A stretch of DNA of 64,000 nt from Ypsolopha sequella (taxonomy: Eukaryota > Arthropoda > Insecta > Lepidoptera > Ypsolophidae). Position numbers and translations under genes: made by a program. Location of the stretch: contig OW203993.1 in the NCBI GenBank assembly GCA_934047225.1, forward strand, positions 21,838,069 to 21,902,068, given 5' to 3'. Position 1 is the stretch's first letter; the number at the start of each line of letters is the position of its first letter. The notes under the pieces are model-generated. The model was not told the DNA's origin. It saw nothing but the letters and a program-made list of their open reading frames with translations, and did not search any database. This document shows, one piece after another, positions 1 to 64,000 of this stretch.

Positions 1-556
1 GAACTCGCATCTCAACACCGACCGTTCAAAAATGACTGTGTCGCTACACTGGTGTCGAATTTTTCAACATCAACTCTGAGCAGGGTTTGTAAGGTTCGTA
101 TAGGCTCCAAAAGTCACCTGACATTCACGTTAATTTTCGTAAATGACATAACGTTAATTTTCGTACCGAGGGAGTCTTCTCAACGTTATAGTTGGTATAT
201 TTACGTTAAATTTCGTACAGAAGGGGTCCTCTCAACGTTGTTATACTAAATATAATGAAAAAATGACAACTGACGTTTGGAGTGTCGCTACACGACGAAA
301 CCCGTTCAAAAACTCAACGTTACGACCCCAGTGTTCCTACCCAGCCCAGGGTTATTTAATGAATACACTTCTGAGGTGTGGTCAAAACAAAATAAACACA
401 CTCAGCCTCAGCCAACGCCAACGTGAGGGTAAATCAAAATCATTGGGGTAAATCGGTTAGAGGCGCGCACAACGGAGTGGCAGCAGCTTGGTCTTGGCTG
501 GTCAGCAGGGTTGGATTCAGACCCTCGGAAAATTATTGTCTATGGGAATTAAAAAT

Positions 557-731
557 GTAATAAAGCCAATTCTGAAGGCTTTAATTTAAGTTTTAGTGCT
601 GTCAAAAATAAATTTTCTTCATTGCAAAAATGTCCTTAATTGTAAGTATTAGAAGCTAAATTACTTTGGAAAATTTCAAGTTTTGACAGCACTAAAACTA
701 AAATTAAAGCCTTCAGAATCGGCTTTACTAC
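557..731. mobile_element. Palindromic MITE-like hairpin
   Basis: Positions 557-606 ('gtaataaagccaattctgaa...') and 681-731 ('...ttcagaatcggctttac') are near-perfect reverse complements separated by about 75 bp, giving a 175-bp hairpin without coding capacity. It sits in the spacer of the larger foldback. This is the size and form of a MITE; the superfamily cannot be told. Confidence 0.65.
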
Positions 732-1088
732 ATGGCTAAAATTATGCTACGTATCGTTCTTCGTTGATTTTTGTTTTGAATTTAAATAAAATAGCCTATT
801 TGTAAGCGAAATTTTTAAAAAATTTACTAAATTTATTCATAATTTAATAAAAGAGCCTATTTGTAAGTGAAATTTTTAAAATATGTACTAATAATATTCA
901 TTACGTACAGAAATTCCCTATATTGTAGGAAAAATGTTAAAAAGCAAAACGTCTCAACCAATAAAACAACCCGGTCGGCCTGAAGATAAAATTATGGTAT
1001 TTTTACGTAGTATAGTTCCATTACGATACTACATACTACATGTCATGAAAATATGGTACAAATAGTATAATACTACGAAATCCAACCC
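732..1088. repeat. AT-rich spacer with a short tandem duplication
   Basis: No gene is visible. About 787-900 holds two diverged copies of a unit of about 62 bp containing 'agcctatttgtaag'. The rest is low-complexity AT-rich sequence inside the foldback spacer. Confidence 0.5.
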
Positions 1089-1345
1089 TGCAGAAGTGCG
1101 TTCATTAAATAACCCTGGGCTGGGTAGGAACACTGGGGTTGTAACGCTGAGTTTTTGAACGGGTTTCGTCGTGTAGCGACACTCCAAACGTCAGTTGTAA
1201 TTTTTGCATTATATTTAGTATAATAACGGTGAGAGGACCCCCTCTGTACGAAATTTAACGTAAATATATCAACTATAACGTTGAGAAGACCCCCTCCGTA
1301 CGAAAATTAACGTCATTTCATTTACGAAAATTTACGTGAATGCCA
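1089..1345 (+). repeat. Third copy of the foldback arm, direct repeat of 1499-1755
   Basis: The stretch beginning 'agaagtgcgttcattaaata' at about 1091 recurs at 1501 in the same orientation for about 250 bp, a period of about 410 bp. The foldback therefore has one inverted arm on the left and two direct copies on the right. This looks like a partial tandem duplication of the right arm. Confidence 0.8.
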
Positions 1346-1825
1346 GGTAGCGATGCGCGATGGCGAGAGGTTTTTTTCGATTGTTTCGATTGTTCAAACA
1401 TCTCGATGGTTCTCGATTGTTTCGACTTCGACAGGTGACGTTTGGAGCCTATACGAACCTTGCGAACCCTACTCAGAGTTGATGTTGAAAAATTCGACAC
1501 CAGAAGTGCGTTCATTAAATAACCCTGGGCTGGGTAGGAACACTGGGGTTGTAACGCTGAGTTTTTGAACGGGTTTCGTCGTGTAGCGACACTCCAAACG
1601 TCAGTTGTCATTTTTGCATTATATTTAGTATAATAACGTTGAGAGGACCCCCTCGGTACGAAATTTAACGTAAATATATCAACTATAACGTTGAGAAGAC
1701 CCCCTCGGTACAAAAATCAACGTCATTTCATTTACGAAAATGTACGTGAATGTCAAGTGACGTTTGGAGCCTATACGAACCTTGCGAACCCTGCTCAGAG
1801 TTGATGTTGAAAAATTCGACACCAG

Positions 1826-2040
1826 TGTAGCGACACTGTCATTTTTGAACGGTCGGTGTTGAGACCTGAGTTCATTTTTGAACGGGTTAGTGTTGCGACC
1901 CGGGTAGGAAACCCAACTCGGTGTGAGTTTATGAACGACTATCTGTGTAGCGACACTGTAATTTTTGAACGGTCGGTGTTGAGACGCGAGTTAATTTTTG
2001 AACGGGTTAGTGTTGCGACCCGGGTAGGAAACCCAACTCG
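1826..2040 (+). repeat. Tandem 120-bp repeat, about 1.8 units
   Basis: 'gtagcgacactgt' at 1826 recurs at 1946, and the following bases, including 'gggtaggaaacccaactcg', repeat with a 120-bp period. The second unit is cut at 2040 by the inserted element at 2041-4556: the bases expected next resume after 4556. Confidence 0.8.
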
Positions 2041-4556
2041 CACTGCGTTCCGAAATAGAATTATATCGCTAAAATCGATTACGAATGAATGAGGTGAATG
2101 GCTAATAATCCATGAGTGAAGCAAATACGTTCGTTCATTCGTATGACTTTCGTGGCTCATGCGACGGAGGTGAGGCGATGTGAGCGATGAACGGAATGGA
2201 ATGTCAAAAATTGTTTTCGCTCCATTATTTAAGCAATTCAGATCAGATGAACCATGGTATGTTTTATTCGGTCATGAGAGAAACAAATGAAAAGTCGTGT
2301 GGAACTCTTCGTCGAAAAGGAAGAATTTATATTGATTTTTTTTTTGTCACAATCTGAGTCTACGTTGAAGAACAGTGTTACAAACTCTTCTTGTTCCATC
2401 ACGAATCACGGCACTTTGACAAAATAAAATAAAATAATCGTATTGTATTCTGTGGTAAGAGGTTATGGTTATAGGTGTACCAGAATCTCATGGCATTTAA
2501 AAAATAAACAAAAAATTGATTTTTATATGGCAATGTCACAGTGTCACCTGTCAAATCAAAGAACGAAAGCTGCTGAGATTTTGTGATTATCTTCTTACAA
2601 TTGGTTGTTTTTGTGAAAATGTCGAAAAAGCCACTTCGATCTCAAGCGAGAAATATTGTTTTCAATGTTTATGGTAAAATAAAGGAAGAAGAAGGTGTTA
2701 ATCAAATTCAATCATCTATTTTAAAGGGCGTGGTAGAGTTGATTCAAATTCAAATTCAAATTCAAATAGTTTATTTTGCAAAGCAGGAATAGATATATAC
2801 ACTTTTTACACGTCAAATTTAATCTAATAAAGAAAATATATGTAATAGAATAATAAATGTACATGAACTAAATTAAAGGTTTATTTAATTTATGTAGCAA
2901 TATATTTACGATTAAAATGATAGGTAAAATATATATTATACAAGGTAAAATCCAATCAGCCGCCCGAACCCATACCGGAGACCCGGCCAGGGACCAGGAA
3001 CAAGGTTCAGTGATCACCAACCGAGCCCCCAGCACGAATCCAGGCGGCCGACCAAATCCCATCCTATATACTACATACTAATAGGTTACATATATAAATA
3101 CATGCCTACCTCCGCCCATTCGATTAGTCTTGCTAAGAAGAAGGGCAAGAAACTTAGCAAGATCATGTCTTTTTTTCAACATAAAACTTATACTATACAA
3201 TATATGACTTATATCTACTTTAACCAAGGGATAAGAAAATACAAGACAGTAGGAATTCAGGTTAACGAAAAAAAGAAAAACATATATATCTTTGTCTACC
3301 TGTCTCATATAGTCCTTTTCCTTTTACAGTCTATAATCAATTAATGTTTACACCTTAGAGGAATCATAAGTTAAGAAATTATACTATTTAATTAAATTAT
3401 AACTTACTACGAGTATCATTATCACTGTTGACCGGTAAGTTGGAGTGAGTTGTTTTGATACTTTTAGTTTTATTTTTCTTAGATACTTAATTGTGACTTC
3501 TTTATAGGGGTTTTAATTGAATTCTATATCCTTTTATTTTATACTATAAAATAAATTAGTAAACAAAGTGATTTATGATTTTTTATTTTTCATTCTTTCA
3601 AACACATAACTAATAGGGTATGATTTTATCAATTACCTAATTAAAGAATTTTAAATGACCCAATAAATAATATTTATTCCTAAAATAGTAGAACTCTCAC
3701 CTAAATTTAATCACCAAATAATATCCAAACGCTTACCTTAACATTGATTAAGAATCACTTTGAAATAATATCAATCATCAAATACCTTATTAGGTTTCAA
3801 AGTAATAGAAGTGTTACCAAAATTTAATCACCAAAAAACGTTCCGCTTCGCTCGGCTCCCCAAATATATTTAAAATATATAAACCTAACACGCTCCTTCT
3901 CGCTCCGCTCGTTGTCGCATCTATTTTTTGACTTTTGGTGTAAGATTTTTGATTTCATACTTTACGACCTGCCCAATTCTACGAATTTTTTACGCATTTT
4001 TTCATAGAATTAAGGAACTGATCTATTTATTTGGTGACAGATCTATCATTTTGATGTTTTTTGAGGACATACGTTATATTGAGGCTAAAGAAAAAAGTGA
4101 TCAAATCAACAAACTATGATTTAACATAAATATTTACATTAATTTGATGATTCATACCTAGAGACCGTTTTTATTATTAAGATGACTAACATGTTTCTTG
4201 GCAATAAATATTATAATTAGAGTATTGCAGATAAGTGACAAATCTAAATTTAGGTGACAGAAAATATTGTACTATAACTAATATACTTCATGTTTATTAA
4301 TACTAGACCTAAATAAAAATTAAACAGTATCAAGATCGTTTAATCCAATTTCCCCAGTATTGCACACCACAAAATTTTATTTCCCCATTTGCCATGAGAT
4401 TCTGGTAGACCTATAAGATGTATCTTTTTTAATGCGGTCCGAATCATAAGCTATCTTTCACATCGTTTGCTAGCTCACAAATTACGGACCAGTCATCGCT
4501 CACACTTTAATTCATTCATAGCTTTTATCGATGTAATTCTATTTCGGACCGCACGG
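2041..4556. mobile_element. CACTA/CMC-like DNA transposon (non-autonomous or degraded)
   Basis: The left end 'cactgcgttccgaaatag' (2041-2058) and the right end, read as reverse complement 'ccgtgcggtccgaaatag' (4539-4556), match at about 15 of 18 positions, and further similarity runs inward. The insertion is flanked by a possible 3-bp duplication 'tcg' (2038-2040 and 4557-4559). The flanks rejoin into an uninterrupted copy of the 120-bp repeat unit. The CACTG start and 3-bp duplication fit CMC/EnSpm-type elements, but no CMC transposase is visible. The interior is AT-rich and holds a GC-rich patch at about 2945-3060 and a patch at 3837-3925 ('cgttccgcttcgctcggctc'), possibly smaller insertions. 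Confidence 0.55.
2619..2792 (+). pseudogene. N-terminal fragment of a Tc1/IS630-like transposase
   Basis: A short open frame begins with a basic 'MSKKPLRSQARNIVFNVYGK' stretch. This resembles the first residues of the IS630/Tc1-type transposases common in insects, including the one at 17786-19300. After about 45 residues the frame runs into a simple (attcaa)n repeat (about 2742-2767) and stops, so the HTH and catalytic domains are missing. It is a dead fragment inside the larger 2041-4556 element. The family assignment rests on a short match and is tentative. Confidence 0.4.
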
Positions 4557-4597
4557 TCGGTGTGAGTTTATGAACGACTATTTATGGTCAGTCAGTC

Positions 4598-5333
4598 CAG
4601 CGTTGCCAGATTGGATTTTTTTTTCGTGATTTTGGGGAAAAATTTGGTACTTGGGGAAATGATATATTTGAGGAATTTTTTGCGGAAAAAATTTGGCGTT
4701 GGAAAAATTTGGAGTAAACTAAGAATGAAATATTTATCTATTATTTACCTAAGGCAATAACTTTACATATTTGAATGGCTGAAATCTATGAAAACGCATT
4801 TAAAAATTTAAGACGCGGTCTTAAAGACTTTACTCCAGTGCCTTAAAACCCATGAACAGAAAAAAATTAGTCGGTCGGTCAGTTGGTCAAGTAGTCGTCG
4901 AGAGTAGTTTTTGGTAAAATCTAAAATACAATTAAATAAACAGATAGATGTTATAGACCGGCTTGGAAAGCCGGACCTCAGTTTTCTGGTGAGTTTTTAA
5001 CTTAGTCATGCATTGTTCTTTTAATAAAGCCGTTTTTTTTACCAGGATTTAGGATGAGAGTTAAGGTGCCCTTTATTTAAAATCTGAAACATGCTGAATT
5101 TTTTTCCTTACTGTTTCAAGCCCGAATTAACATTACTCGAAGAACACAACATTGTTCTATCTATCTAAATAAAATTAAGAACATATTTTTAAGGTTAGGT
5201 TGGTGTGTTTTTTTTGTTTTTTCTTTGTTAATTCCGCCAAATCAAGATTGGGTTTTTTTCTGAAAAACTTGTCATTTTGGGGAAAGCTATTTTCAATCTG
5301 GGGAAATTTGAGAAATCACATCTAGCAACCCTG
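4598..5333. mobile_element. hAT-type MITE, 736 bp, with 8-bp target duplication
   Basis: The left end 'cagcgttgccagattgg' and the right end 'tctagcaaccctg' form an imperfect terminal inverted repeat of the CAG..CTG type. The flanks are 'agtcagtc' (4590-4597) and 'agtaagtc' (5334-5341), 7 of 8 matching, as expected for a hAT insertion. Subterminal 'ttggggaaa' motifs are repeated in inverse orientation at both ends. There is no transposase. Confidence 0.7.
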
Positions 5334-5494
5334 AGTAAGTCAGCAGCAGGCAGCATAGCTAGCATAGAGAGAGCAGCCATAGAGTAGCAGCCATCTTGCT
5401 TGATTCACTTGTTTTAGTACCTACCTATATTATTTATTGTTTTGCATTTGCATGCAACTGCAATCTATTCACGGAAATCATTATTCATTACCCA
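5334..5494 (+). promoter_or_regulatory. Likely promoter / 5' UTR of the TLS1-like gene
   Basis: This stretch lies between the hAT MITE and the start codon at 5495. It contains a purine-rich 'agcagcagg/agagagagcagcc' run and 'gccatcttg' (about 5390), the core seen in YY1-type initiator-proximal sites of housekeeping genes. The start site itself is not determinable. The MITE ends only about 160 bp upstream of the ATG, so the core promoter may have been built next to or partly from it. This is inference. Confidence 0.35.
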
Positions 5495-7632
5495 ATGGAT
5501 TGCAACGATACTTTTGGCATAAAATTCAAACAGGTAAAGAAGAAGAACTTGCGCAAACGTTACAAATCCGAAGACGAAGATTCAGATGAAGAAAATGAGA
5601 TTTTAGCAAAGCTGGAGGAAGCTAAAGAGATCCAGAAACTTCGGGAAAGACCACATGGCGTTAGCGTCGTCGCCCTAGCTACAGGGCAAAAAGTTACTTT
5701 GGAAGAAGAGATAACTTGCAAGGATCCTTTCAAAGTAAAAGCGGGTGGCATGATAAACATGCAAGCGTTGAAAAGTGGCAAAGTGAAGCAAGTAGATGAT
5801 GCGTACGATACTGGTATAGGTACACAGTTCTCTGCTGAAACTAATAAACGCGATGAAGATGAGGAGATGATGAAATACATTGAAGAACAGCTTGCTAAAC
5901 GGAAAGGTAGGATATCATTTACAAATTATGTTTTCTTGCTACACACATACATATACTCACGCCTGTCTTCCATCTGCTATGACACCACTTTCAATTCTTC
6001 TACATCCATCAATCTAAATCTTTTAGTCATAGAAGCTTTTCTATTCTGGGTACTTTTGATTTTGCCCATTTTCAGTATGTCTGCAATTCTACATCCTTTG
6101 TACATCCTTCTGGGGCGGCTTGGTGGGGCGTTACTTTCCACTTGTGCACCATGAACTTTTGTTACTCTATTTTCATTGATCCCCCTTATATGCCCAAACC
6201 ACCGAAGCTTTCCTTATTCTATTGTAGTCACTACAACTTCTTTCAGGCCGCAACAATCCGGTATGTTGATATTTTTCACTCTATCATTCAGTGTCATAGT
6301 CACTGCACCTGCAAAATCTGCTATGTGATTTTAAATTTTATGCAATTTTAAAAACTATTTTCATTATAATATGAATTAAAATTGCATGAAATTTAAAATC
6401 ACATAGCTGATTTTGCAGGCGCATACTCATCACTCTACTTGGATGCTAGTCTTGCCATACCCAACATTCACTACCATGTGTAAGTGCAGAAGCCAACATT
6501 CTATTGTGAACTGCCAATTGAGTCTTTGTCGTGTCACACTGGCTGCCCATAAAGGAGGTCAGGGCTCTGTTCACTTAATTTCCTGTATTTACTCTTCTTT
6601 CTATGTCATCGTTTCACTTAAGTCAAAAAGGCAGAAATAATTTAAGGTTAAACATCAGTCACTTGGTGCAACATGCATAACTTAACTTTGTTTTTCTTGT
6701 TAAGAAAAAGAAAATTGATAAGCAATTTGGTTTGTAGCAATTGATGCCAATAGTTCAGTATTAGTGAGGTTTATAAAACAAGAGTTTGAAATTGTATACA
6801 CAATTAGTCATACTCTTTTACAAACCAACTTAAAATGCTGTTTTAACTGTGTTTGGACAAGATCATGACTAATTGTGCATAAAATTTCAAACTCATGCTT
6901 TATAAACCTCACTAATACTGAACTATTGGCGTCAATTGCCACATACCAAGAGGTATTTTAATGTTTAACTTTTAAACAAGAAAAACAATGTTAAGTAATG
7001 CACTTTCTGCTAAGCGACTGAGGTTTGACCTTAATATCAATATTATTTATTTTGATTTAATATATGTCCTGAAATTACCTGAGTTCATTACTTAAGAGAA
7101 CAATTGTTACATATTCTTTATATAATTAACATACATTTTCTTTACAGAGGGCCGTACTGATGACTCCAAAGATTTGGATCACATGGATTCATTGAAATAT
7201 CTGTCACCCGAAGAGGCTGCCCTTCTTTCTCTACCAGAACACCTAAGAGCTTCATCCACACAAAAATCAGAGGAAATGCTTTCAAACCAAATGCTTAGCG
7301 GCATACCAGAAGTAGATCTTGGTATTGATGCTAAGATTAAAAATATTGAAGCTACAGAAGAAGCTAAAATGAAACTTCTTTGGGAACGAAGGAATAAAAA
7401 AGATGGCCCTTCACAATTTGTCCCAACAAACATGGCTGTTAACTTTGTTCAACATAATCGTTTCAATTTGGATGAGAACAAGAAAAGAAAAATGGAGAAG
7501 CAAGAAGTAGCCAAGACTGAGACTAGTAATATAGAAGAAAGTGTGGATAAGATAGTAAAGAAAGCTAAAGGTGAAAGGGCCACTGATGATTACCATTATG
7601 AGAAGTTCAAGAAACAATTTAGGAGATATTAA
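5495..7632 (+). CDS. Telomere length and silencing protein 1 homologue (C9orf78/TLS1 family)
   Basis: Two exons, 5495-5906 and 7148-7632, join in phase through a GTAGGA donor and a TTTACAG acceptor to encode about 298 residues. That is close to the roughly 290 residues of vertebrate C9orf78. Exon 1 encodes an N-terminal basic/acidic stretch with a Ser/Asp/Glu-rich run, then 'RPHGVSVVALATG'. Exon 2 carries the family's most conserved block, 'EEMLSNQMLSGIPEVDLGID', then 'FVPTNMAVNFVQHNRF', and ends with 'ATDDYHYEKFKKQFRRY'. The family is nuclear, is associated with the spliceosome in animals, and its fission yeast member affects splicing of telomere and silencing factors. The ATG at 5495 was chosen because upstream in-frame residues look like translated UTR. 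An alternative AG two bases further in would shift the frame. The gene appears intact and is the only clear host gene here. Confidence 0.93.
6307..6419. repeat. Perfect-like hairpin in the TLS1 intron
   Basis: 6307-6350 ('cctgcaaaatctgctatgtg...') is the reverse complement of 6376-6419 ('...cacatagctgattttgcagg') with very few mismatches around a loop of about 25 bp. It is non-coding and probably a small MITE lodged in the host-gene intron. Confidence 0.75.
6641..7034. mobile_element. Long hairpin MITE in the TLS1 intron, about 394 bp
   Basis: 6641-6815 and 6865-7034 are reverse complements through most of their length, with outer ends 'ttaaggt'/'accttaa' and an inner core 'tcagtattagtgaggtttat' (6755 onward). 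The stem is about 170 bp with small indels. It ends only about 110 bp before the exon 2 acceptor at 7148. Transcribed as pre-mRNA it would form a long double-stranded segment just upstream of the splice site. Confidence 0.8.
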
Positions 7633-7643
7633 ATTTTATTATA

Positions 7644-8070
7644 TATACAAGGTGACTTTTGATCATCGTTCAAATTCATACTAGAGGCTTGATAAATGAT
7701 CAGTATCTTGGATCAATAACAATTTTTGTGAAATTTGTATAATGAAATTTCGAATTCCCATAGTAATTCACTTCCAGTCCAGAGTACTCCAGAGTGATCA
7801 CTATGGGTAGTCTTGTATACAAGGTGACTTTTTGATCATCATCCAAATTCATACTGGAGGCTTGGTAAGTGATTAGCATCATGAATCTATAACAATTTTT
7901 GTAAATTCGTATAATGAAATTTCGGCTTCCCATAGTAATACACTCCCAGTAGTGAGTGAATCACAATGGGGAGTTGAAATTTCATTTAAGAATTTTACAA
8001 AAATCGTTATTGGTTCATGATCACTTACCAAGGCTCAAGTATGAATTTCGACGATGTTCGAAAGAGAGGG
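7644..8070. repeat. Composite repeat: two direct copies plus one inverted copy
   Basis: A unit starting 'tatacaaggtgactttt' occurs at 7644 and again at 7817 (period 173 bp), each running through 'gataatgaaatttc'-like sequence and 'cccatagtaat'. A third copy follows in opposite orientation at about 7975-8070, ending near 'gaatttcgacgatgttcg'. It begins just after the TLS1 stop codon, so it probably contributes the 3' UTR. It looks like a foldback-type non-autonomous element. Confidence 0.65.
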
Positions 8071-8957
8071 AACAGCTGATCTATCTAAACAAAGCGAAGT
8101 TTTCGAAAACCGAAAACTAAATACTACACCGGATACTGTCTTCTACCTCAGAATGGTTTCCTAATACTTCATGATTTACAAATGATCAAGATACTAAAGT
8201 TCCTCTGTGAATTTTTGATTTGGTTCAATTTCAGTGAACGATACTTTTTTGTATGGTCTAGTTTCAAAATGTTGTCTTTGTAACTTTGGTTACATGTTCC
8301 CAATTTAGCTTGTTTTGTTTGTTGTAGGTATTCATTGTATTGTTCTCCCCATCATAGCTGCAGTATCATATTCTTTCTTTTGTTGAAATATGTTTTAAAG
8401 GTGATCGTCATGACGCGACCAACTCAGTTGTGGGCGTGGCTAAATGTCATACTGTTTCATTTCGCTATAAGGTGCACGCTCCATGAAACTTGCAAGGATA
8501 ATACAATTTGTGCCGATTTCGACGCCGGCGCAAAATTTAAAACTTGTTTCGGAAACCACATTTTGGCATGACTGTGGACGTTTTCAACCATTATTTTTGA
8601 TTATTATTAATCTAGATAACATTTTCGATGTTTGACTCGTATTAATTTTTTGATTTTATCCAAAACAATAAAAGCACATTCGGCTACACTTTTTGTAAAA
8701 AACCTTTAAATTTACCTATTTTATGGGTTTGTTGTTAGGATATTACTCAAATTTCACGATTTTTAATTACATTTCAACATAGATCTAGATAATGTTAATG
8801 AACTCAGCCTAAAATATTATAATAACATTCCATAGACAAACCACAATATAGTGACAGCGTTTGTATGGAGGTTTGCGCGTAACGACGCCCCTTTATGACC
8901 AGTAATCTCAAGATTAACTATGTTTATAGATGTAGGCTCAAAAACCCTAGACCTATA
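8071..8957. other. Intergenic stretch, no gene supported
   Basis: AT-rich sequence. The only longer open frame (8335-8571) has no recognisable motif and no coding-like composition. I see no inverted repeats or terminal motifs. Confidence 0.5.
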
Positions 8958-9180
8958 ACTATGTTGATAAAAAAGATCCTCTGTGTCAATGTTAAGTGGC
9001 CAGACGTATTTAGTATCATTGCTGTGATTAATCACAGTATTTACAGCATTTATACTGTATCCGTATGGCGACTATACATCTACTTTTGATAGTGAAGTGA
9101 ATTTATCAGAATGTGAGATTCTGAATATTGAAAACAAGGTTCAGGGACCGGGTTATCAATTAACAATAATACTTATTACT
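8958..9180 (-). repeat. Second copy of LINE 5' region (direct repeat of 11828-12065)
   Basis: From 'atgttgataaaaa' at 8958 through 'acttattact' at about 9178, this matches 11828-12065 in the same orientation with about 10-15 percent differences. That region covers the 5' UTR and first codons of the LINE's ORF1. The copy abuts the truncated reverse transcriptase at 9179. This could be a head-to-tail second LINE insertion or a recombination product. Confidence 0.7.
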
Positions 9181-9735
9181 AGGTACTATTTTCTAACATA
9201 CAATCTGAGGCTATACCTCTCACACCAATTGCTTCTAGTTTTCTGAGCAGAATAGGAATGGAGACAGTGTCGAATGACTTTGCCAGATCCAAAAATACAC
9301 CAATACATCTGCTTCCACTATCCAGCTGAGAAGAGACATAGTTGACCAGAAGTGTTGCAGCGTCTTCAGTAGATCTATTGTGCCGAAAACCGAATTGTTT
9401 ATCCGACAGCAGGTCATGAGCTTCCAGGTAATGGACTAAACGTGAGTTGACCAGTCTTTCGAGCAATTTTGAAAAGACAAAGAAGGAAAATTAGTCTATA
9501 ATTTCCTGGTAAATTTTTCGGCCCAGCCTTATGTATAGGGGTCACAATGGATAATTTCCAGGATTCTGGAAAAACGCCGGAAGATAGGCTTAGGTTAAAT
9601 ATGTGCGTGAGTGGATCAACAGGAAAATCGATAAGCTGCTTAACAAAAGAGTTTTTTATGCCGTCAGGGCCTGGGGCAGTCGTTTTTGAGAAGTTTTATA
9701 TTTCTTCGTACTTCTTGGCAATCTGTGGGGTGTAG
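9179..9735 (-). pseudogene. LINE reverse transcriptase N-terminal half
   Basis: Fingers and palm motifs are visible across two frames: 'APGPDGIKNSFVKQL' and 'WKLSIVTPIHKAG' (9720-9500), then 'KQFGFRHNRSTEDA' and 'GVFLDLAKSFDTVS' (9466-9235) with the first catalytic Asp. The frame ends at 9179 after 'LEAIGVRG', so the second catalytic Asp pair is absent. Frameshifts occur near 9700 and 9470. Confidence 0.75.
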
Positions 9736-10452
9736 AAAGAATGAATTTAAATGGTCTGAAGTCACTTTTACACGGGCGGCAAGATCCTCTTCTGCAATAC
9801 CCAACCTTTTTAAAATATCTGAGGCCAGATTTTGACCTATGTTACCAAAAAAGGAGTTGGCATCGTTCAATCCTTGGACGACGTCATCTGAGGAGTGCAG
9901 TAAATCTTCAGCTGAGCTTTTTTTCGTAGAAGTATGAGTGATGTTTCGGATGCATTGCCAGAGCTTTTTGGGATTACTCATATTGCTTTCAAGTAACTTG
10001 CTCTCATATGATTGCTTCAGTCGGTACAACAGATCGTTACAGGCATTACGATACCTTTTGTACGTAATTTTTAACAATTTGTTATTAGGTTTTTTCCGAG
10101 TGTCTGAGTGAAGTTTATCTCTATGTTTCATGCAGCGTATTAGGCTTGGAGTGATCCATGGTTTTATCACATATTTAGAGCGGCTGACACGAACATAAGA
10201 GCTGTGCTTTGAGATGATTGGGTTAATTATCGATTCTAACGTGGCAACTGCTGTCGAAACAGTGGTCTGATTGGTAACTTGTGACCAGTCGGAGATTTTA
10301 AGGTCATTAGCAACACCTGAGAAGTCAGTTTTAAAGTGCCACCGATTATGTCTTTGCAGGATTAAATAATTAATTGCAGTCATTGCTACATCATGATCGG
10401 TAAGTGAGGGCTCACAGACTAGCGACTTCATTGTTGACAAAAATGTGATCAA
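9664..10452 (-). pseudogene. LINE linker between endonuclease and RT
   Basis: An open stretch of 262 codons with 'SRSKYVIKPWITPSLIRCMK', 'RDKLHSDTRKKP' and 'NPKKLWQCIRNI', the basic linker seen between the endonuclease and RT of jockey/CR1-type LINEs. It ends with 'LKNDCPRP', just where the RT finger motif 'PGPDG' begins in the neighbouring frame, which indicates a frameshift at about 9700. Confidence 0.65.
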
Positions 10453-10957
10453 GACATGAATTCAATCGCGTCGGTTTTGTAATTGTTGGTATTAGTCCGT
10501 GCTCTGACGTTAAACACAAATAATCAACACTATTTCGGTCCGAATTATCAGGCACAATATTAATATTTATGTCCCCGGTTAAGATAATAAATGAATTGGA
10601 AGCAAGAGACTCAAGAAGTACCTACATCCAAGGAAAGCAAGAAGTTAGAGGCGTCATTAAAGGATGGAGATCTGTAAATACCTATTATCGAAGGCCCATT
10701 GTGCAAATTAACAACTAAACAGCTTCGTTTACTTGGGGTTCATAGGCGGTAGCTGACCAATTTTGCCTGACGTACACAACCATGCCGCTATTCTGGTTAA
10801 TGTGATTCTGGGTCTGAAACGCATTGTACCCAGATATTTGGGCAATAATTGAGTTCTTATCCAACCTACACTCGGTAAGGACAATGATGTCAAATGGGAG
10901 ATCCAGGCGAGCGAGCATGACAACAAAATTGTCAATGTTTTTGTTCATACTTCTCAC
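10450..10957 (-). pseudogene. LINE endonuclease domain, broken
   Basis: The N-terminal half (10957-10715) contains 'NIDNFVVMLARLDLPFDIIV' followed by 'LTECRLDKNSII', the APE-like endonuclease block with its catalytic Glu. Further down (about 10560-10450) another frame reads 'LIPTITKPTRLNSCLDHIFV', the late endonuclease motif with the conserved 'DHIF'. The middle of the domain is missing or unreadable. It would nick target DNA for target-primed reverse transcription in an intact element. Confidence 0.65.
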
Positions 10958-11292
10958 GTTGAAGGTTAGAATATCTTTGCAGTTTTCAAGTTGGTTAACT
11001 TTATGGCAGTCAATGAATTGGTATTGGTCGATTTCGTCAATGTTATCAAAGGAAAGAAGTTTTTATAATAAAAGAGTTATAAGGTTTGGATGTGACTGCC
11101 GCACTTTCTAGGAGATGGTCGATTTCTGAACAAAATGATAAAAAGTTCTGTGTTGAAAAAATTGTCAAGTATAAAAATATAATGGAATAAACTATATAAG
11201 AAACTGAATATAGGATAATATAATAAAAAATAATAAAATGGAGAAATAATATGATAATTATGCAAACAAACAGGTTTAAAGAGTCTAGAAAG

Positions 11293-11910
11293 CTAATTCT
11301 TGATACTAGTTGTGTCGATATCGGGAGTTGAGCCTGCCGTTCCAAGGAGCTGATCAAGATCGTCCATTGACCGGATTGCAATAGCTGGTCTTTGTTCGGC
11401 TTTTCTGAGAAATATCGAACCATTACGGACCCAGCAGAATCTGAATCCAGCATTTTTTTATCTAACTCTGGCATCTCGAAATAACTGGCGGTTCCGTTTG
11501 GTAAGGCGTTCGTTCAGGTATACTTGCTTTTTTGGTCCATTCGCAATTCCCTCAGAGGTTAGATTCTTCCTCACTTTAGCAGACTTTAAAATATCATCTC
11601 GCTTCCTGCGGCGGAGCAATTTTACCACCACTGGTCTAGATAAATTGCTTTCAGAGTCTGGTGTTTGAAGATTGCGAGGTCCAACCCGAACAGCCCAGTC
11701 AATATCAGCATCTTCCAACAGCACGCCAATCTTCTTTGCAGTCTGAAGAACGGTGTGTATTAGGTTTTCATTTTCCGATTCTGGAATTCCTACGATTTCC
11801 ACTTCATTGCGGAGAGCATCTTGTTCTTGCATGAATATGTTGATAAAAAGATCCTCTGTTTCAATGTAAAGTGGCCAGACGTATTTAGTGTCTTTGCTGT
11901 AATTAATCAC
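11293..11910 (-). pseudogene. LINE ORF1 (nucleic-acid-binding, baculovirus FP-like C-terminus)
   Basis: The first part (11910-11458) contains 'EVEIVGIPESENENLIH', an acidic linker, and a basic 'RPVVVKLLRRRKRDDILKSA' stretch typical of the RNA-binding ORF1 proteins of insect LINEs that resemble the FP25K C-terminal domain. A frameshift near 11460 moves the frame. The conserved end, 'FCWVRNGSIFLRKAE' to 'DDLDQLLG', is read in another frame to a stop at 11293. The protein would bind the LINE RNA; it is no longer functional here. Confidence 0.65.
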
Positions 11911-12065
11911 CGTATTTGCAGAATTTATACTGTATCCGTATGGTGACTATACAGTATGTACATCTACTTTAGGTAGTGAAGCGAAATATATAGCAGCACA
12001 GGATGTGAGATTCTGAACCTTGAAATTGAGGTTCATAAATTAATAATAATACCTATTACTACTGC
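11828..12065 (-). repeat. LINE 5' end region (direct repeat of 8958-9180)
   Basis: This is the minus-strand leader of the LINE, including the first ORF1 codons and about 150 bp of upstream sequence. It is the counterpart of 8958-9180. The two mark a spacing of 2.87 kb. Confidence 0.65.
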
Positions 12066-12597
12066 TACTAACTAAAAAGATAATTCAAAAAACAAATTGT
12101 AGCAAATTTAGTTAAGTTTGTACTTCTGATAAAATATTGTTCAGTAAAACCTGCAGTTCAAGATTTATTTAATATAAAATGTAAAAGAAATCGAAATTTT
12201 GTGGAATTTGTCCTAACTGCTTATATTTTGAAGTATAAATTAGAAAACACCTATGCTATTAATCCAAAAGTTTGCGATTTATTTAATGAAAACTGAAAAA
12301 ACTTCGAAATTTTTATTCTTTTAAGGACATGGCAGAGCCCGCGGCAGCATCCCAAGTTGGGAAACTTGCATTTTTAAATAAAGGGGTCTACTTGTATAAC
12401 ATATCCAAAAATGGCGGAATACTGACCTTTTGCAAGTAGATTTATTAGATTATCGGGTATTAATAGTCTTACATTAATTAATTGACAAACAAAAAATAAT
12501 TCAGAAAATACGCGATTGATCTTACTAAAATTCCGTGACAATGAATTCTATTTCAAGCCAAGGCCGTAGCCAGAAAATAATTTCGGGGGTTTTTGAT
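12066..12597. other. AT-rich intergenic, outer end of a hAT element
   Basis: No gene to about 12540. At 12560-12590 'aaggccgtagccagaaaata' followed by a G-run resembles the 3' terminus of ZMYM-type hAT elements, and would be the outer end of the transposase copy at 13322-15749, now split by the MITE at 12598. Confidence 0.35.
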
Positions 12598-13207
12598 CAG
12601 AGCTGTCACATGGACCAAATAAAAGCCCTAAGTTGGTCCGTTCAAATAGGACTCGGACCTGGTCCGATGGACTTTTATGGTAAGCCCTAAACTCAAGCGG
12701 ACCGAACGAACTAGCCCTATTTCGGTAAAAAGCCGGTCCGGTCCGAGTTGGTCCGAAACAGTCCGTTAAAATATTTTTATCCCACTGCAAAATGCAAAAA
12801 AGATACGTTTTTATGATACAAGAATACAGACTCGAGTCACGCGAGCGTACGAGAGTCATGGTGACGGTGCGTTGCATCCGTTTCACACTAGTAAATCTTA
12901 ATTGTAGGGCCTAAAGTCTCAAATTGAATAGCTTTAACGTTTGCGATGTACCCGGGAATCTCGGGCAGCGGGCAGCGGTCGTCATCACATCCTTCGAATA
13001 ACATTATTTTGTTATGCTATACTTGCATAAAACCATCCATAATTATTTCGTTAAACACAACGGACTAACCCGAAGCCCGATAAAGTCCAATCGGTCCGTC
13101 GTCCGCGGGCTCGCTCACGGTTGAAAAAGTTCTATTTGATGATTTAGGACTTTTTATACATTTTCGGTCTTTTACGGACTTTTTATTTGGTCCATGTGAC
13201 AGCTCTG
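12598..13207. mobile_element. hAT-type MITE, 610 bp
   Basis: The termini 'cagagctgtcacatggacca' (12598-12617) and its reverse complement ending at 13207 form a clean inverted repeat of about 27 bp. The flanks 'tttttgat' (12590-12597) and 'gttttgat' (13208-13215) match at 7 of 8 bases, the hAT-type 8-bp duplication. The interior contains many 'ggtccg'/'cggacc' repeats and no transposase. It is inserted close to the end of another hAT element. Confidence 0.85.
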
Positions 13208-13321
13208 GTTTTGATTTGGTGGAACAGTAGAAAAACATAAAAAATTTTTTAATAAAAGAAATAAAATGTGTTACTTATCATATATTTATTAGAAAACCAT
13301 TACAGAAATATTAACACCTTA

Positions 13322-15749
13322 TTACAAAATTAAATTCAGTCTTCTAGCTTTCTTTGCAGCGAACAAATCAATTACCTCCTCGGTGTCGATGTCAATTCTG
13401 CGGTGGATTGACATTAATGTCAAACCGTTTAGTCTTTCCTGGCCTGTGGAGTTTCTCAAATAAGTTTTGAGGCGTTTCAGAGAAGAGAAAGTCCTCTCAG
13501 GAGTACATGTAGAAACAGGCAGTGCCGCCAAGATCTTTAAAAGTTTGTGAATGTTTGGAAATAAGGCCTGGTTGCATTCTCCGAGAGCTTCAATAGCACA
13601 TGTTGGTCGATCTAGTTCAGATTCTTGCACCCATTTTATCCATAACATGTCTAATTCAGCTTTTACAAAGTCCCATCCCAAATATTTTTTATAGAGCTCA
13701 AAGTAGTTTTCTTGATAATTTTGATTAATTTGTTCTTTGCAACACTCAGACGGAATTAAAATGTTGAGAGATGATAATGTGGCTTTATGATTTTGGAATC
13801 TCGACTGAAACTGATCAATGAAATCATCCAAAAGTGGAATAATTATAGTAATTCTTATAAGTTTAAGTTTCAGGATCTTTTGTGTTGTAGTTTGCCCTAT
13901 GCTCTTGGCGTGACGTTATTCGCGGAATTTTCATTTCCTCGTTTACCGTACTGAGCAAAATCTGTGCATTCTTGAAAACTTCAGCAAATTTTAAATCAAT
14001 ATTTTGGTGAACATCTTCAATAGTCTTTATAATTAAATCGACATGTTGTAAAGCTGCTGCCAAATCGCATAGGCGAGATTGAAGTATTTTGCATAGTGTC
14101 AGTGTGTACGGGAACAACATTCCTAAGCAACATAAGCTTATAACTAAATCACTTGAAACGACTGATCTCAGAAAAGAATTAGCCTTTGACGATGTTTCAG
14201 AATCCATGTCAATGCTTAACTCGTCTAGTGTATCAACAATAGCTTTATAAATTTCTTAAAATCTTAACAACCCATCATGATTTTCTACCCAGCGGGTCTC
14301 GGACATTGTCATAAGGTTTTTCCAATGTTTCAGGGAAGTCTTTTTCAATATTATCTTTTAAACACTTGGTTCGTTTTGCCGAGGACTTGATAAAATTTCC
14401 AACCGATTTTATAATTCCAATAGTATTTGAAATAGGCTGAACCTGGCAAGAATGACCCAGAGCTAAATTCAATTAATGTGAGCTGCAATGAACGTATAAG
14501 GCTTCTGGATGTGACTCACGAATTACTGCCTGCACACCTTTAAAACTTCCTTTCATCGAAGAAGTTCCATCATATCCTTGTCCGACTAAATATTCGCAAT
14601 CTACTCCCAAAGATTTTAATTCAGATAAAATTGCATTAGCTAAATATCTTCCTTTTGTATTCTCAACTGTTACAAAAGTTAAAAATCTTCACGCAAGATA
14701 AACCCATTATCTTTTGGCTCGGCATATCTTACACAAATAGACATCTGTTCTTGTCGTGAAACATCAGTAGTTTCGTCAACAAGGATTGAAAAAAATTTCG
14801 CAGAATTTAATCCTTGCACAATTTTTTTCTGGATTATTTCACCACAAATTGCAATAAGTTCATTTTGTATGGTCGGGCTTAGGTAGGTAGCGTTCAACGT
14901 CATATTTTCTGTGTGCTTTATTAGATTAGAGTCTAATCATCTGCTTCTCATCCGTAAGATAGCACGAAAGTTTCCATCATTTGTTTCTGGCTCAGCATCA
15001 TTGATTTTTATTGGACGTCCACTGAACGTGAATTCTTGACGTCCACATAATTTAATTGGTTCAATAATCGGCATGAGCCGTTTCCGATTTTCAGCTATTT
15101 GCGCTAGGTATCCGCTATCAATCTGACTTATTATATTTGGTTGAGATTTATTATACACCTTCATAAAATTATCAGCCAATAATACAGAAGATTTGTGGTA
15201 CTGGCTTTCACTGTGATGTTTGAAATCATGTACAGCATCTTTCCATTTAGTGAGCGGCTGAGTAACTAATGATTTCAGCTGCTGATGAGAGCCTTTACAT
15301 GCGCAATCTCTGGCAAATAATACACAATGTTTGCATAAAGCACCTTGTTGCCCTGTACTCGTGTAAACCAACCACGAGAACCGTTCAAAGCATTGCATTT
15401 GAAATTTTAGCTTTATTTTACCGTCACTTACTGGAAACATAAATGTCTTTTCTGGCATCCAAGGAGATTTCAACAATCTGCACTTTAAATCATCATCAAT
15501 TTTGGTGTTTGATCCCGTATAATAGCCCACATCTAAAACATGCTGAGAAACATCATCCACAGTCCCAGGAACAGCAGCAGAAGTACTAGAAATACTTGTA
15601 GCAGTATCACTGTCGAAAACACTTGAACACTGATTTTCAGTAGAACCTTCACTACCAGTACCAGCTTTAGATTTTTTAAATAAATATTTGAATAATGTAT
15701 TTTCTTGCGTCCTTTTTGCCATTTCAAATGTTGAACCGACCTGTAACAA
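13322..15749 (-). pseudogene. hAT transposase relic, ZMYM1-like type
   Basis: Fragments in consistent order down the minus strand make one broken transposase. At 15749-14937 there is an N-terminal low-complexity region and a TTF/ZMYM-type zinc finger with 'LCKHCVLFARDC'. At 14903-14679 there is 'SILVDETTDVSRQEQ' with the first catalytic Asp. At about 14680-14470 come 'GYDGTSSM' and 'CSSH', the second Asp and the CxxH of hAT enzymes. At 14472-13863 there is an alpha-helical insertion, and at 13831-13322 the C-terminal dimerisation block with 'TCTPERTFSSLKRLKTYLRN', including the catalytic Glu. Several stops and frameshifts separate the pieces. It is dead. Confidence 0.8.
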
Positions 15750-15898
15750 TTAAAAAAACAGCCAAGTATTAATTCCATTTGTACACAAATATTTACTTCA
15801 ATAAAGTTTTAAAGGAAAATTAATACGAGTAGGTAGTCTACTCTTAGGCATCAAATTCTTTTAATTTTAATTACAACACCACTTATTTCAATACTAAT

Positions 15899-16785
15899 TC
15901 ACAACACTATTATTTCACACACTGCACAATTACTTCGCTTATATCGCCTTAGCCTCTTACGACTGTTAAACTCTGCCGCACAACCATCAGAGAAGACGTG
16001 AACCACCTTAAGTCTGTGACTGTTGGTTGTCAGCTTTTGAATTATTGTTTTAATGAATGTCCAGACACAAACTTTGTTATGTGTAAGGTCATCACTGATG
16101 ATGGCGTAAGAAAGGGACTTAACTTTTACGCCTTCTCGTATCCAGGCGCATGCGGTGAAAACAGTAGCCTGTGTATGCTGCCAGTGTGCGCTCTGAATTT
16201 CATCTTGCGATATGATGGCATAATTTTCAGCAAAATCTTTTTGCAGCACAGCTTCATTGTCTATTACGGTTTCCTTTATCTCTTTAAAATATTTGCTCTG
16301 CACTTTTTTCACGAACCAGTGAGGTTTGAATTTTGTTAACCGTGCCTTAAATAGGCTAAGAAAGTCGGCAACGGTTCCAATTTCTGTTTTGACTTGCAAA
16401 CGGCCTCCATCTTCTGTCCACTGTTTCCATGATATGTTTTCATTGCGACTATATGTCAACGGTATTATATCCTCCAAATTATCACACCGGTTGCATTTAT
16501 TTGTCATGCATTCTTGACTTGATAAATCACAACATATTTCGTTTAGGAGCTCTTGTGTAGATTTAGGAAATTCATGAAATTTAAACCTTGCTGCTTCAAT
16601 CAGGTAGTTAAAATTAGCGTGGTAGACACACACACGCACACGTCATGAGGGATTTCTTTAACCGTACGCACAAAACTCGGTCTTTCTTCGTAAAATTTTG
16701 ATTTGACAACCTTTAGTGTTGGATATTCTTCTTTAAACAATTTATAGCATTTACCAATGCTCATAATTAAATGCCTCTTTTGCAT
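15899..16785 (-). pseudogene. Unassigned DDE-like transposase family, copy 1 (broken)
   Basis: Two frames overlap at an ac-microsatellite (about 16625-16640), where a frameshift has occurred. The upstream piece has 'FKEEYPTLKVVKSKFYEERP'. The downstream piece has a CxxC-rich segment ('CCDLSSQECMTNKCNRC'), then 'DFAENYAIISQDEIQSAHW', 'VFTACAW' and 'VFSDGCAAEF'. The two Asp-containing motifs and their spacing suggest an RNase H-like (DDE) core. The same block occurs at 26754-27700. I recognise this as a protein type widespread in animal genomes as uncharacterised transposon-like ORFs, but cannot name a superfamily. The end after 'SDG' is corrupted. Confidence 0.55.
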
Positions 16786-16896
16786 TTTTTGACGTTTTCT
16801 TTGACCGATTTGTAGTCTTTTATGCCAGGTGCTGTTCGACTTATAAGAGATAAAAGATATAAAGACACCCGCACGCGCCGGAGCACCTCGCGAAGC

Positions 16897-16934
16897 CTGA
16901 TGAAGGTCACTCTTAAGTTGACCGAAACGTCGAG
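16897..16934 (+). ncRNA. Hammerhead-ribozyme-like motif
   Basis: CTGATGA (16897-16903) is followed by a stem ggtca/tgacc (905-909 and 919-923 of 16,9xx) and then GAAAC (16924-16928) and GTC. This is the order CUGAnGA - stem II - GAAA - GUC of a type I hammerhead core, with a short ACGT stem III as in Penelope-element and retrozyme ribozymes, which act as dimers. An extra A lies between the CUGAUGA box and stem II, and stem I is not convincing, so activity is uncertain. The same layout recurs at 61254-61277. Confidence 0.35.
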
Positions 16935-17164
16935 TTTTTCTTGCATAAATAATAGTGAGTTTTAGCTGTTGTTATCTATTTCGTTATGATGGACACTCAC
17001 CCTAATTTTAGTGATATAAAAACTAATGCTTTTATCGAAAATAAACTGTATTTGAATATTAACTGAGATCATGAATTTATAAGACTAGGTATAATTATAC
17101 TTAATGAAAAATATAATTATTCAACACTTGAAAAACTTAAAATCTAGAAAAATGGGAACACCAT

Positions 17165-17326
17165 TCAGACTTTTGGCATAAATTTATCCATTTCAGGAAC
17201 TCGATAAAAACCTCTACTATTTGTTAGGGTTGGAACCCCTATTGTTTCTTGAATATCATTTTTGTTGTACCAAATTTTATCACATTGTTCGGGCCAGCGA
17301 AAAGTATTCCCAGCACAAAAAGTCAT
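17165..17326 (-). other. Orphan 53-codon open frame, transposon C-terminus candidate
   Basis: A short ORF has a Trp/Tyr-containing composition ('NTFRWPEQCDKIWYNKNDIQ', then 'RGFY'). The pattern resembles the tail of the unassigned DDE-like family represented at 15899-16785, but this piece lies upstream of that copy on the same strand, so it would belong to a separate fragment. No function is assigned. Confidence 0.25.
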
Positions 17327-17530
17327 AGTGCTTATCTCGTAAAGACTACCAGATACCTTTTAAAAGGTACTCTAAGTGGTTTGTGACAAAACATGCCGAT
17401 ATTTTATAGTTTTGCAACAAATAGCTATGTTGAAATAAAAACTAAGATTTCCTACATCATTTTTTTAAATAATAAAAACCCAATTCGGTGCAAAGATTCT
17501 TAGAAAAATAATGGATTTATTTACCTCTCC

Positions 17531-19502
17531 TACAGTGCTCGCCATGTTAAAAGAGCGCTGGAACCGATTGGTTTCCACATGGGTACACTCGCGCACGAAA
17601 TTACTAGGCCTGTTGTTTTGAACTAGCGTCTTGCGGCTTCGTATATTGGTTATTGGTAAATAATAATTAATTAATTAAAAATATATTAGATATAATATCA
17701 CTAAATATAATTAAAACCATGTTTGATTCAGTGTAGAATGTTTAATATGGTACATAAAAAAATTAAAGTATTGAAACTCCTTCCATTAAGTCGTCGTGAG
17801 TGACGTGGAAACCAGATGAGGACGCGATGTTGGTGTTAGATGTGGCAATTTCATCGTCGTCGCTTGAGCTTTCATCATCATGTCGACCACATGATCGCTT
17901 TTAAAATAATCGGCCTCTATTTCCTTTACCTTGGTGCATAATTTCCCCCATTCTGTTGCTCCCATTAAATTTACTTTTTCCTCAACCAGGTCCGCTATCC
18001 GTGTAAGGTTCCAACTTACATTTTTGCTGGCGACATATCCCTTTATTTGGGACCAGGCCATTTCAATGGGATTTAAGTCTGGGTGATATGGGGGCAAACG
18101 AAGTACAGAATGGCCTGCTTCGTTTAATATGGCATCGATACTAAATTTCTTAAATTGTTCTTTGTAATTTTTTATTAAGTTGTACAACTCCGGCTTTAGC
18201 ATGGATTCTTCAAATTCAATTCCTTTTTGACGGAGCCAGGTTTGCATGTCTGCTTTCTTTGTATTGGATGTTGGTGCAGCATCGAGTTGTTTGTTGTGGT
18301 ACGATGCATTGTCGACTACCACGACTGAATTAGGTGGTAAATTTGGCATTAGTTTAGTACGGAGCCACTGCTCGTAATTCTGCGAATTCATGTTGTCGTG
18401 GTAATCGCCACTTTTCGTACCGGCTTTGAACGTCAGCAAAGCATTCAGCACAAAACCTGCTTCACCACCTGCGTGCACAATGACCAAGCGGCCACCTTTA
18501 GATAACGGTTTTTTAATGCCTTTGGTGGGATCGTTTGTCCAAGAATGGTGAGACGCATGGGAACTATCGACGTATGATTCATCAGTGTAAATGATTGGTC
18601 TTTCTTCCTCTCTATATTTTTTTATCTTTCCCAGATATTCAATTCTTTTAAATCGAATTTGTGACTGCTCAATCAAAATTTGTCTATTTGTTTCTATTTT
18701 CTTCTACTTAAAACCCAATTCTTTTATTATTCGCCTCAGACTTGTTGCAGATCCTTGGAAATGTAGATCATCCTGTAACTTTCTTTGCAACTTGCCTATG
18801 GTAGGCAATTCATTCTCAGTGACGTGGAAATTGTGTATTTTTTTTATAACACCCTGGTCAAAACTGTCAATGTCTGTTATTGGTTTTTGTTTTAATCTTT
18901 TATTTTTGCCGGGAGTTCGGAACACAGTAAGAAATTCCGAATCTTCTGAACATTTTACAATTCGTCTCACTGTAGCCTTGGAACATTTTGTAGCCTCGGC
19001 GGTCCGCTCAATGCATTTTTTAAAATTATCACCTGCATTATCAGCCTCTCTCTTCATATAACAATATATTTGTCTCACTGTAGACTCGGAATTTTTTGAT
19101 GCCTTGGCGATTCGTTCGATGCACTGTGCATCATTATCAGCATCTCTCTTCATAAAACCATATATTCGTTTCACTGTAGACTCGGAACATTTTGTTGCCA
19201 CGGCGGTCCGTTTAATGCATTGTGCATTATCATCAGCCTCTCTTTTCATAAAACAATATACGTCGTAAATAATTTTTCTCTCTTTTCTATGTAAAACCAT
19301 TTCGTAATTAAACACTTTGTGCGCGACAATACTTGAGGACAAACGTAACGTGGACACAGCGCGGAAATCAAGGGTCGACTGACGAAATAATAGCGCACAG
19401 GCAAGCGCCCCCGCCTGCCCCGCGCCGCACCTCATACCACCAAATAGACCGATAAATTCATACAATCGTCGCCAGCGCTCTTTTAACATGGCGATACCTG
19501 TA
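17531..19502 (-). mobile_element. Complete Tc1/mariner-like element (DD82E, Sailor-type)
   Basis: Terminal inverted repeats of 31 bp are at 17531-17561 and 19472-19502, with 'tacag....tcgccatgtt...' outward and 'aaaagagcgctgg' inward. The differences are limited to three positions after TACAG. The TA at each end is the expected target duplication, so the element proper is 17533-19500 (1968 bp). It carries one transposase gene on the minus strand. The termini and gene are all present, so the copy is structurally complete apart from one stop codon. Confidence 0.85.
17786..19300 (-). pseudogene. Tc1/mariner-like transposase with triplicated HTH and one in-frame stop
   Basis: The frame runs from the ATG at 19300 to 17786 (504 codons), interrupted only by a TAG at 18704-18706 near codon 199. 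Residues about 14-114 contain three tandem copies of a helix-turn-helix unit ending 'STVKRI', 'STVRQI' and 'ATVRRI', encoded by three DNA units of about 96-108 bp (18958-19258). The catalytic domain has 'IIYTDESYV', 'VVVVDNASYHN' and 'PDLNPIEMAW'. I count 82 residues between the second Asp and the Glu, matching the DD82E group described as Sailor. It would excise and reinsert the element by cut-and-paste at TA sites. The stop makes this copy non-functional unless read through. The upstream ATG at 19516 lies outside the element, so 19300 is the better start. Confidence 0.85.
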
Positions 19503-19993
19503 CCACGTCTGATCATCTTGTTTGAAAGTTATCCCGAAAATGACAGATACTCTTTTTTCTTTTGGCTTGACTGGCCAATCACAGATAACTAGAGTGTTGC
19601 TATTATGGTTTAAAAACCATCATCCATCATTTGGACTGAAGACCTTTTAAAAAGGCGTCTATGAGATGAATTGGGTAACTGTCTTGGGCTGGTACCGAGT
19701 AGAGTCCTTTTAAGGCTAGACGGTAAAACTTACGCGCGCGAGATTTGGATTCTCACAATTGTTGTAGCTGTTTCGGTCATTCGCGGCCGGCACGAGCGCG
19801 CCCTCCCCCCGCGCCCCGCTCCCTGCTCCGCACTTGTTCAATTTGTACTCACAGCTTACTGTTAGATCCAGATCAGGACATCCTTTCGTACTTTCGTTTT
19901 TAGTGCCTTTGGTTATTTAATTCAAAAGAAACAACATGCAAAATAAAAAATGAATGATCTCCTGTTCCTGTTTATCTAACGAACACAATATAA
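19503..19993. other. Stretch without gene between Sailor-type element and viral insertion
   Basis: It contains a GC-rich patch at about 19785-19840 and the palindrome 'tggtttaaaaacca' near 19605. No supported ORF, and no clear target-site duplication of the next element was found. Confidence 0.4.
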
Positions 19994-20305
19994 TAGGTCC
20001 TACCTAGACCCTACCGCCCGCCATTTTGAGATCGTACCCGCTGTGCGCCTCATTTTCATCTATTACTGTTTCTTACGAAGAAGATTAGCCGAGAAGAGCG
20101 CAACTAGGCACGAAGAAGAAGAAGAAACCCCTCTTGGAGAACACCAGAAACTTGGTGGCTCAGGCGAAGCGTGGTTTGTGGTGCATGCAGCTCCTTCCCA
20201 AGGTCAGATCTTTCATCTTCGTAATATTTTCTCTTCACTTCCCGCTATTTTAAAACCTATGGTGATACAAAGCACTGCCGTCATATCGCGTGCTCATTTT
20301 TTTGA
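19994..20305 (+). repeat. Left 312-bp inverted arm of the viral insertion
   Basis: 19994 ('taggtcctacctagacccta') to 20305 ('...catttttttga') is the reverse complement of 23253-23564. I count about five mismatches in 312 bp. The arm begins abruptly at 19994 with no matching sequence outside. The ORF running through it (20043-20423) is the same reading that occurs in the right arm. Confidence 0.9.
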
Positions 20306-20364
20306 TACAGAAACGCGTCTAGGTGGTAGCAACTTGGCCATTCGTAACGTAGGCACTTCTAGAG

Positions 20365-23226
20365 CTAGGGAAAAATACCTTTATACATCGCTTTCATACG
20401 ATTTTCAACATCCCTTTTCATGAAAAAGGATCGGTGCTGAAAGAGCGCTTCCAATTCGACATCGATTAGCAAAGGATCGACATTAGAGTGCTCAATCACA
20501 TGATTATGGATCAATCGCAATTGTGAAGATCTCACAACTCGTTCACCTGGGAAGACTTTTTGCCAACGGCGTGCAACGAGATCAACTACATATTCTGAAT
20601 AATTAATCAGAGGTTCATCATAGAGTGTGCTCCGACCTTCTTCATTGACAGTTCGGACCGCTTTAAGAGCATCATATACTTCTTCAAAGGATTGCATGCC
20701 CCGTAAACTTTCCAATAAGTTGGGAAAGCGTTTGCGTAAAGACATATGTTCTGGATGGTGTGAATTTGACAATAAGTGAGGAATGATTGCCCAACTCGCA
20801 TTTGTGGGTGAATGAAGCATTATTGAGCTGAGTATCAACTCTAAAAGAGTTTTTCTGCTCGTATCGTGACCGGCGTATTTGTTGGACAAAGTTTGCACAT
20901 ATGCAATGTGTACAATGTAATCCCTTGCGCAAGCGTCTAGAGATAACCCATAGACCGCCCATTTCCACTCTTGAGGTTTATCTGAACCTTTGGAGATCAT
21001 TAGCCAATGATACCAGTCATCAATGTGCAAGTCAAAGAATCTCTTATACAATCGCGCCACTTTCTTTAAATAATGATCAGAGAATCGTGCGCTTCCAGTA
21101 TAGCGAGGCAGACGCACAACAGTTGCAGTGGTGGTAGGCCAACCCGATGAGCGAAAAGCGAAGATCTCGCTCCCCATCAGATTGCACTCAATCAATGTCC
21201 GTAAATAGTTTACTGCCTCAAGCATGTCCTTTTCATTTTTCAATGCAATGGCATAGGCAGATTGGTAACCAAGTATCCATTCATCCACGCTATGCCAAAT
21301 CGTATCTTCGCATCTTTCCATCCTAACAGGAGTATTATCGAATCTGTCTGACAATTCAGGCAACCAGGAATTATCATTGAAGGTCTTTGCGCGCTCTTCT
21401 TCTCTAATTTTGAGAGGAGATCTAGCATAGAAATTCGATATAATTTTCTGTATGAACATGTTTAATGATGCTCTGTCTGACGTATACTCTAGAAACATAC
21501 GTAAGGCATGTCCAGAGGGTGATACCAGGGAATCGGTAGCAGAAAAACATTTCGGAAATTTAGGAAAAACACTTCCGTTTTTATGTGCAGCAACTTGTCT
21601 TGCTGAGTCGTATATAGACATTTTATCATCTGAGTGCAGTTTATATTCAGTTGATCCGATAAGATAGCATTCTGAAAATAGCAGCTCATTATACATATAC
21701 CTGCAGTCGGATGTGTTTGTGAAGAAGAACAATCCATCCAATTTGGCGGGGATGAGAGCTCGCGAGTCGAAGACAAAAGAAGGATATCTCCTAAGCAGCA
21801 ACGACTCTGGGAACACATATTCTTTATCTGATAAAAGATCACTTGTAAAGAAGCTTCCAACGAATTTTATATCGGAGTTAAACACGCGATCAAAATATCG
21901 TATCAATTTCGTTTCACTATTCCAGTTTAATGTGAATAGAGCAACTTCTGTAGATTTGGGAACTAAGGGGGCACTATCGATATAATCGCACTCACGGAAA
22001 ATGGTAGTGATGAAATTTAAGAATAATATATATTCCGAAACCTCATTCTTCTTTATGCGAAGATGTATTTCTTCAAGGTAGCTTTGCAACGCGTTAATTT
22101 GCGTGGGTGTAAGAACGACCAGTTCATCGCAATTTGAGAATCCGACACATCTCATCTCATATACATCCCTTACCAAGGTGAATGGTTGTATGTAGAGCTT
22201 TGAGTTTTTCGGAAACTCATACGAACCAACATTTGAAGTATTCACTTTCAGTTGATATATTTTTACTTCTTTCTTAAACCAATCAGAAGCAATAATCTGA
22301 TTAAGTGAAGCGATCTCTCTCAAGATCACGGATGTACGCACATCCTCAGCCATGTTAGATGCATCAACGTCTATGACGTCCCAGATGAACACTATGCCTT
22401 TATCTGATGGGAAACTGGTTTCAGACATTGCCTCAACGATGCCTCCCACATCAAAGATCATCCTTTTGGAGTGCATGAGAGTGAATCCGGTTACTCGGGG
22501 TGTATCCATATCTGCGGGATCGATCACAAGAACAACACCCCTAAAATCGCGCTCCGTGAGAGCAGACATCCAGCCGCTTCCTGGCGACCCCCCAACGTAT
22601 ATAATATTATAACCCGTCCTTGGAATTGCATACATAATTGCAGAAAGTTTTCGCTGACCATCTTCTTAATTTTTAGCCAATATTGATCTATAGATCGCGC
22701 GCAGATGTTCTTCACTCCGAGAGTCAGGTAGATGACCCTGTCGCCCATTAGCGATGCTGAAGAATTCACCGGGCGCATTGTTGCCACATATTTCATTGGC
22801 GTTTGCGTAGACATTCTTAGTGAATATCGACTCAAGTTCGGCGCCACACCAACGCAGAATAGGCATGAGCGATAGCTTATCACGAATTTGGTTACACAAA
22901 GAAATTCGTGTGGATTTGCCAAACAGTATTTCATGGAAAAGATCGTAGACGCTGCCGCTCGATAGCGGGAGCGTATACTCACGGAGATCATACAACAGTC
23001 CTGAATGTATCATCCTAGTTAGGATATCATGATTATATGAAGAAACCACAATAGTCATACATGTATCATAACCAATCCTGAACCACACTTGGTCCAGATA
23101 TTCGGATAGTGCCCGTGCATCCTTTGGGGGATTGAAGTGAATCGTATTCTTGTTCACAATAGTGTTAGCGACCGTCCGGTATTGACCAGTCGTCACCAGA
23201 AGGCCTCGATAGTTAAGTCTGGGCAT
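20365..23226 (-). pseudogene. Endogenous virus-like gene, reovirus-type capping enzyme / 2'-O-methyltransferase
   Basis: One frame of 954 codons from ATG 23226 to a stop at 20365, broken by a single TAA at 22666-22668 (codon 187). Just after it comes a methyltransferase core: Lys about 193, a glycine-rich SAM loop 'IIYVGGSPGSGW' (about 208-219), 'VVLVIDPADMD', Asp about 283 in 'FIWDVID', Lys about 327 in 'YQLKV' and Glu about 357. This K-D-K-E tetrad with this loop is the pattern of cap 2'-O-methyltransferases of dsRNA reoviruses and poxviruses. The overall length suits a reovirus turret/capping protein. The C-terminal 600 codons have no motif I can name. I infer an endogenised RNA-virus segment. 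A bidnavirus-like DNA origin is the main alternative. The gene fills the space between the arms almost exactly. Confidence 0.65.
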
Positions 23227-23252
23227 AGTCTCGTAGCCACTCTGTAAGCGTT

Positions 23253-23564
23253 TCAAAAAAATGAGCACGCGATATGACGGCAGTGCTTTGTATCACCATA
23301 GGTTTTAAAATAGCGGGACGTGAAGAGAAAATATTACGAAGATGAAAGATCTGACCTTGGGAAGGAGCTGCATGCACCACAAACCACGCTTCGCCTGAGC
23401 CACCAAGTTTCTGGTGTTCTCCAAGATGGGTTTCTTCTTCTTCTTCGTGCCTGGTTGCGCTCTTCTCGGCTAATCTTCTTCTTAAGAAACAGTAATAGAT
23501 GAAAATGAGGCGCACAGCGGGTGCGATCTCAAAATGGCGGGCGGTAGGGTCTAGGTAGGACCTA
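23253..23564 (-). repeat. Right 312-bp inverted arm, continuous with BEL/Pao 3' end
   Basis: Reverse complement of 19994-20305. Read on the minus strand, the arm follows without a break from a polypurine tract and LTR-like start at 23729-23565, so it looks like the R-U5-leader part of a BEL/Pao LTR. It ends at the run of seven T just before the viral 5' end. Confidence 0.85.
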
Positions 23565-23741
23565 GTCGAATGACAATCAGCGTAGACCTCCGGCGTGAAA
23601 GGCTTCTGATTGACGACTGATTGATTTGCGTCCAAAACTAAGCGGGTGGAGATGCAGCAAAAATGACAGTTGCAAATATTAATTCACAACTACCTCGCAG
23701 TATGAGAGCCACAAGAAGTGGCGCGAACATTTGCCCCCGGC
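23253..23741 (-). repeat. Candidate BEL/Pao LTR plus leader
   Basis: On the minus strand a polypurine tract 'cgccgggggcaaa' (about 23741-23730) is followed by TGTTCGCGCC (23729 down), the usual TG start of an LTR, about 90-100 bp after the end of the BEL pol fragment. 'ttggtggctcagg' near 23400 might be the primer binding site. No second intact LTR is seen, so the boundaries are provisional. The LTR's 312-bp downstream half is the inverted arm of the viral insertion. Confidence 0.45.
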
Positions 23742-23829
23742 GTTAAAACCATTGGTTTTAAAATAAGAATAGAAAAGTAAAAATAAGACAGAGAATAACG
23801 AAATTTTGAAGCGGGGGCAAAGAAAGGAG

Positions 23830-24300
23830 TTATTGAGATGGGAGAGGGCAAAGACGCACGACAGGTCGTTTGTAAACACCTGTCGTCGTTTTGACAGAAG
23901 CTACCCTAATGACATTATCTTTGCCAGGGTATACAGCTACAATGACACCGAGCGGCCATTGAAGCGGTGGAGTATTGTCGGTAACTACAACGACAACAGA
24001 TCCAATTTTGATTGGGTTGGAAAGTGTATTCCATTTTCCTCTAGACTGGAGAAGATGGAGATAATCATTCTTCCATCGCCTCGCGAACGATTCTACCATT
24101 TGATCAAGCAACGCGTAGCGACGTAATAAATTAACTAGCTCATCAGCCACCTTACAAGTGGGTAATTCTTTTAAAGGAGTTGACATCAGAAAATGTGCAG
24201 GAGTTAACGCGCTAAGTTCGGATGGATCTTCACTCAGCAGCGTAAGCGGACGAGAATTTATGACACATTCTATTTGCGTAACTACAGTTAATATTCCACG
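23830..24300 (-). pseudogene. BEL/Pao pol C-terminus (integrase end, DUF5641-type)
   Basis: The open frame 24186-23830, extended upstream to about 24300, reads 'VVTQIECVINSRPLTLLSED', then 'RRWKNDYLHLLQSRGKW', 'PLQWPLGVIVAVYPGKDNVI' and 'TGVYKRPVVRLCPLP'. This is the C-terminal domain that follows the integrase core in BEL/Pao elements. The rest of pol and gag is missing. At about 24300 the sequence turns round: the matching upstream part of the integrase is found on the opposite strand. Confidence 0.8.
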
Positions 24301-24447
24301 TAGCCCACATTTTGGGGGACATTATGAGATATATGTCAAAGGATTTAAGACGCATTTGCATAGAGTAGTAGGTACTCAACTGTTGACCTACGAAGAATTA
24401 TTAACTGTAGTTACGCAAATAGAATGTGTCATAAATACCGGTGTATA
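24290..24447 (+). pseudogene. Inverted BEL/Pao integrase fragment
   Basis: Plus-strand codons read 'SPHFGGHYEIYVKGFKTHLH', then 'VVGTQLLTYEELLTVVTQIE', the late integrase block that should directly precede the minus-strand piece at 23830-24300. A 38-bp segment (24260-24297) is the reverse complement of 24396-24433, so the last integrase residues are present twice, in opposite orientation. This marks an inversion with a short inverted duplication. Confidence 0.75.
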
Positions 24448-25439
24448 CTTTTCAAAGTCATGGGTTCCGCGATTTTATCTGTGTATTCTCCTAATAAATA
24501 TTTATCTGTATAATTTTGACCTTAAGGTTTCAACATCGGCCTTATAGTGCTTTGGTTGACTGCTGAGTGTTCTGTTTTCTTTTGATATACGCCTGAAATT
24601 TAATGTGATGAGCGTTAAAAATGTTTAGGTTTTCGCATCAAAAGCTTCACATCATCGGTTCACATCGGTAGGACGAAAGGCTCACAACTTTGGAGGTTTT
24701 TTTTTTAAAACCCTATCTTATTACAATATACAATACATATTTATACTAACTTGTTAAGTTTATAACCCTTTTTTACATATTTTTTTTCGTTTCGCTGATA
24801 AACGTACCTTTCCTTTTTTTACCTCGTTGATATAATCATCTGAAATTCATAGTAATAAAATTAAGTACCAGTATTATTTATCCGAATTTTACTTATGTTT
24901 TCTTAGTTTACTGTTTTGTATATGATCTTTTGATTAAACAGAAAAAATCTCTCAGGAGCGGCAGCATAAATATTTTAACTCCTGTATAGGGTCAAATTAT
25001 AATGTGTCCTTATGTAAATTTAATATTTCAATTTTTCGTTTATTATTATATTTAATAATCCTATACTTCTGATTATAATTTTAATAACTTTTTTTTAAAA
25101 AGTTAATAAAAAAACAGATAAATTTATCAGATAAACGATTTAATATATAAATATCAAATAACTTTGCAGATAAACGAAAGTCTGCTTTTGAAATTTGCCG
25201 ATCATCCTTAATAGACAGTTATTAAATTTAGCCCCAGTAGTAGTTATCTGAATATAACCTTTATTTCCGCAGTTCACTTTTTTATGTGATCTATTAGTTT
25301 CATAGAATAATCTCTCAGAATAAAAAGGGACTGCATATTTATTTTTACTCCTGTATAGGATCAAATTATTTTGCAAACCTAAAACAGACATAGGTACTAA
25401 TCGTCGTTATGAACAGTTTTTGTAATAGAGGCTAAAATG
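24448..25439. repeat. AT-rich region with two diverged direct repeats
   Basis: No gene. About 24780-25010 and 25145-25385 are diverged copies, sharing 'gataaacg', 'aatctctcag' and 'actcctgtatagg' in the same order, 370 bp apart. Confidence 0.5.
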
Positions 25440-26753
25440 AAATACTTTTTAGGGTTTCGTGCCTCAGAATGAAAAAGACGGAACCCTTATAGGATCACTT
25501 TGTTGCCTATCTGTCTGTTATTTTCTTGCTGTCTGTCATCACGAGGAGCTTTTTGCGATGTGTGGAAAGAACAAATATATGACGTTATAGTTGTTTATAT
25601 CCAAAACGAATGTACTAAAGTGCGAGAGCGCCACCCACTACTCGACACGTGACTGAAGCGGCGGCGCAGCGGCGTTTTCTTTGATAAAAGCCGTAGCGCC
25701 GCGCCGCCACAGTGAACACTTGGCGTGGCCTTTCATTGCGTGTTGGATGGCAATGGCAGGATAATAGTTACAAGGAGTTGCAGACCAATCAAATTAATGG
25801 CCAAATCCAAGATGCATGACCTAATTTATAAACGAAATACATTGTATTTATAAGGTAAAAAATACAAATAGTCCTCACCCATTTTTGCACGAAAAATCTG
25901 TCCACCATACTCAATAACTTCTCCATTACCATACACTGGTACAAAACTCTTTGATAATGCACCGTTTTAACAAGTAAGGTGAGTGAAACGAGTGACCCAT
26001 CGCTCGTCCCGTCTTCTCCCCCCGCACGCCTCCGCCACCCCTGATGCGACAGAATGAAATTCTAGATTTATGTAATTTGCGCCTGCGATTTCGAATGCCA
26101 GCCCATAGCTATTTACTGAAATCCTATACTTTCTACATACGAAATAACTGCATTTTCCAAATATTTATGAACTACCACGGGTCCGAAATTCAATATAAAT
26201 TGTTTTTACTTGAGAAATGCTTAAGAAAATCGAATATGAAAATGTAACATTTTGGAGCTTAAAAAATAATTTCCAAGTGCTTGTATTTCCTAAGCGTGTT
26301 GATTATCTGAAATTTAAAGTTAAATCGGACTTGTAGGTTGTGAAAAAGATGAAGTTACTCAAAGTTTTATTTGATTTAATGCATTAGCGTACAAATGAGA
26401 AGCTAAATCGTTTTGTGTGGCCGCGGAGTCTTGCGCTCTTCCCTTAAAAGGGCTTTAGGCGTTACGAGAGAAGATTGATGTAAAGGTCAAGTGAACGCTT
26501 TCGTGAAATATTTTAAACGGCGTAAGGAACTTCTGAATAAAAACAAGACTTTACGACACGGACATGTGTTTTGGTACTCGTCATACATCAAATTGCCTTC
26601 TTTGTGCAGAAAAACTGGGTTGATCATCGTTTTAACACGTAAAAATCGTTTTACGCAACCATATTTTCTACTTAGTAAGGGCCATTTTTTCAAAGATACA
26701 AGGGAACTGTATATACCAATCGATAGAGAAAAAAATACTGAGCAAAACTATAT
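25440..26753. other. Intergenic stretch with dispersed lepidopteran-type repeat
   Basis: 'gaacccttataggatcactt' followed by imperfect 'tgtctgt' units (25485-25550) is a dispersed repeat type I associate with moth and butterfly genomes. A GC-rich patch lies at 25655-25725. The longer open frames (26044-26247, and 26491-26868 overlapping the next gene antisense) show no motifs. No gene is supported. Confidence 0.4.
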
Positions 26754-27700
26754 TCAACTCAATTTCACCACAATGTCCCTTACGCCAATTGTGTCTACAG
26801 GGCATCGATATGAGTGTTTAGCAGTTCCAGCATTACTCCAAGCGCATCCAGTGAATATTGTTGCCTGAGGGTGAGACCAAAGTGCAATTTGAATTTCGTC
26901 TTGGCACAAAATTGAAAAGTTTTCTGCAAAATCAACCTGCAGTACCATTTTCGAAGCAGTACTGCTTTTCTTCTTGGATTCGAAATGGTTGGATTGTTGT
27001 CTCTTTACAAAAAAGTGTATCTTGAAAGTTGGCGTTTGTTTCTTCACCTGAATCAAATCATGTAATGTGCCTTGAGGAGATACTGGGATTCGGACTTCTC
27101 CCATTTCTTCCACACAACAACTTTCTGCCACTGACATTGTCGTATGTCTTTTTGCGACATGGCTTCGTTTTCCAGTAACAGTGTCTTTAATCGAAATAGT
27201 ATATTTTCTTCCAGGAGCAGCCCGACTGATTTCATCTAGAACGTAAAATTTGTGCACCACTTCTACAACTTCTTTGCCAGTAGTGTTTGATCTTGATTGT
27301 TTGCAATCTTTTCTTTCTAAAGATAGTGACGACAAAATGTTCATAGCGAGTTGCCTAACAATAGCCTGTTTTTTGTTGGGCTTTCTGGCATAGCTTGCAT
27401 GACTTTATTTGTGGCTTTTTTCAGTGTTCTCTTAGTTTTGTAAGAACCCATTGAGGAACTGGCATCATCATCATCAACCTCTGCGGCAGTTTTAGCTGCT
27501 TTCAGTTTGTTTCTATATTTTTGTTTTCTAAGGCGTTCTTTTTCCTTACACAGAGACTTCGCTTCTTCGTCTTGGTTTTTTTTAGCTTCCTTTCTTCTTT
27601 TCCTACTTCGTTCCTTCTCTTTCTCTAACAAAAGCTTTCTTTTATCCGGGACTTCTCTTTGTCTGGCCCTGGACATGCGTTTTTGCGCTGCCGCGTCCAT
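26754..27700 (-). pseudogene. Unassigned DDE-like transposase family, copy 2 (broken)
   Basis: The N-terminal part, 27700-27341, is a highly basic, Lys/Arg/Glu-rich coiled region beginning 'MDAAAQKRMSRARQREVPDK'. A frameshift at about 27344 leads into 'VVHKFYVLDEISRAAPGRKY', typical of this protein type. An internal deletion then joins to 'VDFAENFSILCQDEIQIALW' and 'ATIFTGCAW', the same core block as in 15899-16785. The frame then ends at 26754. The two copies are diverged from each other, so they are separate old insertions of one family. Confidence 0.55.
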
Positions 27701-28359
27701 AGGTATCTAAAAAAAACCTCAACCACTTTATGTCAGGCAAAATAAAAGAAAAACCCAGTAAACCCAAATAAAAACCCCGAAATAAACAAAAAAAATATTG
27801 TGTACTAGCTTTTGCCCGCGGCTTCGCCCGCGTTGATTTAGTTTTTTGTAGTATAAAATTATTTTCTCAATCACTTATTTGATTTCCAGGTAAAATTTGT
27901 AAATGCATAATTAAAAATTTAGGTAAATTCTGATCGAAATAATATTTTTTTTTCTCTAAATTAAACTTCTTGTGTTAACACTTTGAAGCAAAATATTTTT
28001 TTCTTAAATTAAACCCAACCCTAGCAACAGAAGCAAAATTTCAGCTCTATAACTTCAAAGCAACTGTATCTTGAAAAATATTTTTGTCCCTATATACCTT
28101 GAAAAATGTCATCTTAATTTCTAAAGTATCTTTGGTGGTATTTGGCGAGGCCGAAGTCCGAGCCGCGTTTCCGAACGAAATTATTTTTATCTTTTATTTG
28201 ATTTGATTTTATTCATCAGAGATATCCCACGCATAGCCCGCTCCATAGCTCGTTAAGCGACCTTAAGTCGGTGGATCAAGCCCTTGGTAAGAGATAACTT
28301 CTAAGTTAAATACTTTTGCCTTTAAGCACTGCGGAAAGTCATCGACATAATCTGCCGAA
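27701..28359. repeat. Dispersed-repeat tail and AT-rich stretch
   Basis: 'actagcttttgcccgcggct' at 27805 is a repeat end common in Lepidoptera. A 'tttggcgaggccgaag' motif occurs at 28140 and again at 28628, suggesting two copies of a small repeat. No gene. Confidence 0.4.
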
Positions 28360-28610
28360 TCAGTAAGTTGAAGTGGCACTGGGTAGGCCCAAATTTGTCG
28401 CCGACGTGATAGCCTTTGGGGCCAAAAGGTCTAGAATGGACACCACGTGCAGCAAAGCGTAGCCTAGACCGACCTCGTGCCTGCTGGCCCGGCGGACTTC
28501 GCGGGTAGCGGCTGGATGAGTATGACGGAGGAGCGCCAAGAGTGGCAAAATTTTAGAAAGGCCCATTTCCAGCAGTGAACGAACACAGGCTGATGGATGG
28601 CTAGATATTT
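28360..28610 (+). mobile_element. LINE 3' tail fragment
   Basis: The stretch ends with 'gcccatttccagcagtgaac' and 'aggctgatggatgg', the recurring 3'-end signature of an insect LINE family (the tail of the RT-domain C-terminus plus a short 3' UTR). It is GC-richer than its surroundings. The same signature occurs at 29590-29632. Only the tail is present. Confidence 0.5.
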
Positions 28611-29030
28611 TATCCCCAGATAAAGTGTATTTGGCGAGGCCGAAGGCGTATCAGCGTTTCTGAACGAAAAAAGCACGATTGCTTATAAAATTTGTTGTCG
28701 TACGTTTACTAATTCAAAAATGATTTTCAATAAGTTCCGCATTAAGTTCGCGTAGTAGATTGTACTCGTAAGTAGGGGAAGTTGGTGCATAATGGGATAC
28801 TTAAGACAAAATTCATTGTATTCAGAAAATCAACTGGTTTATTGTTACAATTTTGGAACGTTAACATCAATTATATAACTAATAACCATAGTGTTATAGT
28901 TTCGTAAACCTAATAGGTATTTTTTGGTAAGAAAATAAGAACTTAACAAAATTTAGTAATTTTCTCTTTTTGCCCCACATGTAGGGCAAAATGGGATGTG
29001 CTATGGGGCAGAAAGAAGATAATAACTATT

Positions 29031-29273
29031 CTAGCAGACAGAGTGCACAAATGTGGCCATCGTCACGCCAGCACAGGAGTTATGAGCCCATTTACGGCAT
29101 TGAATGCATATCACCCATCCTTCTGTTGATTGTGAATACAAGTAGCCGCAATACAAACAAATATTGCCATCATCTTCATCACTAGATGATCCAGAATCGG
29201 TTACGTCCTCTGTCTTTCGTCTTTTGACCCGAGTATTTCTTTTTGGCTTCTTATTTTCAATTTTATATCCCAT
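29031..29273 (-). pseudogene. PHD-like zinc finger fragment of a pogo-type transposase C-terminus
   Basis: The frame encodes a basic stretch ('KKPKRNTRVKRRKTEDVTDS'), an acidic Ser/Asp run, then 'CLYCGYLYSQSTEGWVICIQ' and 'CRKWAHNSCAG': a Cys-x2-Cys...Cys-x2-Cys...W-A-H...C arrangement of a PHD-type finger. In insects such fingers often end pogo/Tigger DDE transposases. The frame then degenerates and no catalytic domain is visible upstream, so it is a fragment rather than a host chromatin gene. Confidence 0.5.
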
Positions 29274-29509
29274 TTTTAGAGTGGTAAAGCTGATGCCGGG
29301 CTCGACTGTGCAGGTTCCACCATCTTACTTGGGGACCCCCTCGAAGTAATTAGGGGGAGAGTAAGAGGACAGCTAACAGGTAAAAAACCAGGAGGCCCAC
29401 CATGCCTGGGACCGATGGATGGCGGTATATTCATCCCTAATAGCCGGGCCTTATATGTAACAGACTGGTGACGGGCAGCGGCGTCACTGTTGCGAGGGTT
29501 CCGGCACCG

Positions 29510-29640
29510 CGCTCACAAACTCGCCCGCCCAGCGTGTGTGAGTATGGGCAATTCTTCCAGGATGACCGCCGGGAGTGGTAAAGTCCTGGAAAGGCTTATG
29601 TCCAGCAGTGGACGAACTAGGCTGATAAATGGATGATCCC
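29510..29640 (+). mobile_element. Second LINE 3' tail fragment
   Basis: 'ggcttatgtccagcagtgga' followed by 'aggctgataaatggatgat' repeats the tail seen at 28560-28605. It probably interrupts the pogo-like relic. Confidence 0.5.
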
Positions 29641-29775
29641 ATTTTTGGCTCTCGGTTTTTTTAACGTAATTGCGTACCATGACTACATGCAAACAAATAA
29701 AAATATTAAGGAAAGTGGAAGGAAGGTAGGGCATAACGGGATCCCATCCCATAATGCCCCGATCATTTTGCCCCA

Positions 29776-30905
29776 GGTTACCGATTTCCGTTAGAAATTT
29801 GACAAATTTTATCCTCTTTCAGCTATCTGCGTAATAGTATCGAAAATATGTGATTGATACTATGATTACTAGCTGACTGCAAAAGAAATCGAATAAATTA
29901 TGCACTTACCTCTCTGCACATCGATATTTAACTTGAAAATGTTTTAATAATCCCAGTAAAAACAAATTTTTGAGCACTGTGGCGCTCTTAAACAAGATAA
30001 CACTGGACCAGTTTTAGGCCTATTTCCACATACAGTCGGTTCTGCCACGTTTGGTGGGGGACGAGGTAACCACCCTTACATAACCGAATCATGTTCCTAC
30101 AAACGCACCCACATGCGATTCGCACACCTGCAACACAAATTTACGTAAATACGTACGGTCTTTGAATGTGTGCGTTAAATTTGATAGAGTTGGGAACACA
30201 TTTATCGATAAATACATTACTGCTACCATTCCATCAGAATCTGTTCAGGTGGACAAAATATTCTCTATATCTACATATAAAATGCAACGTCTATCTGTCT
30301 GTCTGTATGTACGCTTACTTAAAACTTGGAAACCACTCAATGGATTTTGATGAAATTTTCAATGTAAGGTAGAACATTTCTTGAGGAAGGTGTTAGGCTA
30401 TGTATCATCACGATATGAAATATAATATATTATATTATGAGACACAAATTAACATTTATTTACTTCAGATAACTTCAATTTATCTGAGATTGAAAACATT
30501 TCGTGGGGATAGATCTATTATTATTATTAATTAGAGGATACAAGTCGATGACATTATAAACTGGTGACAGAAAATATAGTTCCTATTACTTGTCCTATTA
30601 GTTGTCACTTATGTTATGGGTAAAAAGTTTTGTAATAAACACTGCTTTAGATGTATATATTTTTTATTCACAGTAAACAGAGCCAAATTATACTAAAATT
30701 TCAGTCGGTGACGAACATATATTATAGAGGTAATATATTTTATAAAATCGGCTCCATAAAATACTTATAATAACCAGAGGAACATTTTCAATTACGGCCG
30801 TTTTAAAAAAACATTTAATAACATACAGATAAATTATCGATTAGTACTTAAGACAGTCAGTATTGTTAATAAATACACAAATTGTTAGGGTTATTATTAC
30901 TTACC
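29776..30905. other. AT-rich intergenic with dispersed repeat
   Basis: No gene. 30268-30372 ('ctatatctacatataaaatg' and 'atctgtctgtctgtatgt', then 'ttgatgaaattttcaatg') is a dispersed repeat commonly seen in insect genomes. The short ORFs at 30162-30372 are translations of it. Confidence 0.4.
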
Positions 30906-31178
30906 GCCTGCTTACATATTGTAACAATTATTAATGTACTTAAAGTAGGAACTTAAATGGCAGCTCTTAAATATTTATAATATTTATTAAAATTTGCCTG
31001 ATAACGATATCATTTTATGAAATAGAATGTTTCTATTCAAGTTTCAACTAGAAACATTCTATTTCATAAAACAATATCGTTATCAGGCAATTTTTTATAA
31101 TTATTATTAATATTTAAGAGCCGCCATTGAAGTTCTTACTTTAAGCATATTAATAATTGTTACAATATGTAAGCAGGC
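30906..31178. repeat. Near-perfect 273-bp palindrome
   Basis: 30906-31038 ('gcctgcttacatattgtaac...') is the reverse complement of 31046-31178 ('...gttacaatatgtaagcaggc') with few mismatches and only a loop of about 8 bp. It lies about 130 bp downstream of the P-element-like transposase stop codon. It could be a MITE or a recombined double terminus. Confidence 0.85.
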
Positions 31179-31304
31179 CTACCTACCTATCTACTGATTT
31201 TTAAAATGTATTGATTTAGTATAAATATGTCTTATGCATTTTTGTGGATTTAATTTTTTGGAGAGATATGACAATCTAGTATCTGTATACTTTTCCATAA
31301 CAGA

Positions 31305-33567
31305 CTAGGCTAATTCAATGTTGTGGTTTACAAATCTATCTGGATCATGAAGAGGGATATTTGAAAAAATATTTTGGCCTGATAGTGCATTTAAGGCTTT
31401 GGTCACGATAAATTTCGTGGTATATGTTTTTTTAAGCCTCTTTTCCTGATTCAAACCTTGTCTTATAATAGTTTCACACCGGCGACATAATGATATGACA
31501 TCTACAGATGCGTATATAAGGTAACCTCTGCTTTTTTGGTATGTTAAGCTTTTATCGTTAAACTCTCCTAAAAGTCCTTTAATACACGATTGACATTTGA
31601 TTTTTTTCATTAAAGAAAAAGCTACAAATCCCGCTATGTATTCAATTACCTTTTCTCTTAAAGGTGAAAGATATATTTGACACTCAATATCATCCATAAT
31701 ATCAGCTTCAGTAAATTGATTATTTGATTCAGCATGGTTTTCTTCTTTTGCACTTGAGGTTATATTAATTTTTTCAACTGATGAGCAATTCAAAATACTA
31801 ATTTGTTCTAAAGGGATACAGTTTGTGCCTCTTTCGGTTCTTATTAATTCCGTGTGAACTAGAAGTTTTTTATAAATAGCTTCTAATTGCTGTGCAGTTG
31901 GATTATCTGAAAATCCACCGTAACTTCGAATATTAGAGGAAAAAATCTCTATATGGTCTTGACTCACCTTGTGTAAAGGAAGAAAACTCATGCCGGTTTG
32001 AGAATTCAATACTAGATCTTGAAAAATTAATTTTGCGCTTTCAATACAGACTAAAAATCCCAAAAAGCCTGTAAAACGAGGACTTTCCAGTATATTTACT
32101 CGTTTGACAGTGTTGTTACGACTTATGACGTCAGAATATAAATTCATCAGCATAGATTTCGCTTTGTCTAACCTGTCAAAAGCATGTTGGTAATTTTCAC
32201 AAGACATGGCCTTTTTAAAATTAAATCCACACGTCTTTGAATCTAAAATATCAAAGATATCGTTTATAAGCTTAAGGAATTCCGCTGTCGGCGTGATATC
32301 ATGAAAATCCGGTAAGAACATTATATTTTTACAAAACAGCAAAGCATCTGCAACGCTGTTGCTAAAGAGCTGAGCTGCCAAGCGCACATTCATTATTTTA
32401 GATTTAAAGTAGATATGATTTGATCTTAGTCTGTTGGCTAAGTAAAATAGTTCCTCTTGTAATTTATGAAGAAGCATCACATGCTTCCACTGAATTTTGC
32501 TGCCCGAAGCATCGATGAAATATTCATATTGTTCAAAACAATTTCGGATTAGCTTGAGCATATGGCATGGATCTAAGAAAAAGTATATCGTTTGCCCAGA
32601 TGATGGATCGACTATAGTTGTCTGCAGTTTTTGTGGATCCATGCAACATCCCAACTCTTCAGCCATTGCTATGTTAGCCCTTGTACCATCACATGTTAGT
32701 GATTTTATTTCCATGCCTGTATTACTAACAATTTCGAATGCTTTTGTTACTAAACGTGATTTCAGTTCTCCGGTCATTCCCTTTATTAAAAAATATCCAA
32801 TCGGAACTTTCCATGTTGTGTTTATGCCCACTAACAAAAACACTAAGGCATCCGTAGCTGCTTCACTACTATCAATAGCAAAATCAAATCCGTAGTCCAC
32901 ATGGCCATAATGCCTTTTTGTGCGAGGGTTCCATTCAAATCCGTCTACACTCTTTATTTTCATTTCGTCTATAACGAGAGCGCAAAATATCTTCTTCTCT
33001 TGGTTACAGTCTTTTATTGATTTAAGAGCATTAAGGGCTTCTTGGGTAAAACCCGGACGCCCGTCTACGGTACTGTACCATTTTGTGAGAGTACGTGGGT
33101 GGGGCAAGCACGTTCCAAATGTTTTACGGACGTATCTGTACGCCTTAGGTGAATAGTAATTAAGTAAGGGCAAAACATCTTAATTCAGGTGAAAACTTCT
33201 TTCTTGACAACTTTCCAGTTTCTGACATGGCTACCTGTCTTTTTAGTAACTCTTGATTTTCAACACCAATTTTTCCCAAAATTAAACAATCTTCTTTAGA
33301 AAGCAATGCCTTTTCTTGCAAATTCTGGAGGATTTCTTGCAAGGTGGCTACCTTTTTTTTGAGATAGCGAGTTTTCGATTGCAACCTTTTAACTTTTGTC
33401 TTCTGTAATTTTAATTGTTTTAAGAGTTTTCGCTTTCTTGGCGTTAAAACATCAAATTGATTTATTGGTTCTTTTGAACAATCAGCTATTTGATCATTTT
33501 GGCATAACGGTAAGGGTGTTGATGGTCTGTAGGTTGTTATATTCATTGTAAGCTCTGGCTTAGATTC
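31305..33567 (-). pseudogene. P-element/THAP9-like transposase, catalytic exon (exon 4) with a frameshift
   Basis: The exon begins at a TTTATTTCAG acceptor (GAA at 33567). The first part (to 33160) has a Leu/Lys-rich coiled coil ('LLKQLKLQKTKVKRLQSKTR'). A one-base frameshift near 33175 moves the frame. The second part (33173-31305) has the P-type RNase H-like core: 'FCALVIDEMKIKSVDG' with the first Asp, 'SLTCDGTRANIAMAEELG' with the second, a GTP-binding-type insertion region, and 'DHIEIFSSNIRSYGG' with the expected catalytic Glu before 'DNPTAQQLEAIYKKLL'. P-type enzymes cut and paste DNA, aided by GTP. The frameshift disables this copy. Confidence 0.8.
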
Positions 33568-34098
33568 CTGAAATAAAATAATACATTTTCGATTCGGTTT
33601 ATAGACAAAGCCAAAGGTAGTTATAACACGATTAAATATTTTTTTATACAATCCCGAAAATTAAAAATTGAAAACCCACCAAAAATATTTCATGTAAAGT
33701 AAGTTGCCAAGACTCATAGGCTCATAAAGCTTTCCCTGTTAAAAAGTTGTCAGATCTCATGTAGAGCCAACCCCCTAACTCTGCAAGGCCTAACTCCATA
33801 AGCCCTAACTATACAAAACCTACATCTAGAAACAATGGATATAAATTAATTATAATATGTCAACCAATTTATTACAATTACTTAATTAATAATTTCTAAT
33901 TTTATTCATTGTTTAAAAAATAATGGTGTTGTTGTCAGCAAACAGCTTCATTTGATTGGAAAGGGATTTATGTAGATTAAAAAGATTATTAATTACATAT
34001 TTTTTGGTCCTAATTAAAAAATAAACACTTTGGGGCCGCTTCAAAGAAACAATATATCCCCTTTTTAATTGAGAGAGACAGAAAATTTAAACTCTTAC

Positions 34099-34170
34099 GG
34101 TCTTAAACGGTGACACAATAGATGTTTGTCCTCCAGTTGCTACATTTTGTAAATTCACTGGAACGGGTTT
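34099..34170 (-). pseudogene. Predicted internal exon (exon 3) of the THAP/P-element-like gene
   Basis: 72 bases lie between a 'tatttttcag' acceptor and a 'gtaagag' donor on the minus strand, open in one frame ('KPVPVNLQNVATGG...'), length divisible by three. It joins in phase 0 to the exon starting at 33567, and in phase 0 to the THAP exon ending at 38459. The assignment to this gene is by phase and position only; it might belong to another gene. Confidence 0.45.
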
Positions 34171-34576
34171 CTGAAAAATAAGACAAACACAGGGAATCTA
34201 ACATCATCCATTCTGGAGATATGGTATATCAAAGTTGTGTAGGAAAACCATCAAAAAACTTGTCAATTGCCTAAGCAAATTAGCCAGCTTGACAGTTGAA
34301 ATAGTACGATTTACGTCGTACGTTTTTTACTCAATTCCAGGGCTGGGCTCGCTATAATCTCATACAAATCTCCATACAATTTTTCAGAAAAACTGCCAAA
34401 AATATTTTTTTACATTTCACCCATACAATACAATCATGTCAAAAGACTCCTTCCAATTAAACTACTGTGTCAATTAGTCAGTCAGTAAGTCAGTCCTTGC
34501 TTTGCAATTTTACATATATTCATCATTCACAAAATTTAATTTAATCTATCTATAATACTTACCCGCACATATATAT

Positions 34577-37311
34577 TAGGGTGTCCCAAGCTATAAGGGC
34601 GAATTTTTTTTTTGCAAAATCAGATACGCATACCCTCTATTTTTTTTCCATTTGACCTCAAAAGCCTAAATAATAAATATTATTGTGATAAATTAATGTT
34701 ATCACGTGCCGACTTGACTTCAAAGCTAGGAATTAAAAATTTGTATGGAAATATTATGTAACTTAGTCTTAATTCAAGTTTGGTAAATGAAACTACTTAG
34801 AATTTTATCAAAAATTGTATTATATGATATATTACATATTAGCGACCTTCTGTATACTTCCTTTTTAAAGTTTGTTTTTTGCAGTCGGGGTAAATTTTAC
34901 GGTGTTCCTGTACACAACGTAACAAAAATTGCTTTTGTTCCTCTTTAACTGTAAGTAACCCGTGAAAGTCTTGCATCAACTTAACTGCTCTTTCAGCAGT
35001 GTCATTCACTGCTTTCAGTTTTAAAAGCTTCATTTTTGCTTCAAGATACGAAGAATTATTACACCATGAAGCAGGACTCTCTAGGAGAAAACTGTCATCA
35101 ATTTTCAGACGAAGGAACAAGGACTTGCTTGAGGCTGATATAAAGTCTTCTATGTTTTTTTCGTACAAAAGTCCGCTTAATTCTTCTTTTGACGGTATGT
35201 AGCGTTTTTCTTGAGACGAGGTTCTATCTTTAGACAAGTTTGATACAATTTTTTCTTTACTTTCGTGGCTCACCTCATCGTCAAAGAGTGACAAGATAGA
35301 TACTTCCTCTGTCAAATACCATAAATGCTGAGAAAATTTCTTTAATACTGCGTTGGATATATTTTTATCGACTTTTTCGTAAGCTTTCATGGTCTTCAAA
35401 AAGGACAAATCTTGGTACGGTGCTTTGACTGCCGAAATACACTGAAGCCATGGCTTAACATAAGATGAAACAATGAACAGGCAGACATCCAACAGAGCTT
35501 TCTTGTCTTTACTGGTAATTTTAAATTGAGAGCTAAGTAACAATGTTTTTAGTGAATAAATAGCTCTAGCCATCCATCGAGCTTGGTGCATGGCACCTGG
35601 TGGTCGGATTTTAAACGTTTTTTCTTCATTGCCGCCTAAAAATATTACTGAAAGCTCTATTAACTCACGATAGTCGTCTCTGACAATTGTTTTGGTCAGT
35701 TCAGATCGATAAAACGAAAGCAGGTCCCCGATTTGGCTTGGTGTCATGCACGATTCAATTTCCTCTCGGTGATTTTCAATTTTAGTATTATCGACCTTTT
35801 TCCAGTTGTCTCGGAATTTTTTAAAAAGGGGTATATCTGGGCTTGTTGTGATCTGGCTAATTTTCACTTCGAATGCTGATTTTAGTATCAATTCATAGAC
35901 GTGATGGCGGCAAGCAAAAATAAGTACTTCTCTGTTGAGCTTTTGCTCCAAAAGTACACAAGCCCCGTTGAGACGACCAGTGTTTGAAGCCGTGGTGTCA
36001 CAACAAAGAATTTGTATTTTATCTTCGAGATTCCAGTCTACTATCGCAGTCCAAACCGCCTGCGCTTGCTCCCTTCCTGTAGAACTCTCCAAACGTGGCA
36101 CAGATATAAGTTGCTCCTTGTCGTCATAAGAAATAACTATTGGTAGACGTTCTTCTTTAGATTTTCGAGCATCCAAAGCTGGCAATAGTTTTCCATCCCA
36201 GTGAACAGTTACTACATCTAGCACCTTGTTTTGAAAGTCAATCTTTATAGCTTCCGCGCGCTCTTTTCGCTTTTCCGTTCTAATTCTTTGAATGGAGGAT
36301 TTGCTAATTGGAAATTCGTCGATATTATGTCCCAGCGCCTCAATAGTAGCTTCAAGAATGAACACAGAATCTCTCATACTTAACTGACAACGGTCCAATG
36401 CTGCTACTAGCTTCGGAGTAATGAAATCCTTCCGCACTGATTTACAAGTTCCAGGTTGATTGTTTTCGTTGGGCGGGCTTATGGAATTTTCTCGCAAATC
36501 CTTGCAGTCACTAGAGTTTGAAGACAAATCCACAGGTTCATTAATTGCCGACGAAGTTGACGCAGCAAAATATTTATGACGGCGGTTCTCTTCCTTAATA
36601 GCTCTGAGGCGCGCCTTGTCCTCTTTGTTCGTTAACTTTTTGTCGACACCAGTGAGATGGCCCGGTCGACCAGGCTCTCTCTGACGCTGCAGGAAAATCT
36701 TATCTTCATCTATTTTTATTATAGTCAACGCATCGGCATGAGCAATATCAAACAGATTATTCAAACTGGTAACAAACTCTTCTCGACGACGTTGAAACAC
36801 ATCTTGGTTTTTCTTTGCATTTTTTTGCAAGTCTCTCCAAACTTGATATAAGTTTACAAGTTTCTTTATACAGTTTGGCAATGATTTTGTGGGTATTCGC
36901 GCCTTTTCCCAAAAAATAATACACTCCCGTATCGTAAGATTTGCACTTTCATTTACCTTTAAATTCACTTCGCGGATATTATAAAACAAAACTGCCAGAA
37001 CTTGTCCATTAGAGGGAAGTTTTGAACCCGTTATTTGATGTTTTACGTTTCCAATTAAATATATTTCACTCTTTTTAGAACTACGCAATTCGACTGACAT
37101 GTTGACTAACCGAAACAATGCGATAAATGATCAAAAAACTAGAAACAACGCGCATTTATATATTCAAGTTCTTGCGCGCTTAGGAGTTCAAGTACTGACA
37201 TGTTTCGATCCAAGTCGGCACGGGTTGCTGTTATCCGATGTACGTGAAATTTATTTTAGAATCATATTAACACCAAAGGAAAAGAATCTTTGATTTTTTT
37301 GGGACACCCTA
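34577..37311 (-). mobile_element. Complete hAT-like DNA transposon, TIR TAGGGTGTCCCAA
   Basis: The termini 'tagggtgtcccaa' (34577 on) and 'ttgggacacccta' (to 37311) are perfect inverted repeats. The flanks are 'atatatat' on both sides (34569-34576 and 37312-37319), which fits an 8-bp target duplication, although that motif lies in AT-rich DNA. The 2735-bp element has a single intact transposase ORF. It sits in the second intron of the THAP/P-like gene. A second copy of the same terminus occurs at 63768. Confidence 0.8.
34839..37100 (-). CDS. Intact transposase of the TAGGG hAT-like element, 753 aa
   Basis: Uninterrupted ORF; I take ATG 37100 (MSVEL...) rather than the one six codons upstream, on context only. 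From that start, the N-terminal 200 residues are helical and basic with a 'GRPGHLT' motif, and a Ser/Asn-rich linker follows. The core has 'VVTVHWDGKLLPALD' (Asp about 302), 'ILCCDTTASNTG' (Asp about 368) and 'CRHHVYEL' (about 397), an arrangement like the D..D..CxxH of hAT-type RNase H folds. 'RPPGAMHQARWMARAIYSLK' lies in the alpha-helical insertion. I recognise related uncharacterised proteins as widespread in invertebrate genomes but know no established name. It presumably mobilises elements ending TAGGGTGTCCC. No stops or shifts, so it may be active. Confidence 0.7.
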   Translation of the reverse strand: MSVELRSSKKSEIYLIGNVKHQITGSKLPSNGQVLAVLFYNIREVNLKVNESANLTIRECIIFWEKARIPTKSLPNCIKKLVNLYQVWRDLQKNAKKNQDVFQRRREEFVTSLNNLFDIAHADALTIIKIDEDKIFLQRQREPGRPGHLTGVDKKLTNKEDKARLRAIKEENRRHKYFAASTSSAINEPVDLSSNSSDCKDLRENSISPPNENNQPGTCKSVRKDFITPKLVAALDRCQLSMRDSVFILEATIEALGHNIDEFPISKSSIQRIRTEKRKERAEAIKIDFQNKVLDVVTVHWDGKLLPALDARKSKEERLPIVISYDDKEQLISVPRLESSTGREQAQAVWTAIVDWNLEDKIQILCCDTTASNTGRLNGACVLLEQKLNREVLIFACRHHVYELILKSAFEVKISQITTSPDIPLFKKFRDNWKKVDNTKIENHREEIESCMTPSQIGDLLSFYRSELTKTIVRDDYRELIELSVIFLGGNEEKTFKIRPPGAMHQARWMARAIYSLKTLLLSSQFKITSKDKKALLDVCLFIVSSYVKPWLQCISAVKAPYQDLSFLKTMKAYEKVDKNISNAVLKKFSQHLWYLTEEVSILSLFDDEVSHESKEKIVSNLSKDRTSSQEKRYIPSKEELSGLLYEKNIEDFISASSKSLFLRLKIDDSFLLESPASWCNNSSYLEAKMKLLKLKAVNDTAERAVKLMQDFHGLLTVKEEQKQFLLRCVQEHRKIYPDCKKQTLKRKYTEGR

Positions 37312-37319
37312 ATATATAT

Positions 37320-38458
37320 TGTAGCGTTTCTTTTTTAAAATAATTGGTTTTAGCCACTACATAATCACGGACGTAATTTCGTCGGTTCGACCTAAATTTG
37401 GACTGCCACCAGGCAAGCCTGGTGACAGCCAAAAAAAGAGGTAAATCTGGATAAAGAAACCGTATAATTTAACTTTAAATAAACTAAAAATAACAAAACT
37501 GAAGTAAGAAAAATATGGTATAAAACACAATAATATCTGAAGAGTATTGGGTACTAAGGAACTTATTAATACAACACAAAAATTATGCCTAATTCGTCTT
37601 ATTTAGGATTTTGTTTTCCTTTAGCTTAAACGACGCATTTGTTCACAAAATAATGGATTTAAATTTGGATATCGAAACTAGTTTATAGGATCCCAGAAAC
37701 TAAGATTTCACGGAAGTTTTAATAACTTCTAATCCGAAAGAAAACGTAATATTAAGGTGTTAAGAACAATCGTTATCTAGCTTTACACTAAGGAAGAAAA
37801 ATAATTGATGCTGGATATCCAGACTACTGGATGTTAGGCTACGGATACTAAAAACCTGATGAGGGTCTCTTCGTGACTTGGGAGTTTCCAGTCTTCCTGG
37901 GAGAAGTCGATGAAGCCAAGCCGACTTCTGTTTTAATACCGGAAGCTTTAGCCCTCCAGAGTACGTAGTCTCTATATCCGGCTTCAATAGGTACAACCGT
38001 ACGAGATGGCGGGAGGAATTGAAGTAGAAACCCCAGAAAACTGGGAAGAACCCTTGAAAAAACCTGAAGGGTCGCTGTAAAGAAATAAAACAACAGCGTC
38101 AAGACATGCTTATGAAATCAGGGAAAGGAAATTAACGTATTGGAAACGGGACAAAAAGGATTTTCAGAGAATGAAACCAAAATTACACAAAACTTACCAG
38201 GAAATGCAGAAAAAAACTGGCCTTCACAATGCTCAGAGCAAATGTGCTCTGTTTCAAGCTTTCAAATTCCAAATTTGTTATTTTTGTAACAGATTTATCC
38301 TTCCTGTACCACGATACTCTTTGATATGAGAAAAATAACTAAAAAAAATCTGACAAGATCATTCCAAATATTCGAATTCGAAAATTCAGCAAAGCAGCCA
38401 ACGATAAAGAAAGACTAAAAATATATGAAAAAGGTTGAATACTTGTAGCGAATGCTAC
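37320..38458. other. Intronic/intergenic stretch without supported gene
   Basis: It contains a strong short hairpin 'ccaccaggcaagcctggtg' near 37412. The minus-strand frames at 37760-38102 show no motif. It lies inside the inferred intron between THAP exon 2 and exon 3. Confidence 0.4.
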
Positions 38459-38636
38459 AATATGTAGTGTCGGTGATGCATAGTCAACCAATTTTCTTCT
38501 TTTGTTTGGTAATTTTTGAAACTGGGACTCTTCAAAATGGCGGGAACATATAGAGCTTGTACGTTTAGGCACCCATGATACATGCCTATTACAGGCTTTA
38601 GTCCAAATTTCGGATAATGCTGGGTTTTTCGGGAAC
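38459..38636 (-). pseudogene. THAP domain exon 2
   Basis: The exon follows a 'atattttag' acceptor and reads 'FPKNPALSEIWTKACNRHVS' and 'TSSICSRHFEESQF', ending 'YASPTLHI' at a possible GT donor (38458-38457). It supplies the FP, W and C-x2-H of the THAP zinc-finger DNA-binding domain. Joined to exon 1 it gives a complete C2CH arrangement in phase. The donor context (ATT/GTAGCA) is weak. Confidence 0.7.
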
Positions 38637-39301
38637 CTAAAATATTGTTATTATTAATTAGACATTCATTAAAAAAAAAGAAATGATTAAAATTTTAAAA
38701 CTGATTGTGTTTTATCGATAACTACCATAGATAATACCTGATACACCCCTAGCCTACTCCCGACGAGGAGACATGGCGGCAATTTTGGAGCAGCGAGACT
38801 ATTCTTGCCGTTGTTTTTAAAGTTCCGATTTTTAGGTAAATTATTACGTTTTAGAAAAAAATAATAGTTGTCGAGATTTTCGAACAAGTAGATCTATAAT
38901 AGATTTAGTAATATATTCAGTAAATATATTAATTAACTATTGCTTATATTGCTGCCTACGATGAATAAATTGAAATTAGTTTCAGAAAAATAAAAATAAA
39001 AGTGTATTTGGTAAAAGAACAATTTAACAATTAAAATTTTGCTGTACACTTTATGAAAGAGTAGCATATTTGTCAACACAAAAATGAAGTTAAGGTGAGT
39101 AATTGATGAATTTCAAGGTAATTTTTGTAGTAGTTGGCAACACCAAATAGTCTCGCTGCGCGCATTCCTGAAACTTAGTCTCGTAGGGAGTACGCCTACG
39201 TCATCGTGAGGAAGTTATGGCGCCAAATATGAATTTTATTAATTTTCAAAAATGTTAGATAATGAGTAAATGACGAGTAAAATAATCAAAAATACACTTA
39301 C

Positions 39302-39381
39302 AAGTGAAATGTAACACCATCTTTTTGTAGATTTGATGTGTTAGACTTTTTCTTGCACCCATAAACAGCACAAAACGGCAT
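39302..39381 (-). pseudogene. THAP domain exon 1 with start codon
   Basis: ATG at 39381 starts 'MPFCAVYGCKKKSNTSNLQK' and the exon ends with a strong GTAAGTG donor at 39301. 'C-x4-C' followed by 'FH' is the standard opening of a THAP domain. The 80-base exon leaves phase 2, which exon 2 completes correctly. Together the two exons encode the site-specific DNA-binding domain expected at the N-terminus of P-element/THAP9-type transposases. Confidence 0.75.
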
Positions 39382-40099
39382 TTTTCTTGGAGCTCTTTAT
39401 GCAAAGACGTTCGGGAATCGTATAACAAAAATGGCAGCTGAACTAGTTTTATATAACGCGTTAGATGTGAATCTCATACCTTTGGCAGAGGGGAACGCCT
39501 GTGTAAGCCGACTCCCCTGGTATATACTCTAAGGTGGCGCTATAACAATAAGCAACACGTTCTCCGCGTGGACTCGTGCGACCCAACTGAACGATGGAAG
39601 AATGGCAACATCGTATCCGCGCTATTGTTTAAGCTACACGCGCACTGTCAAGCTTCCCGCTTTGCCCCGAACCTCATACTGCCCCAACGTCCCCTACGCT
39701 AATTATTCCTGTAATATTTGACAAAAAACCGGTCAAGTGCGAATCAGACTCGCGTACCTAGGTTCCGTAATTCGACAGTTTTGGGTACAGAAAATTTTAT
39801 TTCGTCTTTTTTTTCGTGAATTTCTCAACCGCTATATTTTTCTGTAATCTTTACGTAAGCACTTATTGCCATAGTTTTTTTTTTCACATTTTTCGGTTCA
39901 CCAGTTTTGGAGATAAGGGAAGAGACATACATTTTTTTTTGTGGTATTTCGACGATTTCTTGAAAAAGGTGCAAGTTATTATAGCCAAATTATATAATTT
40001 TATTATCAGCTCCTTAATACTTAGAATTGATACCCATATTGCGGTTTTAGGAATAATTTTTTTATTTTTCTCTTTTGTACTGGAAATATTTTGAACAAT
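39382..40099. other. Intergenic with lepidopteran-type dispersed repeat
   Basis: 39732-39800 ('gtcaagtgcgaatcagactc', 'gcgtacctaggttccgtaat') is a repeat family I know from Lepidoptera. Upstream of the THAP exon (39400-39700) the sequence is GC-richer and might include its promoter. No other gene. Confidence 0.4.
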
Positions 40100-40445
40100 G
40101 AAAAAAAGAACACTGTGAAGCCAAGTTCCTCTAGGGCTTTTTGAATTTCGAGTTGTGGGGTGTCAGCCGGTAATCCTCTCACCGCCACCTTGGTGGGTAA
40201 TTCGTTGGTGGGCGTGTAGCCGTACCAGTGGACTGTGGGGTCGCTGGTCCTCGCCTCCGATAGGTACTTCTGGATAACACGGAATTCCTCTATTGTTTTA
40301 GGTAAAAATCTGAACCCACCTTGGAATGGGCGGGCTGAAGGGCACGGCCAAGAAGCGTGTGCAGCTTCTTGAAATGTTCCCCCCAATTGGGTAGTTTCGT
40401 GGCTACAATAGGGAGGTAGCTGCGAGTGGATATGATTGGAGTTTC
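40100..40445 (-). pseudogene. Jockey-like LINE ORF1, downstream half
   Basis: Minus-strand codons include 'FLPKTIEEFRVIQKYLSEAR', 'VHWYGYTPTNELPTKVAVRG' and 'LPADTPQLEIQKALEELGF', the PRE_C2HC-type nucleic-acid-binding region of jockey/X-element ORF1 proteins. The match ends at about 40100, so the LINE is truncated before its zinc knuckles and pol. It continues upstream at 45110 on the far side of the LTR retrotransposon at 40446-45104. Confidence 0.7.
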
Positions 40446-40644
40446 TGTTATGAGCTTTACAATTAATTATAAATAGTGTGTATCTGCATAACATTTCTCT
40501 ATGGTAAAAAGCTCTAGCTTGTCTGCGGCCCCGTTTCCGGTTGTCATCCAAATGAAGAAAAAGAAATACATATTTCGAGTGACTGAAGAAATCTACTTTT
40601 ATTTCATTAATCCTACACTACAATCTTTCTGGAACGAACCAATA
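40446..40644 (+). repeat. 5' LTR, 199 bp
   Basis: Starts TGTTATGAGC and ends GAACCAATA. Followed after two bases by 'tggcgacgagaggg' (40647 on), the likely tRNA primer binding site; similar TGGCGAC sites are known from insect gypsy elements. Confidence 0.9.
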
Positions 40645-40664
40645 AATGGCGACGAGAGGGAAGA

Positions 40665-43600
40665 ATGACGGTGCCTACAAATTTTATTGAATTTTTCGAC
40701 AAAAATCAAAAATTTTCAAGATGGGTCGAAAGATTGGAAGGTGCGTTTTCCATCTACAAGGTTACGGAAGAACATGCAAAAAGGAACTACTTCCTCCATT
40801 ATATTGGCGCGGAAACGTACGATACAATTTGCGATTTGCTGTCCCCTGATAGTCCTAAAGATAAGCAGTTTGAAACCTTGAAATTGACGCTGATACGTCA
40901 CCTGGAGCCAGAACCGTTGGAGATAGCAGAGTACTACAAGTTTCATAACAGGAAGCAGCTCGAAGGAGAAACAATACGGGATTACATTGCTACACTGCGA
41001 AAGATGGCTTCATCCTGCAATTTTGGGTGTTTTTTAGATACAGCTCTGCGAAATCAATTTACGTGCGGCTTACGCGACGAGAAGGCCAGAGACAGGTTGC
41101 TAGAAACTAAGGATTTAACTATTGAACGAGCACTCCAACTAGCTCAAAGCATGGAGGCACGAAAATCTGAGAATAATATACATTCTGTGCAAACTAAAAC
41201 TTTCCAAGATGGATCATCAAGAAGGTACAAAAACAACAACAACATTAAGAAGCCTCAGTGCTATCGTTGTAACTCGCTTGACCACTATGCTAATAAATGT
41301 CCACACATCAATGTAGAGTGCTCCTACTGCAACAAACATGGACATTTGCGACGGGCCTGCATGAAAGCGAAGAGAGCAGTCCATGTGGTCGACGTTGAAG
41401 AGGAGGTAAATGATGTTGAAACGGTGTCATACAAGGTAAATGTTATTGACTTTGCTAGTAAAGATAAAATCACTTTAACTGTAAAAATCAACCATTTTTA
41501 TATTAAAATGGAGTTAGATAGTGGGTCTGCAGTATCAATAATAGGGGAAAATGAGTTCAAATTGAAATTTCCAAATGTAAAACTCCGAGAAACACCTGTA
41601 AAATTATACTCTTACACTAATCATAATTTAAATGTTATAGGAGTGGCTGAAGTTGGAGTAGAGGTGCTCGGTGAGAAGAGGGACGGTTTGCTGTTGTATG
41701 TGGTATCAGGAATTAATAAGATGGCATTATTTGGAAGGCAATGGCTGCGTTGCTTCTCTCCCAACCTATTAAGTAAAGCTCTTGAAGTAAATCAGGTACA
41801 AAAATTTAATAGTACATTGACAGTTCAGGCAACTCTGGATACATTATTTAATAAATACCAAACACTTTTTGATAACAGTTTAGTGAGGGAAATTAAAGGA
41901 GAACCAGTGGCATTACATTTAAAAGAAGGAGCAAAGCCTATATTCTGTCGGGCTAGGCCAGTTCCATTTATGCTTAGGGAAAAAGTCGAAAAGGAATTGG
42001 AACGGTTAGTGCAGCAAGGAGTTTTAGTTAAAGTTAATTATAGTGAATATGCAACACCAATAGTACCAGTTCTAAAACCGAATGGGGAGGTTAGGTTGTG
42101 CGGGGATTTTAAAGTTACAATCAATCCACAAATTATAGTTGATGAACACCCTTTACCGACACCGGATGAACTGTTTGCTGACTTAGCAGGTGGGGATAAG
42201 TTTACTAAAATTGATTTAAAGTGCGCTTACCTACAATGGAAGGTAAGAGAACAGGATCAAAAGCTATTAACTCTTAATACCCATAAAGGGCTATTCCAGA
42301 GTACAAGATTAATGTATGGGTTAAATTGTGCACCAGCCAAATGGCAACGTAAAATTGAAAACATTCTGAAGGACATTCCGGGGACGTCTGTGTTTATTGA
42401 TGATATCAAAATTACTGCACCTGATGATAGAACACACTTGGAAAGATTAGAGCAGGTATTTGCAAAACTAGCTGAACATGGGTTAAAAATAAATTTAAAA
42501 AAGTCGCAATTTTTACAAAACGAAATAGAGTATTGTGGGTATAGGATCAACAAAAAGGGTATTCATAAACAGCAGTCTAAAATTGAGGCTATACAAAAGG
42601 CACCAGTTCCAAAGAATATTACAGAATTACAATCTTTCTTAGGATTAGTAAATTACTACAGTCGTTTCCTGAAAAACCTTGCTGACACATTAGAACCATT
42701 ACATAAATTACTGAGAAATGAAACGAAATGGGCATGGACTGAAGAATGTAATAATGCATTTAATATTATTAAGGCACAAATGCAAAGTGATTCATTCTTA
42801 GTTCATTACTCCCCACACTTACCATTAATATTGGCTGTAGATGCATCACCGATAGGGGTGGGAGCCATTTTATCACACCAAATGCTGGATGGTAGTGAAC
42901 GTCCGATTCAAATGGCATCACAAACATTAAATAAAAGTCAAAGAAAATGGTCTCAAATAGATAAGGAGGCTTATGCAATTGTCTTTGGGGTAAAGAAGTA
43001 TTTTCAGTACATATTTGGTAGACAATTTACATTATGCACAGATAACAAACCTTTGAGCCAAATATTTTCACCAGAAAAGGCTTTACCTCACATGTCTGCC
43101 ACCCGGATGCAGCATTATGCTATTTACTTACAAGGATTTAATTACAATATCAGATACAAAAGCTCTAAAGACAATGCAAATGCTGATGCATTATCTCGGT
43201 TACCCTTAAATTTAGAAGAAAAGCATGTGCTAGAAGCTGCAGACTTAATAGAGATCAATCAAATAGAAAAAATGCCAGTGACAGTTACAGATTTGGCTTC
43301 TGCGACAGCGGAAGATATCGAATTGAAATGTTTACTAGATGGGTTAGCGATCGGTAAAAAAATGACAAATTCTGAAAGACTAGGTATAGATCAATGTGAA
43401 TTTTCAATTCAAAGTGGATGCATTATGAGAGGCACAAGAGTAGTGATACCAGTTAAGTTGAGAAAAAATGTAATAACTGAACTACATTCAGGGCATTTTG
43501 GGGTAAATAAAATGACAGTACTGGCTCGCAGTTACTGTTGGTGGCCAAACATAGACATGGATATCAAAGAGTTTGTAAAAAATTGTGTACAATGTTGTGA

Positions 43601-44624
43601 AACCAAATCTGCACCAAGAGAAGTGGAAACACATCATTGGGAAAATCCATCACATCCTTTTGAAAGAGTACATATTGACTTTGCTGGTAAATTCTTAGGT
43701 ACATATTTCTTTTTGTTGATAGATGCTTATTCTAAGTGGCCAGAGATCTACACACTGGACAGAATTGACACAGACAGTACAATAGAAGCATTGCAAGATA
43801 TTTTCAGTAGGTTTGGTATTCCTAAGATATGTGTAAGTGATAATGGAGCTCAATTCGTTAACCCTAAATTTGCACTGTTCCTAAAAAAACTTGGGATAGT
43901 ACACAAGAGGTCCGCACCCTATCATCCGGCCACGAATGGACAATGTGAACGCTATGTTCAAACTATGAAAAATAAATTGAAATGCCTAGGGGCAAATAAA
44001 AGCAACATACAAGAAAAATTAACTATATTTCTGCAACAGTACAGGAATATGCCTCATTCTGTTACCAACAAATCACCAGCTGAGTTAGTGTTTAGTTATC
44101 TGGTTAGGTCAAAGTTATCATTAATGATACCAGAACAAATACAAGTTTCAGGTTATAAAAAGAATACAGATAAAAAAATAAGAGATCTAAGGGTTGGTGA
44201 CAGAGTTATAGCAAAAAATTATTCAGGAATAAAAAAATGGAGATTCGGAATTGTAAATAAAAGGTTGGGAAGGCTTCATTATGAAATTGAAGTAGATACT
44301 GGAGAGAAGTGGCGCAGACACATTGATCAACTGAGAGAAGTAGGTAGAGAGATACCATTGCAACATGAGCCGGACTTGCTTTCTTTTCCACCGTTGCAAC
44401 CGCTACCATTGATTGAGGTTCCAAGGGAAACTCTGGTTCATAATAAACAAAATGAAGGAATATCTACAGATTCAAATGATGATGCCACACCATCTTTAAA
44501 GTCTAACGAAGAACCAGAGTCTCAACTGCAACCAGAAGTAATAAAAGACAATATTGTAATAGAACAACCACAATTAAGGAGAAGTTGTAGAGTAAGAAAA
44601 AAGGTTGAGAGATTAGATTTGTAA
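40665..44624 (+). CDS. Gag-pol polyprotein of Mag-like Ty3/gypsy retrotransposon, 1319 aa, intact
   Basis: A single frame carries every domain. Gag occupies about 1-195. Two CCHC knuckles start at about 199 ('CYRCNSLDHYANKC') and 219 ('CSYCNKHGHLRRAC'). An aspartic protease has 'MELDSGSAVSII' at about 283. The reverse transcriptase has 'DLKCAYLQW' and 'FIDD' at 577-580. RNase H has Asp 726, Glu 768 and Asp 793. The integrase has an HHCC finger (His 941/944, Cys 974/977) and catalytic Asp 1005, Asp 1059 and Glu 1095. There is no env. A fused gag-pol without env is typical of the Mag lineage, common in Lepidoptera. All catalytic residues looked for are present. It copies and integrates its own RNA via cytoplasmic particles. 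Confidence 0.95.
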   Translation: MTVPTNFIEFFDKNQKFSRWVERLEGAFSIYKVTEEHAKRNYFLHYIGAETYDTICDLLSPDSPKDKQFETLKLTLIRHLEPEPLEIAEYYKFHNRKQLEGETIRDYIATLRKMASSCNFGCFLDTALRNQFTCGLRDEKARDRLLETKDLTIERALQLAQSMEARKSENNIHSVQTKTFQDGSSRRYKNNNNIKKPQCYRCNSLDHYANKCPHINVECSYCNKHGHLRRACMKAKRAVHVVDVEEEVNDVETVSYKVNVIDFASKDKITLTVKINHFYIKMELDSGSAVSIIGENEFKLKFPNVKLRETPVKLYSYTNHNLNVIGVAEVGVEVLGEKRDGLLLYVVSGINKMALFGRQWLRCFSPNLLSKALEVNQVQKFNSTLTVQATLDTLFNKYQTLFDNSLVREIKGEPVALHLKEGAKPIFCRARPVPFMLREKVEKELERLVQQGVLVKVNYSEYATPIVPVLKPNGEVRLCGDFKVTINPQIIVDEHPLPTPDELFADLAGGDKFTKIDLKCAYLQWKVREQDQKLLTLNTHKGLFQSTRLMYGLNCAPAKWQRKIENILKDIPGTSVFIDDIKITAPDDRTHLERLEQVFAKLAEHGLKINLKKSQFLQNEIEYCGYRINKKGIHKQQSKIEAIQKAPVPKNITELQSFLGLVNYYSRFLKNLADTLEPLHKLLRNETKWAWTEECNNAFNIIKAQMQSDSFLVHYSPHLPLILAVDASPIGVGAILSHQMLDGSERPIQMASQTLNKSQRKWSQIDKEAYAIVFGVKKYFQYIFGRQFTLCTDNKPLSQIFSPEKALPHMSATRMQHYAIYLQGFNYNIRYKSSKDNANADALSRLPLNLEEKHVLEAADLIEINQIEKMPVTVTDLASATAEDIELKCLLDGLAIGKKMTNSERLGIDQCEFSIQSGCIMRGTRVVIPVKLRKNVITELHSGHFGVNKMTVLARSYCWWPNIDMDIKEFVKNCVQCCETKSAPREVETHHWENPSHPFERVHIDFAGKFLGTYFFLLIDAYSKWPEIYTLDRIDTDSTIEALQDIFSRFGIPKICVSDNGAQFVNPKFALFLKKLGIVHKRSAPYHPATNGQCERYVQTMKNKLKCLGANKSNIQEKLTIFLQQYRNMPHSVTNKSPAELVFSYLVRSKLSLMIPEQIQVSGYKKNTDKKIRDLRVGDRVIAKNYSGIKKWRFGIVNKRLGRLHYEIEVDTGEKWRRHIDQLREVGREIPLQHEPDLLSFPPLQPLPLIEVPRETLVHNKQNEGISTDSNDDATPSLKSNEEPESQLQPEVIKDNIVIEQPQLRRSCRVRKKVERLDL

Positions 44625-44884
44625 TAAATTTGGTGGCATTACATTATATAAGCGTTAGTGCCTACACATTTAAGTATAACAGGTAACACTATGTCATTTT
44701 TTACTGTAGTTTAACGTACCTACATGAGTGTTCATTACGTTTAAATATAAATTTGTATGTGATGTTTACGTATCCGTATCAGATGTTAAATGACTGATTC
44801 TTGTTTGTATTAGTTTAATTGATTAGAAGGCGCTGTATTAGTAACAAGAGTTTTATATTATAGAAAAATGTTTCTTATCTGAAT

Positions 44885-45104
44885 TTATTTTGTGGGGGGA
44901 AAATCTGTTATGAGCTTTACAATTAATTATAAATAGTGTGTATCTGCATAACATTTCTCTATGGTAAAAAGCTCTAGCTTGTCTGCGGCCCCGTTTCCGG
45001 TTGTCATCCAAATGAAGAAAAAGAAATACATATTTCGAGTGACTGAAGAAATCTACTTTTATTTCATTAATCCTACACTACAATCTTTCTGGAACGAACC
45101 AATA
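44885..45104 (+). repeat. Polypurine tract and 3' LTR
   Basis: 'tgtggggggaaaa' just before 44906 is the plus-strand primer. The LTR at 44906-45104 matches the 5' copy along its full 199 bp. About 280 bp of AT-rich non-coding sequence separates it from the gag-pol stop codon at 44624. Confidence 0.9.
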
Positions 45105-45109
45105 GTTTC

Positions 45110-45870
45110 AACCTGTAGTGTCCCCTGTCCAGGTTGAGTAGTGGAAGTCGAAGTTGCGGGGGTAGCGGTTGTTGCCGAGGAGGTGGCTGTCGCGGCGGGT
45201 GTGGCCGGGCGGGGCCGGGGTATTTCTGATGTGTGAAAGGAAGATGGAGCGGTCTCCCTGTGAGTGTGGAGTCACAGGTGCGCTCTCATCATCCTCTCGA
45301 GTCCAGGATCGACGAACCCTTCCAGGCTGTCCGCACGTCTTGATGGTGCTCCATTACGAGGTGGTGAGGGGGACTTTGGTTGTCCGAACCTCAGAGGCAC
45401 TCTCGTGGGTGTTGAGCTACTCGATTCTGAGGACGAGCGGCGCGCCAAGTTGCGCCTTTTCTCTTCCTCGCACCGTAGCTCAGGCGATGATAACGCTCTT
45501 TTGGTGGGGCGGATCGGGTTCTCCGGGTCGTCATGGGGGCCAGCAGTGGCCTCAGCAGCCTGCGGCTGAGGAAAACTCGTTACTTCTTGGGTGAATAAGT
45601 TCCGCGACACTATATTTAGCGGCGGTCTTGTTTTCCCCGTCACTGTACGACGTTCCAGGGGGGGTGAGGGTGGTAGAGGGGAAGGGGGTACCTCCTCTTC
45701 CATCTTGAGGGTAAGTGTCTATTTCACTGTCATACCGAGTAATCCGGATAATTGGTCACTCACTGGTGCTCGCTTCGGCCTGCTTAGCTATTCAAAGCAG
45801 TGGAAAGCGAGCTAGGGAACACTTCTTTTCACTAGACACTCTACGCGGGTAATCTAATCAAAGGGTGCTC
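45110..45870 (-). pseudogene. Jockey-like LINE ORF1, N-terminal half and 5' UTR
   Basis: The open frame 45703-45272 encodes a Pro/Ser/Arg-rich protein ('MEEEVPPSPLPPSPPLERRT...', 'RALSSPELRCEEEKRRNLAR'), the usual low-complexity N-terminus of jockey/X-element ORF1. Removing the LTR element and one 'gtttc' joins it to 40445. The upstream 45720-45870 would be the LINE 5' UTR. Confidence 0.6.
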
Positions 45871-46500
45871 CCTGAGAGCAAACTGAATTGCGCACGACGG
45901 CGCTACACTTTCACTGCACAGTACAACACAACGAGCAACCAGAATGCACTTGGTTACTATCAAATAATAGTAACATAAGACCCAGTTGCACTTGGTGTCT
46001 CAATCCTGAACACTGCATCCAAGTCACTGTAATCCGGTATCACTGCGATCCAAATCACTGTAATCCTGGGAGTATAACGTCCAAACCGGAGCGCAACACC
46101 TATCCTTTGGGACGTCGGGGCACTTCGCTTTCCACAGAGGAGGTGGAGGCGTGGCCACACCGACACCACCGGGGGGCGGGCGTGCGGGCTCAACGGCGGC
46201 GAATCAGAAGATGTCGCGAGGGGCGTGGCTCTCGACGGCACGGCCGAAGCCAATGCCGGAGCGCGCACAGAACAGCTCGCGGCAGGCACCGCTCGTACAC
46301 AGTCTTGCCGAGGCGATGTAGTTCGTCTCGAGGCTGCGTAAGTGCGATAACTGCGGCACAACGTCCGGTAAGCCGGTAACCGAACGCTGCGCTACACAAC
46401 CGTCCGACAAGCCAGTAGCCGAACGACTGCGCACGATTTGCACGGCGCGCGCGTCACATCCAGTTTCCGGCTGTCCGGAACAGAACCGAGAGGTTGAATA
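45871..46500. other. GC-rich stretch without supported gene
   Basis: Several overlapping frames on both strands reflect high GC rather than a gene. A short tandem repeat 'ccg(t/a)ccg..aagcc.gta.ccgaacg' occurs at 46360-46430. It may be more of the LINE 5' end or an unknown repeat. Confidence 0.35.
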
Positions 46501-47577
46501 CTAATATGAGAGAAAAAGATGTATGATGCTGGTTGATGTGGTTGCCGCTTCGTAGCAGAGCGCTTGTCTTTGGTGTGCAGTGCTTGTTCTCGATACTCCA
46601 ACCAAGCTGCAGCCATTGAAAAATCGAAGAAGTGGTGAATGATACGAACGGTCCATTTCAATGTTCGCTGAATACGAGGCAATCACGCGATCGAGTAGTT
46701 CTATCCCACCCATGAAGGCATTGTAATCCTTTATACATGCTGGTTGTTGTATTTAAATGTACCTGTTATCTACCTTTGACCTTCTTCGACAGGTACCAAT
46801 CGGTTAAATAGCGTTGCGTGACGTTGGTAAGTTTATAGCTCTGCTGACAAACCACTTCACTGTCGCTATTTTGTTGTCACACTCCGTACGGCAAATCTGA
46901 GGATCCACGTCCTAGTTTTTTTTTTTAGATCTTCGTCAGTTTTTATGGGTAGTTGCTTTGGAAGCCTATTCAACTGCAACGTGAAAATATGGGAGCCCAT
47001 CGGAAAGCTATCGCAAAGTTTCAAAATAAATCTACCGCCTACATACATTTTATCAGGTATTGGATACAAGACCGATTCTACTGACGAGCCGTTACCTTCA
47101 CAAATGTAGAAGTCAAGTGGCACACCCTTAGATGTCGTCATCACAAAGTTTTATAGGCACAAAGGCCTATAGGATTTGGCTTCCCACTACCTGTCTCTTG
47201 CTACAGGATCCAGTAAATATAATCATCTGCTCGTTAATGGAGATGTGAGGGCTTCGCTTATTTTCATGACAGGCTTTTTTAACTTTCATCAATATTGGGC
47301 GAACTTTCCAAAAACAGTCGTTCTGCTTTTCTGTCTCAGGAACCTCATCTTCGTTAACCAATTTCAGATTGGATCGTAGTTTGTAAAACCTGTCGCGTGT
47401 AATGTTGTCAGCAATCTGTAAAACTCTGGCTTTCTGTTTCCAGGCCATTTTGATACGCGGCAGTCTCAGTAGAGATATGATCATACTGGCACCAAAAAAT
47501 ATACGCAGTCCCTGTGCAGAAGTGTTAAGGTGATGCCCTGGTCTTTTGAAGTAAATAATGTTAGTAAAGTGAGCCAT
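46501..47577 (-). pseudogene. piggyBac transposase relic
   Basis: Three broken frames in order match piggyBac-derived transposases. 47577-47167 has 'LRLPRIKMAWKQKARVLQIA', 'NITRDRFYKLRSNLKLVNED' and 'SPHISINEQMIIFTGSCSKR', the start of the DDE core with the conserved 'EQM' region. 47144-46866 has 'MTTSKGVPLDFYICEGNGSS' and 'KLCDSFPMGSHIFT'. 46730-46501 has 'GGIELLDRVIASY', the late catalytic Asp block. The Cys-rich C-terminus and the TIRs are not seen. Stops, frameshifts and small deletions disable it. Confidence 0.85.
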
Positions 47578-47749
47578 TTTATCAAAAATATCATCATCTA
47601 TGTATCGATCAAAGTAAGCAAAAGTAGGTACCTAACAGTTCATGCTCACCAGAAGGATCATCAGTATTGCAGGTTCTGAAATCCTGTGATGTGAATGGAA
47701 CTGATTTTTTCCAGCTTGTCGCAGGATCAACTTCAGCTTGGTACCCTGC

Positions 47750-47922
47750 ATAAGCAAATTAACATCCACTTGAATAACATTTGGTAACGAAAATTTTATA
47801 CATTTTGTCTTTTTTGCGTTTAAAATTAAATTATTTGCAGTGAACCTATCAAAAACCAGTGATGTCGTTGTTTTCGCTTCGTCAAAGATATCTTTACGTC
47901 TATTCACTTCAAAAATAAGCAA
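47750..47922 (-). pseudogene. LINE reverse transcriptase fragment
   Basis: 'VFDRFTANNLILNAKKTKCI' with 'KFSLPNVIQVD' is the short segment after the RT catalytic centre in CR1/jockey-type LINEs. About 55 codons survive. It is joined to sequence preceding the piggyBac relic. Confidence 0.6.
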
Positions 47923-47926
47923 CGTA

Positions 47927-48086
47927 AGTTAACTTTGAGGATTGGACGGAAGGGTTTTTAAAAAAGATGTGAACGCTATGGCGATCTGACAGAGACTGAC
48001 TTTATTATATAATATACAATCATTGAAACTTAATCTTAATTGATACTTATAACTAGGATGACCGTAGCGGTAGGTACGCTTTCGTA
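47927..48086 (-). repeat. 3' LTR of the errantivirus-like element
   Basis: Contains 'ttgaggattggacggaaggg' and 'gaccgtagcggtaggtacgc', repeated at 51628-51787. Preceded on the minus strand by the polypurine tract at about 48087-48103. Confidence 0.85.
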
Positions 48087-48532
48087 CCTCCTCCCCCCTT
48101 AAGAGTGAGGCGTGCCGATGGTAAGGGTTGCTGTGGATCTGCTGGGGTCGGCGATTGCATCCGCAGCGACTCTGGAGAGTTACGGCTCCAACATGATCTG
48201 ATTACCTTCCTTTTGGTTACCACCAACCAGCTGTTTTCGTGAATTTGTTGAATGATACTGTGTTGAAATGATGCCTGTACGTAGGTGCAGTTGTGCGATT
48301 GTTGGTGTTGTCTTAGTTGTGCGATGCAATCATTGCTGTTCTGGAGCGGTTGCCATTGTATGTGTTTACATATTCTTTCTACATCGGTGACGTAAACGCA
48401 GGGCTCTAGGGGGTATGCGAACTCGTTACTTCCCAAGATAAAGTGTGAATTTTTAGGTATTAACAGGATATTTTCTTTATTAGAGATGGGGTACAAGTGC
48501 AATAATGTATACATAGCTTAAGCAACGAATAA

Positions 48533-49307
48533 TTTGTGGATGGAATAGTCGAAAGCAGGATCTTTAACTTAGGAACTTTGTTTGGACTAGTTAGGAGATA
48601 AACATGCTAAAAGTCCTTGCCCCTCCGAGCCGAGCCGAGTTTTTTGGTTTTTTGCTTACATCTCGAAAACCGTGCATTGTACGAAATTTTATTTTACTAC
48701 ATAATGAAAGCTGATAAAATTTTCTACAACTTTAGCTTTCACACTTTTTATCTATCTCCAATCTTTGCCTAGCTATGAGCTTCGAAAAATGGTCGAGTTT
48801 CAAAGCCTTTTTCACGTCCACGTTGGATTTTAAAATCGTTGTTGTTTTCGTAATCAGCGACCCGATAAACCATTCAAACGATACCCATGTTGATTTTCAA
48901 AATTTTTACCCCATTTCCCCCTTTTAGGGGTTGAATTCTGAAAAAACTTGAAACACATTTATAGATAAGAGTACTCCTGTGAAGTCTCGAATAAAATAGT
49001 CTAACTAATCTTGTTTCCCCATACAAACTTTGGACACCCGTTTCACCCCCTTAGGGCATGCGTTTTTAAAAATCCTTTCTTAGTGGACGCCTTCACTATA
49101 TAAGGTATCTTTATGCAAAATTTCAAGTCTATAGAACCAGCTGTTGTTGAGATGTAAGCAAAAAACCAAAAAACGGGATCTTCTTTGTGCCTCCCCCCCT
49201 CGGGCTCGACTCGGAGGGATAAGGACTTTTAGTATGTTTATTTCCTAACTAGTTCAAACAAAGTTCTTAAGTCAAAGACCCTGCTTTCGACTTTTCCATC
49301 CACATAC
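48533..49307. mobile_element. Long-TIR non-autonomous element, 775 bp
   Basis: 48533-48670 ('tgtggatggaatagtcgaaa...') and 49148-49307 are reverse complements through about 130 bp with some mismatches, including 'aactagttagga' and 'agtccttgcccctccga'. The interior is non-coding. It is inserted in the env relic of the surrounding LTR element. Confidence 0.8.
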
Positions 49308-49536
49308 CCTTAGAGAGCACTCATTTCTCAGCCTAACAATTGTTTTTTGATCAAAGAAATTTCTAATATAAAGTTATAAGTGGATATTTAATAACGTGGG
49401 CGTATACGGTAATTGCATGTTTTTATTTCGAATATTCTTCAGCTTGGCTATCAGGTGGATCGGATCTACGATGCTTGGATGCAAAATACCTAGGTTTGCA
49501 AAGGTTATTGCATTTTCTAAGGTGGACAGTTTATTA

Positions 49537-50516
49537 TAGAGTAATAATAATAAAAATTCTTTATTGCACAATAACAATGTCTGTACAGAGGCGAACTTAA
49601 CGCTATAAAGCCTTTTCTTCCAGTTAACCTGGGGCGTTCTGGGAAATGTAGGGTGGTGCCCAAAAATAAGAAGGGTAATGAATACTATATAAATAATATA
49701 CATGATGTACTTATATAATAATAAATATATAAATAATACAATAAAAATATATAAAAAAGAGGGAATATGTAATACATACAAATGGTAAATTTACATAAAG
49801 CTAGATATACAATTACATAAACATACATGAATAATATTAGATATAGACGATGACTCTTATGACAGTGACTCAAAACAAAATCAACAATTTTGTGATTGTA
49901 AGTAGTGCTGGTAGACTTTATTTTTGAAAACAGCAATAGTTGGCGAATCTCGAATAAACAAAGGCAGACTATTCCAGAGGCGGATTGCGGATACTGTAAA
50001 AGAATAGGAGTACATGTCTGTGTTGTGTATAGAGGTACGAAGGAGCAGAGATTTACTAGGTCGCTGAAGGCGGTCGTGGGGATCAAGCCTGACAAACCGA
50101 TCTTTGAGATAAGGGGGAGAACAGGGATCATTGAGGACATTATAAAGAAGCGTGAGAATATGAGCGTTACGTCGATTTCGGATACTAAGCCAATTTAACT
50201 CGGATCGAGACTGTGACACATGGTCATATTTGCGGAGACCGAAGATGTACCTTATGCAGAGATTGAGGATACGATCGAGTTTATCTAGCAATTCTTCCGT
50301 AAGGTCAGGATAACATACATCAGCATAGTCTACAATTGGTAGTAAAAGAGAATTGACTAGCGTTACCTTAGTAGAATAAGGCAAAAACTTTTGCATACGT
50401 CTGAGAGAGTGCAAGGAGGCATACATTTTTCTACTAATTTCAGTCACATGCAAGTCCCAAGATAAGTTGTTCTGTATGTAGAGCCCAAGGTTTTTAACGG
50501 AAGTGCAGTACTTCAA
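49537..50516 (-). pseudogene. LINE 3' end: RT C-terminal domain and 3' UTR
   Basis: Frame 50516-49881 reads 'VKNLGLYIQNNLSWDLHVTE', 'LVNSLLLPIVDYADVCYPDL', 'LDRILNLCIRYIFGLRKYDH' and a late 'RLWNSLP', the post-catalytic and thumb region of a jockey/CR1-group RT, ending in a normal stop. A 3' UTR of about 340 bp follows, ending in a short (att)n tail at 49537-49556. This is a typical 5'-truncated LINE insertion, landed in the env gene. Confidence 0.8.
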
Positions 50517-50821
50517 TGCAATAGAGTAGTTGGAGACCGCTTTCTATTTGCACGTAAAAATTAATAGTATCTAATCTATTTTCTAATACTTTTACTTTCT
50601 TAAATCGACTAAATTAGCTAAATGCTGTTTGTTCTTATTTAATTGAATTTGCGTCTTCCTGGTCTAAATAACCGGTTATTGCTTTGATTATAGAATCTAT
50701 CCCATTAATAAGTCCACACTTAATTCTAGGTATATAATAAATTTTATTAAAACTAAACTTACTTGAGCCTAAATATAAGAGTTTGCTCTCTAAAACTTCT
50801 AACATATATTCTATTTGTTTT

Positions 50822-51627
50822 CTATGGAGCCTGCGGCGAGCCAGAAGGCTCCGACGAAGACGATAGCGCTCTTGGAACATTAGTGGGACGCCTTAATAAT
50901 CGGAAATGTACTCTTATTGTTTTTGCGTGTTTTCCGACAATTTCTGCAATTTGCTCAGGATGAATTCTAACTATTTTATATGGTCCTATAAATTTGGGCT
51001 CTAATTTATTACTCCTGGCTGTTTTTGCTACTTGTTTGTAGACTTTGTCACTTACCTTGAAGTTTGCCGTTTCTGCATCTGTATTTAACCTGTTAATGGT
51101 ATTTTTTTTCTCGTTTGCTTCTTTCGAATTCAGTAATTTCTGAACGTTATTCATTATTTGTCTATGTTTTATTACATATTCCTGGTAGAATTCACCGAGG
51201 AAGTGTAATTCTAATGGGTTTCTAGTGCTTGTATGCCCTAACAGTAGTTCGAAGGGTGTAAAGCCTGTCGTCGAATGTATTGTGTTGTTTTACGCTATTA
51301 TCGCATATCTCATTAAATTTGCCGGTTCATCTGTCTGTTACACGTTGAATTCTTATCATTTCTGCTAGTGTGGAATGTAGCCTTTATACTGGAGAGTTTG
51401 AGTTTGGATTATACGGGGTCGTAAAGTGGATCTTAATGTTATGCGTAGCGCAAATTTCCGTTATGACATCATTTTCAAACTTAGAATCGGAGTCCGTCGT
51501 AATTTTGCAGGGTGCTCCTAAAGTTCCAAATAACTGTAATAGGGCTTCTGCAATATGAATGCTAGGGGCAGCTGATAAAGGGATAGCTTGTGCATATTTT
51601 GAGAAGTTATCTATTATTGACAGGAAT
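50822..51627 (-). pseudogene. Gypsy-type integrase, core and C-terminus
   Basis: From 51620 down, codons read 'IDNFSKYAQAIPLSA' and 'CKITTDSDSKFENDVITEI', the core with the second catalytic Asp. The expected catalytic Glu codon in the 'P-x-S-N-S-P-V' motif is a stop. The piece 51154-50822 has 'KLEPKFIGPYKIVRIHPEQI', the SH3-like C-terminal domain. The first catalytic Asp and the zinc finger are lost in the deletion at the LTR. Non-functional. Confidence 0.75.
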
Positions 51628-51787
51628 AGTTAACTTTGAGGATTGGACGGAAGGGTTTTTTAAAAAGATGTGAACGCTATGGCGATCTGACAAAAACTGT
51701 CTTTATTATTTAATATACAATCATTGAGACTTGATCTTAATTGATACTTATAACTAGGATGACCGTAGCGGTAGGTACGCTTTCGTA
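51628..51787 (-). repeat. 5' LTR of the errantivirus-like element
   Basis: Same sequence as 47927-48086 with a handful of substitutions. On its lower-coordinate side it abuts the integrase core without leader, gag or RT, so the internal deletion reaches the LTR edge. Confidence 0.85.
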
Positions 51788-51789
51788 AC

Positions 51790-52320
51790 TCGTGTCGTCT
51801 GCGAATAGTACTATCTTAGATAAAGTCTTTAACTAAATAAGGAAGGCCATTTATTTAAATCAAAAACAACAAGAGGCCCGATGTGGAACCCTGCAGGACA
51901 CCCATTTTAACTAATGCTCCACATGATTTTACCCCATTAATGTCTACCTTATGAAATCATTCACTAAGATTGACTTCAATAACGCCAAAGATTTACTCCT
52001 CACTCCATAATGATCCAATTTACATAAGAGTGTTTTCATGATTAACGCAATCGAAAGTTTTTGAGAGGTCACAAAATAAACCCAACACATTTTGCTTTTC
52101 TTCCTAAGCATTAAAAAACGTGCTTGACTACAGCAACTCCCTGCATCTGTGGTTGTCCTTCCTCTAGTAAACCCATAGTGTTCACAGTGAAGCAACTTAC
52201 TTGAATTAATATGAGATAACTATTTATTAAAAATATTTTTTCGAAAACCTTACTAAATGCCGGTAAAACTGACACAGGTCTATAGTTTGAAGTATCCTAG
52301 TTGTCGCCTAATTTTTGGAA
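51790..52320 (-). pseudogene. LINE reverse transcriptase fragment (palm region)
   Basis: Minus-strand frames contain 'LHCEHYGFTRGRTTTDAG' and 'LLCKLDHYGVRSKSLALLKS', flanking the first catalytic motif of a jockey/CR1-type RT. A frameshift lies in the middle ('GLFCDLS' in another frame). The LTR at 51628-51787 is directly adjacent, so the LTR element may have inserted in this LINE. Confidence 0.65.
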
Positions 52321-52773
52321 GTGCGATGGCTTTTTTCCCTCTATGCGTTTCTCTCCAGTTCAGGAGGACCGATGGCCAGTTAGCTTTCAAGGCACTAAAA
52401 TAGCCGACACTAAGCGGCTGCAAGATGTGTGTAGAGTTCGGCACTAAACGTACAAATTAAGGGGAACAAAAATACAAACGAAAATAAAATGTCAGCTTTC
52501 GGATGATTTTGTTGCAATAATTAGGTTGCGTATAGCCATAAAAAAAATATATGTTCTTGATTGAACTTTCAGAAATTCATTTTGCACAAACCACGTTAAT
52601 CGATTCATATTTGTACTGTCAATGAATTTTTTTGTAACCCTCTATTTTACACTTCTTATCGATTTTGTCTCACGATTTTGTTGTTTTAAGGTCATTGGAG
52701 CATTAAATTTCTTGAAAATTTTTGATCTAAACATTTAGTTTAAAATCATAACAAAAAGGTAATATTTTTTGCA
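52321..52773. other. Upstream region of the Maverick capsid cassette, no gene
   Basis: No ORF of note. AT-rich sequence just before 52774 could hold the promoter of the penton-like gene. Confidence 0.4.
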
Positions 52774-53444
52774 ATGTCATTTACACTATCCGTAACTGGG
52801 AGTGAAAGTTCTTTGACAACAAATTACTCTCCAGCACTACAACTAAATGGTGAATACGAATGCGGACTCATCTATTTTTCTACATTTAATTCGATTCCTA
52901 ATATCGATAATAGAAACAATAAATTTTACTATGGCGATCATAAAGTAATAGAAATACCAGAAGGCTCATATGAGCTTGAAGACATAAAAGACTTTTTAAA
53001 AGAAAACGTTAAGGACTGCACATTTAATTTGATATGTAATAACAACACTCTAAGTACTCAAATATACTGCTCCAACGACATATACTTAAAAAAAAAAAAA
53101 CCGTTGGTACTATATTAGGCTTTGAAAATATGATATTAAAAAGTAATATATTACACATGTCCAGCTTACCAATATGCATTTTACCAACAACTATCATTCG
53201 AATCGAATGTGATATTGTGAGCGGATCTTACATAAATGGAAGACCAAGTCATATTATTTACGAGTTTGCACCCAATGTACCACCAGGTTACCGAATTATA
53301 GAAATTCCAAAAAATTTAATATATTTTCCTGTGAACCAGAACAGTGTCAGTGAAATTAATATAAGAATATTAGATGTTAATAACAACTTAATTAATTTAA
53401 GACACGAAGAAGTACAGCTGTATTTGCATTTAAAACGAAAATGA
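52774..53444 (+). pseudogene. Maverick/Polinton penton-like (minor capsid) protein gene, frameshifted
   Basis: Two abutting frames, 52774-53118 and 53130-53444, meet at a run of A (53089-53100), indicating a single-gene frameshift. The first begins 'MSFTLSVTGSESSLTTNYSP' and has 'GLIYFSTFNSIPNID'. The second has 'HIIYEFAPNVPPGYRIIEIP' and 'FPVNQNSVSEINIRILD'. This pair is the minor (single jelly-roll, penton-type) capsid protein that precedes the major capsid gene in insect Mavericks. About 220 codons in total. The poly-A shift makes this copy defective. Confidence 0.7.
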
Positions 53445-53580
53445 TTGAATTTAGTATAAAACTAGAGCCAAACAAAAAAAAATTAGTTATTAGATATATT
53501 AGGTATATTAGAGATCACATATAAAAAAAAAAAATTACTAAAGAAAACAAATAATTTATTAAAATCCTCAAACTACCAAA

Positions 53581-54794
53581 ATGAGTATTTTAAATATATC
53601 GGACTCATTCCTTCAAGACAATAGCATTGAAAGTTATCAAGTGCATTCATATAAACCTTATGTAAACAGTTTCGATAAAAATGATGAGATTTGAATTACC
53701 ATCAATCAGCAGGACTTATATGTTTTACCATCTGCAAGCACTTTGTACATTGAAGGTGTTATAATAGTACATAAAACTGCAGAAGCAAAAGAAAAAGTTA
53801 ATAACGTGGAATTTATAAATAATTCTATACTTTATCTCTTTCAAGATATCCGGTATGAACTCAACGGTGTTGAAATTGACAGAATTAAAAATGCAGGCAT
53901 TACAACAACCATACAGTCGTAACTATCTTTGAACGAAAATGAATCAAAAATGTCAAGGGTTTGGGGGTGGGATATTAATGGTGTAAAAAATACCATAGGA
54001 GGTCACTTTTCCGTGAGCATACCACTTAACAAAATTCTTGGATTTGCTGAAGATTATAAAAAAATAATAATGAATTGTAAACATGATTTGATACTTCTAC
54101 GCAGTAATACAAATTTAAATGCATTAAAATTAAATACTAATGAAGTTCTTAATTATATAAATATAAGTAATATCTCATGGAGGGTACCTCATATTAAAGT
54201 CTCTGACCGTGAAAGAATAAATTTGCTGAGATATTTGGAAAGAGATAGACCTATCAATATTGTATTCAGGAACTGGGATCTTTATGAATACCCTCTTTTA
54301 CCTAAAACAACAAAACATACTTGGTCTAAAAAACATCATCTCAGGTAGAAAAACCTCGATTTGTGATTATTGGCTTACAAACGAATCGAAAAAACGTTGG
54401 TACAAAAAATATGTCTCAATTCGATCATTGTCGTTTAAGAGATGTTAAAGTATTTTTGAATTCTCTGTATTATCCCTATGAAAATCTTAATATTAAGTTT
54501 GGAGAAGATAGATATGCTTTATTATTCGAACAATATGCAAGATTCCAGCATTCTTATTATGGTCACCGTTGTGAACCCTTGTTGAGTTTCAATGATTTTA
54601 AACAAAAAGCACCGTTGTTTGTAATTGACTGCTGCAGACAAAATGAAAATTTAAAATCAGGACCCATTAATGTAAAAATTGAATTACAAAGTGATCAAGA
54701 CATACCAGACCAAACGTGCGCTTATTGTCTCATATTAAATGATTGTATCGTTGAATATAAACCACTGTCAAGTATTGTAAGAAAAACATCATGA
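53581..54794 (+). pseudogene. Maverick/Polinton major capsid (double jelly-roll) pseudogene
   Basis: About 405 codons starting at ATG 53581. In-frame stops occur at 53692-53694 and 53920-53922, and a stop plus frame change at 54346-54363. Recognisable blocks are 'PINQQ-type' ('ITINQQDLYVLPSASTLYIE'), 'YELNGVEIDRIKNAGITTT', 'LNKILGFAEDYKKIIMNCKH', 'DRPINIVFRNWDLYEYPLLP' and 'SYYGHRCEPLLSFNDFKQKA', the conserved order of the insect Maverick major capsid protein. Placement right after the penton-like gene supports it. The capsid protein would form icosahedral particles in related viruses. This copy cannot. Confidence 0.75.
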
Positions 54795-55257
54795 ATGATG
54801 AATTTATTTTTTGCGACATGCAGGGTTTTAAGGATAATAAAAATCATATCATTATAAAAGAGTTTTCACTCGCAACTACGATGTTTACGAAAACTTTCCA
54901 TATAAAACCTCCATATCCATTTTATTCATTGACCAAAGATGAAAAAAGACGAGTCAAGTGGGTTGAAAATAACATAGGTATTTACTGGTCTGATGGATTT
55001 ATTGACTATAGAGAATTTCTTAGATTGATTAATAGATATTTAAATAATAAGAAAATTATTGTAAAGGGTACTGAAAAGGTTAAATGGGTTTATGAACTAT
55101 GAAAAACTGTATGGTAAAAGACATTGGAGATGATACATGTCCAAATTTGCGCAACTTGCGAGACAAATATTGTGAAAATAATTCAATTTGTTTCAGCAAT
55201 CATCTAAACATTTGTGCTCTCAAAAATGTACTAAGTATTAAAATATGGTATTATGAT
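54791..55257 (+). pseudogene. Conserved Maverick-associated protein of unknown function, interrupted by a BEL element
   Basis: Starts with an ATGA overlap on the capsid stop. Frame 54791-55102 reads 'FIFCDMQGFKDNKNHIIIKE', 'KPPYPFYSLTKDEKRRVKWV' and 'VKGTEKVKWVYEL'. A second frame from 55099 reads 'DIGDDTCPNLRNLRDKYC' and a Cys/His-containing segment, suggesting one gene with a frameshift. The acidic and His residues hint at a nuclease fold, but I cannot assign one. The BEL insertion at 55258 cuts the C-terminus; the last few codons resume at 63126 and reach a stop at about 63145. Confidence 0.5.
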
Positions 55258-55838
55258 TGTATGGTAGAAAGTGATGTTAGCAGTTGGAACAGGGGCCCAT
55301 AAGCTGTCCCTAATCTACGTCCATGTAAATTTAAGCTGCTTATATTCTACAAAAAGTAAGTACAAAATTTCCTACCAGAAAATGGTACTTAGGAGATGTC
55401 CGCAGTAAGAGTCCCTCTCGTACACGGAGTCCAAATGTGTGCCGGTGTTGTGGCACGTTGCTCACCTCCACGGAGAACCCTAAACACAACCCACTATCCC
55501 TGGATGCATCCAAACCCAGAACATATCGTAATCGGACAATGTTTTCCCACTTGTTGAAAAGCGCGTGTATGCAGGTTATGTCACACACAAAGAAACCAAA
55601 CTAAAAGTGGCCTTCCCGCCAAAATATTGTCAGACCCTGACTCACAAATGTTTATTATGATATCCACATCGATTTTCCCTGTTTTATTCAATTAATATAC
55701 CAAAATATAAAATCGACCGCGATCTTTTCCAAAGTAGACCTTTCCGAGGCTTTTTGTGACGGCTCCCAGAGTATCCATAGACAAAATACCATAGACCACT
55801 GTCGGATACGTTCAAAAACAATCATTTTATCCGAAACA
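55258..55838 (-). repeat. BEL 3' LTR, 581 bp
   Basis: Near-identical to 62540-63120. The short frame inside it (55340-55588) also occurs in the other LTR and is not a gene. Confidence 0.9.
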
Positions 55839-55879
55839 ATCCCCCGCTCTGGGCTGAGTAACAGACCACTAGCTCATAC

Positions 55880-56650
55880 AACCGGGAGACGGGAGAGAGT
55901 TGTCATGGCTTGTCACAAAATCGAACCTTCGACCAACACCTCTGCGACGCGTGGAGTTCCGTCTCCGCCAAAAAACAACTTTAATATACGGCCCCGGCGC
56001 CAAAACAAGGATAGCAAGTTCACATCCTTCAAAAGAATTAAATTTCCTTCCCTAGGATGCTCAGTCCTGTCTGACCACAGAGAGGACGAGAGTTGAGACC
56101 GCTTCCACTTTACAATAAACAGTGGCAAGCTCCTCAAAAGTTAGGACAGTTTCCCCAATAACGCAGCGGAGGTGGGTCTTCGCCGACTTGACGGCAGCTT
56201 CAAAAATTCCCCCCCAGTGAGGGCAATTTGGGGGACTGTACCGCCAAGTTACCCCTTTCCGGGCGAAGATTTAACTTAAACTAGCAGTTATTTACAAAAC
56301 AAAAAATAACAACATCATTAGTAGTACCTCTGTAGATTGTGCCATTGTCGGAACGAATAAGTGAAGGTAAACCCCTACGCGACACAAAACGATCCAACGC
56401 GGCGACGAAGGCCTCCGTAGTCAAAGCTGATACCACTGCCAAGTGAACGGCCTTGGTGGCCAAGCACACAAATACACAAGGTATGCTTTCACAACCCGAG
56501 TGTTGCGATTGCTGAAAACCCCCGTGCGCGTTACGTATGTGTCAATCCGACACCAACAGATTTACCAAAGGTCCGTCCTTGGGTAGAAGCAAAGGATGAA
56601 GACTTCCGTATGGCAGGTCAGCTCTCCGAAATCAGCATATTAATTGTAAA
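55880..56650 (-). pseudogene. BEL/Pao integrase remnants
   Basis: Around 56640-56470, frames show 'HPLLLPKDGPLVNLL' and 'IRNAHGG', the zinc-finger region. 56469-56281 reads 'CLATKAVHLAVVSALTTEAF' and 'RRGLPSLIRSDNGT', the core with its second catalytic Asp. 56280-55880 continues with 'PNCPHWGG'-type and 'NLILLKDVNLLSLFWRRGRI' blocks, the post-core domain. The first core Asp region and several stretches are missing or frameshifted. It retains the order expected for a BEL pol C-terminus next to its 3' LTR. Confidence 0.75.
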
Positions 56651-56689
56651 TATAATTATGAGGAGCACATTTTTATAAACTAAATATAA

Positions 56690-59425
56690 TTACTGTATAG
56701 GATCAAATAAGTTAGTGATACTATTATTTGATACAATTGGCATGACTTGCCGTCTATAAAAACGATTAAATGTAACACTAGACCTCCAGTTCCCTCTGGA
56801 TAATATATCATCAAGAGGGACATTGTCAAACCAATTTTTAGAAGCCACAGCCGAGCGTACGCTCCCAGGTGTTGCAACAACACCGGCCTCTCTCAGGATT
56901 GTTTTGACCCAGCCAGCTATTATTGTTCTAGAGGCCGCCTTTGGTGGACCTCTAATACTAACAAACAAATTAGTGCATGCCGCCAAATCACGTCTCTCTT
57001 TTTATAGATGTACAGTTCGCTTGATCCAATAAACAGGATCAAGATTTTTATCTGCTATATTAGTGGACAATTTCCATCCCGATTGTCTATGGTCAGCTGA
57101 GTCGGTCTTAGATCCAAAAACTGGCCAAAAGGTTACACTGGAAGAATTTTCAATATAATGCTCTGCATCAATGTGTAGAAGGGTCAAGTCGTGAACACGC
57201 CTACCAGAACAAAGTAACAATAACATAGCAGTTGTTCTGGAAGCTAAGAATTCGCTATTATCTGCCTCAGGGGACATGTTGCGAAGATACGACACAACTG
57301 TATCTATATTCCAAACAGGAAGCTTACGGGTCATTGGTTTCTTTAAGGCAATGGACTTTAAAACGTGTTTAACTAATGTATGCGAACTTATTTGACCAGA
57401 AATATCTGCATCGCATAAGGTAGAAACGACTGATTTGTGCAATAAAATTGTATTATACGACAAGTTGTAAAGAAGATGCAAATCAGCTAAATATTTTGCA
57501 ACAACTGACCCTGTGGGTTTCAAAGGATCTACTTCGTGACTCTGCGACCATTCTGACCATCGAGCCCATGCTACTTTGTACGTTTTAATAGTAGATGGGC
57601 GCCAGGAATCTTTTAGCAATTTAATTTGTTCCTCGTTCCACCCCGTGATGTTGTTTGCCCACCCCCACAGGTCCACACCTCCAGAGTCATGTTGCGAACG
57701 TCTCGCGGAGCTAGCCCTGTCGAGGTGTCTATCAGATGACGCTCGAGATTGTAAATCGAGAACGGGGCTGCTAACGCCCTGGCTTTCAGGTCTGCTCGCC
57801 AAAACACCCGTTCCCAGCGAGGTACCACCAGCAAATAAATTCCTTGAGCCTGGTTCAGATGAGCTAACACTCTGGGTATTAGGTATGGTGGTGGAAACAT
57901 CCATGCCAGATGAAAATTCCACGTTAGGGAGAAGGCATCGTGAAACATTGCTTGTTGATCGTGTAAGTCTATTGTCACATAATTCTCTACTACATGTGCT
58001 GTCTTTGAAGCAAACAGGTCTATGAGGGGAACACCGAACTTCGCAAATAACATCTCTGTGCACGGGGGTAACAGATGCCATTCTGGGGGTCGTAGGTTTC
58101 GCGAGAGATGATCGGCATGGCAATTGTATTTGCCGGGAAGATGGAATGGAGTTAATTGAATCTGGTATTGATCCAATATTTGAAACACATTGTGAGTGAG
58201 TTTCAGTAATGGCAGAGATCTCGTTCCCCCCTCGTCCCGTAGGTAGGAGACTACGGTTTTGTTGTCGCTTTGTACAAGAACTGTGCTCTGTCGGAGGAAA
58301 AGACAACGATCTTCTAAAACCTTTAGCACCGCTAGCTTCATAGGAGTATTGTCTATTTGGGCTCCCCAGGCATGGTCTGAAGCGTCTGTCGTCAAATAAT
58401 GCGTTGGAGGCGCAGCATGGATTATTGAAGGATAGTGGCAATTGTCTAACCACCATTGTAGATTCCTTCGGACATCTTGTGGGAGATGATGGAGTTTTGT
58501 AGATTGATCTTTGAGTATCGAGTTCAGGAATAGTAACAGTGCTCGGTGGTTCAGTCTGCCTCTCGGGACAACAAAACTTGCAAAATTGAAGAAGCCCACT
58601 AAGCTGCGGAGGACATGAATGGTAATTTTGTTTAGCTGCAGTATTTTTGACACTTTGGTACGAAGTGCTGTTACTTTCTCTTGAGGAAGAGACTTTTTGT
58701 TTGCCCAGGGGTCCCATTGCACGCCCAAATACACTAAACTCTTTTGCGGGGTCGTTTGTGTCTTTTTGAGATTCACCACCCATCCTAGTCGTTCCAGATA
58801 AGTGATTAACATGTGCACGTGGTCGCACAGTGTTGATTTGTCCTGATGAGCCAATAAATAATCGTCTAAGAAAACAATTATTCGAACTCCTAGGTTTCGG
58901 AGCATTTGAGCAATCCAATTGGTCAGCGAGGCGAAGGTTTTTGGTGCCTTGCTGAGACCGAAAGGTAGGCATGTCATTTCCAAGATTTCCCCTTTGTAAA
59001 TTAGTCTTAGAAAGCGTCTGTGGCTCTCTGCTACTGCCAAATGAAAGTAGGCTTGGGAAATATCCACCTTGCACAACCAGTCCTGAGGTTGAAGAAAATC
59101 CGGCACTTGGTAAACATTTATTAAATTGAAAGGGTCTGTTAGCACGTACTTGTTGAGAGCCTTTAGATTGAAAATTAGACGTACAGAGCCGTCGCTTTTT
59201 GGAATGAGAAAGATCTTTGATATAAAGCTTGGTGATAGCTGTACTGGTTCGAGCACACCCTGGCTCTTCATCTGCTCTATAGCTTTGGTCATGTTTTCCG
59301 ACACAGGAGTATCGAAACCCGTCCGTTTCAGGCTCGGCATTACTAATGGTGGTTTTTGGACAAAGGGTATGCGATAACCTTTTATGATTCGAAGCAGATA
59401 TAGTGGAGCTCCTAGTCTTTCCCAC
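56690..59425 (-). pseudogene. DIRS tyrosine recombinase ORF overlapping RT, one in-frame stop
   Basis: A frame of 807 codons (59425-57002) runs the whole length of the RT ORF in another frame. Its conserved part starts near 57700 with 'GWNEEQIKLLKDSWRPSTIK', followed by 'LLLLCSGRRVHDLTLL' with the first catalytic Arg. A TAA at 57002-57004 interrupts it; the same frame continues from 56986 with 'CTNLFVSIRGPPKAASRTII', 'TPGSVRSAVASKNWF' and 'ILSRGNWRSSVTFNRFYRRQ', containing the second Arg box and the candidate catalytic Tyr. The recombinase would insert a circular DNA copy by site-specific recombination. The stop probably makes this copy defective. Confidence 0.75.
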
Positions 59426-59682
59426 TGGCGGTAATAATGTGCTAACTGACCCGCTCGGAACTGGACAGAGTCAATACCTTTTCTTTTTGCCCCCGTGGTT
59501 GCCAGCGGAGGGTGAGCCGGCGCGCTTACGGCCATATTTGTTTTGATACTTCGGTTTTCTATTTTGTTGTGTACCTTGGGACCGAAAATTGTTATTATAA
59601 GGACCACCTCCACGACGGTCACTAATCTGGCGTCCTTGCGAAGGACGATAAAAGTTACTACCCTGCGAGGGTACTTTATCAT
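57613..59682 (-). CDS. DIRS reverse transcriptase - RNase H - methyltransferase-like ORF, 689 aa
   Basis: Intact frame. RT motifs include 'PSFISKIFLIPKSDGSVRLI', 'CKVDISQAYFHLAV', 'LPFGLSKAPKTF' and the catalytic 'FLDD' at about 271-274. RNase H has 'TTDASDHAWGAQID' (Asp about 433) and 'VQSDNKTVVSYL' (Asp about 473), then 'HADHLSR'. Near residue 565 'LIDLFASKTAHVVENYVT' is the DAM-methyltransferase-like segment found in DIRS pol. The first 45 or so residues are probably not translated from this ATG. It would make the cDNA for recombinase-mediated insertion. Confidence 0.85.
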   Translation of the reverse strand: MIKYPRRVVTFIVLRKDARLVTVVEVVLIITIFGPKVHNKIENRSIKTNMAVSAPAHPPLATTGAKRKGIDSVQFRAGQLAHYYRQWERLGAPLYLLRIIKGYRIPFVQKPPLVMPSLKRTGFDTPVSENMTKAIEQMKSQGVLEPVQLSPSFISKIFLIPKSDGSVRLIFNLKALNKYVLTDPFNLINVYQVPDFLQPQDWLCKVDISQAYFHLAVAESHRRFLRLIYKGEILEMTCLPFGLSKAPKTFASLTNWIAQMLRNLGVRIIVFLDDYLLAHQDKSTLCDHVHMLITYLERLGWVVNLKKTQTTPQKSLVYLGVQWDPWANKKSLPQEKVTALRTKVSKILQLNKITIHVLRSLVGFFNFASFVVPRGRLNHRALLLFLNSILKDQSTKLHHLPQDVRRNLQWWLDNCHYPSIIHAAPPTHYLTTDASDHAWGAQIDNTPMKLAVLKVLEDRCLFLRQSTVLVQSDNKTVVSYLRDEGGTRSLPLLKLTHNVFQILDQYQIQLTPFHLPGKYNCHADHLSRNLRPPEWHLLPPCTEMLFAKFGVPLIDLFASKTAHVVENYVTIDLHDQQAMFHDAFSLTWNFHLAWMFPPPYLIPRVLAHLNQAQGIYLLVVPRWERVFWRADLKARALAAPFSIYNLERHLIDTSTGLAPRDVRNMTLEVWTCGGGQTTSRGGTRNKLNC

Positions 59683-60946
59683 TCAAGCCAAAACTTTTGG
59701 TACCCTGCGAGGGACCTTTATATGGCGCGGACCCTTGCGAAGGGTTCTGATCTCTATCCTTACTTGTTCCTGCTAGCGGAGCGGAGCTGCTTGATTTAAT
59801 TGGCCAGAGAGCTTTTCTTACTCCACCAGCTTTCTCAAGCGAAGTTGTGAAACTTTCTGCATTGAATACATTTTGGCAAGTCGGTGGTATTTTTCGCAAA
59901 GCAGATTTGACAAGGGGGTCACGTACAAAGCTCATTATGCCATCTCTTCTCATTTGAATAATCTCAGCTCGGTGACCGCAAATAATTTGCATCAGGTCCC
60001 CTGACACTTTATGAAATTCTCCTTGAATGAACAGTTCATTGATTTTTTCATTGAGATTTTCATAACTCGGGTTGTCACTATCACGAAACCATGTTAGAAG
60101 ACTATGGAGGCTATTTTGTACAGCTTCTCTTTGTTTTAAAGCACAAAAAGTCAGGGATGCAAATGTCTTATCTGCGTACGCCAAATTCCGCAAGGTATCA
60201 TACGCCTTCACCTCATCATTCATTTCTAACCCGACAAATCCTGGAGTAAGGTTATAAAGTTTTTGAGTTTCGGCATAACGAACTTCGCACCATTCCTCCG
60301 TATTAAAACGCTGTATATCATTTAAGGATTTAACAAACTTCTCTGGCGCTTTGGGAACGGTAGGTTCCTTTAACTTTATCTCTATGTCAAAATTAATGAC
60401 AGGCTCCACTTTGTTTACATTATCGGGTACATCCTCATAAAGCTCGCCACTGACGTTTGGATCAACCGAAAAATCATCCTCAATGTTGACAAGAGGACTC
60501 GGTGCATGAGCGTTATTGGACAAATGACTGCGCAATTCACGTACCTGTCTGGTCAGCTCCTCTAACCTTTGATCATCGTGGCGCCTTCGTTTGCCCCCCC
60601 TTCTTTTGTTGCGTCTGCGGCGAGAGCGCTTGTGGCGACGAGCTGAACCCGATGAAGAGCTCGAAGTCGATGAGCTGGTACTGCTGCTGCTGCTCAAGGA
60701 ACTCGAAGTCGACCTTCTCCTCCGCCTGCGAGGCGGAGTTGACGGCGCTACAGGCCTCGGTGACGGCGGCGATGGGTGCAGCGCGTGTGATGGCGAGGCC
60801 TGCGCACGTGGTGGCAATGGGGCCTGCGCACGTGGTGGCAATGGGACCTGCCCACATGGTGGCAACAGGGTCTGCGAGACCCTTGCACGATGTGGGATAG
60901 GGGCCTGCCCATGTGCTGGTGGCGCTTCGTCGTCATTAGGATCCAT
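59471..60946 (-). CDS. DIRS gag-like protein, 491 aa
   Basis: Intact frame. The N-terminus is Pro-rich with HGQ/RAQ repeats, followed by a long Ser run and a very basic stretch ('RRHKRSRRRRNKRRGGKRRR'), then a helical central domain and a C-terminal region with repeated 'PSQG' motifs and many Arg/Gly/Asn. This composition fits a nucleic-acid-binding capsid-like protein, the first ORF of DIRS elements. It overlaps the start of the RT ORF by about 210 bp in another frame. No specific catalytic motif. Confidence 0.65.
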   Translation of the reverse strand: MDPNDDEAPPAHGQAPIPHRARVSQTLLPPCGQVPLPPRAQAPLPPRAQASPSHALHPSPPSPRPVAPSTPPRRRRRRSTSSSLSSSSSTSSSTSSSSSGSARRHKRSRRRRNKRRGGKRRRHDDQRLEELTRQVRELRSHLSNNAHAPSPLVNIEDDFSVDPNVSGELYEDVPDNVNKVEPVINFDIEIKLKEPTVPKAPEKFVKSLNDIQRFNTEEWCEVRYAETQKLYNLTPGFVGLEMNDEVKAYDTLRNLAYADKTFASLTFCALKQREAVQNSLHSLLTWFRDSDNPSYENLNEKINELFIQGEFHKVSGDLMQIICGHRAEIIQMRRDGIMSFVRDPLVKSALRKIPPTCQNVFNAESFTTSLEKAGGVRKALWPIKSSSSAPLAGTSKDRDQNPSQGSAPYKGPSQGTKSFGLNDKVPSQGSNFYRPSQGRQISDRRGGGPYNNNFRSQGTQQNRKPKYQNKYGRKRAGSPSAGNHGGKKKRY

Positions 60947-60990
60947 TGTTCTATAAATTGCGTAAATTTGGGTAGGTAAATACTAAAATC

Positions 60991-61239
60991 TTATTATTTT
61001 ACACTTACACTTCTTCCCGTTAACAGATATTAAAATCTGATCTACTCTAAAGCACGAACGGAAAAACCGTTATTTAATAATTATATAGGGTACGGAATAC
61101 CAAGAAGAAATAAAATAGTGTACTTACAATTTAAAAAAAAAGAAATTGATACTTGTCGTTGTTGGTTCTTGATGGAACATTTGAAACATCTTGTCAATAA
61201 AACACATTACTTGGTAACTGCTCCACTTTATATTTAAAT
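60991..61239. other. Non-coding stretch between DIRS gag and Penelope fragment
   Basis: AT-rich. It probably includes the DIRS 5' terminal region. Nothing else supported. Confidence 0.35.
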
Positions 61240-61850
61240 TACACTAGCGACCGGTTTCGTTATACTAACATCTTCAGGCTATTGTATTAGGCGAAAATGT
61301 ATTTCGTCTATTTGTTTACATTTGTGTGATGGATGACAAACATGATTTTAAGGCGTTTTGTTCGTGCATTTATGGAAGCGTTCAACAAAAAAATATTTGG
61401 TATTATAAAGTCAAAGTACACTGAAATTAAATAAGTAAATGAATTAAATTGAATAAAAATCAAATGAAAATAAAAATAAAAATAGGTAAATGTTTACAAA
61501 TCAAAAAGTCAAAAGGAAAAAAACTGATGTCAATAAAGATTAATTTGGTCATTGGGTTGAATTAGATTGGAAGTATTTGAGTAATGGTGACGAAGATAGG
61601 CAGTACTGGCCATTTAAGAGTGGCTGGGGTGATTTAATGCTGTGTCTATTTATTTCCAGGGCTTCTAAAGCGTTGAGTTTTGGTCCTTTTTAGCATTTTT
61701 GTAGGAGTTTTATGTCCTGATTCGGGTCAAAAGTATGGTTTTCTTTATTAAGGTGTTCTGCGAAAGTGGATTTAGAGTCTTTCTTCTTCCAGCTGTTTAA
61801 GTGTTCTTTTATGCGGGTTTTGAACTTCCTTCCGTAAAGTTCCTTCTTGG
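61240..61850 (-). pseudogene. Penelope-like element 3' end with GIY-YIG endonuclease fragment
   Basis: Minus-strand codons at about 61842-61630 read 'LYGRKFKTRIKEHLNSWKKK', 'STFAEHLNKENHTFD', then a stop, then 'KGPKLNALEALEINRHSIKS'. This is the second half of the GIY-YIG endonuclease that ends Penelope-like retroelements. Downstream, at 61277-61254, is a hammerhead-like motif, which such elements carry in their terminal repeats. RT is absent; only the 3' end was inserted or survived. Confidence 0.7.
61254..61277 (-). ncRNA. Hammerhead-ribozyme-like core (Penelope type)
   Basis: On the minus strand: CTGAAGA, one extra T, an 11-base hairpin gttagtataac, then GAAAC. It is followed by 'cggtcgctagtg'. 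The layout CUGAnGA-n-hairpin-GAAAC is the same as at 16897. It lies about 350 bp downstream of the GIY-YIG fragment, where Penelope-like elements have their ribozymes. Activity is not shown. Confidence 0.35.
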
Positions 61851-62539
61851 GTAAAACGGAAACGGAAATAGCGCGGGAAACTAGAAGTGCCTATCTCAAT
61901 CTATTAAGCTTCGAATAACGGTCAAGGGATTTAATTCCCAATTTCAAATGTATGTACTGTCCCGACAATACAAAACAAACAAATAGGTACCTACCTAATT
62001 CTAGAATTTAATTATCAAATGTAATTCCCAATTACAACACTATGTACTGTACCAACAATACAAATTACAATTAGGTTACCTACCTATTACAACATTACCA
62101 AATTTAAATTATATTTGGTGTATACAATACACACAAACCCGAATGCACATTCCACTATGCACTTGTATACATACTTGTAAGTACATACATTCAAGCCAAG
62201 ATAACAGTATGTTAGCTAACAAGTTGATTTCCAAACCTATAATATAAACCGTTATATGATTATGTTATTGTAGTACAAAAACACTTTATATGGACCAAAT
62301 TATCAAATTATATTGATATTATCGAACCACATCAATGTGGTACCCTCCGGTAATCAATTATCTACTCAAAGCACTAAACAAATCCAATGTAATTGCTACA
62401 TCAATAACATATCAACATTACAACCATGTAAATAGCCTAGCTATGTTAACAGTTCAATTCAACTGGGGCCGCCCAGTTCCGCTGTTTAAATGTATATAAA
62501 CCAAAGGTGGGACAAACCACGATCAATGCTACCAGAAAT
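61851..62539. other. BEL 5' leader region, no gene
   Basis: AT-rich, with repeated 'aataggtacctacctaa'/'ttaggttacctacctatt' motifs and two diverged copies of a segment of about 60 bp with 'atgtactgt.cc.acaatacaaa' (about 61950 and 62042). On the minus strand it follows the 5' LTR and is probably the untranslated leader and lost gag of the BEL element. Confidence 0.4.
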
Positions 62540-63120
62540 TGTATGGTAGAAAGTGATGTTAGCAGTTGGAACAGGGGCCCATAAGCTGTCCCTAATCTAC
62601 GTCCATGTAAATTTAAGCTGCTTATATTCTACAAAAAGTAAGTACAAAATTTCCTACCAGAAAATGGTACTTAGGAGATGTCCGCAGTAAGAGTCCCTCT
62701 CGTACACGGAGTCCAAATGTGTGCCGGTGTTGTGGCACGTTGCTCACCTCCACGGAGAACCCTAAACACAACCCACTATCCCTGGATGCATCCAAACCCA
62801 GAAGATATCGTAACCGGACAATGTTTTCCCACCTGTTGAAAAGCGCGTGTATGCAGGTTATGTCACACACAAAGAAACCAAACTAAAAGTGGCCTTCCCG
62901 CCAAAATATTGTCAGACCCTGACTCACAAATGTTTATTATGATATCCACATCGATTTCCCCTGTTTTATTCAATTAATATACCAAAATATAAAATCGACC
63001 GCGATCTTTTCCAAAGTAGACCTTTCCGAGGCTTTTTGTGACAGCTCCCAGAGTGTCCATAGACAAAATACCATAGACCACTGTCGGATACGTTCAAAAA
63101 CAATCATTTTATCCGAAACA
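62540..63120 (-). repeat. BEL 5' LTR, 581 bp
   Basis: Near-identical to 55258-55838. On the minus strand 'ttctggtagcattgatcg' follows immediately below 62540 and is the likely primer binding site region. Confidence 0.9.
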
Positions 63121-63125
63121 ATGAT

Positions 63126-63178
63126 GTTAACTTACAAAGGTTATAATTTTAAGAAATGTATTTAGATGTTAAATAAAA
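63126..63178 (+). other. Continuation of the Maverick third gene and polyadenylation signal
   Basis: After the BEL target duplication the frame broken at 55257 resumes for a few codons and stops at about 63145. AATAAA at 63173-63178 is in the right place for its polyadenylation. The opposite-strand AATAAA at 63205-63210 shows convergent transcription. Confidence 0.5.
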
Positions 63179-63247
63179 CAAAGTTTTTTTATATCGGTGT
63201 TTCATTTATTACTTTTGTTATTTACACAATTAAGTTACAAACATAAT

Positions 63248-63613
63248 TCAATAATCACAAGTATTACACGATCTCTTTGAAATTTTGTTAATAAAATTTT
63301 CTGTTGTATCGAGTATGTCATCTACTGGCTCAGTCACAATATGTTGAGCGCTTACTAAAACACTTTCACTTTCTTGCGAGATATCTACGAGTATTACTTC
63401 GATTTTTATCAATCGTCTGCCGACACGTGGTGCTTTGCTAATCACGAAACACGATGATTGTTCTGTTGCCGGTCGTTTTTTAACTGCTCGAACTTTTTTT
63501 TTATTTGATGGTAGAGTATTCGGTGTGATAACTTCTTCTATTTCACTATCAAAACCAATTAGCATATCTTGTGCATCTCGCGTGTAGAATGCTTCCGCAG
63601 CTTTGTCCATTAT
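63248..63613 (-). CDS. Short spliced gene of unknown function, 120 aa
   Basis: ATG 63610 starts a 120-residue frame with no family I recognise. It has an acidic first third, a Lys/Arg-rich middle ('NKKKVRAVKKRPATEQSS'), a Ser/Glu-rich stretch and a C-terminal 'KRSCNTCDY'. A 'ttatcttgtcag' acceptor ends just before it (exon from 63613) and a GTGAGT donor follows a short 5' exon ending at 63685, so the coding exon looks genuinely spliced. AATAAA on the minus strand at 63210-63205 fits the 3' end. It faces the Maverick cassette tail-to-tail and could be a Maverick gene or a host gene. Confidence 0.45.
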   Translation of the reverse strand: MMDKAAEAFYTRDAQDMLIGFDSEIEEVITPNTLPSNKKKVRAVKKRPATEQSSCFVISKAPRVGRRLIKIEVILVDISQESESVLVSAQHIVTEPVDDILDTTENFINKISKRSCNTCDY

Positions 63614-63767
63614 CTGACAAGATAAAATATTACAGATCCAGTCTAGTCAAAGAAATAATCGAAACTGATGCAAAATTTACTCACCAATTTATTGTTTTGT
63701 ATTTTCGTTACACTGAATAAACCTGTACGACTTTTACCTATGCAATGCAATGATTGAATATAAATAC

Positions 63768-64000
63768 TAGGGTGTCCCTTATATTTCAAGTTTTTTTTTT
63801 TTTTTTTATGCGTTTATTGAGTAAATACAAGAAAAATATACAATATTATAAAACTTATACAGCTAACGGAAACCATAAAGAGGTTTATGTGTCGCTGCAA
63901 GCGCTCACAACTAAAATTTTACTTATTTAATTTTATCAATTTTTTTATCGAGATAGTGACACTTTAAAATACTTTACGCATACCTTTTAAAAACTTTCGT
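63768..64000 (+). mobile_element. Terminus of a second TAGGGTGTCCC element, cut by window end
   Basis: 'tagggtgtccctt' at 63768 matches the first 11 bases of the complete element at 34577. The sequence to the right is AT-rich with a long T-run and no ORF in view. The other end lies outside. It begins about 80 bp upstream of the first exon of the gene at 63248-63613 and so occupies its promoter region. Confidence 0.5.

Follow-up and report, generated by a model that had tools for sequence, protein, structure and literature searches.

Chimeras of RNA viruses and LTR retrotransposons have been published before. LCMV together with IAP was reportedly described by Geuking in 2009, and work by Goic from 2013 is likewise said to belong here. 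In Bursaphelenchus xylophilus, an endogenous nodavirus RdRp was found in a BEL/Pao-type element, and copy-choice recombination during reverse transcription was proposed (PMC5177903). In Aedes, AeBunya1 lies inside a Pao-Bel element (PMC5497376), and a CFAV fragment occurs with a Ty3/gypsy LTR and gag (PMC6797480); template switching is proposed in the available text on these chimeras. The locus of the lepidopteran Ypsolopha sequella analyzed here is like the B. xylophilus case in that an RNA-virus gene was caught with a BEL/Pao element, and like the Aedes cases in that chromosomal viral DNA is combined with LTR retrotransposon sequence. In B. xylophilus, however, the viral gene sits between two LTRs together with pol, and the accessible part of that report does not mention inverted LTRs, whereas here the LTR ends are inverted, apparently untrimmed and enclose what looks like a whole dsRNA segment. 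The Aedes chimeras belong to other virus groups and are fragments or embedded copies; a segment placed end to end between inverted LTRs is not described in the portions available. In a published insect case, reverse transcriptase activity converts a reovirus segment to DNA during infection, which resembles the conversion assumed here. No LTR sequence is reported in the accessible text on that case, in contrast to the LTR joints and the chromosomal copy kept at our locus. Finally, the virus falls in the same clade as the orbi-like Reovirales EVEs of insects and nematodes, with Hubei lepidoptera virus 4 as reference (PMC12548735); that survey, as far as its available text goes, deals with RdRp and gives no account of the capture mechanism or of the segment ends. 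In the open-licence literature, no publication that we found describes a dsRNA segment enclosed from end to end by inverted, untrimmed LTR ends. The palindromic end-to-end form is new, as far as our searches reach.

The window, i.e., the whole stretch of 64,000 nucleotides that we analyzed, sits in a 30.5-Mb contig of the assembly; the viral sequence thus lies inside a host chromosome and is a non-retroviral EVE. We propose that it is a single-copy EVE in which an apparently complete orbi-like VP4 segment was probably made DNA together with a BEL/Pao element, via template jumping, and then became fixed in the genome. The initial annotation had described two inverted arms of 312 bp, about 98% identical, around one gene. 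This arrangement was confirmed: positions 19994–20308 and 23250–23564 form an inverted pair of 315 nt, 98% complementary and spaced by 2941 nt. The arm proper consists of LTR sequence (303 nt) and a T7 run, and the final few paired bases belong to the viral side. The whole insert spans 19994–24436 and comprises, beyond the right arm, what remains of the LTR and the 3′-terminal stretch of the retrotransposon internal region.

The left arm (19994–20296, plus strand) contains only the 3′ part of a BEL/Pao LTR, which starts around LTR position 166 and reaches the CA end, the first roughly 165 bp being absent; perhaps it is an R-U5 piece resembling strong-stop DNA. Between the CA end and the virus lies a T7 run (20297–20303, plus strand), which we read as a cDNA tail that extends to the primer site and was left untrimmed. 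The viral segment copy extends from joint to joint over 2951 nt (20304–23254), its sense on the minus strand. A T7 run (23255–23261, minus strand; A7 on the plus strand) also marks the second joint, followed by the right arm, a full BEL/Pao LTR that reads toward the virus (23262–23729, minus strand). This LTR continues directly into the 3′-terminal part of the BEL/Pao internal region (23730–24303, minus strand). A fold-back piece of the same internal region then runs in the opposite direction (24288–24436, plus strand), with a short matching overlap at the switch and a 38-bp inverted repeat (24256–24293 and 24399–24436). Host DNA is assumed to start at 24437. The outer extents of the arms are unequal, the last 303 bp of the LTR on the left and a full LTR plus internal region on the right.

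The viral frame on the minus strand begins with an ATG at 23226, 28 nt inside one joint, and stops at 20365, 61 nt short of the other. These spacings agree with the 26 and 59 nt given previously, the small difference depending on the base chosen as the arm end. As a correction to the initial description of a frame of about 950 codons, the frame proved to be split by a single in-frame TAA (22666–22668) and is thus not open. The N-terminal piece of the VP4-like capping enzyme runs from the ATG to this TAA (22666–23226, minus strand), and the larger piece of 756 aa (20365–22635, minus strand) contains the predicted 2′-O-methyltransferase fold and the capping-enzyme C-terminal part. A sequence search with the larger piece gave 13 protein matches at E ≤ 1, the best at 1.2e-234, so this is not a chance frame; two Hubei lepidoptera virus proteins match at about 1e-221. 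Identity was 43% to Morris orbivirus VP4 and 46% to Hubei lepidoptera virus 4/5 proteins. In the tree, the capping enzyme falls in a clade of nine with a support of 100/100. The predicted structure of the larger piece has the fold of non-turreted reoviral capping enzymes and matches rice dwarf P5 and bluetongue VP4, both of which are non-turreted sedoreovirid enzymes.

By kinship, tree and predicted fold, we hence assign the frame to a VP4-type capping enzyme of an insect orbi-like reovirus, with capping activity as a prediction. The initial suggestion of a capping-type methyltransferase of a dsRNA virus thus held. Its comparison with reovirus turret proteins did not: a turret protein was rejected, as the best solved folds are the non-turreted enzymes. 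Among solved folds, a mammalian orthoreovirus outer-shell chain appeared no higher than rank 46 (E 0.097), and among viral models, a cypovirus S4 protein had rank 37 (E 0.021). The Pfam scan of both frame pieces returned no match, and Pfam Orbi_VP4 was reached by one of 12 family members (E 0.073). Searches of the PDB gave weak or no matches by sequence and weak, unrelated ones by profile, and the Rfam search gave nothing. Orbi_VP1 found no match in the genome, where the control was equally silent.

An intact, spliced host gene, the case brought forward against viral capture, was not seen in this genome (867 Mb in 151 contigs; the searches cover the genome of this species alone). Six further places match the larger piece, every one partial. 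One of them (L042, G000:C22:3507500–3514500) matches window positions 21622–23253 at 99.1%, with 14 differences in 1632. It has the same first viral base as the window copy and different DNA in front. An older relative with 54% identity (L043, C4:2982500–2989500) starts at the same viral base. Both read GTTGAAAA at the viral start, which the T run plus G of the window overlaps as TTG. From these starts we infer that the 5′ terminus of the clade may be 5′-GUUGA; for comparison, the orbivirus terminus is GUUAAA. According to the available text of Brown and Firth (2025; PMC12548735), no conserved termini were found for the orbi-like clade. The viral 3′ end in the window, known from this copy alone, resembles the 5′ end read inward, with GAAACGC in common, which is suggestive only. 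On the basis of one shared 5′ end and this symmetry, the segment looks complete. Of the initial proposal that a whole RNA-virus segment was captured as cDNA, the viral part is therefore supported by homology, fold and tree, and the wholeness by these two features of the ends.

L042 has an own open frame of 544 aa and is without an LTR match. About 10 kb away, another locus (L046, C22:3496500–3502500) repeats 73 bp of the L042 viral end together with adjoining DNA. L042, L043 and L044 (C22:9044000–9051000) end within about ten residues of each other in the larger piece (339, 336 and 329, respectively), although with protein identities of 98%, 54% and 63% these insertions differ considerably in age. 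This common stopping zone might be due to internal priming or a fragile site. With the frame pieces counted apart, the window copy and L042 differ by 3 synonymous and 10 non-synonymous changes plus one at the stop, and the synonymous share of possible changes is 22–23%. This pattern is what neutral decay would give for two insertions from a nearly identical virus.

Both arms are LTR pieces of a multi-copy BEL/Pao retrotransposon and represent neither viral nor bidnavirus termini. The genome search for arm copies envisaged in the initial annotation revealed this family, and the boxed layout at this locus only. The arm has at least 41 matches, of which at least 40, the two in the window among them, are near full length (40 of 938 first-look candidates were scored), and at least eight same-strand pairs among the listed matches lie 5.2–7.9 kb apart. 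In the three elements aligned (L031, L033 and L034), LTRs of about 472 bp are in direct orientation and 99.8–100% alike within an element. Their termini are TGTTCGCG...CGTGCTCA, i.e., TG...CA ends, and a 5-bp target duplication accompanies all three copies. L031, the one element scanned for domains, contains Peptidase_A17, DUF1759 and DUF5641 above cut-off and hence a Pao-type pol; RVT_1 scored just below its cut-off (29.2 versus 29.6 bits).

A 6-bp deletion common to both arms occurs nowhere else in the genome at ≤1 mismatch, and the same search yielded no source element carrying it. A larger gap occupies its site in two of 28 other copies. One further base is common to both arms and absent from the 28 other copies. 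Compared with each other, the two arms have 5 differences in about 303 sites, three changes being private to the left and two to the right arm. At a butterfly rate of about 3e-9 changes per site and generation, this divergence would correspond to roughly 3 million generations, with a wide error. At another locus (L032, G000:C20:10036000–10045999), two BEL/Pao elements lie head to head with their right LTR ends joined and no virus between them; the halves of this palindrome are 99.2% alike over 4.9 kb.

At the joints, both arms read inward LTR-CA-T7 and then virus, with GAAACGC on one side and GATACAGAAACGC on the other. Both viral ends are thus joined to the identical point of the element, just past CA and T run. 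Among 30 fetched loci, 16 have a T-run junction, which in 13 is the canonical T6/T7-GGCCATTCG after CA; the three non-canonical ones are the two window joints and L009. The other 14 loci continue from the CA end into varied DNA without a T run, like integrated 3′ or solo LTRs. In a whole-genome exact search, an LTR end followed by T7-G-nonG occurred at exactly two sites, the window joints, and the T6 form of the same motif was absent from the genome. These pattern searches were exact or near exact, and diverged copies would escape them. Since this joint is unique to the two arms and they have private changes in common, we conclude that both arms came from one source. Before integrase trimming, the linear cDNA of LTR elements ends on the right with CA and the bases that reach to the primer site. 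Reasoning from this general biology, the CA-T7 at the joints would be the untrimmed right end of unintegrated BEL/Pao cDNA. At its outer edges, the insert ends in an LTR tip on neither side and has no flanking target-site duplication. The lack of a duplication, as opposed to its presence in three of three normal copies, argues against an involvement of integrase.

As the probable course of events, we suggest that inside a BEL/Pao particle the element cDNA, ending in CA and the T run, would run off its template, and that the cDNA end would jump onto the 3′ terminus of viral RNA, once for each strand of the dsRNA. Both products would be complementary over the full segment and could pair and be filled in to LTR>virus<LTR, one partner being a pol-U3-R-U5 end and the other an R-U5 piece. 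This molecule would then enter a chromosome break by end joining and decay neutrally. That end joining served for chromosomal placement is suggested by the outer edges described above, neither an LTR tip nor duplicated. We also considered that the primer site was bound by the viral 3′ termini instead of the tRNA; this was rejected, since by eye there is hardly any pairing past the last base, and the jump from the element's end is preferred for the same reason. More tentatively, the locus might exemplify a general route of dsRNA-virus capture, in which the last two T of the BEL/Pao U5-end T tract pair with a 3′-terminal CAAC on both strands and are extended, yielding a palindromic box. As both segment strands are present, the two cDNAs would in this CAAC-pairing reading be complementary and close into an LTR>segment<LTR box.

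As the main alternative, end joining might also account for the joints themselves. Any reverse transcriptase could have made double-stranded cDNA of the virus, which host repair would then have ligated to two unintegrated BEL/Pao right ends before the concatemer was inserted. We consider this rather unlikely, although not far-fetched: end joining alone could yield the virus-free head-to-head right-end joint of L032 with its 99.2% alike halves, and in the window, the fold-back as well as the insert's two borders with host DNA resemble repair or switching scars. However, end joining usually trims ends, whereas the two joints use the same base of the element without visible loss, the arms stem from one source, and at either joint the overlap of the T run with the inferred viral terminus is alike. 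Identical, loss-free joints from one source are explained less well by end joining than by jumping. The T runs also weigh against a chance nesting, in which two independent LTR insertions of opposite direction would flank an older viral insertion. Even in a genome where this LTR family is common, such a coincidence is hardly credible, because no T run follows the CA of integrated 3′ or solo LTRs, whereas both arms carry T7 straight into the virus, have private changes in common and show neither host DNA nor a target duplication between arm and virus.

Inverted arms that flank one viral gene had initially also suggested a bidnavirus-like or transposon-like replicon with TIRs and a captured reovirus gene. 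We now regard this as extremely improbable. The arms are pieces of a BEL/Pao LTR, which normally occurs in direct orientation; their outer extents are unequal, and the right side runs on into LTR and pol 3′ end, so that the insert has no TIRs at its two outer ends in common with other copies. The boxed layout was found once in the genome. Moreover, 19994–24436 contains no polymerase or transposase frame of its own of ≥80 aa, the listed ORFs being the VP4 pieces and short overlaps. Palindromic layouts are, on the other hand, a known source of long-read chimeras, and the assembly might hold a chimeric or fold-back join. This, too, is improbable, as the arms differ at five sites, extend outward to unequal lengths and enclose viral sequence that is not repeated.

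Other mobile elements are present in the window. A Ty3/gypsy-like gag-pol frame of 1319 aa (40665–44624, plus strand) lies between two 100% identical direct repeats of 201 bp; this stretch (40444–45104) probably is a young LTR element. A P-element/THAP9-like transposase frame of 622 aa occupies 31305–33173 on the minus strand. Two adjoining minus-strand frames with DDE_3 and HTH domains at 17786–19516 probably represent a broken mariner/Tc1-type transposase. Positions 1–2049 contain a cluster of direct and inverted repeats, e.g., 1–373 versus 1501–1873 (inverted) and 1091–1348 versus 1501–1758 (direct).

The step from viral RNA to chromosomal DNA has mostly been inferred from fragments near LTR elements, whereas here both joints are kept to the base. 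Base-exact joints at the pre-integration cDNA end make a jump versus a ligation at the untrimmed U5 end testable in insect cells. The locus furthermore offers candidate segment termini for a clade without any found so far, as far as the available text of the survey goes (PMC12548735). If CAAC pairing was indeed the route of capture, it would also record the conserved termini of this virus clade, 5′-GUUGA...UCAAC-3′. For the host, the orientation of the insert may be of relevance. The full-length right LTR faces the virus, and a transcript from there, if any, would hence read the viral sense strand. Such an LTR-started transcript would fold back via about 300 bp of inverted LTR and might thus be a source of antiviral dsRNA.
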